DNA of 64,000 bases from Beta vulgaris subsp. vulgaris (lineage: Eukaryota; Streptophyta; Magnoliopsida; Caryophyllales; Amaranthaceae): NCBI RefSeq assembly GCF_026745355.1, contig NC_079202.1, positions 30,385,240 through 30,449,239 of the forward strand, given 5' to 3'. Made by a program: the position numbers and the translations under genes. The stretch's first letter is position 1; every line of letters begins with the position of its first letter. Of the stretch, positions 1-64,000 are shown one piece after another. The notes under the pieces are model-generated. The model saw only the letters and a program-made list of their open reading frames with translations, made no database searches and was not told where the DNA came from.

Positions 1-222
1 ATTTTCCTTTCAAAATGAAGGGAAAACTATTTTCCTTATCTCTTTTGTACACTCCTCTCACTACTCCTTACTTTCCCTTTCATTTTCCTTTCATTTCATC
101 ATTTTTCTTACATCGAACCAAACAACGGAAAACTAATTTTGGAATTGTGTTTTCCATTGTAAATTGTTTTCCATGAAAATTATTTTACACTGAAAATATT
201 TTACGCCCTACCAAACGGAGCC
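1..222. mobile_element. Tourist-like MITE, right end only
   Basis: The right terminus reads ACCAAACGGAGCC followed by TTA, the classic end and 3-bp target site of PIF/Harbinger-derived Tourist MITEs. The interior is rich in TTTTCC/GGAAAA, as in other such elements here. The left end lies outside the window, so the target duplication cannot be checked. Confidence 0.5.
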
Positions 223-225
223 TTA

Positions 226-3200
226 ATGGAGGATTTAGTTTGAAAATAAAGTAATCGAAGCAATTAATGAACCTGAACCACCAATAAGGATCATCTATTA
301 TACCATAAAAATTTCTTTGTACTTTGTACTGCCTTCGTGGCTCGTATGAATCAAAAAAAATAAAAATGGCGGTTGATTACATCTTCTCACGAAAGTCTTG
401 ACATGGGGTTACTGATTCAACATCCGCTAATCTTTGAACGCGGGGTTACTGAAGTTTAATGAAATGCTTTGGGCTTTGATTTGAAATAAAAACATCTTGG
501 GATTCTTTTTATGGGCCGACAATATGTATAATTATATATGTGGCCAGCCACATATAAAAATTTGTGTAATTTAGAATCATATATTAATAGTCTTATTCCC
601 ATAAACGGATCATAAGACTTCATCTCTCAAGCATTCTAACTGACATATCTCATGCAAGACGCTTTATTAAAAAATACTTAATCCTTATATTGTTATCGTA
701 ACATAGCTGGTTGCACACATTTTTTAAGATACCCATATGAAGAGGTGAGATATAGAGATACATACAAAGTGTGACCCATGTGATAGCAGAGAGATATATA
801 GAGAAAATATTACCAAATAAGAAAATATTGCAATTAATATGAAACTTCTAAATAAGAGAATGTTACAATTAAAAAAGAACAAATGAAATATATTTGGAAA
901 ACCTCATGAAATAAATTTGGACTAATTTATGAACTGGCATCACTTATCAATTTTTTTACATAAAGCTACCATTCATAAATTGGGGTAAAAATGCCCTGCA
1001 TATTTCCTAACTCTCGTGGTTCCAATTTAGTTACTCGGTATTTCTTTATTTCATAAATTTCTACGTTTCATATAAACTTGAGTTACAATTGTTATGCCAT
1101 ATGACAATACAACTTATAAAAAACAGGAAAATTTTTGGAATTCATAAATTATTAAATAATTTTTATAAAATTTTGATTGCCTGAGAATGATTTAGTTGTA
1201 CCACTTACTATTCACAATGATTACACTACCTCCGATTTTATTAGTTTAACCATCTTTTTAAGTTGTCATTTATTAGTTTACACACTTTCGTTTTTTTTTT
1301 TTTTTGAATTAGTTGTCCTACCAATTTTATATGATTATTGTTACAATTAAAGTCACTACTCACCTTACTTCTCTTAGCCAACATTAGCTTCGACAATATA
1401 CAATAAATTAATATTTTGTATTTCCTTCGGCAACCTACATACCTATTTCTCCAAAAACTTTGTGTCCAAAGAAGAAAATATATAGTAAACCTGGTGCACT
1501 ATGCTCATCGTATACCCAATAAATTTTTTGCTCATTATCATTCCAAATTATCCAAATGAGCAAAACACTACTTATTTCTAATCATTTATGCTCATTCACA
1601 CAAATGACCAAACCTTTTCAGACGCGGCAAACACTTATAGTCATCTGAGAGAATGAGCAAACATTTTTGCCTAAATGAGCAAATTTTTTTCGCTCATTTT
1701 TTTTTTCAAATGAGCATACGTTTTTGCTCATTTGAAACTCCAATATTGATTTTCAATGTGAAACTAAGTCCACAATTGATGAACTCTTAAATTTCATTAT
1801 TTTGACATTAATGGTGTAGTCCAACTTTCTCAAATCATATTTTAAAGTTTATTAATTTAATTAGCCACGATGAGAGAGAAACCATGAAGGGGAAAAATTT
1901 AGAGGTTAGAGACAATGGAAGAGAGAGAAATTTTGAGATAAAAGAAATAATGGAGGTAAGATAAATCTAAAGCTAACATTGGTTCTTAAATTATCATAGT
2001 GTTGATATATTCTAAAATCATGTATGCATTATAGATCATTAATTCTACCTTCCAAGAATTTTATTAGAAACTCTAATGTTGACGCTCAAAATCTAAAATT
2101 AATTCCGCCATTGATGAAATTTGGAGCTCCAACCTCCAATATTGTTTTTGTCATTCATTAATGTCAATGAAGGTAACCAATTTGGATGTGAGGAACAATA
2201 TAGGCGAAAAATTTGATGGTGAGAAACAATTAAGGAGAAAGATATTTGAAGGTGAAAATCAATGGATGAAAAAGAAATTCAAAAGCAAGAGAAATAATTG
2301 AGGTACGAGAAACAATGAATAAAAAAAGGAGGCAAGAAGAGAGAGAGAAAGAGAAATAAGTTATTTGAAATGAGTAAAATTTTGTTTTTTTAATTTGGAG
2401 AATTTATTACACAATCACCCCTGGGTGTACCATACATGTACTCGTGGTTAAACTAATAAAAATTATAGAGAGTAAAAGATATTTTAGTTTACAAGTATTA
2501 GACTTTACCAGAGAATAATGTTTTTGGGTTCATCTTTGATTATTTCGTCAAATCATCAAGATTTTTATCAAGATAAGTAGTATGTGAATGGAGGATGAAG
2601 ATGGTGTTTTCCTTATAAAAAGTCTACTATACCCTTAATAAATTCAAGTTGTTACATATATTAAATAATATTTTCTTTTCATGATTGCCATATATATTGA
2701 ACAAATTAACAATATAAATTGAATTTGAACTTTCAATCAAATATTAAATAATGGAGAATGATTTCATCTTCTTATTGTGTGAAAAACTCTGATAAAAAAT
2801 TATATTGACAATATAACTTGATTGACACAATTAGAATAAAAAAAACTTGAATTTCATATTAATAATTATACTTATATATAATATTTTAAAAAACCTAAAT
2901 GTTGATTATTATTCGGTAATCTCTATTATATATATATCAAACTTTTCCACTTTATTAATATTCAACGATTGAACTTGATACACATATTTTTCCACTTTAT
3001 TTGAGCATAAGCTTTTTTCCACTTTATTAATAACTAAAAAAATCCACAAAACATGGATTTAAGAAATACATATTAAGAAAAATTATAAATGTCTGTTCAA
3101 ATTAGTTTTTTGTAACACTGATTAATGACCAATTGAAAAAAAAAACGTTTATATAACACGCGCGTATAGTGTGTGAAAAATTACTAGTACCTTTTAAGAC

Positions 3201-3427
3201 TAGGCAATTTCCATTTGTCTTATCTTCGTTGGATGATATGGGTGTTAGAACTCCACAACGTTTCATAGCACATGGAAACTTATTTATTACTACTATTAGT
3301 CACGCAACATGTTTAATTATATATATAACGACTCATTGCGAGAACTCAAAACTTTGGTGCCCTTTCACATACTAGACTTGTGCATAAGTACTATTTATGT
3401 ATTTTTTAAGTTTGTTCATTCGAATAT
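226..3427. other. AT-rich intergenic DNA, no gene seen
   Basis: No coding region could be supported; the only open frame (3169-3375) is short and has no recognisable motif. The stretch holds poly-purine/pyrimidine runs and a cluster of AAATGAGCAAA-type motifs (listed separately). It is probably decayed non-autonomous transposon DNA. Confidence 0.5.
1490..1745. repeat. Cluster of TGAGCAAA/TTTGCTCA motifs
   Basis: At least eight copies of AAATGAGCAAA or its complement TTTGCTCATTT occur in both orientations within about 250 bp. Such short motifs repeated in both orientations resemble the subterminal repeats of CACTA or hAT elements, but I found no convincing terminal inverted repeat or target duplication. 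Confidence 0.4.
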
Positions 3428-3445
3428 TTGACACTATTTATAATT

Positions 3446-5296
3446 TTCTTTTTGATAGTTTTAGTTAGTTTCATTAATAAGACGCCTCTTAAGGGCCCAA
3501 ATGAAAACATATTACATGAGTTTTTAAGCTAGGTTGTAGCCTGGGCATACAAGCCCTCAAAATACAAACCACATACAGAGGCATTAAAATCATATCCATG
3601 CTACAAAATTGTTAGGAGACCTTGTTTGGCTAAAGCATCAGCTACTAAGTTTGAGGAGCGATCTTTGTGGTATATTTTGGCGACGAAATCTGATTGACAA
3701 GAGCTTTTGACATAGTTGAGATGAAAGTTTAAGTTCCGTGGCCCCCATTACTTTCATTGCACCAAGTGACATCATTTTTAGATCCGACTCAAGATCGAAT
3801 GTATTGAACCGAAGAGAGTCATGGGCCAATGAGCTAGATTGATATTTCTCTATGAATAGCTAATACTTTCGCACTATCTATCTCCATAGTGGGGATGAGG
3901 CACGAAAATAGGCAGATGAAATACCCGAGATGATTTCGGAGAACCCCACCAATTGAGGATCGGTTGAGGTGGGGATTAAAGGAAGCGCCCACGTTCCATT
4001 TTAGGCGACCAAATACCGGAGGTGACCATGATGATAGATGAGGTGAGATAGGCTTGGGCACAGGGGAGGCGTTCCATAGAAAGCAACTCGGGTTCCTCTG
4101 AATATTAGTGGGAGAGTACGGGAATGAGTCACTCCACGCATTGATCCACCACCCCATCCTTAGAAGAATCAAGTCCTATAGGTTGGCCAAGGAGCTTGAT
4201 ACATAGTTGAAAACACGAGCATTTCTTTCCTTCCATAAGGACCAGATTACTGACCACACTTTCTTGAAAAAGCCATTCTTCGTCGCAATATGCCATTGAT
4301 CGAATAAATCCCTCAAGCGACTAGGGAATACCCATTTGACATTCCATAGCTCTAACCACCATTCCCATAGTTGGCGAGAGAATTGATAGTGAAGAAAAAT
4401 ATGGTCGTATTGCTCAGAGGAGTGGTTACAAAAGGTACAAAGGTCTTCAGATTCAGCAATCAGGCCCATTTTGAGAAGCTTATATCGAGTGTTAATGCAG
4501 TTGAGGAGGGTTGTCCATGTAAACACCTCAATGCGATGTGGAACAAGGCGTTTCCAAAGACCCTTGATAACATCATGGTTTTGAGGAGTAGAGGATTTCG
4601 AAACTGAGGGACTTAGTAGAGAAGTGCCCACATTTGTCAAAGGCCCATATGAGTTGGTCATCGTTGTTGGGATCTAGAGACTTGATTGAGCAGTTGATCA
4701 AGTATTAATTTCTCACTTGATGAATCCCTTCTTTGGAGTGATCTGTTCCATGAGAAGGTCCATACCCATCTATTTCTATCCCAAAATCCACAATTTTGGA
4801 TTATTGCTGCAGGAAAAGTGGTAATAGAGAGCCTGGGGAATTTAATTTTGAGAGGCTCAACCCCCAACCATAAATCGTGCCAAAAATATGAAGATGAGTC
4901 CGACCCAATTTTCTTTCGGATACCCGATACGAGCAAGGACTTCAGTGCTGGGTTGTTGATGATTACTCGACATATATTCTTCATGGGTCGCCAGATGATG
5001 GGATTGAGTGGTCCCAATGTTGAAAAAAGTGGGTATTTATATTTCAATTGGATTACTTGGCTCCATAGATGACTTGGATCTTTCAAGAAACGCCAAAGCC
5101 ATTTGAATAGGAGAGAGAGATTTCGGAACTTCAAATTCCCAATACAGGCCACCCATATTTTTCGGTAGTTGGGCGATGTCCCAGGAAACCAAAGGTAATG
5201 CTTTCTTCCCTCCCGCTCCTCCCCATAGAAAATTCCTCTGCATTTTAACTATTTTTTTCCAAGACTCCCATTGGAAGAGGGAATAATGACATGAAG
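3446..5296 (-). mobile_element. 5'-truncated LINE (non-LTR retrotransposon) with 18-bp TSD
   Basis: The element is flanked by an exact 18-bp direct repeat, TTGACACTATTTATAATT, at 3428-3445 and 5297-5314. The low-coordinate edge is T-rich, which is the A-tail of a minus-strand insertion. The other edge falls in the middle of the reverse transcriptase, so the copy is 5'-truncated, as expected of target-primed reverse transcription. Confidence 0.9.
3601..5296 (-). pseudogene. LINE ORF2 C-terminal part: reverse transcriptase end, zf-RVT, RNase H
   Basis: Read on the minus strand, this is the last third of a plant LINE polyprotein, broken by frameshifts. From 5303 to 5037 there is the end of the reverse transcriptase with the FLWGG motif typical of plant LINEs. 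From 5152 to 4658 follows the connecting region. From 4661 to 4176 lies a zf-RVT domain with CTFCNHSSEQYDHIFLHYQF (the Cys-x2-Cys ... His pattern). From 4172 to 3601 there is a plant-type RNase H fold, with GGVLRNHLG, the segment MEIDSAKVLAIHR, and near the end NLVADALAKQG. The reading frame changes several times, so no functional protein is possible. The plant LINE assignment rests on domain order and motifs; the exact clade is not determined. Confidence 0.85.
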
Positions 5297-5519
5297 TTGA
5301 CACTATTTATAATTAGAAGAAATCTTTTAAATTCTTCTTAATATATAAGAAATATCATAGTCATATGAAATTTTGTTTGATTCGTTTCAATGAGTATTTT
5401 ATTAATATTCAATAGTAATAATTTTTATAAATATATAATAAAAGATTTTTAAGGTAAAAGAATTGTATTGATAAACACATCTAGTCAAAACAATCAAACT
5501 AAGAAATACAAAGAGAGTA

Positions 5520-5777
5520 CTCCATCCGTTTCATTTTAATCTACACACTTACACTTTTCACGCATGTCAATGTAAAATTTTGAGGACATATATTTTTAGT
5601 TTTGTATTTGTAAAAATTATAAAAAGTACATATTAATAAAATACATACTAATACGAATCTAACAAGATCCCACATGATTATGTTTTTATTCAGGTAAAAT
5701 CACAAACGAGGGTCAAAGTACAATTTGTGAATAGTGTAAAATGTCAAAGTGTGTAGATTAATATGAAACGGATGGAG
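5520..5777. mobile_element. Stowaway MITE (258 bp)
   Basis: Nearly perfect terminal inverted repeats begin CTCCATCCGTTTCATTTTAA and extend about 30 bp inward. The element is flanked by the TA dinucleotides at 5518-5519 and 5778-5779. CTCC(A/C)TCCGTTTC is the standard terminus of Tc1/mariner-derived Stowaway elements. Confidence 0.92.
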
Positions 5778-6173
5778 TATTAAATTAGCTTCTAAAGAAA
5801 ATTATATATATAATGTGTGCTATATATATATATATATTACTCAATGCTAAACTATGATGGTTAAATTTTAAATTTTACATATTAAGGAATAAGAGTAGGT
5901 TGCTAAAAGACAAGGTAGAAGCCTCCATGCAATTGAATCTCCTGTAACATCCTCTGAAATGTTGAATGGTCTAGGTTCCAATTGTCGGTATGCCCAAATA
6001 TGTTCAACCTCACGAGGTTTGGATTCACTTTCCTTCACTTGATAAGAATAGCTTCTCGATATTTGGAGTAAAAATTTTATAATAATAAATTTAAAATCAA
6101 CTAAAAATCCACAGTTTTTACACTAGAATAATTTAGGCTTCTTAAATTTATTGGCTTTTTTCGGGGATTGAGT

Positions 6174-6442
6174 ATAAACTAGTCATTAGGCCCGGGCTAT
6201 TTTCCGGGTAAGAAATTCATTTATTAATATAATACTTTATAATAATAACACTAAATACAGCTTAGTGGTTAAGACTTTAGTATATGTACTTGATGTCTCG
6301 AGATCAAATCCCTATACTATGCAATTTCTAAATTTTTTATAGTATATGGATTACATGAACTAAAACTCCCTAAAAAGAACGACACGTGGTACAGTTTCTT
6401 GTTTATGCACGTCTGTTAATATATTTATATAGATTAGGGGTT
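6174..6442. repeat. Dispersed non-autonomous element, copy 1
   Basis: It starts with AAACTAGTCATTAGGCCCGG, containing a GGCCCGGGC...CCGGG stem, and ends near GTTAATATATTTATATAGATTA. Copy 2 at 6659-7468 has the same kind of start and end. The family resembles plant Helitron-like non-autonomous repeats, but I cannot prove the class, and the exact ends are approximate. Confidence 0.45.
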
Positions 6443-6658
6443 TTGGCGTATTTATGACGATAAAGTCTTTGATATTACTGTTTGATACATAAAAACTAGA
6501 AGTATTGTTCGAACCTAGAATTCTAATTTTGAAATGCCTGGTAAGAGGAGCTTCTTAGTGTTCGACAAATTGCGGTGAATTGTTGATTATGCTAAGTTAC
6601 AATCAAATATATATATACAAACAACGCGGACAAAAACCATCTACATACATTTAACTAT

Positions 6659-7468
6659 CAACTAGTTTTTTTTTGCCCGGGCGATGCCTCGGGAGTCGGG
6701 TCAGCTACACTAAACAAATATGTTATTATTTATAAATTTTATAATTTATTTTTCTACTTTTCATATTTTTTATCCATTATGAAATTGAAAAATTCACGTT
6801 ACGACGTGATAAGTAAAAAAATTGAAAGGTTTGAGTTTGAAAACAATACCTTGAAAGGAATTGTGGTAAGAGAATACTACCTCCGTTCTTTTTTAGTTGC
6901 AACGTTTGACAAATTGCACTATTCATGTTCTCTTATTTGACCACATTTATTGATTTATATGTTAAACAAAATATAGTCATGTGGGGTCTTGTTTGATTCG
7001 TTTCGATGTAAGCTTTCATAATATCAAATTTTATTTTATAATTTTTACTTACATACAATTAGAGATAAAACGATTTGAAATTGTACATTGGCAAGCGTGA
7101 AAGTCAAAACGTTGCAACTAAATAAAAACAGAGGTAGTATAATATAAATATTCTCTTGTAAGTTGTGTAATAAGAGTGTTGGAGATGTATATACTTGTTT
7201 AAGTCTTTTTAGTTAATTATAGTTATTACAAGACTTCATCATATTTTATTTGAAATATTAGACAACAAAGTCATAGTGTATTGATGGTTAAGCTCTTACC
7301 TTTCATTTAAAAGGTCATGTGTTCGAAATACGTTGCACTTACACATTTTTTTGAAAAGTGAGGATTACACATAGACATAATATATTTGCATTAGAAATGT
7401 GAGGAGAGTGCCACGTGGCACACATGCTTTCTTTCGCACGCCTTTTAATATATTTGTATAGATTACTA
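6659..7468. repeat. Dispersed non-autonomous element, copy 2, carrying a Stowaway MITE
   Basis: It opens with AACTAGTTTTTTTTTGCCCG followed by GGCGATGCCTCGGG, and ends with ACGCCTTTTAATATATTTGT and ATAGATTACTAG, matching copy 1 just upstream. A Stowaway MITE (6877-7137) sits inside it and is therefore younger. Class uncertain (Helitron-like suspected). Confidence 0.45.
6877..7137. mobile_element. Stowaway MITE (261 bp)
   Basis: Terminal inverted repeats are CTACCTCCGTTCTTTTTTAG on the left and its near complement ending CAGAGGTAG on the right, with TA on both sides. The subterminal GTTGCAACGTTT/AACGTTGCAAC also pairs. Inserted in the copy-2 repeat. Confidence 0.88.
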
Positions 7469-7630
7469 GTTAATATAATCCACTAATATTTTTTTTTTGA
7501 TGCGATAATCCACTAATAATTAATTGCCAAATAGAGTTAGAGCCAATTCCGCTAAAATGCTACTTCCTTCACTATGTATCCCCCCAAAAAAAACAAAAGA
7601 AAAATACAAAAAAATGTACTACACTAATTA

Positions 7631-7879
7631 CTACCTCTCGGTTTTTTATTGTTACACTTTCACATTTATTTACACTATTTATAAATTGCACTTTGGTCAT
7701 TATTTGCAATTTATAAGTGAAAAAAAAGTCATATGAGATCATGTTAGATTCGTCTTAATATTTATTTTATTAATATATATACTTTTATAATTTTTACAAA
7801 TACAAAATTACAAATATATAAACTTCAAATTTTATATTTACATGTGTAAAAAGTGTAAGCGTAAAACAAAAAGGGTAAG
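7631..7879. mobile_element. Stowaway MITE (249 bp), diverged
   Basis: The left end CTACCTCTCGGTTTTTTATT and the right end CAAAAAGGGTAAG are imperfect inverted repeats flanked by TA. The inner GTTACACTTTCAC pairs loosely with the GTGTAAGCGTAAAAC near the right end. Older than the Stowaway at 5520. Confidence 0.75.
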
Positions 7880-8223
7880 TAATAACACTATAATATTTCA
7901 ATTGAGACTAGCATGAACTTGCGCTTAAACTTCTTATTAGATCTAGAGGTTGGGAATAGGAAACTACTGCCAACAAATTGAACAGCTGTTTTTTTTTCCT
8001 TCTGTTTTTTCTTAAAAAAGAAAAAGAAAAAACCGTAGAAATATAATAATTTCCCCCCTTTGATCGAAGACCCAGATGGGGGTATGAAACCATATTAAAA
8101 CTAGTTACATTAATACAACTGACACCACCAACTACATAATAAATTCTCATTTCAACCGTTGAGACAAGCCAAGAAAGAGAGAGAGAGAGTATCAAACACA
8201 GCAAAGAAGAAAATAACTAATAC

Positions 8224-8643
8224 ATGGAGATGGAGGTGAATGAGGAAGAGGACGAGCAACTAAATTTTACTACTAGTCCAAATACTAATAATATTTACTA
8301 TAATATGTTCCAAGGTTCATATGATTTCATTGAAGATGTAGTAAGAGTTATTCTTAGATGCCTAGGTTTCGAAGAAGAAAACTCTTCTAATTCATCTCAA
8401 GCATGTTGTACTTCTGCCGCACCTGCACCTGTTACTACTACTACTGATGCTGCTGCTATTGGTACGACTACGACTACTCCAGATTTAGGTGGTTCGGATG
8501 GTGGTGATGCTGATGATTCAGCTGAAATAGCAGATAGTGGTGGACAAGAGAGTTCTCCTGATATCGGTGGCGGTGGAGGTGGTGATGATGATGCGGGCAC
8601 AGTAGCAGATCCACCAGGAGCTGATACGCCTTCCGTTGGAGCT
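8224..8643 (+). CDS. Possible PROPEP-like small acidic protein, first exon
   Basis: The ATG at 8224 follows a GA-rich leader and opens an acidic frame. Residues 1-10 are Glu-rich. Residues around 35-52 form an amphipathic helix containing DVVRVILRCLGFEEE. The rest is a low-complexity Ser/Thr/Gly/Asp-rich region. The helix pattern (hydrophobic residues followed by (I/L)L(R/K)CLG(F/L)) is a hallmark of plant elicitor peptide precursors (PROPEPs). In that family the active peptide is at the C-terminus; I could not find it here. A plausible splice donor lies after codon 140 (GCT|GTATGC); read through it, the frame runs on to a hydrophobic tail and stops at 8713-8715. The next 170 bp look intronic and lead into a MITE at 8811, so the gene may be spliced to a distant exon or truncated. 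The PROPEP assignment is inference from one motif; a lineage-specific orphan frame is the alternative. Confidence 0.4.
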
Positions 8644-8810
8644 GTATGCCCTCCCCTCCCTTTCTTTGTCTATTTATTAGTCTTATATGCATGTCATATA
8701 TGTGTTGATATTTAAAATATATAATTGGTAGACAAAACGGCTTTATAATTTATTTCATCCTAAAAACAAAGAAATTTATTTTAATAATTATTTAATATCA
8801 ATTACTTTAA

Positions 8811-9407
8811 CACTTTGTTTGGTATTTTTTTTAGTAAAGGAAAGAAAAAGAAAGGAAAAGAAAGTAGTTTAGTTAAGGATGAGGAGCTAGCTCATGTGGT
8901 AGAGCAATCCCCTCTGATACCTGAGGTCAGGGGTTCGATCCTTACCTACCCCCAACATTATGTTGGGGTATTTCCTTTGCATGTATTACCCGCCAATGTG
9001 CTTGTAGTTCCTACAAGGCTAGTAGCCTTGGTAGGGGTTAGCCCTTGGGCTGACTTAATTTCCCAATAAAAAAAAAAGAAAAAAAAGAAAGTAGTTTAGT
9101 TTTCAATATTTGGTATAATTGGTGGATTTAAGCGGAATTATATGTTTGTTTGTCATTAGTAAAAGAAAGAAAAGGAAGGAAATAGAGAAAACATAGGTAA
9201 AAAGTTTTTTAGGTTTCTTTCCTGTCAAATTCCTCCGATTTTGGGAGAAAAGGAAAGCAAGGATTTAAGAGTATTCTTTTTCTTCCACTTCCAATCCTTT
9301 CCAATCAAACCCCTTTTATTTTCTTTTACCAAACATGAGAAAGGTTATTTTTACCTTTCCTTTTATTTCTTTTCTTTTCCATCCAAATCATTCCAACCAA
9401 ACAAGCC
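8811..9407. mobile_element. Tourist-like MITE interrupted by a SINE
   Basis: The left end CACTTTGTTTGGTATTTTTT and the right end CCAACCAAACAAGCC are imperfect inverted repeats around a shared TTTGTTTGG/CCAAACAA core. They are flanked by TAA at 8808-8810 and 9408-9410. Subterminal AAAGGAAAAG and CTTTTCCTTTT-like runs also pair. A 208-bp SINE (8875-9082) sits inside, so the MITE is the older insertion. Confidence 0.7.
8875..9082 (+). mobile_element. tRNA-derived SINE with A box, B box, A-tail and TSD
   Basis: The head is tRNA-like. It contains the RNA polymerase III A box TAGCTCATGTGGTAGAGC (about 8888-8905) and the B box GGTTCGATCC (about 8932-8941). A tRNA-unrelated body follows, ending in an A-rich tail (9066-9082). 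A direct repeat AAAAGAAAGTAGTTTAGTT flanks it at 8856-8874 and 9083-9101, a 19-bp target duplication (the A-tail blurs one edge). Transcription would use the internal polymerase III promoter, and mobility would depend on LINE proteins. Not a functional tRNA gene: it has no proper acceptor stem. Confidence 0.9.
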
Positions 9408-9476
9408 TAAGTATTAAACATTTTAAGGGACATAAAACATTCTTAGATATTTTCTTATAAAATAGAGATCTCATGA

Positions 9477-9535
9477 TCTCTATTATATAAGGGAAGAGAA
9501 GAAGGACATCAAAAATGGTAAATTCTTTTATACCC
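9477..9535 (+). other. Helitron-like 5' terminus, copy 1
   Basis: TCTCTATTATATAAGGGAAG starts here. The same 15-17-bp start recurs at 24219 and 52653 (both minus strand), each followed by a GGAGRGAGC-like or purine-rich segment. A TC start and unrelated interiors suggest Helitron 5' ends. No rolling-circle replicase or clear CTRR 3' hairpin was found. Confidence 0.35.
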
Positions 9536-10671
9536 TTAAGTAATAAAATACAAATTTATCATCTTTTACCATTGTACCCTCAATTAACAAGATATTTTAC
9601 ATTATTCTTGATTTATTGGTTATGATGAATCTAATTAACATGTTAATACATTTCTCATATAAATATATATCAATCAGATTTATAATTGTGGATGTCATCT
9701 AATTTGGTAAAATCTTATGAGGTGATATTCAAAATTTGAGATCAAATCCGTCTACATCATTGTGTTTAAGTTACTCTCTAAGAAGTAACAACAACAAAAA
9801 AAGATTTTATAATTAAAGTTGGTGAAGTTTGAGTCTAAAAAGAAAGCACGACAAACAATTAGAAGCTAATAGAATACTAGTAATTTCTGGGATCAAAAGT
9901 CTTACTAATATCATTAGGTTATCATTTGATGTCGTTTAATGAAATTAATTATCAATGAACCTACCTTTTTTTATATTGAGGGGGCGTCGTAATTTTGTTT
10001 ATATGGTATTCCTAAGTCCCAACTACCATTCTAGGGTTTTAAAGATTTTGTTTAATTTTTTGTGTGTATGAAAGAACTATCATCTTATTGAAGTATCTGT
10101 AAGCTGTAGTTCTCTGACTCATAATAAGTCATAATAGAGTACCTTCAAGTTATGGTAGCTTCTTTTATTAGAGAGAATATAATTATAGTCTTTATTAGAT
10201 AACATCTGAACTAGTAATAATATTTTGTTGCTTTTGCCTATGGGGTCCTGACTCATGACATTAATAAAACTCGGAGTTCAACTTATCTACCCCCATACTT
10301 TGAAGGAAAAAACTTTATTTATTCAATGGGTTAACAACCCATTACAAATAGAAATGATAAATAGCGAATTTTTACTTATCAGTTTTAATAATTTTTTGAT
10401 TTTTTATTTTTAGTAGATTAACTACTTACTGGATAGATATAATATTGAAGGATTTGAGTTATTAAGTTAGAATTTTGAGCTAAAAAAGATGATCTCATTA
10501 ATAGGGTTTTAATCTTACAATTTTCTTATTACTGTAATTTTATTGCCCTTAAAAAATTGAAATTTAATGTTTCGCAATTTTGATAACTTAATAATTTCAC
10601 ATCTTTCTTTGTTTGCTCAATTACCTTTTCCTTACTTTTCTAAGAATGGTATTGGGTGGCAGGTAGTCTTG
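9536..10671. other. Non-coding AT-rich stretch
   Basis: No coding region or recognisable element is visible. It could hold part of the intron or downstream region of the frame at 8224, since no exon with a peptide-like C-terminus was found. Confidence 0.4.
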
Positions 10672-10793
10672 TTAGGATCTATTTGGTTCAACTTATATTG
10701 ATTTATCTAAACTTATTTTATATTATTTGAATTTATATTATCTTATATGAACTTATCTTATCTAAACTTATCTTATTTTATCTAAAATTATTA

Positions 10794-11445
10794 GGACATG
10801 TTCTCTTCGGCATAAAACAACTGAACTGAACTGAACTGAATTGAACTTGTTGGAGTTGAACTGAACTGAACTGAACTTATTGGAGCTGAACTGAACTGAA
10901 CTAAACTAAACTGAACTAAACTGAATTGAATTAAATTGAATGTAATAAATATATAGATAATATTTTAAACAATAATAATATGAATATTAAATAATAATTA
11001 TAATGATAAGTAATAATAATGAATAATAATAATAATATTTTGGATATTTTTAAATGATAGTTATAAATAAACAATATTAATAATCATAAATTAATAATAA
11101 TAATAATAATGAATGATAATAATGATAATTAATAATTATTATTTTATATTATTTGTATTAATATATTAATACTTGATGATGATATATAATAACAATAATA
11201 TCTAAGAAGTAAATTAATATTAGTATTTTAATAATTAGATTTAATAATATAAAAATATTTAGTAATAAAAATAATGATTGGGTTGGACCGTGAAAATTAC
11301 ATCATATACCGTCTTGACGCGATTTGATTGGTTTATGGGGTTAAAAAATGGGTTTATTTGTGCTTTGACCTAAACCATATTCCTCCTAATAATAATAGTA
11401 ATAATAATGACTAAAGCTATAATAAACAAAATAATATATAGAAAC

Positions 11446-11483
<38 letters not shown>

Positions 11484-11503
11484 ATAGTAATGATATATAT
11501 TTA

Positions 11504-11580
<77 letters not shown>

Positions 11581-11788
11581 GAGTAATTAGTAAAATAAAT
11601 TATACCAACATAATAATAATATTTAACAAAATGGTTATAAAAGAATGGAGTTGAATTGAACTGAACTGAATTGAACTGATTGGAGCTGAACTGAACTGAT
11701 TGGAGCTGAACTGAACTGAACTGAACTGATTGGAGCTGAACTGAACTGAACTGAACTGAAATGAAAATAAGTTGGGGAGAACAGACCC
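10794..11788. mobile_element. Inner Tourist-like MITE with CTGAA arrays and an AAT-rich core
   Basis: The ends GGACATGTTCTCTTCGGC and its partner GGGGAGAACAGACCC are inverted repeats (shared TGTTCTC core) flanked by TTA at 10791-10793 and 11789-11791. Just inside both ends lie (CTGAA)n arrays in the same orientation (10809-10945 and 11650-11762), and the centre is AAT/ATA-rich (10960-11640). The arrays are therefore direct, not inverted, repeats. Confidence 0.75.
11444..11580. repeat. (AAT)n microsatellite
   Basis: Two long AAT runs, roughly 11444-11478 and 11503-11580, lie in the core of the inner Tourist-like element. Confidence 0.9.
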
Positions 11789-11907
11789 TTAGACTTGATT
11801 ATGTGTGTACCATTAGAGTTATTTTTTCTTATCTTAACTAATTTTACCTTATCTAAACTTATTTTTTCTGAAATAAGTTAAAATAAGTTAAACAAAACAT
11901 AGCCTTA

Positions 11908-12300
11908 ACCTTAATGGTATTGGATGGTAGGTACTCTGGTTCCTTTGCACAATTGCATATACGACCTGTTGGTAGTTGGTTATAAATGGTGGTAATGGGA
12001 ATGAATTTGTGTGTAAATTTGTGAAGCATATCACTGTTCATTCTCATGGGACGCTAATTTATCCTAAAGTGTCCATTTTTCTTCTTGAATTTTCATTCCC
12101 ATCCAATACCACCTTGTAGGTGGTAATGAGTGGTAATGAAAATTGCTTCCCTTTGGAGACATAAACACAAGTTCAAGGGTGAGATTGCTTGCCCATGGAG
12201 AAAAAGTGCCTCTCGATGGAGATTTTAAGGGTGCTTCCCTATTAAAATTACCCTTAAAATTCATTCTCATTATCGAAATTTATTAACTACTACCAAACGG
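11908..12300. repeat. Inverted-repeat MITE remnant
   Basis: GGTATTGGATGG at 11917-11928 is complementary to CCATCCAATACC at 12100-12111, and the right margin ends ACTACTACCAAACGGGTC, a Tourist-like tip. A diverged GGTATTGGGTGG also lies left of the outer MITE (10649-10660), so that MITE probably inserted into this older element. Confidence 0.35.
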
Positions 12301-12500
12301 GTCGATAGGGTAGTGGAAAAGTAGGGAGGGCTTGTCGAAATCATATATTTATCTTTAAATGAAAATTTAGAGTTTTTATTTAGGCAAAAAATAGTTTCCT
12401 AGAAAAAATGATTTTTCCATCATCCGTTGTTTAGTTTGTAAGCATGGAGAAAATTAGTATCTTCATAATGGCAGAAAAAAAGTTCCGCCTCATAGGAAAG

Positions 12501-13153
12501 TAGAGATGGCCAACAGTGCGGGTCAATCCAGCCCATCCAGCCTAGCCCACCTCGTGGGCCGTGTGGGTTGGGCCAACAAAAAGCCCGGTCCAGCCCAGCG
12601 GGAACCGTGAAATTGGTGGGTGGGCCGTGGGCCAGATTTCTTGAGCCCAGCCCACTAAATAAAGCCCACTACTAAAACCGCCCAGTCCGGACCATGAAGC
12701 CGGTCCAACCCGGCCCATGAACCAGACCAGCCCAATCCAAGTAAATATTGAACCAAATTGTGTATATTTTAATCAAATTGTATATATTCTAATCAAATTG
12801 CATATATTATAATTCAATAAAATTTAAAAACAATGAAATTATTCATTAATATTAATATTTGTATATATTTTTAATTCATTTTAAAAAATTTATATACCAA
12901 TAATGAATAATTTCAATGATTAAATAATTTTGAAAAAAAAAATTCTCATGCCGGCCCGTTAGCTCGGTCCATCCCACCAAACCCACGAACCGTGAAAACG
13001 GTAACAGACCGGTGTGGGCCAAGATTTTTCAGCCCACGGACCAGCCCGTCCAGCCCATGAATTTCACGGTCCGGTCCTGGGCCGTGAAATCTCAGCCCAG
13101 CCCACTACGGTCCATGGTCCAACCCGTCCAGCCCGCACCAGTGGCCATCACTA
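12501..13153. mobile_element. hAT MITE (653 bp) with exact 8-bp TSD
   Basis: The ends TAGAGATGGCCAACAG and CTGGTGGCCATCACTA (read inward TAGTGATGGCCA) are hAT-type inverted repeats. An exact TAGGAAAG duplication lies at 12493-12500 and 13154-13161. The outer 200 bp on each side is GC-rich with GGGCC/GGCCC words, while the core is AT-rich. The termini closely resemble those of the full-length hAT at 55171-59287, so this looks like a deletion derivative of the same family. The short frames within are not genes. Confidence 0.9.
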
Positions 13154-13322
13154 TAGGAAAGGAAACACACTTTCGTGTTTATTCTTCAAATTGCTCCCGC
13201 CCTATCCTCCTCCATTCATTTTTCATTTTTCTTCTTTTTACTATCGTTTCATGAAATCATTCACTCAGATATATCAAAGGAAAATTAAGCTACAATTATG
13301 TTATCTTGTGGAAAAAGTGAAA

Positions 13323-13351
13323 GTATTGTGTCAGACTGTCTGACACAATAC
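13323..13351. repeat. 29-nt perfect palindrome at the element end
   Basis: GTATTGTGTCAGAC and GTCTGACACAATAC are perfect 14-nt complementary arms around a single T. It sits at the left terminus of the foldback element. Confidence 0.95.
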
Positions 13352-14447
13352 ATTTGGTCGGACGAACCTCATCTTTCGATTTGAGAATATGTTCTACAAT
13401 GTTCCTTCTGTATTTCTTGCGGTAATTCCTCATCTCTCCTGGACAAGTTGGAGAATAAACAATCCTTCTAGTATTCCTCCAAACTTCCGATTTGACACAA
13501 TACAATGTTCCTTCTGGTATTTGAATATATGAGGTTGAAGGTGGATTTGAAAAACAATATTGACCCTTTTGGTATTCCTCTAAACTTTCTCTCTCCTCTC
13601 TTTTTTGTTTTTTTCCACTCAAAAATCAGAATTGAGATTTTATAGGAGCTCGATATAATTCCTTCCTCTACAACTCGATATAATTCCACCTTCTCCAAAC
13701 TTGTCCAAATCCAAATCTTCAGTCATCATATTTTTTTTCCAGACTTCGCTGGAGGATGATTGCTTATAGAGCTTCTTTCTCTTCTCGTCATCTCTTTTGT
13801 TTATTATGGTAGATTTTCAGTTGGAGATTCAAGTGCAAATGAAACATCATCTCCAAATCTAATGAAGAATATTTGATTACTTATGTTCGACAGAAGTTCC
13901 CATCTCCATACTATTTCTTCTTCTTCTTGTTTCTCATTCATCAAGAACACCATCATATTTCTTGTTTTGAGGTTAGAAGTTTTCTTCATGAAATTCTTAT
14001 TCAGTCTTCATTCTTTTCCTATTTTTCATTTTCAGTTGGACTTTGTTTTGTTTCAGTTGGACTTCGTTTTGTTTCAGTTGGACTTTGGTTTGTTTCAGTT
14101 GGACTTTGTTTTGTGTCAGTTGGACTTTGTTTTCTTTCAGTTAGACTTTGTTTTGTTTCAGTTGGACTTTGTTTTGTTTCAGTTGGACTTTGTTTCGCAA
14201 TATGTATACCAACTGAAACAAATAATGGATCAACTGAAACAAAAAATGGGCCAACTGAAAGAAATAATGGGCCAACTGAAAGAAATAATGGACTAACTGA
14301 AAAAAATTAAGACTAACTGGAAAAAAATGAAGACTACCTGAAAAATAATGAAGATTACCTGAAAAAAAAATTAAGACTAACTGAAAAAAATTAGAACCAC
14401 CTGAAAGTCGTCCGACCAAAGATTATGATCGGACGAGTCCGACACAA
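13326..14447. mobile_element. Foldback-type element (1.1 kb) with TA-flanked inverted repeats
   Basis: The ends TTGTGTC...GACACAA are flanked by TA (13324-13325 and 14448-14449). The right terminus, about 40 bp, pairs with the left one through ATTTGGTCGGACGA. The right half is a large imperfect hairpin: seven or more units of TTTCAGTTGGACTTTGTTTT (14030-14195) face inverted units of CCAACTGAAA(C/G)A (14205-14400). The open frames of repeated FQLDFVL or SVGLCFV type are translations of this array, not proteins. Superfamily uncertain (Tc1/mariner-like TA site, or foldback). Confidence 0.65.
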
Positions 14448-14449
14448 TA

Positions 14450-16263
14450 CGTTCTCAATGTTTTGTCAAGGAAAGTCATTGTCCACTAAAAAGGTTTTCC
14501 TTCCAACTAAACAGAGCTTTAGGCACAAACCAAAATAAAAGTTGTGTCGATTCTCAAGAAACAGAGCCAATATTGATAATGCAATTGCGGCTAATGCATG
14601 TTTTACTTAAAACATTATAATTCCCTCCTAAAGTTTGTCTCACCCATCTTCCAATTCATAGGAAATTCTACCCAAAATTTTTCATGCCAACAAAACACTT
14701 GTACGTTTAGCTGTTCATCTTTGATTTTCACATTTGTTGATATACTTAACCATTAATGTCGTTAATAATCGATTAGTAATAATTATAAAACACTAATATT
14801 ATAAAATAATTATACATGGAGAGTTTGAGACAAATTTAATATAATAATATCTTAGTACATGACAATACTTAATATTTTATATAGGTAGAAAAGCCAGCCC
14901 AAAGGCCAAAGTGTACTTTATGTGACAGTAGAACAATTGAAGAAAAATGAAAGAGGTTTAGTTTAGACAATGAACTGATAGTGGATATATATTTGATCCA
15001 TTACCTTCATAAATATAGGTGCACAAATGTATTTGCAATTTATGGAAAGTTTTTTTTTTTTGGACATTGGAGAAATTTGCATTAATTAAAAATGAAATTA
15101 CAACCTAAAGATAGTACAACCAAACATAAAACAAAAAGCAAACGTACACTAAAGTGAACTTCACTTGCTCTTACATACTTTATGAAGGAAAACCAACTTG
15201 TTACTTTTCCAGTCCAAATGAAACTTGTCGTAGACAATGTTTGGTGGGGTTGGATCATATGTCTGGGAGAAAGACCTGATATAATGGTGGGGAAGGTGAT
15301 GATATACTAAACCTAGATGATCTTATGAGATATATTGCCACGTCTCATCTTGTAGAACTTTATCTTCACAAGATGATAAATCTCATGGTCCTTGAACATA
15401 AACATCTTCCTATGATTCTACTTATTGAACTAACTAAGAAGTCACATCCTTTGGTGACTTTTGACCCATCTACGAGGGTATCTAGGGTTTACCTTACGAG
15501 GCTGAAACTAAAAATGTGTGCAGGTCAAAACTTGCCCAAATCAAATTGGAGGGCCTCGCACAAGATGCATTTATGAAGTGTGATGACTCGAAGTCATCAC
15601 ATGAACTCTAGCCGAATCGTGTGGATTTAATTCACCCAACATACGGATACGATTATCCAACCTTACAATTCCTAAACTTTAAAATTGAACCCCGATAGAA
15701 GTACTCTCCAACCTAAATTGAGAACCTCATCTCATCTTACCCAACACTCGAACCCCTAAAGTTGCATCTACCAAGCAATGGCAAACTCCAAGAGAGATGA
15801 CTCTTATAGGAAACCAATATCCTTCTATAGTCCACCTATCTATACTATATCTTACCCAAGCACAACCATAGCAATATGGCAAGGATAATTGCATTTGGAT
15901 AAAACTAAACTAAGGCTATATAACAAAGAACATGAGCGAAACACAATGAAGAACTGACCACCAAATCCATAACATAAGGGTCGTCAACGATGCTTCGCTT
16001 AACAATTGGAAGACGAGCGAATTAGTCTAGTGAGCCTTCCGGGTAGGGAGCCACCAGTTGGCGAGGCCTCAGACGGCGACGCCACTAGCGTTCAAGCGGC
16101 GGCAAAAATGGTTGGTGTCGTAGCGGTGGGAGGTGGGACATATCACACTTGTTTAACACAACAATTACTTCACATCGACCTTCGCTGGCTAACCTAAACT
16201 AGACCACTAAAATAGAAAGCAAAAAATAAGGATTGCAGAAGGGGGAGGGGGCTCGACAGCCAC
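14450..16263. other. Non-coding stretch with a probable LINE 3' tail
   Basis: A T-run at 15049-15062 followed by GGACATTGGAGAAATTTGCA and alternating A/T-rich DNA resembles the 3' end of a minus-strand LINE. No reverse transcriptase follows. The frames at 15325-15576 and 16006-16197 have no recognisable domain; the second is GC-rich and exon-like (GDATSVQAAAKMVGVVAVGG), but I cannot assign it. Confidence 0.3.
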
Positions 16264-16271
16264 CTTGCTTG

Positions 16272-16782
16272 TAGTGGCGGATCCAGGAATATATTATGGC
16301 GGGGTCACTTTTTTAGCATCAATATTATTTTAAAAAATGTGTTTTGCTATTATCAAAATAAAATATCCACAAAAAAGCACATTATATATAAAAAAAAATT
16401 ACAAATCATCCCAAAAACCTAAAATTAGGTAAATAAAAAAATTACCCGTAAAGATTAAAAGCTCTACGCAAGATTAGGAGTGAGCAATGAAGAGTTTTTT
16501 TTTTTTTTGAATTCTAGCTCTTCAAGAATCCTTCAAAATAGGAAAAGTGTGTGTGGAGTATCAACTAACTAACTGTAACTTTCCTAAAAAAAAAAAAACT
16601 AAGATGTAGCAATTCACCAGCTGTACACAAGTCATGGTAGCTTCCCATTTTAGTGGGGTCCTTTTAACTGATTCATAAGATTATTTTATCAGTTTTTATT
16701 TGCCCAAAATACTCCATTCCATATTTTTTTCCGCCAAGAGGGTGCACGTGACCCCACTACCCAAAGGGTACATCCGCCACTG
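16272..16782. mobile_element. hAT MITE (511 bp) with 8-bp TSD
   Basis: The ends TAGTGGCGGATCCAGG and ATCCGCCACTG are inverted repeats (TAGTGGCGGAT/CAGTGGCGGAT) flanked by an exact CTTGCTTG duplication at 16264-16271 and 16783-16790. Both ends continue into GGGGTCAC/GTGACCCC. The GTGGCGGA(T/G)CCAGGAAT start is a common plant repeat family. Confidence 0.88.
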
Positions 16783-16790
16783 CTTGCTTG

Positions 16791-17743
16791 ATGGGCACCG
16801 AGACGGCTCAAGTAGCGGTTGAGCCCCCTAGGGTTTTTCTCGAGGAAATTTTTTCAAGTGAACATAGTTTACGACTTCTAAAATTCTTTTAGCGACTACA
16901 TGAGCACATTACTTTTTCCAATTGTACATTTATGATTTAATTTCTTAATACTTGTTCTATTTTCCAATAAGAACACCAGGTTTTTTTTATTAAAGTAAAG
17001 AGAATTTTCTTGCAAGAAGGGGATAAATATGGAATACTTCCTTCTTATAAGAGGTGGTCATAATGACATAATCAAGTCCCTATCGTAGGAGTGAATGGAG
17101 GATTTTACCACCATTATGCCAACCATCAAAAGAATACTAGATATACCATAAGAAAGGTAAACTTGAAATGATATAGGGTGTTTATTATTACCCTTAATAT
17201 GTAGAAATAATGGTACATTAAAAATGCTAAAGTTAGATAAAAAGTGCTATATATGGTTACTGCATAGCATGCATATATATCATAGTAATCACATAGAAAT
17301 AATCTCATATACACTTACTGTAAGATTTTTTTTCTCTAAGAGAAAAATAAACATAATAATACTAGCTAGTATGTGTGAATAGCAGGGACGTATCGCAACA
17401 ACAGCGGCTATCAAGAAACCACCAAGGCCTCCAATAAGTACCGGAAGAGGTGGGCAGATTCACTAAAACAAACTCCCAACTTTCTCTTTGCTTCATCATC
17501 TGTTCTACCTCGGTCTCACCTATACACTTGACATTCCATATTCAATGATCAAGGGAGACTCATATCAACTTCTTTGGAATTTTATTTTTTGGTTGTGAAT
17601 GTGAATGACAAATTTAAGGATACACTACTTAAAATCAGACCTGGCTTGTCAATTTATGTACATGCAAAGGTTTATCAGAGACACCTCCCTCTCAAAAACA
17701 CATTTGTGTTCAATAATCTTATGTTTGAGATTTAGTTGAGTAG
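16791..17743. other. Non-coding AT-rich stretch
   Basis: No gene or clear element is seen. An open frame at 17126-17314 (minus) is hydrophobic, low-complexity and unsupported. Confidence 0.4.
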
Positions 17744-17745
17744 TA

Positions 17746-18001
17746 CTCCATCCATTTCTTTTTAATAGTTACACTTCGAGTTTTGACAATATTCACAAAT
17801 TTATGTTTGATTATCATTTGTAATTAATGGGTAATGAAAATTATAGTCATGTGGGATCTTGATTCGTCTCAATAACTACTTTTAGAATATCAACTTTTTA
17901 TAATTTTCACAAAATACAAATTTAGAGATACTTACGTGCAAATATTTACGTAGGTTACCGTGAAAAAGTAAAATGTAACTATAAAAAAGAACCAAAAATA
18001 G
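17746..18001. mobile_element. Stowaway MITE (256 bp)
   Basis: The left end CTCCATCCATTTCTTTTTAA and the right end TAAAAAAGAACCAAAAATAG are imperfect inverted repeats flanked by TA, with inner ATAGTTACACTT/AAATGTAACTAT pairing. Confidence 0.8.
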
Positions 18002-18262
18002 TACATCTTGATTTATTTGCGTATTGTTTTCTGACCTATATAACAGATAAAGATTTTTTCTTAAATCATATGGATCATTATTGATACATTATGACATAAG
18101 ATGATAACAACGATACATTTTATATGGAAGAAGTACTATATTTTGAGAAAAATAATATTTTAGGTTTAAGTTGAGTATTTCGAGTAACATAAAAATACTT
18201 TACGAACTTATGAGGGAAACTATATTTCATGCATTGAGAACCCTACACAAAAATTGAGGTCA

Positions 18263-18370
18263 ATGAAAAATCATATGATAAGTTTTGAGATCATTCCCCT
18301 AACTTTAGAAATACTCATGAAAAATCATATGATAAGTTTTGAGATCATTCCCCTAACTTTAGAAATACTC
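18263..18370. repeat. Perfect 54-bp tandem duplication
   Basis: The unit beginning ATGAAAAATCATATGATAAG is present twice without a mismatch (18263-18316 and 18317-18370), indicating a recent slippage or unequal-crossover event. Confidence 0.95.
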
Positions 18371-18579
18371 GCAAATTATGTACGCAGTGCATGTTAGATT
18401 TTTCAAGTTTTTTCGAACATAAATTTTAGCTTTTTTGGACATAGGTACGGGTAAAAATGTAAACATTAGACTTTTTTTTTGGCTAAATTTCGTAGGTTAA
18501 GCCTCTATCACTAACCCTTCTTTTATTAATTTTTTTCACTTATTCTTTATTTTATACTGGTAAAATAATTGCTTATTGC

Positions 18580-18800
18580 AACGGTCAATAAGTGGCCTAT
18601 TGTTGTGGTTTTGGCTGCGCAGTAATAGGTAATTATCTATCGCTGTGATTTTTGGTCGTAGCAATAGGGCAGCCTATTGCTGTGATTTCTTCCCGAAACC
18701 ATAGCAAAAAAATTTTTTTATTAAAAATGCAACCTAATGGTGCAATTTTAGGCGGAAATTGAAGCAATAGGTTGTATTTTTTTTAATTACGCAGCAAGCA
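18580..18800. repeat. Subterminal-type repeats (CCTATTGCTGTG family)
   Basis: Variants of CCTATTG(C/T)(T/-)GTG and its complement GCAATAGG recur at least seven times. Clustered short motifs in both orientations are typical of CACTA ends, but the terminus and partner end were not found. Confidence 0.35.
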
Positions 18801-18852
18801 AGCATCCCATAATTGGATATGCAGCAAGCAGTATGCAGCAGCTGTGATAATA

Positions 18853-19653
18853 TTTTCTGTGAGAATAGGTCTTTATGTGAGAACACTTTTTTATGTGAGA
18901 ATGAATCTCATCCATAGATTTAGGTTTAATAAAGTGGCCCACAGTTTTTCAAACAATAGATTTAAACTAATTTCGCCTCTCTCATCCAAAAAGTCGCCAA
19001 CTAATTTCACCTCTCTCATCCAAAACAGTCGTCTAAACAACTTTTTTTCTCTCTCTCACGCGTTCATCTCTCTCTCAATCATGTTCTTCTCTCTCCTCCT
19101 AGAAACCTCCATTGATGAACTTTCTTGCTAAATTATTATTTACTATTTCCATATCATGGTGACCATCTGCTATATCATAGTGACCCTCTGCTGTATCATA
19201 GTAACCAACACAACCCTCTGCTATATATCATAGTGACCCTCTGTTGTATCATAGTATCCAACACAACCCTCTGCTATATATCATAGTGACCCTGTGCTGC
19301 ATCATAGTAACCAACACAACCCTTTGCTATATATCATAGTGACCTTATCATAGTAACCAACACAATTTCTAGAAAAAATAATGCGGAATTCGCAAATAAT
19401 GGAACTAAAACTTTGAAGAACTAAAACTCCATGAACGACGATACAGAGGAGAAAGAAAGAGAAGATAGAGAGAGAAAAAAAGTAGTGTGAAAGGGGTAGG
19501 GGAAGAAGGGGGTAAGGGTTAAACTAAATTACGAAAATGCCATTACTCATAAGTGTATTTAGGATGGTTAGATTAGATTAGATCCAAAAGTCCAAATTTG
19601 TTCTCACATAAAAAAATTTTCTCACATAGAGGAGGTGTTCTCACAAGAGCCCT

Positions 19654-19655
<2 letters not shown>
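18853..19655. mobile_element. Element with TGTGAGAAC inverted ends
   Basis: The left margin holds TGTGAGAATAGG, TATGTGAGAACA and TATGTGAGAATG; the right margin (19597-19645) holds GTTCTCACATA, TTCTCACATAG and GTTCTCACAAG in the opposite orientation. Between them is a 53-bp tandem array. Exact ends and class are unresolved, and the right end abuts an (AT)n run. Confidence 0.45.
19150..19375. repeat. 53-bp minisatellite, about 3.5 copies
   Basis: CCAACACAACCCTCTGCTAT and the following ATATCATAGTGACC segment recur with a spacing of 53, 53 and 46 bp (starts near 19205, 19258, 19311, 19357), with a partial unit before the first. Confidence 0.85.
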
Positions 19656-19721
<66 letters not shown>

Positions 19722-19780
19722 TATATATATATATATATATAATAATAATATTATTATAATATATATATATATATATATCA
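19655..19780. repeat. (AT)n microsatellite
   Basis: An almost uninterrupted AT tract of about 125 bp, with a short ATAATAATATTATTATAAT break. Such tracts can extrude cruciforms and are assembly hazards. Confidence 0.95.
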
Positions 19781-20860
19781 TCAAGTCCAAGTCAAACCAT
19801 ATTGGTTGGTACAAGTTGCACTAAATATATTCGTTTTAAAGATAGAGAAACAAAGCAATGCAAAATTAGCATAAACTCAAAGAAACGACACAATGCAATA
19901 ATCAATAAAGTATCTTGCCCACTTATTTTTCATCTCATTGATTTGCTCTTCCGTGTACGGGTTGGAGGTAAAGGAACGAGAAGCCTGAAAATCATTCACT
20001 AAAGTTAGTCTCAAATAGCTAAATAATAGAAGAAATGAATTGTAAGTGAACAAAAACTTTATTCATTGAAATCATCCGAATTGGAAGATAAAGTGAGTAT
20101 GTCAAAAATGTTACGCATGACAAAATAACTGCACTCCTCACCTCCTTTTTGTTGTGGACACTTTATAAAGTTTTTTTTTAAGAAATTAAGTGAATTCATC
20201 TAGGATTTCTTGTGTTGTATCAACATAGTCTTCTGTTTTAAATAAATCATTTCACATTGTTAATTGATTGAATTTTCCGTTTTGATGTATACTTGATTGT
20301 GTTTGTGAATTGGTTGATAAGATATTTGATTGATGTAATATTCTTTATTTACTTTTTTTAGCATAAATGTACTAAATTTCATAGTCAATGTTTCTTTTTT
20401 TGGTGGCTCAATCATAACTTGATTCACTAGTGAAAGAAAACCCATATGATGCGATCAAAATCGGGCTTACTGATGCGGTTCTGGTCCCCATGAGATGGGC
20501 CCGCAACATATTAAGAAAATTAATGATCTGGTCCATGACCGCATCAAATTATATAATTTATTAATTAAAAAAAGCATTGCAACTCTACAATAGTGCGTGC
20601 AGAGTTGCAAGCCTATGCACTGTACCAACAAGACCACATAAGGTATTATAACCAAGTTACACAACCAAAATCCAACAAAATCTAAAAAAAAATAAAACCT
20701 AACAAATCTTCTTATTATTTTCAGCATCAAAATGAAATAAATCCAAAAGTAACCGAAAAAAACTAGTATAGTACATTGAGTTCATGAATTAATTATAAAA
20801 TTAAAAATAATGAATATTCATAAGTTACAATATCTGAATTTTCTTCGTTCTTCATTCTTC

Positions 20861-22790
20861 CACTAGTAGAAAAAGGTCGATTTGCGTCGGGCCTGGGACC
20901 CCTATTTGCGTTGGACTTGGGTCCGACGGCACAGGTCTCGACGCAAATGTCCCGGGATCGATATGCGTCATATGCGGAAACGACGCAGATCTTTAGCTAT
21001 TTGCGTCGCACGTTGTATACGGTGCGACGCAAATTGGTCTCCCCAGTTGTGCATCTGAGTGATTTGCGTCGCACCTAGGGCTACATGCGACGCAAATTGG
21101 TCTCCCCAGCCCAACACATAGCTTAATGTGCGTCGCACATCGCCTTCGGTGCGACGCAGATGAGTGATTTGCGTCGCACCTAAGGCTATATGCGACGCAA
21201 ATTGCAAATTTTTTTTTAAAAAATTTAGTTTTATGAACCAGGAATCAGGTTGTTGCAAACTTGCAATAAAGATTTTGGTTTCTTCACAAAAAAATCGTAG
21301 ATTTGTAATAATAAATTACAGAAAATAAAGAAAAAGAGATAATTACATAAAAAAGAATACATAAATTACAGAAAATCAATTAAATTAAATTACAGAAATT
21401 CAAAAAAGAAAATTATAGAAAAATAAAGATTACAAAATGTGGAAGCGAGTGAATGACTTGTACTTTGCAATGCGCAAGGAGGACAAAGCTTCACCGGAAT
21501 GTATGTGAAAGCAATTGATGCAAACATACAAGTAACTTCCAAATATCAAAGACACAACTGGGGTTGAGAACACCCAGTAATAAAGGAAAACAGAGGCATA
21601 GTATATCACAGCATAACCTCTGGACAGTGACTGTATCCCATTCTTGCAAATGTTGCTCCTTGTGACAGCCATCACCTATTTTTTCCCACAGATTAAGGCC
21701 GAGTTTTCCAATGACTCGAGGGAGATGACTTCGAGGAGAACAATTTTCAGATCTGAAAATGAACATAAGAATTTCAGAACTAAAAGTCAAGAAAATTCTA
21801 AATCTGAAAATAAACCTTAAAATACCAAAAAAGTAAACAAGAAAAATCAAATATAAAAAATAAAAATAAAAACGAAAGGCTATTATTTTCAATTGCATGA
21901 ACTATGTGCTTTTTTATTTTTCAAATGCCAAAATAGTAAAAAAAAAAAAATCAGATGTTAAATATTTTATTTTTCAGATCTGAAATGAAAAAACGAATTT
22001 TCAGATTTGAAAACTAAAATAGAAATCATATCTAAAAATTAAGAAACGAAATTGAAAACGCTGATGAACGAAATCTAAGAATCGAAAAGTGCTGAAAACG
22101 AGAAACGGAAAATCAGAACTTTCGTTCGTTCGCTCGCCGGAAAACGGGAAAGGTCTTACTCATGAATGTTTTTCGTTCTTTCGCTGAAGGTCTTACTTTC
22201 GTTCGCTCGCCGGAAAACGGAAAAGGAGCTCGATAAATTTCAGTGGATGCGAAGTTGAGAGCTTAAACTTGAGAAGATACGATTTGTTCGAATTTTGATG
22301 TAGTTGGTGGTGTTTTGGGGGGATTTGAATGAAATGAAAGGAAGAGGCCTTTGAATTGAAGAACCAGAGAATTGGAGAGAGATAGTGGGGTTTGAAGAGA
22401 AATGAAAGGAACGGCTGAGGCTGAGAGGGTAGGTGGGGTTTGAAAGGATGAGGCGCAAAGGGAGTTAGTAATTTGTGTAGCACACCCCTAAGGTGCGACG
22501 CACAAATCTCTTTTGCAACGTACCCAACCCTTGGTGCGATGCAGATAGCTCTATCTTTTTACCCACCAAGATGCAGCAATATGCGTTGCACCTTGATTGT
22601 GTACGACGCAAAATGGCCATATACGTCGCACCTTAGGTGTGTGCGACGCATATTGGTAGTAGCTTGTGGCTGGGCCAAGGTATTTTGCGTCGTATGCAAA
22701 GGTGCATGCGACGCAAATAGTGCTTGTGCGTCGTTTCCGCTTTTGTGCGACGCACTTGAGGGGACGCAAATCGACCTTTTTCTACTAGTG
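20861..22790. mobile_element. Inner CACTA element (1930 bp) with TTC target duplication
   Basis: Long inverted repeats start CACTAGTAGAAAAAGGTCGA and end TCGACCTTTTTCTACTAGTG, flanked by TTC at 20858-20860 and 22791-22793. Subterminal regions carry many GCGTCGCAC/GTGCGACGC motifs arranged as hairpins about 60 bp apart (20995-21200 and 22480-22760). No transposase, so it is non-autonomous. The central part (21430-21690) holds a possible captured host gene fragment. It lies inside the outer CACTA element and is therefore younger. Confidence 0.93.
21430..21690 (-). pseudogene. Captured host gene fragment, calcineurin-like phosphoesterase C-terminus-like
   Basis: Minus-strand frame 21675-21430 reads like the end of a multi-pass membrane protein. 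It has hydrophobic segments around VFLYYWVFSTPVVSLIFGSY, then GEALSSLRIAKYKSFTRFHI. The latter strongly recalls the conserved (F/L)SSLRI..YK.FTRFHI segment of plant calcineurin-like metallophosphoesterase membrane proteins. The frame has no start context of its own and sits between the subterminal repeats of a CACTA element, as expected of a transduplicated exon. The family call is from memory of the motif and needs a database search; the captured-fragment interpretation is inference. Confidence 0.45.
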
Positions 22791-23370
22791 TTCGTTCTTC
22801 ATTTTCTTCGTTTCTTTGATTCTTTGTTTGTGGGTTTGTTTTGTGGGTTGCATGATAGTAGAGAGGAAAGAGGAGAGAGGGATTTGACTGACGATAATTT
22901 GTGGGTTTCTTCGATTCTTCGGTGCATGAGTGAGGAGTAGAGAGGAGAGAGAGAGGGGAAGTGATTGAGTTAAGGTTTGAGTGGGAGGTGGGGGGTTTGA
23001 GGAAATTAGAAGAGGAGTAGAGAGGAGAGGGAGAGGGAAAGTGATGGAGTTAGGGTTTGGGTGGGAGTGGAGTGAGGGAGTTAGGGTTTGGTGGGGAGCT
23101 GATGGGCCACGTCTTTTTAGGCCTAAAAAAGTAGAAAATCTGATGCGGTCCTAGAAACCGTATCAGATTTAAAAAAAACCACATCAATTTTTTAATCTGA
23201 TGCGGTCAACAAGAGGACCGCATCAGATTTTCCTCCCAACTTTCGTTCCTATTTTTTTAATTGATTTTCTGATGCGGTTTTGTAAAAATCGCATATGTTA
23301 CTAAGTGACAGATAACGTTTTTTCCACTAGTGATTGCCTTAAACATTGAAGTTAATTTATAATGGGCAAT

Positions 23371-24156
23371 TTTTTTTTTTTTTTTTTGTTAATTAAGTAA
23401 AGTATATTGAGCACAAAAACCACTTTACAAACCACCACAAACCAAGGAAGAGACAAACCAACTAGGTTGGACCCTCTCCCCCAAGGCTTGACAACAAGAC
23501 TAATTACAAATCATCATAGAGTTAGCTCTATCTCTTAACCAACTTCGATCTCTATATGTAATCTTGTAAGGAATCACACTATATATAAACTTTCTGAATT
23601 CTATGAACATGATGACTAATGATATCAACTTTACAATTCCAAACTGCATCATTTCTTGCAAGCCATATGAAGTAGATTGTAGCCCCCAGCACTGCTAGTA
23701 AAATCTGCTTCTAGATCCTTGATCTTCTACTGTTGTGAATTTTCCTAATACTGCTTTCAATAGTATCTCCAAATAAATCATACTGCATCCAGTTAGAAAT
23801 TGACTTACTCACATCAAGGCTGAAAGGGCAGTTAAAAAAGAGATGTAGGTGAGTTTCATCCACAAGACCACACAATCTGCATAATGGATCATCTGTAATA
23901 CCCATGTTCCTTAATCTCAGGGCTTCATTAAGCCTTTCCTTCATAACAAGCCAGCAAATAAACCTGTGTTTGGGAAGAGTTAATCTATTCCAAACAAAAT
24001 TTCTCCAGTTCACTATTTCACTTTCACTTATTAGCTTCCTGTAGCACTCTTGAATTGAGAACTTCTGCATATTAGCCATTTGTTGAGCTGTATAAATCAT
24101 CTTCAACTATTCCTTTACTTCACAAATTTTCCTCCAGTACCAGCTACAGTCCTGGG
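23371..24156 (-). mobile_element. Strongly 5'-truncated LINE
   Basis: The low end starts with an 18-T run (the A-tail of a minus-strand copy), and TGGGCAATT is duplicated at 23363-23371 and 24157-24165. The body contains a zf-RVT coding remnant. The insertion interrupts a sequence that continues from AATTTATAATGGGCAATT to AAGTGAATTTATAGG. Confidence 0.8.
23711..24117 (-). pseudogene. LINE zf-RVT domain remnant
   Basis: The minus-strand frame of about 131 codons contains WNRLTLPKHRFICWLVMKER, then a Cys/His cluster CRLCGLVDETHLHLFFNCPF, the zinc-binding zf-RVT domain found after plant LINE reverse transcriptases. A stop at the low end precedes the 3' untranslated tail. The reverse transcriptase itself is missing because of 5' truncation. 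Confidence 0.85.
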
Positions 24157-24165
24157 TGGGCAATT

Positions 24166-24219
24166 AAGTGAATTTATAGGGGGATACCATGGCTCTCTCC
24201 TTCCTTTATATAATAGAGA
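24166..24219 (-). other. Helitron-like 5' terminus, copy 2
   Basis: On the minus strand, TCTCTATTATATAAAGGAAG starts at 24219 and runs left into GGAGAGAGCCATGGTATCCC. The LINE above is inserted about 60 bp from this end. Compare 9477 and 52653. Confidence 0.35.
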
Positions 24220-24460
24220 TAATACATTTTGGTGCTTTTAAAATAACATAGAAATGTTAATGTTTTTAACAAAAATTTCCTAATATTATGGAGATCATAA
24301 TGCAATGAAATTTTATCATTTTTAGAGGGACAAACATGACAAGGTTGTACATCTATAAGCTATATTATGCAGTCCTAAAATTGTGCACTAAGAAGGGTGT
24401 GAATGTGTGATATTAAATTTTCGTGCATGTGGGGATTTAAGAAAGTATAGGTGAACATTG

Positions 24461-24722
24461 TGTTAGAGTTCAAATATTAGTCTAACTTTTTTTGACTTAA
24501 GTTGTCTGTTGCTCCCTTCATTCAAGCATTAGTGTGTTATACATGAAGTAATATAAATAGGTTTTATATGGTAATTGTTAATTTTAACTAATTTAAGTAA
24601 TAAAATATACTCCTTTAAGTTCTCTCTCATATCTCTTCAAGCTCTCAAGGCCATCAACAATGACTGCCTTCTCATTATCTTATTCTTTGTCATTCTTACT
24701 CTATAAACCCATAATTATAACA
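24461..24722 (+). mobile_element. Ty1/copia-type 5' LTR (262 bp)
   Basis: The LTR runs from TGTTAGAGTTC to ATTATAACA, with the inverted ends TGTTA...TAACA, and is followed directly by a methionine-tRNA primer site. No matching 3' LTR was found, so this is the 5' fragment of an element. Confidence 0.7.
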
Positions 24723-24733
24723 TGGTATCAGAG
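24723..24733 (+). other. Primer-binding site (initiator Met tRNA)
   Basis: TGGTATCAGAG directly after the LTR is the standard plant retrotransposon primer site complementary to the 3' end of initiator tRNA-Met. Confidence 0.85.
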
Positions 24734-25429
24734 TGGGATGTGAATCCTAATTCAATATCTTCCGCAAAATTTTCAATTCACATATCTTCTTGAAATTCTT
24801 CTCCTCAAATTCTTCAGCAAATTTCTGGTGATAAATATATGCTTTCATGATTGATTTGGGAGCTTTTAATTGTTTATTCAATCTTCTTGTGCAAAAGTTC
24901 TAGTTTTTCGCATTTTTTGTTCGTTCAATACTATATTCTCAATTTGAGAACAATTTCTTGTAATTTCTGCAAAATTTCTTCTCAATTTACCTTGATTTTT
25001 ATGTACTCATCAAAATTTCCCAAACTTGATTTTCTTGCCATACTGCTGAACTTAAACCAAGATTTGATAATTTTTTGTGGCTTTTTTACCTAAAATTAAA
25101 GGGTGGTACGGTTTATAAATACAACAAACGAAATGGCTAAATAAAACAAAAAGGAGAAAAGGACTAAGCTAGCCTTTTAAATTTTATCCCTCCAGCCCAA
25201 CTTGGTTTCTTCTAGCATAAAACATGCTCTAGTTTGGTTTCTTGTGGTTTTGGCCCAAAACAACACAACCTGAACATTAGCTCCTCCGACGACTGATGTT
25301 ATGATTTTACATAGAGTTTTCTCCCCTACTTATATGCTAAGAGGGATGCTTATGGTGCTCTTAGGAGCCATTTCGTACTAACTTTCTCCATCTAGTTGTG
25401 GTTTGTTGTTTTGTGTCGAATTCCAGGTT
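24734..25429. other. Retrotransposon leader and unassigned DNA
   Basis: The part after the primer site looks like an untranslated copia leader (TTCTTCAAATTTC-rich). No gag reading frame follows, and the rest has no recognisable feature. Confidence 0.35.
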
Positions 25430-26200
25430 TTTAGGGAATTATTCGCTATTTTCTTCTATTATATGACCGCTACACTTGACTGAAGAGGTTTGATGCTGAG
25501 TCCCCAGGTCCGAGGACACTTTCCGGGACCCTTAACAAAAGAAAAGCTAAAGACTTGGCACTTTGAGCCAATAAACAAGGAAAATATGCCAGGCCTGATC
25601 AAATCGGGCGGTCTAGCCCGATCAAATCGGGCGGTCTAGCCCGATCAAATCGGGCGGTCTAGCCTGATCATGCGCCCCAGAGACACAAACAACTTTTTGC
25701 GGGCCCGACGGGCGCTTACACCCTGTCGTAAGTCGTTGTTGAAGCCCAATCGGGCGATTCGGCGCGATTTCTTCCTGCGCCCATGTAGATTCAGATGTGC
25801 ACATTGCTAAAGTAACAAGTGGCCCGATGACATCGGGCAGGTCGGCCCGATTGCATCAGGCACTTTTAATTTCTAGGCTGCCGCAAGTTTAATGAGCCCG
25901 ATTTTGTCGAGCATACTTGGCCCGATAGGGCGGTGACCCGACACGTGCGTTTAATAAATTCGGGGCTATTTTATAAGACTTTTTGCTATTTGTTTTAGGG
26001 CTAGTATAAATTGCCAAATTAGAATTTCCATTATTCATCTGGGATTTAAGCATTAGTTTTCATAGTTTTCTCTAGAGAGTGATTTAAGAACGCTAGTTTA
26101 TTGCTTTTTGCTTTGAACTCAAGATCAAAACCTTTGGATGATTCACAAGTTCAATACAATTCTTCAATTTGGTAATCTTTCTTTTTAACTTACTCTATTG
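25430..26200 (+). repeat. LTR-like region with GC-rich block
   Basis: A GC-rich part with CGGGC/GCCCGAT words (25590-25930) leads to TTAGGGCTAGTATAAATTGCC (TATA-like) and then a CT-rich stretch ending in TTCAATACAATTCTTCAATT, the usual order of promoter and R/U5 in plant LTRs. I could not fix the ends or the family. Confidence 0.4.
25597..25665. repeat. Three tandem 23-bp units
   Basis: GATCAAATCGGGCGGTCTAG followed by CCC (or CCT) repeats three times exactly, at 25597, 25620 and 25643. Confidence 0.95.
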
Positions 26201-26679
26201 TTGATTAGATTACTTTTTTAGTTATTTGCAATGTTTCAAAGTATGAGTTTTTATATCGATTTTGTTATTGTTTTCATAATTATGAGTGAGTAGTTCTATT
26301 TCTAAGATTGTGGGGATCCATGTATGCAATGAGGGATTAATAGATTAGTCCAATTGCTTTGTATTTCAATTGCTTCCACATGGTTGAATCATTCATGTGA
26401 GATTTATAAGTTAGGCCTGATTTGTATATCTAATATAGCAATACTAAATCTTCTTCGAGAGGAGAGATATCGTATAAGCTTTCAATCATTAGGCAAAGTG
26501 GCCCTTGACAATGCGAGAGCGGCTAGGAGATTTTTGAGGGAGGTAATGTTCGAGAGAAATTACATGTACCCTAGATAAATTGACTTATTAGGTGGTTGTT
26601 ATTCGTCCCTGATTTCCCGCATTGAATGCGGTTTCTGCGGAAAATCGTAGCCCTTTTTGATATTTTTAAAGCAATATCC

Positions 26680-27190
26680 ACAGGCCACACCCTACTGCCC
26701 TCAGCACCCCCAGCCCACACCCACCTGCCCACCCACTTGCCTACCTCCCCACACCCCTGCCCACAAACCTGACCACCCACTTACCCACCTGCCACACCCC
26801 ACCCCACCCTTGCCCACCTGCCACACCCCACCCCACCCTTTCCCACCCACCTACCCACCAGAAGACCACCTCCCACACCCCACCCCACCCCTGCCCACCC
26901 ACTTGCCACCCATAAACCACCTCCCACACCCTATCCCACCCCTGCCCACCCACCTGTCAACCCACCTGCCCACCCACAGACCACCCCCACACCCCACCTC
27001 ACCCCTGCCCACTTCCCCACACCCATGCCCGCCCACCTGCCCAGCCACATACCACCTGCCACACCCCACCTCACCCTTGTCCACCTCTCCACACCCCTGC
27101 CCACCCATAGACCACCTCCCCCTCCCCACCCCACCCCTGCCCACCCACAGACCACCTCCCACACCCTTAGCTCACCTCCCACACCCTCTT
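26680..27190. repeat. C-rich minisatellite, about 500 bp
   Basis: The plus strand consists of variants of CCCACCTGCCACACCCCACC and CCCACCCACCTACCCACC, with hardly any G. Three or more frames stay open by composition alone (a 184-codon Pro/Thr/His frame at 26657-27211 and Gly-rich frames on the minus strand), so these are not genes. The minus strand is a dense series of G-runs able to form G-quadruplexes. Confidence 0.93.
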
Positions 27191-27499
27191 ACTTTGGGTT
27201 TTTCTCGCTAGTGGAAAAATATAACTGAAATGCAATAAAATAATAAATTGTAAATAACTTTAAAATATATTGAAATAATGTATAAAGTATACATATATTA
27301 GGAAAAATAATATCGCAAAAGAATCCTCCCAAAATGTTCATAAACAATCATCACAAAGGTAAGTCGCTAACTTATCCCGAACTTCATTTAACTCTTCCAT
27401 GGTGAAGCCCTTAAAACTTTTATTCATATAAACCTTGCAAAACAACCAAGGAATAAAACACATACTATAAGAATTCAATCATTTACCGTAGTCTAAAGT

Positions 27500-27985
27500 T
27501 CTAAAAATTACATATACCTTCCCGAAATTCAATCAACAATAAATTGAATGTTAAAAATTGATACACTAGTTATATTATTACTTATATAGTCATATTTCAT
27601 AAAAAAAAAAATTGGAGTTAAATGACTCAAATTCTAATACTTGGACACGAAAAGGCCAAGATAGGCCTAAAATCACATTTACGTTCCAAAAATTCGACCA
27701 ACAACAAATGCAAGCCTAAAAATCTACAAAATAGTCATATTATACCACATATTATCATGTTCAAAATTAATTTTGGAATAAATGACTCGAAAAATACAAA
27801 TTGGACGAGAATCGGCCAAAATAGGCCTAAATCATGTTTACATTCTCGAAATTCGACAAACAACAAATACAAACCTAAAAATCTACACACTAGTTATATT
27901 ATACCTTATATTATCATGTTCAAAAATAATTTGGGATTAAATGACCTTTTTTGCGTATATTTGCTACTTTGGTTTCTAAAGCAAT
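27500..27985. repeat. 160-bp tandem repeat, about three copies
   Basis: AAATGACTC/AAATGACC starts at 27620, 27780 and 27939 (spacing 160 and 159). Each unit contains CCAA(G/A)ATAGGCCTAAA, ATTCGACCAACAACAAAT-like and TATTATCATGTTCAAAA segments. A partial, more diverged unit precedes. Could be a satellite-like array or part of a transposon interior. Confidence 0.85.
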
Positions 27986-28356
27986 TAACTACTACCCATC
28001 GATCTAATCTAAACTAACATAATATATATACTAATAAGTTACATACCGTTTGAAGATTATCGATTTTAGTGCAATGGTTGACGATATCGAGTATGAACCT
28101 CATCACGTAATAACCATATGCAAGTCCATCATCTTGTTCTGGACACTTTAAATTTCACCAAAACATGCATCCAAAGAGATTCATGTTAGATGTGTATAAG
28201 TCTGTAGCGAAAAAGGATGTTTCTATAAGTATTTAGCGACAAGTAAATTACTCATATTACCTCAACTGATATCCAAAAATGAGCTTTTGCTATTCCAAGT
28301 CTTCGTCCAATAGTTTTCTTCATCATACTACATCACAATTATATAAGATCATGTAA

Positions 28357-28360
<4 letters not shown>

Positions 28361-28396
<36 letters not shown>
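28361..28396. repeat. (TA)n microsatellite
   Basis: Eighteen uninterrupted TA units. Confidence 0.95.
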
Positions 28397-28398
<2 letters not shown>

Positions 28399-28517
28399 TT
28401 TTGGTTAGGCTACCTATTTAACAATGATTTAAGTAGTAAGGACGGTGATGGTTTTCGCCGCAATGAATTGAAGTGGTACACTTGGTTAGTTGACAAACAT
28501 ATCGCAACAAGTGTCCA

Positions 28518-29025
28518 ATGAGCGCTACAACAAGAATGAAATATAATATTAATCATAGAACATACCTTTCAATTCATGGTGGAGATGATGAGTTGGTTGT
28601 TATTGGATACACCAATGCAGGCTTCCAGAGCAACAAAGATGATTTTCGATCTCAATATGGTTTCATATTTTGTTTTCAATGGAGGAGCTGTGAGTCGGAA
28701 GAGCTCTAAGCAGGGTACCATCGCGGATTCTACAACAGAGGTTGAGTATATTGCAGTAGCAGATGAAGCAAATGAAGTTGTTTGGATCATAAAGTTTATT
28801 AGTGAGCTTTCTATAGTTCCTAGCATTAAGAATGGCATTGAGTTTTATTGTGACAACAATGGTGCTATTGCTCAATCCAAGAAACCTAGATCACACCAGA
28901 GATCTAAACATGTGCTCAGGAAATTCCATCTTATTCGAGAGATCGCTGGAAGAGAGGTTGTGAAAGTAAGCAAGGTTCATACCGAGGATAATGTAGCAGA
29001 TCCTCTGAGTAAACCGCTTGCTTAA
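28518..29025 (+). pseudogene. Ty1/copia polyprotein C-terminus, RNase H
   Basis: This is the end of a copia polyprotein. The first part (28560-28680) contains the start of the RNase H with GYTNAGFQSNKDDFRSQYGF; the family has a Gly-Tyr-(x)-Asp-Ala-(D/G) motif, here altered to Asn-Ala. A one-base frameshift near 28676 moves to the second frame, which carries SSKQGTIADSTTEVEYIA, CDNNGAIAQSKKP, HQRSKHV (RSKH motif) and ends ADPLSKPLA just before a stop. These are the standard C-terminal blocks of Ty1/copia RNase H. The upstream reverse transcriptase is missing, so the copy is truncated. Confidence 0.92.
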
Positions 29026-29883
29026 CCTAAACATGAGTTTCATATTCGGTCCATGGGGCTTAAGCATATGGGAGAATGGATTTAGGTTGTTTACTTCATG
29101 TTTACAATTGAAAAGACATTCATTATGCTTTGAAATGTTTATCAATAAAATTACGTTCTTATTTAATTGTTTGGTTTAGTATATATAAAATGTCCAAATA
29201 ATTTGTGTTTTCAAATAGGATTATCGAAAACGTTTTGATATTGGAACCCTATAAAGTGAACTGAAATCACAATTTATTTGAAGTTCCTAGTCTAAATCAC
29301 TAAATTGGACATAAGTGATTTATCTAATAGACTCGTGTATAATTAATTGATAGCGCAGTTCCATGGGCCATGGAGACATGGAGATGTCTAATTGATTATA
29401 TGGATGTATACTTGATACGTTGAGACTTGACCTAATTAGATTTAAAAGTAGAATCAAACTACAATATTTAGTGGATTCCTTAGACACGAGTATGTCATAA
29501 TAACCACATTATGACTAGTTTAACTTTGACGTTGTCAAACGTGCGTCGTAAAAGGAGGTTATAAAGGCAGTGATCAGGTGTGTTAAGATTGAGTGGGAGT
29601 TATGGTCATACAAGAGTGATTAAGTCCTCCTATTGAATAGGAATGTTGTCTAGGCCTCTTGATGAGTGAGAACTGAAAAAATGCATGCGCATGCGGAATA
29701 GGATTAAAGAGTTAATCCTTATTTGAGCAGTTCGAACTCAGTGATCAAGGAACATAAATTTGAGAATAACATTGTGTTATCAAATTTGGCATTGCGCTCT
29801 TGTCTTCTGACTTAAGGAATTTAACATTGCACTCTTGTCTTCTAACAAGTGGGAGATTGAAGGAATATGTCCTTAGACATCCC
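29026..29883 (+). mobile_element. Copia 3' non-coding region, polypurine tract and LTR start
   Basis: About 830 bp of untranslated sequence separate the polyprotein stop from a polypurine tract AAGTGGGAGAT at 29847-29857. It is followed by TGAAGGAATATGTCC, the expected start of a 3' LTR. The LTR is cut after some 25 bp where Ty3/gypsy sequence begins. Confidence 0.6.
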
Positions 29884-30012
29884 GACAATTGGGAAGGACC
29901 TTATTAAATCGTCCAGGAAGTGCAAAGTGGTACCTTTCGTCTTCAAGCCATGGATGGTCATCCAATCCCTCGAACTTGGAATCCCGATACCTTGAAAAAG
30001 TACCACGTCTGA
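29884..30012 (+). pseudogene. Ty3/gypsy (Tat lineage) polyprotein C-terminus
   Basis: One frame reads EGPY, a stop, then GTFRLQAMDGHPIPRTWNPD followed by TLKKYHV and a stop at 30010-30012. The pattern G-x-(Y/F)-x-L-x-x-x-(D/N)-G-x-x-x-x-R-(T/S)-W-N-(A/P)-D-x-L-(K/R)-(K/R)-(Y/F) is the well-known end of plant Ty3/gypsy integrase of the Tat/Athila group. Upstream sequence is replaced by the copia fragment, so this is only the last 43 codons. It fits the antisense frame and LTR that follow. Confidence 0.82.
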
Positions 30013-30719
30013 GTAAATTAAAGAAGTTTGTTAGTTCCTCATGAAAGTGCTATGGCATGGCGATGAAAGAGTAGATATGTATACATGTACCTTGGCAATC
30101 AGCCAAGCAAAATTCATATAATATAATTCTACTTTCCACAAGCAAAATTTTTAACTTAGTAACAAAGTAAATAAAAATGAAGAAGTCCACAATGTCAGTA
30201 AAACACGCACAATGCTTCTACAAGGAGACCGGCCAAACATGTTACAGATCTATAAAGTTTGTCACATGACGAATGGTATTCAATTGATAAACTCTAGAAA
30301 GGGTAACATCAATCTCCTAAAAGAAGATGACCAGAATTAAGAAACCTTAGTAAAAGAATCTTACTTTCAATCATAAGGCCATCCAAGTAATAATACCTTA
30401 GTAAAGGAACAAGTTATTACAAAAGAAAAATAAAGAAATCAGGACGGAATATTGGTCCCTTGAATGCTTTTATCACTCAGAAATCACTATTAGGCATGGT
30501 TGTTCTCCTTCTTGGAACAGAGAGGATTCATAGTATGCTCTTCGTCCAAGAAGGGGGGAGAGCCAAGACATAGTAGTTCAGAATGAATCCGTCCATGATA
30601 ATGGTTAATCTATGACCTTGGACCATAGACGGCTTGATAACCGGTTTAAACAGCACATAGGCAAACCATTTGCTGATTATTCTAGCAATTCCCAGACGAA
30701 CAACACAAACAATTGTAAA

Positions 30720-30782
<63 letters not shown>

Positions 30783-30823
30783 TCATATATATATATATAT
30801 ATACATATATATTATATATATAC

Positions 30824-30862
<39 letters not shown>

Positions 30863-31270
30863 AGAGATCGTCCGGAAATAAATGGGCTGAATAACCAGCA
30901 GAAGTCCTGTCTAAAACACTTTTTATGGTCCAAGACGAGTAACTTCAACACTTTGGTACTGAGCAAGAGTTGGAGTAAATGCAGATTCAATTCGTTCGTA
31001 TTGGACGAATTGCGTTCATTCAGAACTAGACGAGGCATTTTGGTACTTAGAAAATAAAAGCTAGATTGCAAAGAGAGACAAGATTGGGAAAAGGTTCTGA
31101 TATATACTTCATGTCTAAAAGGATTACAACCTAGAAGATAAAAAAACAAAATAATCTAAGTAAGAATGGCCTCCGTCCAAATTACAACAACAATAGAGCA
31201 TGGGCTATAATTTTTATTCAGGAGGGATGTTGGTGTCATCGGCTTGAGTCTTTTCTTCGACCGTCTCTTC
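30013..31270. other. Tat element pol-to-aORF spacer, non-coding
   Basis: No reading frame is supported. The long spacer between pol and the 3' LTR is a Tat-lineage trait. Contains the (TA)n tract listed next. Confidence 0.5.
30721..30862. repeat. (TA)n microsatellite with CATA breaks
   Basis: About 140 bp of alternating TA with sporadic C; the YIYIYI frames in both directions are artefacts. Confidence 0.95.
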
Positions 31271-34154
31271 CTATTCATCATCATCAGACGACTCTTCAAA
31301 GATTGGAGGCTCCTCCCCGGCCACCATGGCCCTGTGAAGACTCTCTTGGATGTTCAGACGACGTTCATAGCGAGGAACGTCGTCCGCCTTGGCCAATATT
31401 TGAAAGGCCTTCACAGCCCAAGTCTTGGAGGTGTCAATGACCTCGTTCAGAGCCTCCTTAGCATCGTTGAAGGCCAATGCCGCCTCCTCTTTTAACCGAT
31501 GGTTCTGGGCCCTTAGAAGGTAGTTCTCTCTTCTAAGTTGATCCGCGGCCAAAAGAGGATCAGAGTATTCCTCTCAGTCTTCAAGGCCAACACCAACTCG
31601 TCCTTCTCGATGAAGAAATTGTTGATTCGGATGAGATATTTTTTGTTGGCCGCCTCCATCTCGACAGAGCGTTTATCCCATGCCTCCCTAAATTGACGGT
31701 GTGGAATTTTCGCCCTCTCTATGTCATAAATAGCCTTATCCCCAGCCGTTGTAGCCTGCCGGACGAGCTGCTTGTTTTCCTTTCTAAGCTACTTAGCCTA
31801 GTCTTCCGTCAGGATACTGCGAGCAAAGAGCTGAAAAGAAAGAGATAAGGCATTTAAGTCAGACGATCATATAAAAACATATAAATATACATGTACAAAA
31901 GAGGAACGACTGAGAAAAAATCTTCCTACCTCAGCAGCAAGTTGGGACATCTAGCGTACATGCCCAAAGGAAGCACCTCTCAAGCCTTTGATATAAGGCT
32001 CAGGAAAGCACTTGAAGAGCTCCTGCACGAGCTTCTCACGATCGACCGAAGTCATCCTGGCGAAAGCGGCTGAGGACGCATTATCCAAAAGTGCAGGGGA
32101 AGCCTCATGAAGTGCTTCAGCCGCTTCTTTGCCTTTATCTAAAGAGGAGAATCGTCAGTGTTTCTGACGGGAATGACCACAGCTTGTCTATCGGACAGAC
32201 ATTGGACGTCCACCAACACGCAGTGTCGTAACTATGTTGGAATAGTATGACTCACTATAAGGCAAGGATGCGGACCTATATGCATGGGATATCTGAGACA
32301 CCACCCTCGCAACATGGCCACTAAAGGCCGAACTTTCCTTAGCCGTGTTTGGCTGTCCAGATTCTGCCTCGGCCTTGGCAGGACTATCAAAGAGCATAAC
32401 CACGTCCGGCTGTGTAGCAGGCACTGAGAGGAAGGCGTCTGGAGGTCCTCCCCCACGAAGGGAACAATGGCCTTCCCATTGTCTGGTTTTGAAGGCTTCT
32501 CAACCTTTCGAAGAGATGGGTGCTCGCCATTCTTCTTGGATGTAAAGCCTTTGGACTTTTTTCGGAGGAGGGACTTGTCCAGAAACTAAAAGAGACTTGT
32601 CCAAAAACTGAAAAATAGTTTTAGTCCCCAGACGAAGGTTGCACAAGGAATGAGAACGACCATAAAACAGTTTGCCACTTCTTATCACAGAAAGAAGCTT
32701 GCCTAGATGCTGATACAAATTTTCAGTTCCCAGACAAAGGTTACCCAGAGAAGAAGGTCAGACACAAAACGGCTGGCCACCCTTCGCCTAGGAGCAAACC
32801 CCGTCCAAAAACTGAATAAGCACTTCAGTTCCTAGACGAGTGCTAACTAAAGAAGAAGGTCGGCCAGAAGACTGCTGGTCGGCTTCCCTTCTAAAGAAAG
32901 CCTCGTCCTGAAATAGACAGGCCCCATAGGGTAGGACGGCCACCATGCACGCCTACCTCTTAGATGGAGTCCTTTTGCAAGACTTTATAATACACTCTGG
33001 ATGAAGGCTCAAAAAAAAAAAATTAACCGAGATATCCGTCCTCTTTTCAGAGCCGACCTTGTTGTACTCCTTCCAAAGAGAGCTGGTAAACTTGGACATG
33101 CTGATGTCTCCCGTCCAAGATCTCTTCAAGACGGCTTTAGCAGAAGCTGTAAAAAAGGAAACACATCATTAGTAGTGCTAAGTTCTTGGACGAAGAATTT
33201 TACTTGTGATATAAAGGGTATACCTCCATCTTCGGCCGACCGCAAGCCAGCGGCGACATACCCTTAAAGGACGAGTTATTCGGGGCAGAATACTCCGATA
33301 TTCTAAAGTATTCCACCATTTCCTCGTCAGAATTATTGTCCAACTCTAAAAAAGATGTTGTTCGTCCGGTGTCGGTAGGCGCCTGGCTAAAGTGGCAATA
33401 TCTCCTAGCCACTGCCTGGTTAGGCGCTTGGATGAACAAAAATTCTTCCTTCCAAGCGTGCATCTTGGAAGTCTTGTCCCAAGATGTTAGAATACTGTGA
33501 CGTTTGCAGACACTAAACCAGGCTCCTTCTACTGTTTTAGGAAACTTAGATACGTAGTGTATCTGGGTAAAGGTCGACAAAGAAGGAGTGACGCCTTTTA
33601 ACTCGCAAACGGCCAAAAGGTCAAATGTTTTGCCAGGTTTTAGGGGCTATTTTGTTGTGGCTGATGTTATAATAATGTATAAGACGAATAATGAAAGGGT
33701 GAAGGGGAAATCTCAGCCCTGCATCCAAGGCCAGTCGATAAACGACAAAATGGTCGGACGGGACACTAACAATGGTATTATCCCTACCCGGTAGGACAAA
33801 AGAATACCCCGGCATAGGAATAGCCGTGAAAAAGTGTCAAAGGTCCATTCTTACCCATCCAAGCCAACCATTATTGGCTAAAATGAACCTAGGGTCATAG
33901 AGAGGACCTCGGCGTCGTCTAATCTCGGAAGAAGTTGTGGAGAGGTCGTCCGAGTCATTGGACGGACCAGATTCGCTTTCTGCCTCGTTAGTCTCGTCCA
34001 CTTCCATGTCTTTCCTAGGCGAGCTGGCCTCAGAGGTTATTTCAATAAGTCCTTCTTCCTGGACGCTTCCAGGGGAAGGAGTTTCCGGTGCCAGGCGGGC
34101 ACTCTGGATTTCACGCTCCCCATATTCAGGGATTCTGGTGGTTAACGCCTCCAT
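31271..34154 (-). CDS. Antisense additional ORF (aORF) of a Tat-lineage retrotransposon, in segments
   Basis: Coding-like segments lie in order on the minus strand, opposite to pol. The first, 34154-33837, starts with Met and is acidic (DMEVDETNEAESESGP) and ends YDPRFILANNGWLGWVRMDL. The second, about 33815-33621, contains GLRFPLHPFIIRLIHYYNIS followed by HNKIAP. The third, 33616-33200, contains TFTQIHYVSKFPKTVEGAWF and MHAWKEEFLFIQAP. Segments two and three match the layout of the 'putative gypsy-type transposon' (Transposase_28-like) domain. A fourth at about 32120-31905 contains MTSVDREKLVQELFKCFPEP. The last, 31552-31271, is a coiled coil (NYLLRAQNHRLKEEAALAFN) with an acidic tail ESSDDDE. 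Gaps carry stops and a 102-bp repeat, so introns or decay separate the segments. Antisense aORFs between pol and the 3' LTR are known in Tat elements; the product's role is unknown. Whether this copy is expressed is open. Confidence 0.65.
32601..32906. repeat. 102-bp diverged tandem repeat, three units
   Basis: CCAAAAACTGAA starts at 32601 and 32805, with a diverged unit between. Each unit contains (TTTT)AGTTCC(T/C)(C)AGACGA and a GG(C/T)C(G/A)G-rich end. It lies between coding segments of the antisense frame, where an intron would be. Confidence 0.7.
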
Positions 34155-34601
34155 TTCAAAGCTGGAGGTTAGGAGGTTTACTCCGCGTCTTAGACGAGCA
34201 GTTTACTTGACACGTGCCAGATTACCCTACACAGGTATAGACTGGGTCGTCTGAATTTGCCGTCCATGTCCATAAAAATAAAATGCATGACCTGCTAGAA
34301 TAGGCCCAACTCTAGAATAGTCGAAGAGGGAAGGCTATCCATTCTAGTGTTAAGACCAACACTTAAGCGGAAGGAGTTATTCGACGAAGAAGAGGAATTC
34401 ATTCTATCTTTTACAAAAAATGAAAGGAAAAGTAAAGAATTGAGAGCAAGAAGAAGGAGAGGGATACCTCTTGAGTTACTCGGACGGTTGCTAAAGGTAA
34501 GAGATCTTGAACGAGAGCACTCTCTCTCTTGAAAATTCAGAAAAAGGGTAGAGTCTTTCTCTCTAGAAAAATTCTCTCAAGGTGTGAAATGATCTAGAAA
34601 G

Positions 34602-34624
34602 GACAGAGGTTATATTTATAGGGA
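34602..34624 (-). promoter_or_regulatory. Antisense TATA element upstream of the aORF
   Basis: On the minus strand CCCTATAAATATAACCTC gives a strong TATA box. It lies about 460 bp upstream of the aORF start codon and is followed by an A/T- and CT-rich leader with a possible intron. It suggests a promoter of its own for the antisense gene. Computed by eye only. Confidence 0.5.
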
Positions 34625-34907
34625 GGTAAAAATGACCTCCCCTTCCGGTAAAAATAAATGTTGCACTAAAAAAATCTTTGAATGTTGACCGGTTGAGACC
34701 GGTAAAATGGTGCCTTTACCATTTTTTGAAAATGCAAGGCAATTCTCTTAAGTTAAAAGAGAATTTTAACCGTCTTGGTGCCTAAAAGGTAAAAGATCTC
34801 TTTTAGGGAAAAATATTGTAGCATAAAGATCGACGGTTCACATTAGGACACGTGGATTCATCTGGATCAACCATGCGTCCCTTGCCTATTGTTGAAAGTA
34901 CAGGACC

Positions 34908-34916
34908 AAGAGGAGA
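34908..34916 (+). other. Probable polypurine tract
   Basis: AAGAGGAGA just before TTGCTGGAG, at the expected junction with the 3' LTR of the Tat element. Confidence 0.5.
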
Positions 34917-34917
34917 T

Positions 34918-35429
34918 TGCTGGAGTACAAATCCCAATTTGGAGAAATACCAGCCCACTTTTCTGATCTGGCTTGTACTTAGGCCTAGAGTCCCAAAAAG
35001 GCACCTGCCTAAGGTTGGATGATGTGTACTCTCCAATCATTGCTTGCCACGTGTCATGTTTTCATTATTTAGCCAATCAGGTACTCCTAAATTCGGGTGA
35101 CCTCAAGGCACGACAATTATCCTAAACACTATAAATAGTCCTTGAAATCAGGAGAAAGGTACGTTTTTCAGATCAGTGTACACTTACTCTGTCATAATTC
35201 TCTCTCTCTCTACTTTCTCTCTCTAAAAGTTTTCTTAACTACTCCTAATACCTGACTTAAGCTTCGGAGGGAGAAATACCACCCAAACTACCAAGGTTGG
35301 TCCCTTTTTGCAGGTCCGGGAACATAGCTCGGGTTCAGGATCTTTTGATCAAGGCATTGTTGCACAAGTCTCTAGTTGAAGAACCTATTGTGGGAATAGC
35401 AGTATATTTACGAGTATAATCACTACCTA
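34918..35429 (+). mobile_element. Probable 3' LTR of the Tat element (512 bp)
   Basis: It runs from TGCTGGAGTAC to CTACCTAACA, whose ends are inverted (TGCTGG against TGTTAGG). It contains a TATA box CTATAAATAG at 35129-35138 followed by a CT-rich R/U5-like region. The 5' partner is absent, so the boundaries rest on the termini and the polypurine tract alone. Confidence 0.5.
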
Positions 35430-37540
35430 ACAAGTACTATGCTAGGAAATATGAGTACTTGGGGTTTTAATGACAACAATAACTTTTAAATATTTTTAAA
35501 GGGGATTTCAAGTATTTTAAAGTTGCTGGAATTTATTTGTAGTATTGATTTTCAATTCTATTGGTTGTTTTAGGCAGAAATCACTGTGTAGGCGATTTTT
35601 CAAGTGTGAAATGTGGCATAGAAATTTGTCTACACAAGGTACATACATACCTATGTGTTGTGTGATGTAGTATCATGATTTTAGGAAAGAAAGTTATGTA
35701 GTATCATGTATAGGAACTTTGTGAGTTCATATATGATTTCTATTATGATTGAATTTTACATGTTTTATGCTTGTGTGCGAACATGTTAAGTATAAGATTA
35801 ATATTATGTTTGTATGGAATATTGATGCAAGCATGTTGGTTGGGAGCTTTATTTATTAATCCACATGGGGGAATTAATATATTTATTGAGTTGGATCATG
35901 ATTGAATCGTGTGTTTCGTTATGTTATTATTTTTACTACTTTATGAGGGTTGTGAGCCTTATTTGGTAAGTTGATAAATTATGCCTTTGAAAGGTAAGTC
36001 GGTTGTTGGCTAGGTTCAACAAATAAGAAGGATTGAGATAAAGAAGGAATTAATCTTGGGTTGTAAGTTGTATGATCACTTATTTAATCCTAAGATAAAA
36101 AGGAGTAAAGTTGTGAATGTTTGATTATGTGTCATAACGAGTAATAATTGTCATATCATGTAAAGTGAAACTTGGATAGTAATAAACTTTAGACTAGTGC
36201 ACGTCTGAAGTTAGACAATCAGGAGTTGGGGTACTTGGTGAGCGAGCCATGACTTTTTCTGGAAATTGGATTGATCACCGTTCCTATTTTTATTAAAAGG
36301 TTCCTCAATATCGCAAGTCATTAAATTATGGAATATGGAGTTGCGCCCGTATTTCATCTTCCTAGGTGAAGGCTGGTTTTTAGATAAGACAACCCAGTCC
36401 AATAACTATTCCATTAAAGTAATAAAAAGATGGTTAAAGTTTAGTTCAGTAAAAGTTATCTGCAGATTGTTAGATTATTATGTTATTTATTTATCCCTGC
36501 CTATTATATATTAGTATCATGTTAGGAATGTTTATGTATTATTATGTAGTACTCAGCTTTGCTGATTACGTGCTTTATTTGTGTGTGTTGATCATAGCTT
36601 TGTGAATGTTTGATTATTTAGTGCATTGACATCTATAGGTGTGTAGATGTTGCATCATGGGGATGTGGGAATGCAGAGCTTGTGTGGCAAATTGATTTAA
36701 CTATTGTTTTAGTAGATACATTATATTTAAGTTTGGTTTGAAGTTAACATTAATAGTGTTGTTTGGTTTTAAAGTTAATTTGCTTATTTATTATATTTCA
36801 ATTCTAAAGTTTAGTTATATGTTTTCCGCTGAAAAATTCTGAATAAGCCAATGCGTTATCACACGGGCGAAAATGCTTTGATGATTCTCTAAGTTTTATA
36901 TTGAAAAGTATTTTTGGAAAAGAGAGAATTATCGAGGTGTTACAAAGTGGTATATGAGAGCTTAAGGTTATTTTCAAAAAATTTAGGCGCGTAACTTGCT
37001 AGTTATTTAAATAAACTTCTTAGAATTGAGCTCTTACTTATTCGTTGTATTTAAGTTAATTTGTATTCGAAAAATGAGGTTTGAAAAACTTTTGAGGTTT
37101 GGAAGAAAAAAAATTTCAATTGTTCGAATTATTTTTTTTTTCCGAAATTTTATAATTCCAATTTCTTTTTTTTTTTTTGGTCGAAATTTTTTTTCGGAAA
37201 TTTATTGAGTTTGAATTTTCTATTAATTTTGTTTATTAGTCGAAAATTATTTTAAGTTTTACGTGTTGTATTGCGATAATGGGTAGTATAGGAATGGCAT
37301 ATAGCATAGAAATACTATATGCCTGCATTACATACTTAGTTCAGCATGATTATATTTTTCTTCCCTACTAACTGTTATATTCTTGTGCCGACGTTGTTAG
37401 TATAACTCCTTATTGATTATTGTTGGGAATTGCGTTTAGGGAGAGTACAAAGTATATCTATTGGAATAGTTTATTTGTTGTAGATCCCTAACCATGTCGG
37501 TCAGGCAAGTTAAAAGAGTAGGAAGTTATACAAACCCAAC
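35430..37540 (+). mobile_element. Tekay-like Ty3/gypsy 5' LTR remnant, primer site and gag start
   Basis: An LTR ends at GAGGTGTTACA (36944), the usual end of Tekay/Del chromovirus LTRs. A degraded methionine-tRNA primer site TGGTATATGAGAGC (36948-36961) follows, then a leader with T-rich runs and an ATG at 37494 that starts a gag-like frame (MSVRQVKRVGSYTNP). The LTR start could not be fixed. The frame is cut at 37541 by the gene-fragment carrier and gag sequence resumes after 42640. Confidence 0.6.
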
Positions 37541-38190
37541 TACTACAAAAAAGGGCAACGATAACACTCCTAAATTAACTCTTATTTTATCAACTGTTAT
37601 GTAAAGTCTAAATTTAACGTTTTAACAAAAGAACTGTTATCTTAGCTTGTATAGAAAATATTTCACTTAACACTTATCTTAATGTGTGTTATCTTTGCTA
37701 TGAAATTAGTTTATTATGTTTTATTTTATTCTTTTATGGAAATATGGTGAATTTTTATTAATAATAAAAATTCACTTAAAATAATTATGTTGGAAAAAAA
37801 ACCGTTTTATTTTCAATTACTTTTAGGAACAAGCTTTTTACTCCCCTTAAAAAAAAAGAACAAACTTTCTACTTCGTAAATCCTTTTTCTTTTATTTTCA
37901 ATTTGATGTAACTGAACCAAGTTGTGGGTCTGTTCTCGCTCAACGCTTCTCTCAACTCCGATCTCCACCTCCACCTCTCTCTCTCGGTGGCGGGGCCAGT
38001 AAAAATGAACGAAAACAACACGCTGCCAGACGCGTGAAGGTGAGGAAGAGAGATAAAAGATTTTGAAATAAACACGCTGAAAGGAAGAGAGAGACTGAGG
38101 AAGAGAGAAATTGAAAAAGAAACCCTAAGCTAGGCTGCGGAGAAACGACGACAGTCGACAGCACATTCACATTCGCCGGAGACGACGATG

Positions 38191-38390
38191 ACGAGCAGTG
38201 AGGAAGAGGAACGAAGTCACGAACTTCGAACTTCGAACGAAGGAGTCAGGAGCGGTGAGGAAGCCACGAAGCGACAGAGTCAGGAGGCGAAGGAGGCGAA
38301 GCGACGCCGCCACCCCACTGCCCACATCCATTCGCCGTCGTGGACCTCCCGAGACGCCCAGCACTCACTCACTGTCACTCCAGTCAGTCC
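38191..38390 (+). pseudogene. Captured first-exon-like fragment, unknown gene
   Basis: GC-rich sequence starts with an ATG at 38191 (MTSSEEEERSHELRTSNEGV) and ends at a strong donor CAGTCC|GTAAGT at 38391, after a leader containing AAACCCTAAGC. It resembles a 5' exon of a host gene followed by an AT-rich intron. I do not recognise the protein; a leader is equally possible. Confidence 0.4.
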
Positions 38391-38942
38391 GTAAGTTTTC
38401 TAAAACCTAAGTTTTAGTTTTAGTTTTAGTTTTAATTTTTTTAAAAGGTAATATTCACATTGTTTGGTTGTGAATTATGATACTTGTGAAATATGAATTT
38501 GTGATTATGGATTTATGGTTGTTGATTTGGAATTGGTCATGAACTCATGTTTTGGAAATTGTTAGTTTACAATTTCGAATTTGTAATTAGGATATTGTAA
38601 ATATGAGTTGATTTGTATTGAACTCATTTAGTTCCCAGTGATAGTATAATTGTATCAGGGTATTGATTTGTTAGACTACAGTTTTGTTTTCAAGCTCATT
38701 GTATGCAGTCTTTTGCCATATGAAAATATCTTTGCCTACTACAGTTGACTGCTTAGGATTGATATTGCACACATTTAGGCATCCTCTGGCCTCGCCAATG
38801 CTGAAATTCATCTTTGATTGTCTTGCCAATGCCTTGGTTGCTGCGTCTTACTCTTACGCTCCTTAAGTAATTGGTTGGTGGTGTAAAATTAAATCATTAA
38901 TTGTGTATTTCAGGTTCTTCTGCCAAGTTCTTCTGTTTTCAG

Positions 38943-39074
38943 GAGTGCACTTGGCATCAGTAACCACGTTTTGGTACTTGGCTTCTCTATTTCAAACCAT
39001 AGTTGTTTCCAATCTTGCGTCCGTTTATTTCTTACTGTTTGCCTTTATATTCAGCGGATTCATAATCCCGAAAT
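38943..39074 (+). pseudogene. Captured ABCG (PDR-type) transporter exon
   Basis: Between an acceptor TTTTCAG and a donor GTAAGT, the frame reads SVTTFWYLASLFQTIVVSNL, then a hydrophobic run, then FIFSGFIIPK. HLASV..F(R/W)(F/Y)LASLFQT and (F/G)GF(I/V)IPK are the transmembrane segments of the C-terminal half of full-size ABCG/PDR ABC transporters. The neighbouring transporter exons are absent, so this is one exon moved alone. Confidence 0.65.
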
Positions 39075-39149
39075 GTAAGTATACTAATGAAGCTTTTACT
39101 TGATAGGACCCTCATAGTATCATAAAATTGTATTTTCCCTATTCTATAG

Positions 39150-39251
39150 AGGAATCCCTAGTTGATGGAACGTATGCTGGAGACAACACTCATCGTAGTC
39201 CTTTACCAAGTCCCAATAGCCCATTAGATGCGAAGGCTCTTGGATCAATGA
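39150..39251 (+). pseudogene. Captured exon-like fragment, unknown
   Basis: After acceptor TTCTATAG, an open frame reads EESLVDGTYAGDNTHRSPLP and continues SPNSPLDAKALGSM to a donor-like GTATGT at 39252. A proline/serine-rich linker of a host protein; family not recognised. Confidence 0.4.
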
Positions 39252-39787
39252 GTATGTGCCATGTTTTGCAATCAACAAATATAATGAGCTTAATCTTCAA
39301 TTAAATTTGCTTTTTCGTCTTTTGACTTTTTTTAGTATTGTTTCTATCTTTTGCATCTACCAGATTCTCGCCATTTGGTCGTGCAGTGGTGGTAATAACA
39401 CGAGAAATGCTTTTTTCTTTGTGGGGTAATAAAGTTGAATCAGCTGCAATGAACTTGTTCAGTTTTGGTATTCGCTGATTTGTATTCTTGATAGTTTCCG
39501 TTAGTTGTCTTTTGTTCTAACGAGCAAGATTGTTTGTTCTTATATTCCTAGGAGTATTTGCTAATTTAGCACTTCTTGTCTTAGAGGTAAATTGTGGGAG
39601 AGATGTTATGTTTTGTCGTTATAACTGTAATGGGAGCTCTGAGCATTGATAACAGATGGAAGCTAATACGTAGAACAATCTACATTTGAGGAGATTATGT
39701 TGAGATGGCTTTCGATGCTTTGTGATATATTATTAGTCAAATCTATATTAACCCGAGTAAATTCTGAATGCGAGTCATACTAGCCAA

Positions 39788-39924
39788 GCTTGTTTGCCAA
39801 GCTTCTTGAAAAGAAGAGCATTGAGGACCTTATCATGAATGTTGGTGCTGGTGGTGGTGCCGCTCCCGCTACTGCTGGAGATGCTGCTGCTGCCCCAGCT
39901 GCTACCGAGAAAGAAGAGAAAAAG
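39788..39924 (+). pseudogene. Captured 60S acidic ribosomal protein P1 exon
   Basis: The frame reads [20 protein letters not shown], then [20 protein letters not shown] and KEEKK, ending at a donor-like GTTATA. (L/I)xxLLEGK(D/S)(L/I)xDLIxNVGxGGGA followed by an Ala-rich hinge and EKKEEKK is the signature of P1. The N-terminal half and the terminal SDDDMGFSLFD-type tail are missing. Normal P1 acts in the ribosomal stalk; this piece cannot. Confidence 0.82.
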
Positions 39925-40104
39925 GTTATAACTTTATTTTTTTGTTCTTCGATTCCAAAATATGATGTTTATACTTCTCAAATTTTGTCTGTTAAACTGG
40001 TTGATTTTTGTTTCTTAAGACATTTACATCTATACGATTTTTCATCACTGGACCCTCTTGACCGCGTCAATCGTTTCTTTTCATCTTCCATCTTATCTGC
40101 CTGA

Positions 40105-40855
40105 CAGAAAGGTCCATATTTACTTTCAAGCAGAGTGTCTGCTCTTGTCACAAGAAGACCACCTGGCATATCATTCTCTTCTGCAGATATTGATACTGAA
40201 AGTGAGATCTTATCTTGTCTCCCAGTTTGATACAACTCATGACATCTCAGCTTTTGCCAATTCAAGATAGAATCTTTAATTCTCATTCTTTTGGGTTGTT
40301 TGGTTTAAATGACTTGATTAATTCTTTGATTTCCTCCTCAGATTGATAATAGACCCATTGCAAGCAAGTTGTATAGGAACTATCACGTTCATAAACAAAT
40401 GGACAAGGAGCACTTGAACCCTCGAAGCTCATATGATTAATAGTTGTACAAGGAGCAAGACTTCCAAAATATACACTCTCACTCTTCATTTTTGTTTGAC
40501 TCAGGTGCTTTGTTGTAGCTTTCAAGGCCATAGTATCCACAATCACCCAAGGATGTGCACCAGGCTGGACTGAGGCCCAATACAATCGACCAGAAGAATC
40601 ACTACCCAGGAACTCCATGCGCATAGAAGACTTCATAAGCTGTGACTCTGCATTTGCAATGGACTGTTGAAGGACGCACAACTCCTTCTGCACAGCATTT
40701 AGCTCCAGATTGGAACTTTGCAACTCATTTGAAGTTGAGCAAGAAACAGTTTCAGCTGCCCCAATGTTGAAAAGACATGAGGAAACAATATCAGGAGGAA
40801 CCTGAGGAGGAGAGTGATCAACATCGGATTCAGCTTGTTCGATGATTAGACTGTC
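40105..40855 (-). pseudogene. Captured MBD9-like fragment, antisense to the other fragments
   Basis: On the minus strand the frame runs from IIEQAESDVDHSPPQVPPDI through QQSIANAESQLMKSSMRMEF, then LGSDSSGRLYW, HPWVIVDTMALK, CLQWVYYQSEEEIKELI. After a stop (TGA at about 40285) and a shifted frame comes DSILNWQKLRCHELYQTGRQ, ending TRADTLLESKYGPF. RREFLGRDSDGRLYW...W..Y.S..EI.ELI...(R/K)ERELK.SI..WQ is the arrangement in methyl-CpG-binding-domain protein MBD9 homologues. The stop and frameshift show decay. It is oriented opposite to the ribosomal and ABCG pieces, so it was captured separately or inverted. Confidence 0.7.
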
Positions 40856-41434
40856 TGCTAGGCTTGTGCCATTTTCTTACAGTGGTAAATACCTATCTTT
40901 CATTGTTGATGATCTTGATCACATATTACTGCTAAAGCATAACTACTTTTGTTCCTTTATCTTCCTACCATTCCTCTTGAATCTTGACTGTGGAGTGTGG
41001 ATCATTCAATGCTTATATCTTTCTTTCATTATTTTCATGATTGGCTGAGAAGCTGTAAAAGTGATTTCTGCAAAAAAATATATGGAGAAGATTGGTCTTG
41101 ATTCAGCATCATTAAGCCGCCATGTCAGAATTGCAAAGGATTTCTCCTTTTTAAATACTATTTTGACATGGCTATAAAACTGAGCAACTTTTGCTGATTT
41201 TTGCTTCATCTTCATATTTATTTTCTACAAGAAATAATAGAAATAAAGGGTAAGAATCAAAATGTGGGAAATATTGGTTATTTTCACTTCATTTTCATTT
41301 ATCCCATTTTCAAGAAATAATTGAAACAAAGGTAAAAGAAAAGAGCAACTTTGCTAATTTATGTTTCATCTTTTTGAATATTTTTGGAGTAGATAAACTG
41401 TAAAATAATGATATGGTTAATTTGGGTGTTTTAG

Positions 41435-42019
41435 GACAAATAATTCAAGCAGTTTCTCAACTTGATGAACATCTCAAGTTCATATGATTCAGCAAGTAAT
41501 ATTGGATTTTATGGAAGAGTTGAGAGCAATGGATTAGATAAATCAAGAGGAAGATATGATTATGAATCTTCAATTGGAGTTACTGATGATTACAGTCAAG
41601 TATTATATTCTGTCCCTCCCACAATTTCTGAAGAGGATTCACAAATGCGAGGAACTCAATCTGCTACTTCCAAATATGATCAGTTCGGAGAGGCAATACC
41701 GGTGATGGGTGTGGAGCGAAACGAGCATCGATCAAACCACCGGCCTAAGGCGTACCAAGAGTTTTTGGATGAAGTTCAGAACCACAAACAAAGAGCTGAA
41801 TTTGATGCGTTGAGGAACACTACATATACTCATCTGCTTAGAAAGTATGTCTGTCTCTTTACTGTGTATGATATGCAGTATGATTTGTATGAATAATATA
41901 ATAAAAAGACTGATTAATTGGTCAGACTGGCAGAGAAGGAAGAAGCCATTGATGAGTGGGAGTCAAGCCGTAGGAGAAAGGCAGAGTTTCAGCTGGACAA
42001 GCTTGAGGCCATAGGCTAG
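41435..42019 (+). pseudogene. Captured two-exon gene 3' end, unknown product
   Basis: After acceptor TTTTAG (41434), exon 1 runs to 41844. From 41462 its open frame reads NISSSYDSASNIGFYGRVES ... KAYQEFLDEVQNHKQRAEFD, then TYTHLLRK. A 81-bp intron with GTATGT and GTCAG follows. Exon 2 (41926-42019) gives LAEKEEAIDEWESSRRRKAE and ends FQLDKLEAIG before a TAG stop. The join keeps the frame. The C-terminal charged helix suggests a coiled coil. Upstream of 41462 a frame break is possible. Family not recognised; retention of an intact intron indicates capture of genomic DNA. Confidence 0.5.
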
Positions 42020-42642
42020 ATTTGATCTTGTATATGATTTAGATTAATATTGATAGGTATATATAGTAGTTTATTTTAAAAGTTTAGAATTATGAATATT
42101 ATTTGAATTATTTTGTGATATAAAATTTTTTGAAAGTTTGGAATATCATATTCAATTTATTGGTTGTAAGATCTTATGAGTTGAGTATTAATTATATAAT
42201 AGATACAAGTATTGTACTATCTTGTAAAAAAAAAAGAGAATTGTACTGTACGACATTGTTGTGATGCGTGCTGCAACGCCTACTGCCAATATATGGATGA
42301 AATGATAATTTGATTTTTTTTTTTAAAAAAAAATACCATAGATAACAGTTTTAGGTAATATATGTTTTATATATTATAGGAAAACATAACAGTTATTCAA
42401 GATAAGTGTTAAATTTTCCTTCTTTCAATTTGTCATATAAATAGAAAACATAACACTTATTTACGAAATGAGTTATCTAGTGGCATAACATGTATTGTAA
42501 ATGACTGTTATGTTTTCTCTGGCAAACATAACACTTTCGTCAGGTGTTATGTTTAATTTACATTACATTGACTTGGATAACACCTCAAAACTGTAATGTA
42601 AAGCCTTATTTAACAGTTATGTTTGCCCTATTTTGTAGTAGT

Positions 42643-44348
<1,706 letters not shown>

Positions 44349-47172
44349 TGTAATATCCCGAAAATTTGAACTTTTCTAAATTAATTAATAATAATTAGTG
44401 ATTAAAAATTTTCCTTTAATTATAAGGTATGACTAAATTTTTGTCACTGTATGACTATATCCATGTAATGATAATTAATTCGCTAAATAAATATATTTTG
44501 CAAATGATAACAAGTTATGTTAGATAAAAAAAAATTATATTGGTTAAAGCAAGAAAAGAAATAATAATCAAATTAACCACTAAAGCTCTACAAGTACTAC
44601 AAATCCAATATTAGAACAAATTAATGATATTGAGAATAAAAAGGAAAAGAAAAAGAGAAAAGAAAAGAAAAGAAAAAGAAAAAAAAAAGAAAAAGAAAAA
44701 TCAGAAATACAGTAGATCTTCCCATCTCCGTTTTTTTTTTTCCTTCACAACCCAACAATGGCATTTCAATCCAGCCCATGAATATCTAACTCAAAATGGA
44801 TTATTATTCACAAACAAACTCAACTTCAATTAAAAACCACAATTCAATCCAAACCCACCTAAAAATCTAATTATTTATCAAAACAACCCACCCAAATTTC
44901 AGTTTCTTCATCAAATCAACCCACCAAAATTCAGAAATTTCAACCCCAACCATGGCTATAAATAGCCATGATTTCTCCACCATTATTACTCACTCACAAC
45001 TCCAATTAAATCCTCGCCGGAAAACCACCACCTTCGCCGGAAAAAGCCTCCAAAACCACCCCCAAAACCTCTGTTATTTTCGCCCCTCACCACCTCTCTC
45101 TCTTCCCTCTGTTTTTGTTCAACCACAGCAGCACCTTCGCGGCTGCCACCGCCACCCTCCTTCCACCCTCTGGCCACCAGCTTGCGCCCTCGACCGAACC
45201 ACCTCTCTCTTTCGCTGGACCTTCTTCTCTCTCTCGCCCCAACTCCCTTCCTCTCGCGTCCCCTTTCTCCCTCGTGGCTGACGAGCCACACCCAGCACCG
45301 CCTGACCGTCGTCGCTCGACGAATCCGACGAACCCCTCCGTTCTGCCACCTGCTGCCGGAGCTCCACCTCGCCGCAGCCAACCCTCCTTCCTCCCTCCCC
45401 TATTTTTTTTCGTGCTTGCTCAACTGAGCAGGAGGTAACCTCTTCCTCTCTTGTTTTTATTTCATTTAGCTTATGTATTTTGAGCCCAAACATACCCATT
45501 TTTAGTTAATCATAATATGGGCTTAAATTTTGGTTTTAGTTTTAGTTCAACTAACCAATGAAATCCATATAATTAATATCGATTAGGCCTAATGGACTAA
45601 TTAATTAGGTAACTTCTTTAATTAATTTTTCTAATCAAACAATATGAACTAAACTAATTCAGTTAGTTATCATCAATAGTTCACCTAATCTTTATAATAT
45701 GAAATTGTTAGACTTACTTAAGTTAGTATATTAAATTATAAATTTACGACAACTATTTTTGATGATAAACGTATAATATTACGAATTGACAAGTAAACTT
45801 AGCACTAACGTCACTTATTAATTATCAATTTACTCTTGCAATCTGAAATTAATAAATGAATATTAGTAATTTATGATTAGTTGAGCTACGATAACTTAAA
45901 TTATTATAAAACTTGTTGAAACTAATTTACTTATTAAATTGAATAAGGTACCTAGTAGTATAAACAAATGATAAGTTAAATTATAATTCTATTAATTAAA
46001 GTAACGTAAGCTTAAATAATGAATATATGTAGCGTCAACAATGATCTTCGATAATAAAAAGTAACACCAATAACTAAAGGTCAATTGTTAAAAGAAATCG
46101 AATATTTACATTTTTTGTTGCGTCGTTTCATGGTTAGATTAAACGGAAAGGATATTACAGCCTCCCCCGGCTTTCAAGGTTATTAAGCAGGAATCGAGGT
46201 AACATCTATTGCTAACACCCACGATCCCCTTCGAAATGTGTTTATGAAATGATGTTTATAATTATGTTAAGGATTTTGCGATGTGATTCTTATATGGATT
46301 GTGGGATTAAATTGTTTTCGAATGAGTTCCGTAAATGATGATCTTATGAGTTATTGATGCTCAAGTATGATTGAAAGATCTATGGCTTGTGCCGATGAAT
46401 GCTAAACGAACAAAACATGATAAATAAAAGTGAAAGAGGTTCTGGCAGTATAATGTTACGCTTATCTACTTTATGGTCGTGCACGTACCTTCGCACCCGC
46501 CGTACACCCGAAAAGGGAGTTGGGCTCCTTGAGGGGTACCGCATGCTATTTTGGTGCGAGCGGTGTATCCAAAAAGGGAGCGGGGCTCCTTGAGGATCAT
46601 CGCATGGTGGTGTATCCAAAAAGGGAGCTGGGCTCCTTGAGGATCATCACATGGTGGTGTACCCAAAAAGGGAGCTGGGCTCCTTGAGGTTTATCACATG
46701 TCTATACTCGCCAGTTACCAAGCTAAAAGATTAAAAGATAATGGGAACTTATGAAGTATCAAGATGCTATTTATAAATGTTTACTTTGCTATTATTTCAT
46801 TACGAATTTGAAATATGTTTTACTATATTCTCTTCTCCCTGTTTGCAAATAAAATGAATTGAAATGAATTTACGCTGTTAGGGTAGTATGTTACTGAGCT
46901 TAGGCTCATAATGTTTTGTTTTCTGTTTTAGGTATGAGCATAGCCATTGCAAGTGCGCTGTTAATAAGGAACATGTTCAAGGGAAAGTGAGCGCTATCTG
47001 GTGTTGGAGAAATTATTGTTATTATTTGGGTTGAGTATTTATGTATAAATATCAAGGACTATTTAAGGTTGCATTGTATTAGTAGGCCATATCCCACATG
47101 TTTAAGTTCCATTTCCGCTGCAAGTATGTGCAATTGTGTTTTATTAAGGTTATAAATTTTCGGGGCGTTACA
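44349..47172 (+). mobile_element. Solo LTR of a Tekay-type element (2.8 kb) with GATGT TSD
   Basis: It starts TGTAATATCCCGAAAATTTG and ends AAATTTTCGGGGCGTTACA, mutually inverted ends. It is flanked by an exact 5-bp duplication GATGT at 44344-44348 and 47173-47177. No gag or pol lies inside, so it is a solo LTR left by recombination between two LTRs (or an unusually long one). It contains a GC-rich leader-like block (44950-45435) with long opposing frames that I consider non-coding, and a tandem array at 46511-46700. It separates the gag and pol halves of the older gypsy element. Confidence 0.88.
46511..46700. repeat. Tandem array with hairpin-forming units
   Basis: AAGGGAG(C/T)TGGGCTCCTTGA recurs at about 46514, 46574, 46621 and 46668 (spacing 60, 47, 47). 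Each unit can fold because AAGGGAGC pairs with GCTCCTT. It lies in the solo LTR. Confidence 0.9.
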
Positions 47173-47177
47173 GATGT

Positions 47178-49967
47178 ATTCTTGGGATGAACTCGTTAAG
47201 TCTCTACAAGGCTAATATAGACTATGAGGTTCAGAAGGTAGTGTTGAGAAACCCTTTGGAAAAATTGACCTCCTATAGACGTTTTGGGAAGCCTAAGAAC
47301 TTTAAGGTTATCTCTGCGATGCAAGTGAGGAAGTTGATGAAAAAAGGGTGTGAATTATTTTTCTGTAATATGCAGAATGTGAGTAAGGAAGTTGGGGTGA
47401 ATATCGAGGATGTCCCAATTGTGAACTAGTTTATGGATGTATTTCTGAGTGAGATTTCGGGTACCCCGCCTGCGAGAGCTATTGAGTTTACCATATACTT
47501 AGTTCCTAGAGCTGCACTTATATCTAAGGCACCTTATAGAATGGCACCACCTGAGATGAGTGAGTTGAAGATGCGATTACAGGAGTTGTTGGAGAAGGGC
47601 TGTATTAGGCCTAGTGCATCACCTTGGGGAGCTTCTGTAGTTTTTGTGAAGAAAAAAAATGGGAGTATGAGGTTGTGTATTGACTATAAGGAACTGAACA
47701 ATTTAACCATCAAGAACAAGTATCCTTTGCCTAGAATAGATGACCTATTCGATTAATTAAATGGAGCGAATGTGTTCTCGAAGATTGATTTACGTTCGGG
47801 GTATCACTAGTTGAGAGTAGCTGATGAGGATGTATCTAAGACTGCATTGGGATGCGTTATGGTCATTGTGAGTTCACTAAATTGCCGTTTGGGTTAACCA
47901 ATGCTCCTGCCATATTTATGGATTTGATGAATAGGATATTCCATGAGTTCTTAGATAAGTTTGTTGTGGTATTCATTGATGATATTCTAATGTATTCGAG
48001 CAATGAAGTAGAGCATGATGAGCACTTGACAATTATGTTGGAGACGCTTAGGAAGAATCCATTATATGCCAAGTTCTCTAAGTGTGAGTTTCGTTTGTAG
48101 AAGGTAGCGTTTTGGGTCACTATGTGTCTAAGGAAGGAGTCTTTGTAGATTCTGCTAAGATTCAAGATGTGAGTGAGTGGCCAACTCCAAAGAATGTGTC
48201 AGATATTAGAAGTTTCCTAGGTCTAGCTGGCTATTATAGAAGATTTATGAGATATTTCTCGAAGATAGCGAGGCCCATGACCAACCTGATGAAGAAAGAT
48301 TCAAAATTTGAGTAGAGTGAAAAGTGTGAAGAAGCCTTTTAGATTTTGAAGGAACGTTTAACCTCCGCACCTGTTTTTTTGAGGTGTATAGTGATGCTTC
48401 GAAGAATGATTTGGGATATATGTTACAACAAAATGGGAAGGTAATTGCATATGCGTCGCGTCAGTTAAAACCTTATGAGGCTAATTACCCTACCCACGAT
48501 CTAGAGTTAGCTGCCATAGTGTTTGCATTGAACATTTGGAGACATAACCTCTATGGGGCAACTTGTAAGATATTTACTGATCATAAGAGTTTGAAATACA
48601 TTTTCACCCAAAAAGACCTGAATATGAGGCAAAGGAGATGGTTGGAATTGATTAAGGATTATGACCTAGACATCCAGTATCATGAGGGGAAAGCAAATGT
48701 AGTTGTCGATGCCTTGAGTAGAAAGTTAAGCCATAACGTGAGTGCCTTGATAGTCCCTGAGGAGTTGTGTCGAGATATGCAAAGGTTGAGCCTAGAAATT
48801 TTAAATCCTAGGAAAAGTGAGGCAATACTAAGCGCTTTATCTTTGGGTTGTCAGATTTCGATGAGATCAAAGAGGATCAAGTTAGGGATGAGCACCTAGA
48901 TAAGATTAAGGAGAAAATGAAGCAAAATAGGAAAGCCGATTTTAAGATCCATGATGATGGAAGTTTGAGGTTTAAGAGAAGATGGTGTGTACCACAAAAG
49001 TGTAATAACCTTAAGAGACGTCTTATGGATGAGGGGCATAACGCTCCATATTCTGTGCACCTTGGGAATGACAAGTTGTACAAAGACCTTAAGGGTATCT
49101 ATTAGTGGCTAAACATGAAGTGTGAGGTAGCTGAATATGTGTCTAAGTGCCTAACCTGTCAGAAAGTTAAGATAGATCATAATAGACCCATGGGGAAGGT
49201 TCAATCCTTAAAGGTTCGTGGATGGAAGTGGGATTCTATTTCTATGGATTTTGTGGCTGGTTTGCCTAGGACGAGGAGTGGTAATGATGCTATTTGAATT
49301 GTTGTGGATAGACTGACAAAGTCCGGCGTATTTATACCCTATTAAGGAGACATGGAAAAGAAGCAACTTGGAAAGACGTACATTAGGCATGTGGTGAGAT
49401 TGCATGGGGTTCCAAGGGATATCAATTCTGATCGTGATTCGAGGTTTCTCTCAAAATTTTGGAAAAAGGTCCAATTAAATCTTGGGACAACATTAAAAAT
49501 GAGTACAACCTTTCACCCTACGACTGATGGCCAGACTGAGAGGACTAACCAAACCATGGATCATGATATGTTGAGAGCGTGTGCTATTGATTTCCAAGGT
49601 AGTTAGGAGAACTTATTAGACTTGATCGAATTTTCTTATAACAATAGCTATCATTCGAGGCACTATATGGACGAAAGTGTAGAAATCCCATTTGTTGGAA
49701 TGATTTTAGCGAAAATATAGTCTTGGGGACATAATTTTTTGAGGAAACCGTTAGGAATGTCAAACTGATTTAGGCTAGAATTCAAGCTACTCAAGATAGG
49801 GAAAAGAGTTATGCCGACTTAAAACGACGCAAGGATAAGTTTGCAGTAGGTGATAAAGTGTTTTTGAAAGTATCACCAACTAACGGCGTCATGAGATTTG
49901 GGAAAAAGGGCAAGTTAAGGGTCAAATATGTAGGCCCATATGAAATTTTGGAGCAAATTGGAATTGT
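47178..49967 (+). pseudogene. Tekay-like Ty3/gypsy pol: protease end, RT, RNase H, integrase
   Basis: The order is protease end to linker (47187-47429, ending with VNIEDVPIVN), then reverse transcriptase. RT motifs are [78 protein letters not shown] and the catalytic box [13 protein letters not shown] (IDD at about 47975). RNase H follows ([54 protein letters not shown]). The integrase has the zinc segment CLTCQKVKIDHNRP, WKWDSISMDFVAGLPRTRSG, HPTTDGQTERTNQTM and the end GKLRVKYVGPYEILEQIG. The frame is broken by at least seven stops and several shifts. It ends at 49967, before any chromodomain, where an antisense LTR starts. Confidence 0.93.
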
Positions 49968-52560
49968 AACAGCCCGATTCCCGAGCTGCTAGGTAAACAC
50001 ACTTAAGATTCACTAATCACAATTAATGCTTAATAAGCCTCAAAATAAATATTTACTCGTAGCGAAAACATAACCTTAGAAATCGATCTTGGACCTGTGG
50101 GTTATTGGCCCACAAAACAAAATCCTTTATATAAGACTTCAATTACACCGATATCTCGACTAATATTCCCAAATATTGTATACAACGAAATATATCAGAA
50201 ACTATTCCTTAATTGACTATCTAAAATGCAAATTAATCCATAAGCTACGACGACATCTTTATCTTGCTTCACTTCAAAATCCTGAGCTCACAACACCAAA
50301 CCTGCAACAATGTTTGACTCTGCCACCCACCAAGTGACAAGCCACATAAATGACAAAACAATCAGCAAAGCTGAGTACACACTGTGTAATAGAAAATACA
50401 AGTCTAGGTGTATTTTGAAAACTAACACATAGTTATGATAACAAATAATCACATGCAACTCAATTATTATAGTTTTCCAAAATCAATCGTTTGGCATGAA
50501 CGCGAATGGAGAGGGGTACCACGCAGTACCAACTGTCTCCAAACTGTTGAGGGTCGTCACCCCACCTTTTACTGTTCTGCTTGCAAGATTTAACCGGGCA
50601 TGTCCTATAACGCCAGGAATTCGCCCTTCCTGGAAGGCAACAGTTAGGGACTCTACCCGCCCTAATTCGGGTGCATGTTCATGCCTCACTTTTATATTTA
50701 TAATATAAGATGATTCATACTTGAATCCTCAATACTCATAACATAACATCATATTCGACCTTATCTGGTCTTAACTCATATCTGAATCATTTCCTCATTA
50801 TCATACCAAATCATATTTTAAGAAACATAGTATTTTCGAACAATTCCAATAATTGAACAAAAGGATACTTTTATAACAATCCAATAGCAATTCACAACTA
50901 ACTCATAGAGATGCATCTATAATCATGACCATTACTATAAACGATATATGATATCTAAAATTTAGTATAACGCACACAAGAGCATTTAAATATATTTTGC
51001 TGAACATAAAGGTTACCTCAACTCTATAACAATTATACGAAACCTCCAATCATCATAACTTGATTTTCCATATCATCTTGAATTATATACGTCTACATAG
51101 CCATTCTCCAACAACCACCTCACAGTAACATCAATAATCAATAACCGAACTTAGACTAATCTAAACTAGAAAACATAATCATAACTAATTCCCGATTTAG
51201 AAATTATCAACCTTCAACATCCCAATTCCATAATCATAATTCTAAATTATATAACTAAACCAACTAAACATAACTCACAACCTTACCTAAATCAAGAACA
51301 TAATTTGGCTACCAACAAATATATATTGAGAATATAAAGCTAACTCGACACATAAATAAACCTCAATAAATTGATTTCTATCTTGCACTCAAATCCTTAA
51401 CCAACCGAATAACAATTCCAACAATACAATCCCCTTCATAATTCCGAATGATACTCCATTCCTAGTCATCCTCCAATAATCACCTCATAACAATAACAAT
51501 AATCAACAACCAATCTTAACTATTCTAATTAACTTCTTCTAACGCAACCACTATGCTAATCAAACTTAATCCCGCTAATAGAAATTAACGAAGTCAATTC
51601 CATAACTCATAACTCGACTTCATACATATTAACTCCAACTCCAATAATTATAACAGACTCCCAATTCTAAAATTACGACTTCCCTCGCATCATCAACAAC
51701 AACTATCCAATAAGAACGATACGACAACAACAACAACAACAAATATTAGTTACAAACCCCACCTTCCCCTGAAACTACGCAGCAACAAGAAGAACTGAAT
51801 AATATCATAAACAACATATGCCGCCACAACAACAGCAACACATCAATAACAACGTAACAACACCCACTACAGACAACCACCACCCAACAGCAGTGGCACA
51901 ACAACCCCACCACAACAACACATCACCACCACCAACAATCCCAAATAACAACAGCAATACAACAACGACAACAACATAATAACAACAGCACAAACAACAA
52001 TAATACCACCTCCACCACCAACAATAACACCAACACCAACAACACAACATTAAGCACAATAACAGAACAACAACAACAATAATACATCAGCACAACCAAC
52101 AACAAAAACCACCACCTACTATGTTCATAGCAAACCTAAGTAAATCATATTCCCAAATTTATCACTCCAACTTCTTGAATCATAATAACAAGATGAACCA
52201 TATTATTCTACTGAATACTTTGGATATATACTTGAACTATAAACCACATGGTACTAGCTCTGGACACATCATCGTAACCTTTTTAATTATATCCAAACTA
52301 ATTCATCTTCCAAACTAGTAAACTATTTTAACTATAACCCACCACACCATCTCCACAACAACAGAACAACACTCCACCACAACCACCACACAACTCCACA
52401 ACAACAATAACATAACAACTCCACCTTCATCATCACAATTACTCCACAAGTTCATGTACTAAACACATAATTTTATGAAAGTTTATTTTAGCTATTTTGA
52501 ACTTCTTTTGATATACATATTTTAAATTGGGAAGGACTATGATTGAGGAAAATCTCAAAA
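49968..52560 (-). mobile_element. Antisense Tekay-type LTR-like region
   Basis: It starts TGTAACAGCCCGATTCCCGA. On the minus strand this is the usual LTR end CGGG(C)TGTTACA. Internally it carries ATCAGCAAAGCTGAGTACAC, the complement of the CTCAGCTTTGCTGAT block found in plus orientation at 36551-36565, confirming antisense orientation. A (CAA/CAC)n-rich block (51720-52110) fills the distal part. The far end is not defined; a Helitron-like end lies at 52653. Confidence 0.55.
51720..52110. repeat. (CAA)/(CAC)-rich low-complexity block
   Basis: A 390-bp stretch of CAACAA, CACCAC and AACAAT words; the open Cys/Val/Leu-rich frames on the minus strand are compositional artefacts. Confidence 0.85.
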
Positions 52561-52653
52561 TCTTAATAGGTAAGTATTTTCATTGGATGAAGGGTTAAAA
52601 AGTCTTTTCAAATAGGGACACCATAGCTCCCTCCTTGGCTTATATAATAGAGA
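52561..52653 (-). other. Helitron-like 5' terminus, copy 3
   Basis: On the minus strand TCTCTATTATATAAGCCAAG starts at 52653 and continues GGAGGGAGCTATGGTGTCCC, matching copy 2 at 24219 for about 40 bp. Confidence 0.35.
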
Positions 52654-53330
52654 TATTTCTTATTTTTGCGTCAATTTTATGTTCTTAACATGTGGCTTTT
52701 AATTTTCTATTATTTAATATCAACAAAATAACTTAAAATAATGATAACAATGACATTTATAATGATAACAACGAGATTAATAATAATTACCAATATTAAT
52801 AATTAATAAGTACAACAGCAACAATATGAACAAATGTACTAGTAAATAATAGTATTAATAGTAATAATGAGTTTCTAAATATAAGCATGATTTGATCTGA
52901 TCTAATCTGAACTTATTTTTTCTGATCTGAAATAAGCAAAAATAAGGTGAACTGAACATAGGCTAAAACTGGTGATCTTCGCTCGCCTTAAACTGTCTAC
53001 AATTGTCACCATCTGGCAATACATGCAACAACCATCGAAGGTCAACGACATAGATTCTTCTTCCCGAGATCATCTTCGCTAGCTAGGGTTTCCCGACGAG
53101 ATCCTTGCACGCAGTGTAAAGCGCAGAGATTGGGGAGCAGAAAACGACTATGAAAGGCGCAAAGTTTGTGATTTCCTGGCGAGCAAGAACCCCTGAGTCG
53201 CAGGAATTGAAGAAAAATCGAGCTTAGTTTTTCCGGCGAAGAATCGTTATTTTTTTAGTTTTTAGTTCTAATTTTTTTTTGTAATCGGAGATATTCTTGT
53301 TGTGTTTTTCGGCGAAGATTCGTGATTTTT

Positions 53331-54036
53331 TTGAGCTTGTGTGTAATTACTCTAAAACATCACAACTTCACTCAGTCCAAGTCTGACTACTCCATGTTCA
53401 TCAAAGGCAGTGGAGAAGATTTACTTATAGTGTTAATGTATGTTGATGACCTAATACTTGCGAGTCCTAATGCTCAAGCCATACATGACATTAAAGCTTT
53501 TCTAAGTACACAATTTCACATGAAAGATATGGGTGTACTTAGGGTATGTTTAACGCTAGTCTGGAGCAAAGTCTTACAAGAAATTTTTAATAGTCTTGGC
53601 AAAGACTCAGCGATACTTATCAAATATAATGGGGATAGTCTTGGGGTGGGTTTGGATAATCAAGACTCCACCCAAGACCATTGATATGGGACCCATATTT
53701 CTAGGCCACCAAACACCTGCCACGTGTCTTTTATTTTTTTTTTCTTTGTAAAATTCTGCCTCTGAGGGATAATGTGTAAAACTGGAATGAGTCTGGAGTG
53801 AGTATAAAAAGTAGAAAGTAGGTAAAAATTAGTGGAAAGCTGATGTGACACAGTCTGAAGTTTGGATTTGGGTCTGAGGGTTAAACACACCCTTAGATAC
53901 TTCCTTAGAATAGAAGTGGACCAGTGTGATGATGATATTTTCCTATCACAAAGGAAATATGTGCAGGATTTGCTTGATGAATATGGGATGTCTGGATGCA
54001 GGCCACTTAAACTTCCTATGGAGTATGGACTCCCAT
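53331..54036 (+). pseudogene. Ty1/copia reverse transcriptase fragment, split by a MITE
   Basis: The first part reads HNFTQSKSDYSMFIKGSGED, then LLIVLMYVDDLILASPNAQA, with the catalytic YVDD, and ends FHMKDMGVL at the MITE border. The second part starts RYFLRIEVDQ after 53892 and continues DDIFLSQRKYVQDLLDEYGM, then SGCRPLKLPME. Those are consecutive blocks of copia RT: YVDD, then (L)(K/R)YFLG(I/M)E, then QRKY..DLL. The MITE lies exactly between them with the frame kept on both sides. Ends are truncated; the right end runs into a T-rich tract. Confidence 0.92.
53542..53892. mobile_element. Tourist-like MITE (351 bp) in copia RT
   Basis: The ends GGGTATGTTTAACGCTAGTC and GGTTAAACACACCC are inverted repeats, flanked by TTA at 53539-53541 and 53893-53895. 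The interior has no coding capacity. The RT frame before and after is the same, which confirms the boundaries independently. Confidence 0.9.
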
Positions 54037-54119
54037 GTACTTTTGCTTTTTTTTTTTTCTCTCTCTTCTCGATTTTATTTTTATGGTTTTTTATACTCTT
54101 TATATTTTTTGTAATTTAG

Positions 54120-55165
54120 GCTTATAAAATATCATTTTTATTATACATATACGTTTAATCTGCACTAAATTATTTGTTGGCTCTTGTGTTGTAATTTATT
54201 TTAGAGAACTGCTAGAAGATTTATAATTCTAAAAAATAATTTTTTTACCACTTGCTATATTGTGCGGCAGCTTTGCTCCACAATCGCAACTTAAGGTTAA
54301 ATTTTAAAAGTAGATTTCTTCAATTTTTCTTCATCAAAATTTTTTGAGTACTCACAATAAGTTTCCCTTTGAATTTTCATCGTGGACTTACTTCTTTTTT
54401 AAATAGAAAAAAAAAATATCATTAATAAAACATCATACGACATCTATAACAATATAAGGCGTACACAAAGGATAATTTAAAAACATTAATAAGAATATCT
54501 TCATCCATTTTACTAATATAGACGCTTCGGTATAGCTTCTTTGATATGATACTATTCCAACCATGCTGGAAATTCAATAACTAACCATCCAGCCTGCCTG
54601 ATTCAATAGTAAATTGAAATGAGACCTTCGCCTTGATATTCTTGTTATGCACCTATTAGTTATGCTAGCCTTTAATTGCTTCTGGCTGAATTAGTTAAGT
54701 GCTGAAGTATATTAGTTAAGCGCTAGAGTATATTAGTTAATCGCTAGAGTATATTAATTAAACGCTGAAGTATATATTAGTTAAGCGGTGAAGTATATAT
54801 TAGTTATATCATAAAAATCAAATTATAATGCATTTTATTGGCCATAACTTCAATATCATGCACAAATAATTATGTCTTTCTCAAAAAACCTAATGCACTA
54901 ATTCTATCATAAACCCTCCAAAACAAACTCATCATGCTCTTTTTCAATAAGTCACACAACAAAGAATCACAACAAACGAAACTAGGGCAAAAATCACAAT
55001 CTTTAACACACAAAAACACACTGGCAGCTTCAATCAAGAAACGCTTTTTCTTACAAACGTTGATCACTATATCAAAAACTAAATATTTTGATTCACATCT
55101 ATTATATTTCCTCACACAACCAGCCACAGAATGAAAACCCATGAAGGGAGGAGGTCGATTGGATC
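54120..55165. other. Non-coding AT-rich stretch
   Basis: No gene is seen. It contains a tandem array (next entry) and poly-A-rich segments near 54404 that could be the end of a LINE-like copy. Confidence 0.35.
54691..54806. repeat. 24-27-bp minisatellite, five units
   Basis: Variants of ATTAGTTAAGCGCT(A/G)(G/A)AGTAT repeat five times with one or two substitutions each and a length difference from TAT insertions. Confidence 0.85.
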
Positions 55166-55170
55166 CAAAC

Positions 55171-58100
55171 TAGAGCTGGCCACGGGCCGTGCTGGGCCTG
55201 ACCACGGGCCAGGCCCGCGGGCTGAAGTGGAATACGGGTCGGGCCAGGCCCGTGGCCCATCAAACTCGTGTCGTGCCGGGCTGGGCTGAAAATGTGGGAA
55301 ACTTGTCCATGGCACGGCACGGCCCACGGGGCTGGCGGGCCGGGCTCTTGCTCACCGCGGGCCTGGTCCGAAAATCACAGTTTTTGAAAAAAAAAAAAAA
55401 ATGCTCGCGGGCCTTGTGCGTAAAAGGAATATTACTAAGGAGAATTGTACAGATTATTATGCAGTACCTGCCTTTTGTTTACTTGGCAAGTTCACAGTTA
55501 TCACTTATCACAGCTTTTATATATGTGGGCCCTTTTTTCTTTTGTTTTCCTCTGAGCCTTTGAATTCTGAACTGTGGGATGTGATTGAGACTTATATTTT
55601 TTAGTGTCCTTAATGTATGATTCACCTATCTTAACGTCACTTTCAACTTTTTTACCCTTTTTTTGAACTTTTCGATAGATATTTTATTGGGGGTTATGTA
55701 TCTGCCATTAGTTTCCTATATGATGTGGTTGTGGCAATTTTATGGAAGTAGTTTTTTTTTTTTAGGTGTTTTGTTTTTTTAGGTCTACTTCACTACTTGT
55801 CTAGCATTGTTAGATTTGTTGTCACTTTACTAGAATTATATTGTAAGCTTTATTTCTCTCTCTCTTTCTTTTTTTAAGTTTATTTTTTATTTTATATATT
55901 TGTATTTATAAGTTAATTATAGTGAAAAACAAAAAAGTAAAAAGTAAAGAAAATTTATTTACGGTAACATTGTAACTTGAAAAATACCTCAAATTTATTA
56001 TTGAACTCTTGATAATATTGAAAAGTAACAAAATAACTAGATGTCTAGATTCTTAACAACTAAAGACATTACAAACAATAAGAAAGTTACATTTCATCAC
56101 TCATCATCATCATCATCTATTTCTTGTTCAAGATCGTCGGCTAGTTGAATTGATTGAGAACTATTAGATCCAGAAGCCGACGTGCCTTCATCATTATCAT
56201 TTAGTACATACGACTTATCTTGAGATCGATCTTCGGCATCTAACCAATCTTTGAAAGAGACACACATTTCAAGAGTTTCGGGTTTTAAACTTGATCTTCT
56301 ATCATCTAGCACTCTTCCTGATGCGCTAAAAGCTCGTTCAGATGCAACTGATGAGACTTGGATAGCAAAAATATCACGAGCCATCACCGCCAAAATTGGA
56401 TGCTTTGTGCTTTGTCCTTTCCACCACTCCAGTAGGTCAAGTCCAAACTTTTCTTCATCATCCATACCTTTCATGAAATCATAGCTTAGATACATTTGTA
56501 ATTCAGAAACATCACTTTGAGCTCTTCGGGATGATTCACTACCAGAAAATTTAGACATCATATTAGCAGCTTGTGCAAGTAAACCTTTTGACCGTTTACT
56601 TACGCTCTTGGATGATTGAGAAGGAGCAAATCGAGTAACTGTTCCATATTTATTTTCATAAATTCTATATAGTTCGAAAAATCGAGTGGTCACATTAGTT
56701 TTAAAAGCTCCAACATCACTTCCAAGTAGCATGCATTGAAAATAAATATCAAGTAACAAGAAAGTACCATCATATTTTTGCCTTGGATCTAAAATAGAAG
56801 CAAAAACATAAAAAATAGGAAGCTCCGTATAATATCTGCGCCATTTCACCTCCATTGCTAGAAGATAGTCATCATAAGTTTCTTCGCCACGATGCTCATA
56901 AAAAAGTTGAGCAAGTAAACATGTATTACTAAGAAAAGATTGAGAACATGGATTATAAACAGAAGAAAAGCAATGGGTCATGCTATATAACAATTGTAAG
57001 AAGTTCATATACTTTTCACAATTATTCCAATCACTTTCTAATAAAGCCATTTGTGGAAATTTTTGATTGAAAAAAATCGTTATTGGAATTCTATACTCGA
57101 TTGCCCTGGCCTACTCAACATGTCGTAAGTGGAGTTCCACCTAGTCGGACAATCGGCTTTGAGTTTTACCACTTTTAGCTTTTGCTGACGCAGAAATGCT
57201 TTCCACTCCTGAAGTCTCATAGAATAACTGTTTAATAGAAAGAATTGCAGTTCTAATTTTCTCATAAAAAGGACCAATAGCAGTAGTTCCATCTCTCACA
57301 CATAAATTTAAAACATGACAAATGCATCTAATGTGAAGTGCTTCTCCATCTAAAATTAAATCAGGTAATTGTTGTTTGACCATGTTTGCACTATATGTCA
57401 TAGATGTTGCATTATCAAAAGTCATGGACATAATTCTAGTCCTAAGACCATACTCATCAATAGCTTGCATTAGATGATGAGCAATGTTAAGACCAGTGTG
57501 GGGGTATTCTAACATTCTAAAATGAATAATACGCTTTTGCAACAACTATTCATCATCTATCCAATGACAAGTCACACACAAGTAATGTAGTCCATAACCA
57601 CCATCCCATGCATCCGCAGTTAAAGAAACTCTACAAGGAAGATTACTTAATAGTTGAATTAACCTTTCTTTATGCTCTAAATAGTTTCTCATCGCAGATG
57701 AACGAGCCATTTTTCTAGAAATTGGCTTGTGTTGAGGTTGTAGTGCTTTGTTGATGTAATTATTAAAAGGTTCATTCTCAGCAAAAAGAAAAGGTTGTTC
57801 AGCATGCACAAGCATTTGCGCGAGTTCGTCCCTATCCCTCTGATAATTGTAAGTGAAACCGTGTGGATGATACTGAGAGATTTTGGGTTGTGCTGGATCG
57901 CTAGAGGGTTCACCACATTTTTTGGAGTGTCTAACTAAGTGACCCGTCCCTTGTTTAGATAAAGCAGATAAAATCATGTTACATGTTTTGCACTTAGCTT
58001 TGCTTTCATCCTTATTTAATAAAAAGTAGCCCCAAACCTTACTTTTTCGATGTTTCTTAGTTGCCATTTCCTCTTCCGTACACCACTCATCTAATAGATT

Positions 58101-59287
58101 TGGGATTTCTGAGAAGGGCCTATCCACTGATTGACCACTAGATCCGGATCCCATGCTAGGCATTGTTGATGAAAATTGAGGTATAGTTTAGGTGGAATGG
58201 TAAGAACTAGGATCTTGAGGTGTGCCATATCCGTAATAGGGTTGGTATGCGTTTGGTTGAAATCCCGGAGGGGGATTCATATCGAATGCAGAAAACGGTT
58301 GGTTCATTTGGCTAAACTGATTGAATCCCATGTTTTGAGGTGGCGGCATAGACATGTTTGGGTTTTGTTGGTCACTAGAAGTAGCTATGTGTTTGGCTTT
58401 TTTGGAGGAGATATTTGGTTTTGATGCCATTGCAGAAACAAATTCACAAAAACAAAATATACTTAATTAAAATTAACAAAAATAACACTAATTAATAAAA
58501 AAGGAATCAATTAACAAAAATAATTAATAGCTAATAACGTACTAACAATATAATTGTAAATAGAATAATGATTAGTAATAATAAATTAAAAATAATTGAA
58601 ACAAAGTTGAGTTAGATCTTACAACCAATATAGTAGAAATAGAATTAGGAAATGTGAAAATCGCAACTTCAAATGTTTCTTGAATGATCTCCAAAAAATC
58701 TTCACCCAAAGAACAAGTAATTTTGTAGTAGTACTATTAATAATTTTAAGAGCAAAGTGTTAATGTATAATTGAGAGATTTTGTTATTTAGGAATTGAGA
58801 ACTTTGATAATTCTAATTGAGGAGATTGAAATAATACAGAAGAATGAATGATGAGATGAGAGTGATGAGTTGTTTGGAAAAAATAATGAAATTTTGGTGT
58901 ATTTATAGAGAAAGGAAAAAAATTAGCCGTTGTAAATATATCTGTTGTAAAATTAGTTGTTGCTTGTTGCTTGGTGCATATGGATTATTTATGGACGTTG
59001 AAAATCTGAAAATTTCACTCTTGCAATACATTGTGTATTTGTGACATTGTACTTAATATGTGTTGTCATTGTCACAATAACACAATGTCATCAATTATCA
59101 TCACTTTACCTGCACAATTTGCAGCAAAAGGAGAGTTATTGAGAGTACTTCAACTCAACGGCACACATAAGTCTGCGAGCCTCTGTTTCGTGGGCCCAGC
59201 CCACCGGTCAGCCCACGGGCCGGGCCGGGCCATGAACGGGCCGAGCTCGGGCAGCCCGCGGGCCAGCCCGGCCCATGGCCACCACTA
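55171..59287 (-). mobile_element. Full-length hAT transposon (4.1 kb)
   Basis: The ends TAGAGCTGGCCACGGGCC and GGCCCATGGCCACCACTA (read inward TAGTGGTGGCCATGGGCC) are inverted repeats. Both continue into GC-rich GGGCC/GGCCC subterminal regions (55171-55380 and 59190-59287). Flanks ATCCAAAC and AATTTCAAAC resemble each other but are not a clean 8-bp duplication. It encodes a broken transposase on the minus strand (56097-58430). The termini match those of the 12501-13153 MITE. Confidence 0.85.
56097..58430 (-). pseudogene. hAT transposase (BED zinc finger to C-terminal dimerisation domain), broken
   Basis: The start at 58430 opens a Gln/Pro-rich N-terminus (MASKPNISSKKAKHIATSSD). An in-frame TAA lies near 58191. 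From 58163 come a BED-type zinc finger (CKTCNMILSALSKQGTGHLV, then RHSKKC) and the start of the transposase fold (LTADAWDGGYGLHYLCVTCH). A second in-frame stop follows WIDDE at 57546-57548. The 57545-57141 frame has GLNIAHHLMQAIDEYGLRTR and CICHVLNLCVRDG. Then the reading shifts to another frame for DCPTRWNSTYDML (57292-57080) and back. The last frame, 57050-56097, holds FASILDPRQKYD and the hAT dimerisation domain (SSVASERAFSASGRVLDDRR, SSLKPETLEMC) and an acidic tail. Two stops plus two frame changes mean no functional protein. Both stops fit a C-to-T change on one strand. Confidence 0.93.
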
Positions 59288-60449
59288 AATTTCAAACATA
59301 CGTTCAATGACCCCATTCGCAAGAGGAAAATAGCTAGAATTACAAAGAAGAACCAAATTGAGAAAGAAAACAAATTTTGATGAATACCCAGTTGAAGAAA
59401 CCCAGAACTTTAGTTGGATAAAAAAACTAATTCTAATGAAGAACAGATTGAATAATATTTGAATTTAGCTTCTTAGTAATGTTTGAAGAACCCATTAAAA
59501 TTTCCCAGTTGTTGTGTTCGAGAAGTGTTGAAATTTCTTCAACATTTCCGCCATTGGAGAGATTCAAGGTGGTGAGATTGCATAGAGATAATATGAGTCG
59601 TGTATTTTCTGTGTAAAAAAACAATAATAACTAAATACTCAAATATCATAACTATTTATCAAAAAACAATAACTAATAGCCAGAATCACAACTATCAACC
59701 ATAAAACCATAATTAAAGGTCGAGGCTGAGAATTCGAGGAAAAAAGACTCGTCTCACGTTAGTGTTAACGTGAGACGATCTTTCATAAGACTTTGCGTTT
59801 TTCTATAACTTTATTTTCTATTCTAAAGTTTTATTTTTTATCTTTAGTTTTTTTGGCAGTATTGGTTTGGCAAGTTTGATGAAAGCAGCGATAAATTAGA
59901 CAATGAATATTCTAAATTAAACACACATATTTAAGTCAAGTGCCCATGACCCAACCAGAAAAACCGTGTAATTGCAAATCGGATACCTGATTTTTTTGGA
60001 TCCGGACATGTACCAACTTTTCGTCTCGGAATTTTTTTTTTAAGTTCAATCTTTTTTTTCCTCTCCACTTAGACCACTCCGCCTACTCAGCTTCTTGTAT
60101 TCAAAGTGATTTGTGTATCTACTCCAATGGTACTATTGTTGCGTACCATTATGGACGAAGATCTGGGTATTACCGTAAAAGCGGGTACCAGCATGTCCAG
60201 GTATCGGGAAATCCAGTTATGAACACGGAACACCCTTGGTTAATAACCATTACCCTTGGTCGGCACTTTTTCTTTAAAAAACAACAGGCATATATGCCAA
60301 GAAATTTACAATAAACTAGGAGGAAAATATGGGATGAATGAAGCAACGAGTTATCTGATACCTTTATGATTTTCCTATACGGCACTATGCACATAATAAG
60401 CTACTCTGGAACAAGACATTACAGCAAACTGAAGGGTAACTTTTCCGAG
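59288..60449. other. Non-coding stretch downstream of the hydrolase gene
   Basis: Between the hAT right end and the hydrolase stop codon. It holds a hairpin near 59750 and AT-rich DNA. The frames here are shadows. It may contain the 3' untranslated region of the minus-strand gene just left of 60450. Confidence 0.4.
59749..59778. repeat. 13-bp perfect hairpin, 4-nt loop
   Basis: TCGTCTCACGTTA and TAACGTGAGACGA pair perfectly around GTGT. This GTCTCACG/CGTGAGAC core is frequent in plant repeats; function unknown. Confidence 0.9.
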
Positions 60450-62026
60450 TTAAGTTGTGAATGAAGAAGAAATAATTTTGAAAAGTCCATCTGGATTATC
60501 AGCATGCACCTGTATCAAAAATAAGCCAAGGATAGCCGACATGGGCTTCATATTAGAACACACTGAAAGAATAAGACCAAAATAACAAGTAGCTAGAAAG
60601 GTATTTAAATTAGCATACCTATGCGGCTATGCCACATTGGTATGTTTTTAATCAACGTCAACAAGTAGCTATTAATGTAAACATCCGATGACATAAAAGT
60701 CCTTTTTATTCAGAGCTAGTGCGGAGTGTATCCATCTTTTTCTCCTATTCCAATTTGTTTAATTTGATCTATTACCTTAAGTCCTTAACTCCTTATATAT
60801 TTTAGTTCTTTCTCACCTTTTCTCACGCACATAACTAACAGGAAGGGAAACGGTAGAGCTTTACCCCCATTGAAATTTGAAGCAAGAGACTACAAATCCA
60901 ACTGAAAGAAGACAAGGTCAAAGAGGAGGAGGTGTATTGAAACAAAAAAATACTCGTATTTTGGAATCAGGCAATATATCAACTAAAACGAATTAGAATA
61001 GTAGAAAAAAAGAAAGTATACTAAACGAGTTAGCTCTGGGTAAAAAAAAGGGACCTATATGTCATCTAATGTTTATATTAAAACCTATTTGTTGTTGACA
61101 AAATAACACGAATATGGCAAAGGTATGTTAAGTTAAAGACGTATCTGGCTAATTGGCCACAATAAAGTGATTCATATAGATTTCAACAATCACAATAGAA
61201 CGTAAATCATGCTAATAGATAACCTTCTCAATAGACACTGTTGGGCAAATGGGTTTTGCATAGACCCTTGCAGTCGGCAAAGACTAAAAAATTGACCCAT
61301 TAAGTGATGCTGATACTGTACATGATTTTGGACATGATTTAGAACTTCTCTTATTGCAATCAGCAATATCGCCAGTGCATACTTTTCTGTTGTTCTTTGG
61401 AAGAAAGGCCACTAATAGGTTCTTACTATTTCCCAGGTTTTCTATTGATGAATTCAGAAACATTTCAGCATTAGAAGTTCTTTTTCCCACAGCAATCCCG
61501 TACTCCCAAGTCACTTATAGCATGGCAAACATGTAAAAACACTGCAGGTAATCAAATTGCTCGATATTAACATAAAAACTCACCCAGTGTCCCGCATCTT
61601 CAAGGACATGCATTTGCACACCACCTCCTTCATCAGCAGCAAACTCCTCAGCAGCATGAATACGCCGGATATCCTCAAGGGCCCATCTATGCAAGCTCCT
61701 CTCTGCCTTTAAAAAATTTACATGCACACCTCGAGGAACATCTTCAATAATTTTCCTGCGCCAAGACCAGATCAGTGAGCAAATCGAGTTTCACTTGTGT
61801 GGAACTGGCAGAAATATTCTGAAATAACGCTCACTAGGTCATTAAGTGCAGTTAAGTGCTTCTTTCACCGTAATGCACGAGTACTAAAAACAGAAGGTTG
61901 CCCATACCATAAGTTTGTTTCTTCAAAAGAGTGATACATTTCAGAAATTCCTTCAAGATCAAATACCCATGAAAAGGATGATCCTATTCCAAGTGGGCCG
62001 CTATGCCGGAGATTAGTTGCTACCCA
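60450..62026 (-). CDS. ABHD11-like alpha/beta hydrolase, last three exons
   Basis: Three exons on the minus strand join in phase. The first visible, 62026-61908, follows acceptor TTCAG and reads WVATNLRHSGPLGIGSSFSW, then VFDLEGISEMYHSFEETNL, ending TG|GTATGG. The second, 61755-61584, begins KIIEDVPRGVHVNFLKAERS, then LHRWALEDIRRIHAAEE and MHVLEDAGHW, ending at donor TGG|GTGAGT. The third, 60509-60450, reads VHADNPDGLFKIISSSFTT and a TAA stop. The intron between the last two is 1.07 kb; the first intron is 152 bp. The pattern W(V/M)..NL, (Y)..Y..T(N)LW, LH(R/W), H(V/M)L(E/P)(D/N)AGHWVH.(D/E)(N/H)P is that of ABHD11-type hydrolases, with the likely catalytic His in GHWVH. Upstream exons with the nucleophile Ser are beyond the visible part. 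No interrupting stops, so it looks like a real gene. Confidence 0.8.
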
Positions 62027-64000
62027 CTGAACACAAACACAATCATAAAGAAGAGTTAAATAACTTACAGCTCTACAATATGTTATTCTTTTTTTATATA
62101 TAAAAAAAAGCCCTCCACACTAGCAAGTGAGGTTAGCCAAAATTCAGCCAATAAAGTTTCATAAAAGTCTTTTGTAATCCCCTAAAATAAAAGAAAGGCT
62201 TTTGTAATAATGTCATACTGATAGGAATCACAAGTGAAAATGTATGAGATATGAAAGAAAGAAATACTAAAGAATCAGGCCAAAAGGTAATGTTACTACG
62301 ATTAAATCAGTATTATTTTTACCAACTACAAGTTTACAACTCCTAAGCATTGGAGAGATTAGGAGTAATGACTTTCCAAGGGAATGAGATACTGAATAAT
62401 ATTCTGAAAGAACTAAATGCTGTTTTCTACTCTTATTTATAGACCAAATTATTCTTCCTTGCTGCTTACTAGACTTTATAGCTAACTCTGCTACTGAATA
62501 TACTTTCTGCTGCTTTCCCTCAATCATCATAAATTGTTTAGAGGGACACAAGAATGGTGAAGAGAATCAAGGACCTTGCATTTCTTATTGTGAGTCTGGT
62601 GTGCAATTTTTTTGATTCTCTTCTCCATTTTCAGTACAGAATAACCCATACTCCTCTACATTGATTCCCCACCCCCTTTCAAAGGTTTTGAATTCCTCAA
62701 AAATCCTCTACACCCTCACCAACATGATAATTACCAATCCACCATAACCCTAGGAATAATTATAGCCAGTCAACCATCACCACTGGTGTCAGCAATCTGT
62801 TCACCAGAGCCACTGCTGCCACCACTGCCGCCACCGGTAAATACCAACTCCAAGCACAGCCTGTGAACACCTGACCATCCTCACCGCCAGATCCGTACTA
62901 TCCCACTGCCCAACACCCACCTCTCCATTAACCATTTCCAAAGGCATTTAGGGCCATGACTTATTTAGCCACACCATGATAACCATCTAAGGCCTTGTTC
63001 TTCACGACTTAAATTATTTTTCACGTATTTCTCCATGCCCACAATAACCATGAGTCCATGACTTACTTATTTCAGTTTAGGCAAGCTCAATCAGTCAAAA
63101 AGAACAGGGCTTAAGAAGAGAACAGTAAATTGATGGAGATGGAGGATAGGGGTCTGAAATGTTATTGGTCAATTAACCAGTAAAAATCGGTAACATGCTT
63201 ATGAGCCTATAACATGGTCGAAAACACCCAAGTCCATCTTTACAATTTCACCATCAAATTAGTACATAACGAAAGAGAAAGTAGTGTGGTGGTCTTGGCG
63301 GTGTTCGTTGGCGTTCAAGGTGGACGGTGGAGGAGGGTTGGCTGCAAAGGAGAAAAGGATAATTGGGCGTAGAGGGAAGAAAGCACCATAGTTATAGTTT
63401 TTTTCTTTTAGTAACAGACAACTAACCACATTTACAAGAATTGAATTGATTTTTCAGTAGAACAAAACATAGGAATACAGCTACCTTGATTTCTTTCTTT
63501 TCCCCTTATGGTTTCTTTCTTTTCCCCTTATTTACCCACCTTGGTTCCTTTGCATTTCTCCTTATAAACCAAACAGCCCTAGTTTTGTTAAGCATTTCCC
63601 CCATTACCCTTCTTTAAGTCTCCTACTTATAGAATATGTGAATAGCACAGGTGACCTTGATTGATCCCTTGCACACAAACACACACAAGTGCACTTACAG
63701 AAAAATAAAACAAAATAACACACAGGATGTAAGCATCATATATTTCCACAGAAGCTTGCTGTCTCACAAAAACAAACTACTGAGGGATGGCAAAATATCA
63801 TTCAAATTGTCACTGCTCAAGCAATCATGCATATAGATGCTTCACTTAATCAAATAATCCCGACCAACTAGCAGATGAAGCTAAGGCAAATTGACCATAC
63901 TTTTAATTCAAGAGTTTCTATCACTTAAGCCCTAAGGGACTTGACAAAAATTTAAACTTATTCTACTCCCGGTGTTTGGGTCAACGACCCAATAAAAGTA
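62027..64000. other. Intron or upstream DNA of the hydrolase gene, non-coding
   Basis: No further exon of the hydrolase could be recognised on the minus strand. The stretch contains CCACC/GGTGG-rich segments around 62770-62900 and 63290-63350, AT-rich DNA and MITE-like pieces, and probably is intron. Confidence 0.4.
62991..63110. mobile_element. Short Tourist-like MITE candidate (120 bp)
   Basis: GGCCTTGTTCTT on the left pairs with AAAAAGAACAGGGC on the right, with TAA and TTA at the outside. The flanking trinucleotides are not identical, so the call is tentative. Confidence 0.35.

Follow-up and report, generated by a model that had tools for sequence, protein, structure and literature searches.

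The question raised by this locus is whether about 5.1 kb of DNA, at 37540-42641 of the 64-kb window (the window being the whole stretch that was analysed), is a single mobile element that has picked up pieces of host genes. Its ends form an inverted repeat, with clusters of AACTGTTA-type motifs just inside both. We consider it highly probable that this is an old, non-autonomous terminal inverted repeat (TIR) DNA transposon of the Pack-TYPE / Tgm-Express kind, carrying unrelated host gene pieces.

The inverted repeat is 27 nt long, with 24 of the 27 nucleotides paired between 37539-37565 and 42616-42642. The left TIR, CTACTACAAAAAAGGGCAACGATAAC, is placed at 37540-37565 on the plus strand and the right TIR at 42616-42641 on the minus strand, on the basis of this pairing and of pattern and inverted-pair scans. 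The pattern CTACTACAAAAWAGGGCAA, with up to three mismatches, has two matches in the 64-kb window, both at these ends, against 0.06 expected; it was taken from these same ends, and therefore shows uniqueness only. The inverted-pair scan of the window (10-nt exact seed, at least 21/24, arms 1-10 kb apart) gave 16 overlapping matches, of which the 15 listed sit at three places including this TIR pair; 20 shuffles gave 2 matches in total. Neither the CTACTACAAAAWAGGGCAA pattern nor the 15 inverted pairs listed revealed the termini anywhere else in the window, and a literature search with the terminus string found no transposon paper by title.

Just inside the TIRs, a scan for AACA[G/C]TTA with up to one mismatch finds 7 matches at 4 sites within 161 bp at the left end (an unstranded cluster at 37566-37700), and 10 matches at 7 sites within 302 bp at the right end (an unstranded cluster at 42340-42615, with matches up to 42619). 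The densest 300-bp stretches hold 8 matches, the left one including a site outside the element. The left-end cluster alone has 7, a maximum equalled in 2 of 30 shuffles. Bidirectional subterminal repeats are present, clearly so at the right end, the left end alone being borderline. ACTGTTA occurs twice at the left, four times at the right, never in the interior of the element, and once outside it (37371). The inverted termini with mirrored subterminal motifs described in the earlier note are thus borne out, by the pairing and by the clusters at both ends. Over the whole window ATAACASTTA is not enriched (23 against 17.8 expected, a number reached in 13 of 100 shuffles). About 160 bp beyond the left end of the element there is one further motif site.

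The element is CACTA-like, yet it has neither 5'-CACTA ends nor a target duplication. The ends (37532-37547 and 42634-42649) contain no exact 3-4-bp match, and no target-site duplication of 3-11 bp was accepted there; the sole 5-11-bp flank match with up to one mismatch, TACTA/TAGTA, belongs to the inverted repeat itself. An 8-bp duplication of the hAT type and a 9-11-bp duplication of the Mutator type are likewise absent from these ends at up to one mismatch. If the ends are set at 37543/42638 they are flanked by TA, as in a Tc1/mariner duplication, which was noticed by eye and at two bases is weak.

It is nevertheless somewhat more probable than improbable that this is a true CACTA (En/Spm) member with a mutated terminal pentamer and target duplication. 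The inner terminus ACTACAAAA resembles CACTACAA, which is given as an Arabidopsis CACTA TIR in PMC8903248; the bidirectional subterminal motifs fit CACTA; and gene fragments are reported in CACTA elements (PMC1947982, PMC8903248). However, both ends read CTACTACAAAA, so that the identical departure from 5'-CACTA appears twice, and the element has neither a 3-nt duplication nor the 5 nt that PMC8903248 gives for CACTA in rice and maize. A further point against is that a canonical CACTA element, with CACTA ends and TTC/TTC flanks, lies about 15 kb away in the same window, at 20861-22790.

The host pieces have been further analysed. An exon of a PDR3-like (full-size ABCG) transporter is located at 38914-39074 on the plus strand, with acceptor and donor both intact. 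It matches Beta vulgaris PDR3-like isoform X2 with 51/54 identical residues by tblastn and 46/49 by BLASTP, and with an E value of 9.2e-15 in a further search; a PDB search with it gave no match. Only residues 652-705 of this parent are found in the window (tblastn, E<=0.01). The upstream edge of the match is at 38912-38914, and not at 38943 as had been proposed; a second proposed junction, at 39788, fails similarly, the P1 match described below reaching upstream to about 39760, and those at 38390, 39150 and 41435 are possible.

Two of the six pieces claimed in the earlier note are without sequence support. The first, at 37920-38390 on the plus strand, resembles a 5'UTR or first exon, being GC-rich (54%, against 29-30% in the 2-kb flanks) and ending in a GTAAGT donor; its 67-aa ORF from the ATG at 38188 (38188-38388) has no Pfam or PDB match. 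The second is an exon-like open stretch of 34 aa at 39150-39251 (plus strand), which may be due to chance. It has no Pfam or PDB match, and the matches in the PDR search cover the PDR part only. Exon-like units, defined as open stretches of 90-200 nt between an AG and a strong donor, average 1.4 for each 5.1 kb of a single strand across the window, compared with 4 on the plus strand of the element. Given this chance rate, no exon is proven by its splice sites alone.

The next piece comes from the gene for 60S acidic ribosomal protein P1. An exon at 39757-39924 on the plus strand, whose upstream limit is approximate, is recognised by Pfam (1.4e-9) and by comparison with wheat P1 (4v7e; 4.3e-12, or 1.6e-16 over a longer range with the stop read through). 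This stop codon, at 39781-39783, stands where relatives have Trp. The exon had been described as single, and as an exon it is confirmed, but a second one follows: beyond a GT..AG intron at 39925-40794 (plus strand), the last P1 exon at 40795-40849 (plus strand) encodes EEPEEESD, and then, in the next frame, GFSLFD, D and a stop. The two exons spliced together match P1 at 5.1e-15, extending to EESD. Four P1 N-terminal motifs are absent from the 64-kb window.

Within this intron, on the minus strand as previously noted, is a frameshifted piece of a WSD-domain (MBD9-like) gene, at 40020-40740 with both limits approximate. The ORF at 40286-40876 scores 8e-5 for Pfam WSD, which is below the cut-off (23.2 against 25.4 bits). 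The piece agrees at 106/118 residues with the sugar-beet protein BVRB_6g144700, in which the WSD domain is above the cut-off (27.2 bits). The similarity is not confined to WSD: the stretch 39778-40636 (minus strand) is collinear with BVRB_6g144700 through the WSD piece and, in antisense, the P1 intron and the P1 exon. At the protein level, sugar beet is shown to have the same P1/WSD arrangement. The position of the last P1 exon at 40795 places the WSD piece inside the P1 intron, and for the same reason it may be the host's own P1 locus that is matched in beet. This sugar-beet locus is either the source locus of P1, with WSD already in its intron, or another copy of the element.

Since the same junction of WSD, P1 intron and P1 exon is found in BVRB_6g144700, P1 and WSD may be one capture. 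The possibility that they formed one host locus and were taken up together, BVRB_6g144700 being an antisense ORF of the host P1 locus and no copy of the element, is a variant of the transposon reading and compatible with it, and we regard it as evenly balanced. It is favoured by the placing of WSD between two P1 exons, by the recurrence of the junction in sugar beet, and by the Pro of BVRB_6g144700 opposite the P1 stop of the window, a residue compatible with Trp on the P1 strand. Nothing speaks directly against it, although the same picture would be expected from a sister copy of the element. The annotated BVRB_6g144700 is suggested to be an antisense reading over the P1 exon and the WSD-bearing intron rather than a gene.

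Of the three exon-like pieces initially listed as unknown, the two without support are those already described, and the third is remorin. Its exon is at 41435-41844 on the plus strand, starting at 41435 or 41450, and matches Bienertia Remorin 4.1 (E 7.8e-16). With the start at 41435, but not at 41450, the exon takes in a stop at 41441-41443. Removal of a retained GT-AG intron of 81 bp (41845-41925, plus strand) joins the remorin frame to the next exon, at 41926-42019 (plus strand), giving 81/160 residues for the spliced comparison. This second exon is truncated, the homology stopping at LDKLE and being followed by AIG and a stop. Remorin_C is below the Pfam cut-off (18.2 against 29.7), and only residues 101-240 of the remorin relative are found in the window (tblastn, E<=0.01).

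Four of the six proposed pieces therefore stand (PDR/ABCG, P1, WSD and remorin), and GT-AG introns in P1 and remorin support the view that they were captured as genomic DNA. Six independent captures are not supported; the pieces come from at least three source loci and four genes. The earlier note would have been contradicted by parent genes lying contiguous elsewhere in the same order, and this applies in part: WSD lies inside the P1 intron, with the same arrangement in sugar beet, so that these two were perhaps captured together. PDR and remorin are separate (tblastn, E<=0.01).

It is improbable that the termini are two different insertions of one family, with host sequence or a duplicated block between them. 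Such an origin would suit the published capture route in which neighbours are mobilised jointly (PMC8903248), the motif site beyond the left end and the absence of a target duplication. Against it, the 64-kb window has just two terminus matches, and these are inverted as a single element requires; the exons next to the PDR and remorin pieces are also missing.

The transposon reading accords with the Pack-TYPE features found here: paired TIRs, captured host coding DNA, and no transposase among the ORFs of at least 150 aa. Against it stand the missing target duplication and 5'-CACTA, the left motif cluster that shuffles can equal, the motif site beyond the left end, and the WSD and Remorin_C scores below the Pfam cut-off. 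There are only two such ORFs in the element, both host pieces, in agreement with what had been claimed. Rfam at its gathering threshold gives no matches. A transposase made elsewhere would act in trans on the ends and subterminal motifs. Between the termini are genomic pieces, with introns, of a PDR transporter, of a P1 gene with the reversed WSD/MBD9-like piece in its last intron, and of remorin. They were probably acquired step by step, when neighbouring copies moved together or were excised aberrantly, along the lines of the published Pack-CACTA model. This copy has decayed, the signs of decay being the P1 stop codon, the frameshift in the last P1 exon and the frame changes in the WSD piece. 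The exons might be spliced into read-through transcripts, as in soybean.

No functional product is indicated, and a chimeric protein is not supported because the reading frames of both P1 and WSD are disrupted. Among six exon joins that were translated, those of the first stretch with the PDR exon give ORFs of 121-130 aa, and none of these is an in-frame PDR-remorin fusion, although the remorin and P1 parts are invalid as a test, remorin having been set at 41437-41845 and the last P1 exon left out. It is very unlikely that this is an exon-shuffling cassette of Beta and its relatives that is still transcribed and belongs to an undescribed TIR family with CTACTACAAAA ends, the reversed WSD piece in the captured P1 intron producing antisense RNA against an MBD9-like chromatin gene and so trimming it. 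A chimeric host gene that has been domesticated and is kept by selection is also very improbable: the ATG at 38188 is open through the GTAAGT donor into the PDR exon frame (the 121-aa ORF, in one join) and every supported piece except WSD shares one strand, but one join in three is in frame by chance, a stop follows immediately when the PDR exon is joined to 39150, and neither P1 nor WSD has an intact frame.

The closest parallel is Tgm-Express1 of soybean, described in PMC1947982 as a 5.7-kb element with CACTA-family inverted-repeat ends and five fragments of unrelated host genes, exons and introns included. It differs in that it sits in intron 2 of F3H, where chimeric splicing was proven by RT-PCR, whereas the element described here has other ends and broken frames, and no target duplication was found for it. 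Pack-TYPE and Pack-CACTA elements, according to PMC8903248, are TIR elements that likewise lack autonomy and hold coding DNA, which in maize often derives from two or more loci. Their annotation is there reported to rest on TIRs, target duplication and clusters of copies; here there is no duplication, and one copy was judged. The Jozin CACTA elements of Chenopodium (PMC8978399) share the chenopod/amaranth host and subterminal repeats, and captured gene fragments are reported for them. Their TIRs are given as starting with CACTAGTAGAAA and variants, which 20861-22790 resembles and the gene carrier does not. The gene carrier is a known kind of gene shuffler and no new kind of system, and a clear multi-fragment carrier in the beet lineage. 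Should its termini mark a family, copies at successive stages of capture might be seen in Beta assemblies, making stepwise and joint capture directly testable.

Four of the six host pieces claimed for the element at 37540–42641 are supported by sequence: exons of an ABCG/PDR transporter and of ribosomal P1, a WSD-domain piece and a remorin. As delimited here the element is 5102 bp long, and its inverted termini (37539–37565 and 42616–42642) pair at 24 of 27 nt, which bears out the earlier note. With up to 3 mismatches the terminus pattern, itself taken from these two ends, matches at two places only in the window, both of them the ends of the element (0.06 expected). A scan of the window for inverted pairs (at least 21/24, spacing 1–10 kb, low complexity removed) gave 16 overlapping matches, and the 15 listed fall at three places, one being the element's pair; 20 shuffles gave 2 matches in total. 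Four of the 15 come from a further inverted-repeat pair at about 5540–5780 and 7640–7880, about 2 kb apart; the two align imperfectly over a long stretch and may mark another TIR element or a fold-back element.

Motifs of the type AACA[G/C]TTA cluster inside the left terminus (7 matches at 4 places) and inside the right (10 matches at 7 places). Of the bidirectional subterminal repeats described previously, the right cluster is clear and stands out; the left cluster alone was equalled as a maximum in 2 of 30 shuffles. ACTGTTA occurs twice at the left end, four times at the right end, nowhere in the interior of the element and once outside it, at 37371. This sole outside occurrence is part of an exact copy of the subterminal motif, ATAACAGTTA, at 37369–37378, about 160 bp beyond the left terminus. 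ATAACASTTA is not enriched over the whole window.

The full-size ABCG/PDR transporter exon (38914–39074) is identical at 51 of 54 residues to residues 652–705 of the Beta vulgaris PDR3-like isoform X2; its other five matches have 48–50% identity (E 0.013–0.097), and no further part of the PDR3-like protein was detected in the window at E ≤ 0.01. The exon begins at 38914 and not at the junction proposed earlier, 38943. For 37920–38390 (54% GC) and 39150–39251, also counted as captured host pieces, homology searches gave no support. Splicing the PDR exon to 39150 leads to an immediate stop; in one exon join, an ORF of 121 aa that opens at 38188 could run across the PDR exon.

The ribosomal P1 exon (39757–39924) matches Pfam at 1.4e-9 and wheat P1 (4v7e) at 4.3e-12; extending the range upstream and reading through a stop at 39781–39783, which aligns with a Trp of wheat P1, gives 1.6e-16. 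In the last P1 exon (40795–40849), EEPEEESD continues the frame of ...KEEKK once the GT-AG intron between them is removed; compared with wheat P1, the joined sequence scores 5.1e-15 and aligns as far as EESD. Plant P1 proteins generally end in GFSLFD. Here GFSLFD, one residue and a stop sit in the next frame after EEPEEESD, and the last exon is therefore frameshifted. The six-frame translation of the window contains a single EEPEEESD and a single GFSLFD.

Inside the P1 intron lies a reversed WSD-domain match (Pfam 8e-5, below the cut-off). The reverse orientation noted earlier holds; "MBD9-like" is the earlier note's own name for the piece. The sugar-beet protein BVRB_6g144700 (288 aa) matches the WSD piece at 106 of 118 residues; it is collinear with 40636–39778, extending beyond the WSD piece in antisense orientation over the intron and exon of P1, and along it the window changes frame three times (rows examined, 39700–40900). 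Going by this protein, the WSD-beside-P1 arrangement therefore exists in sugar beet. Opposite the window's P1 stop the protein has Pro, permitting Trp on the P1 strand. Two readings of the beet locus stand: it may be a host P1 gene with the WSD piece in its intron, and P1 and WSD would therefore be one capture, or it may be a sister copy of the element. Under both, the beet entry looks like an antisense ORF. The best matches suggest Beta or a near relative as the source of the window.

The remorin piece (41435–42019; two exons, 81-bp intron) matches Bienertia Remorin 4.1 at 7.8e-16, with 81/160 when spliced, and Remorin_C at 0.0022, below the cut-off. It has 1 match among 26 candidates, and a Beta remorin is absent from its matches.

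The window also holds hAT transposase remains (56100–58187, minus strand) in two open stretches, a BED zinc finger (57549–58187) and a hAT dimerisation domain (56100–57110), and retroelement pieces at 48330–48896 (plus; reverse-transcriptase-linked RNase H, 2.6e-30) and 4179–4673 (minus; zf-RVT, 3.5e-14). A 163-aa open stretch at 8224–8712 (plus) matches Pep1_7, plant elicitor peptide precursors, at 5.6e-4, below the cut-off (20.8 vs 26.2 bits).

In layout and in its inner terminus ACTACAAAA the element resembles CACTA. Its two ends, however, are CTACTACAAAA, and a search for a target duplication there gave none; we therefore describe it as a putative CACTA-like Pack-TYPE element, its superfamily unproven. 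A canonical non-autonomous CACTA element is present at 20861–22790 (1930 bp). Its ends agree over 28 terminal bases, CACTAGTAGAAAAAGGTCGATTTGCGTC, its flanks are TTC/TTC, and it carries dense bidirectional TTTGCGTCG repeats; the ends are like the Jozin type of PMC8978399. Published work already describes Pack-TYPE capture from several loci (PMC8903248) and joint mobilisation of neighbours (PMC8903248, PMC13317346); among open-licence papers found by beet-directed searches, titles and abstract openings describe no such element in Beta. The stop in the first P1 exon, the frameshift in the last and the frame changes in WSD are marks of decay, and a coding role is unlikely. By analogy with soybean Tgm-Express1, for which PMC1947982 describes splicing into read-through transcripts, the element's exons might possibly be spliced in the same way.
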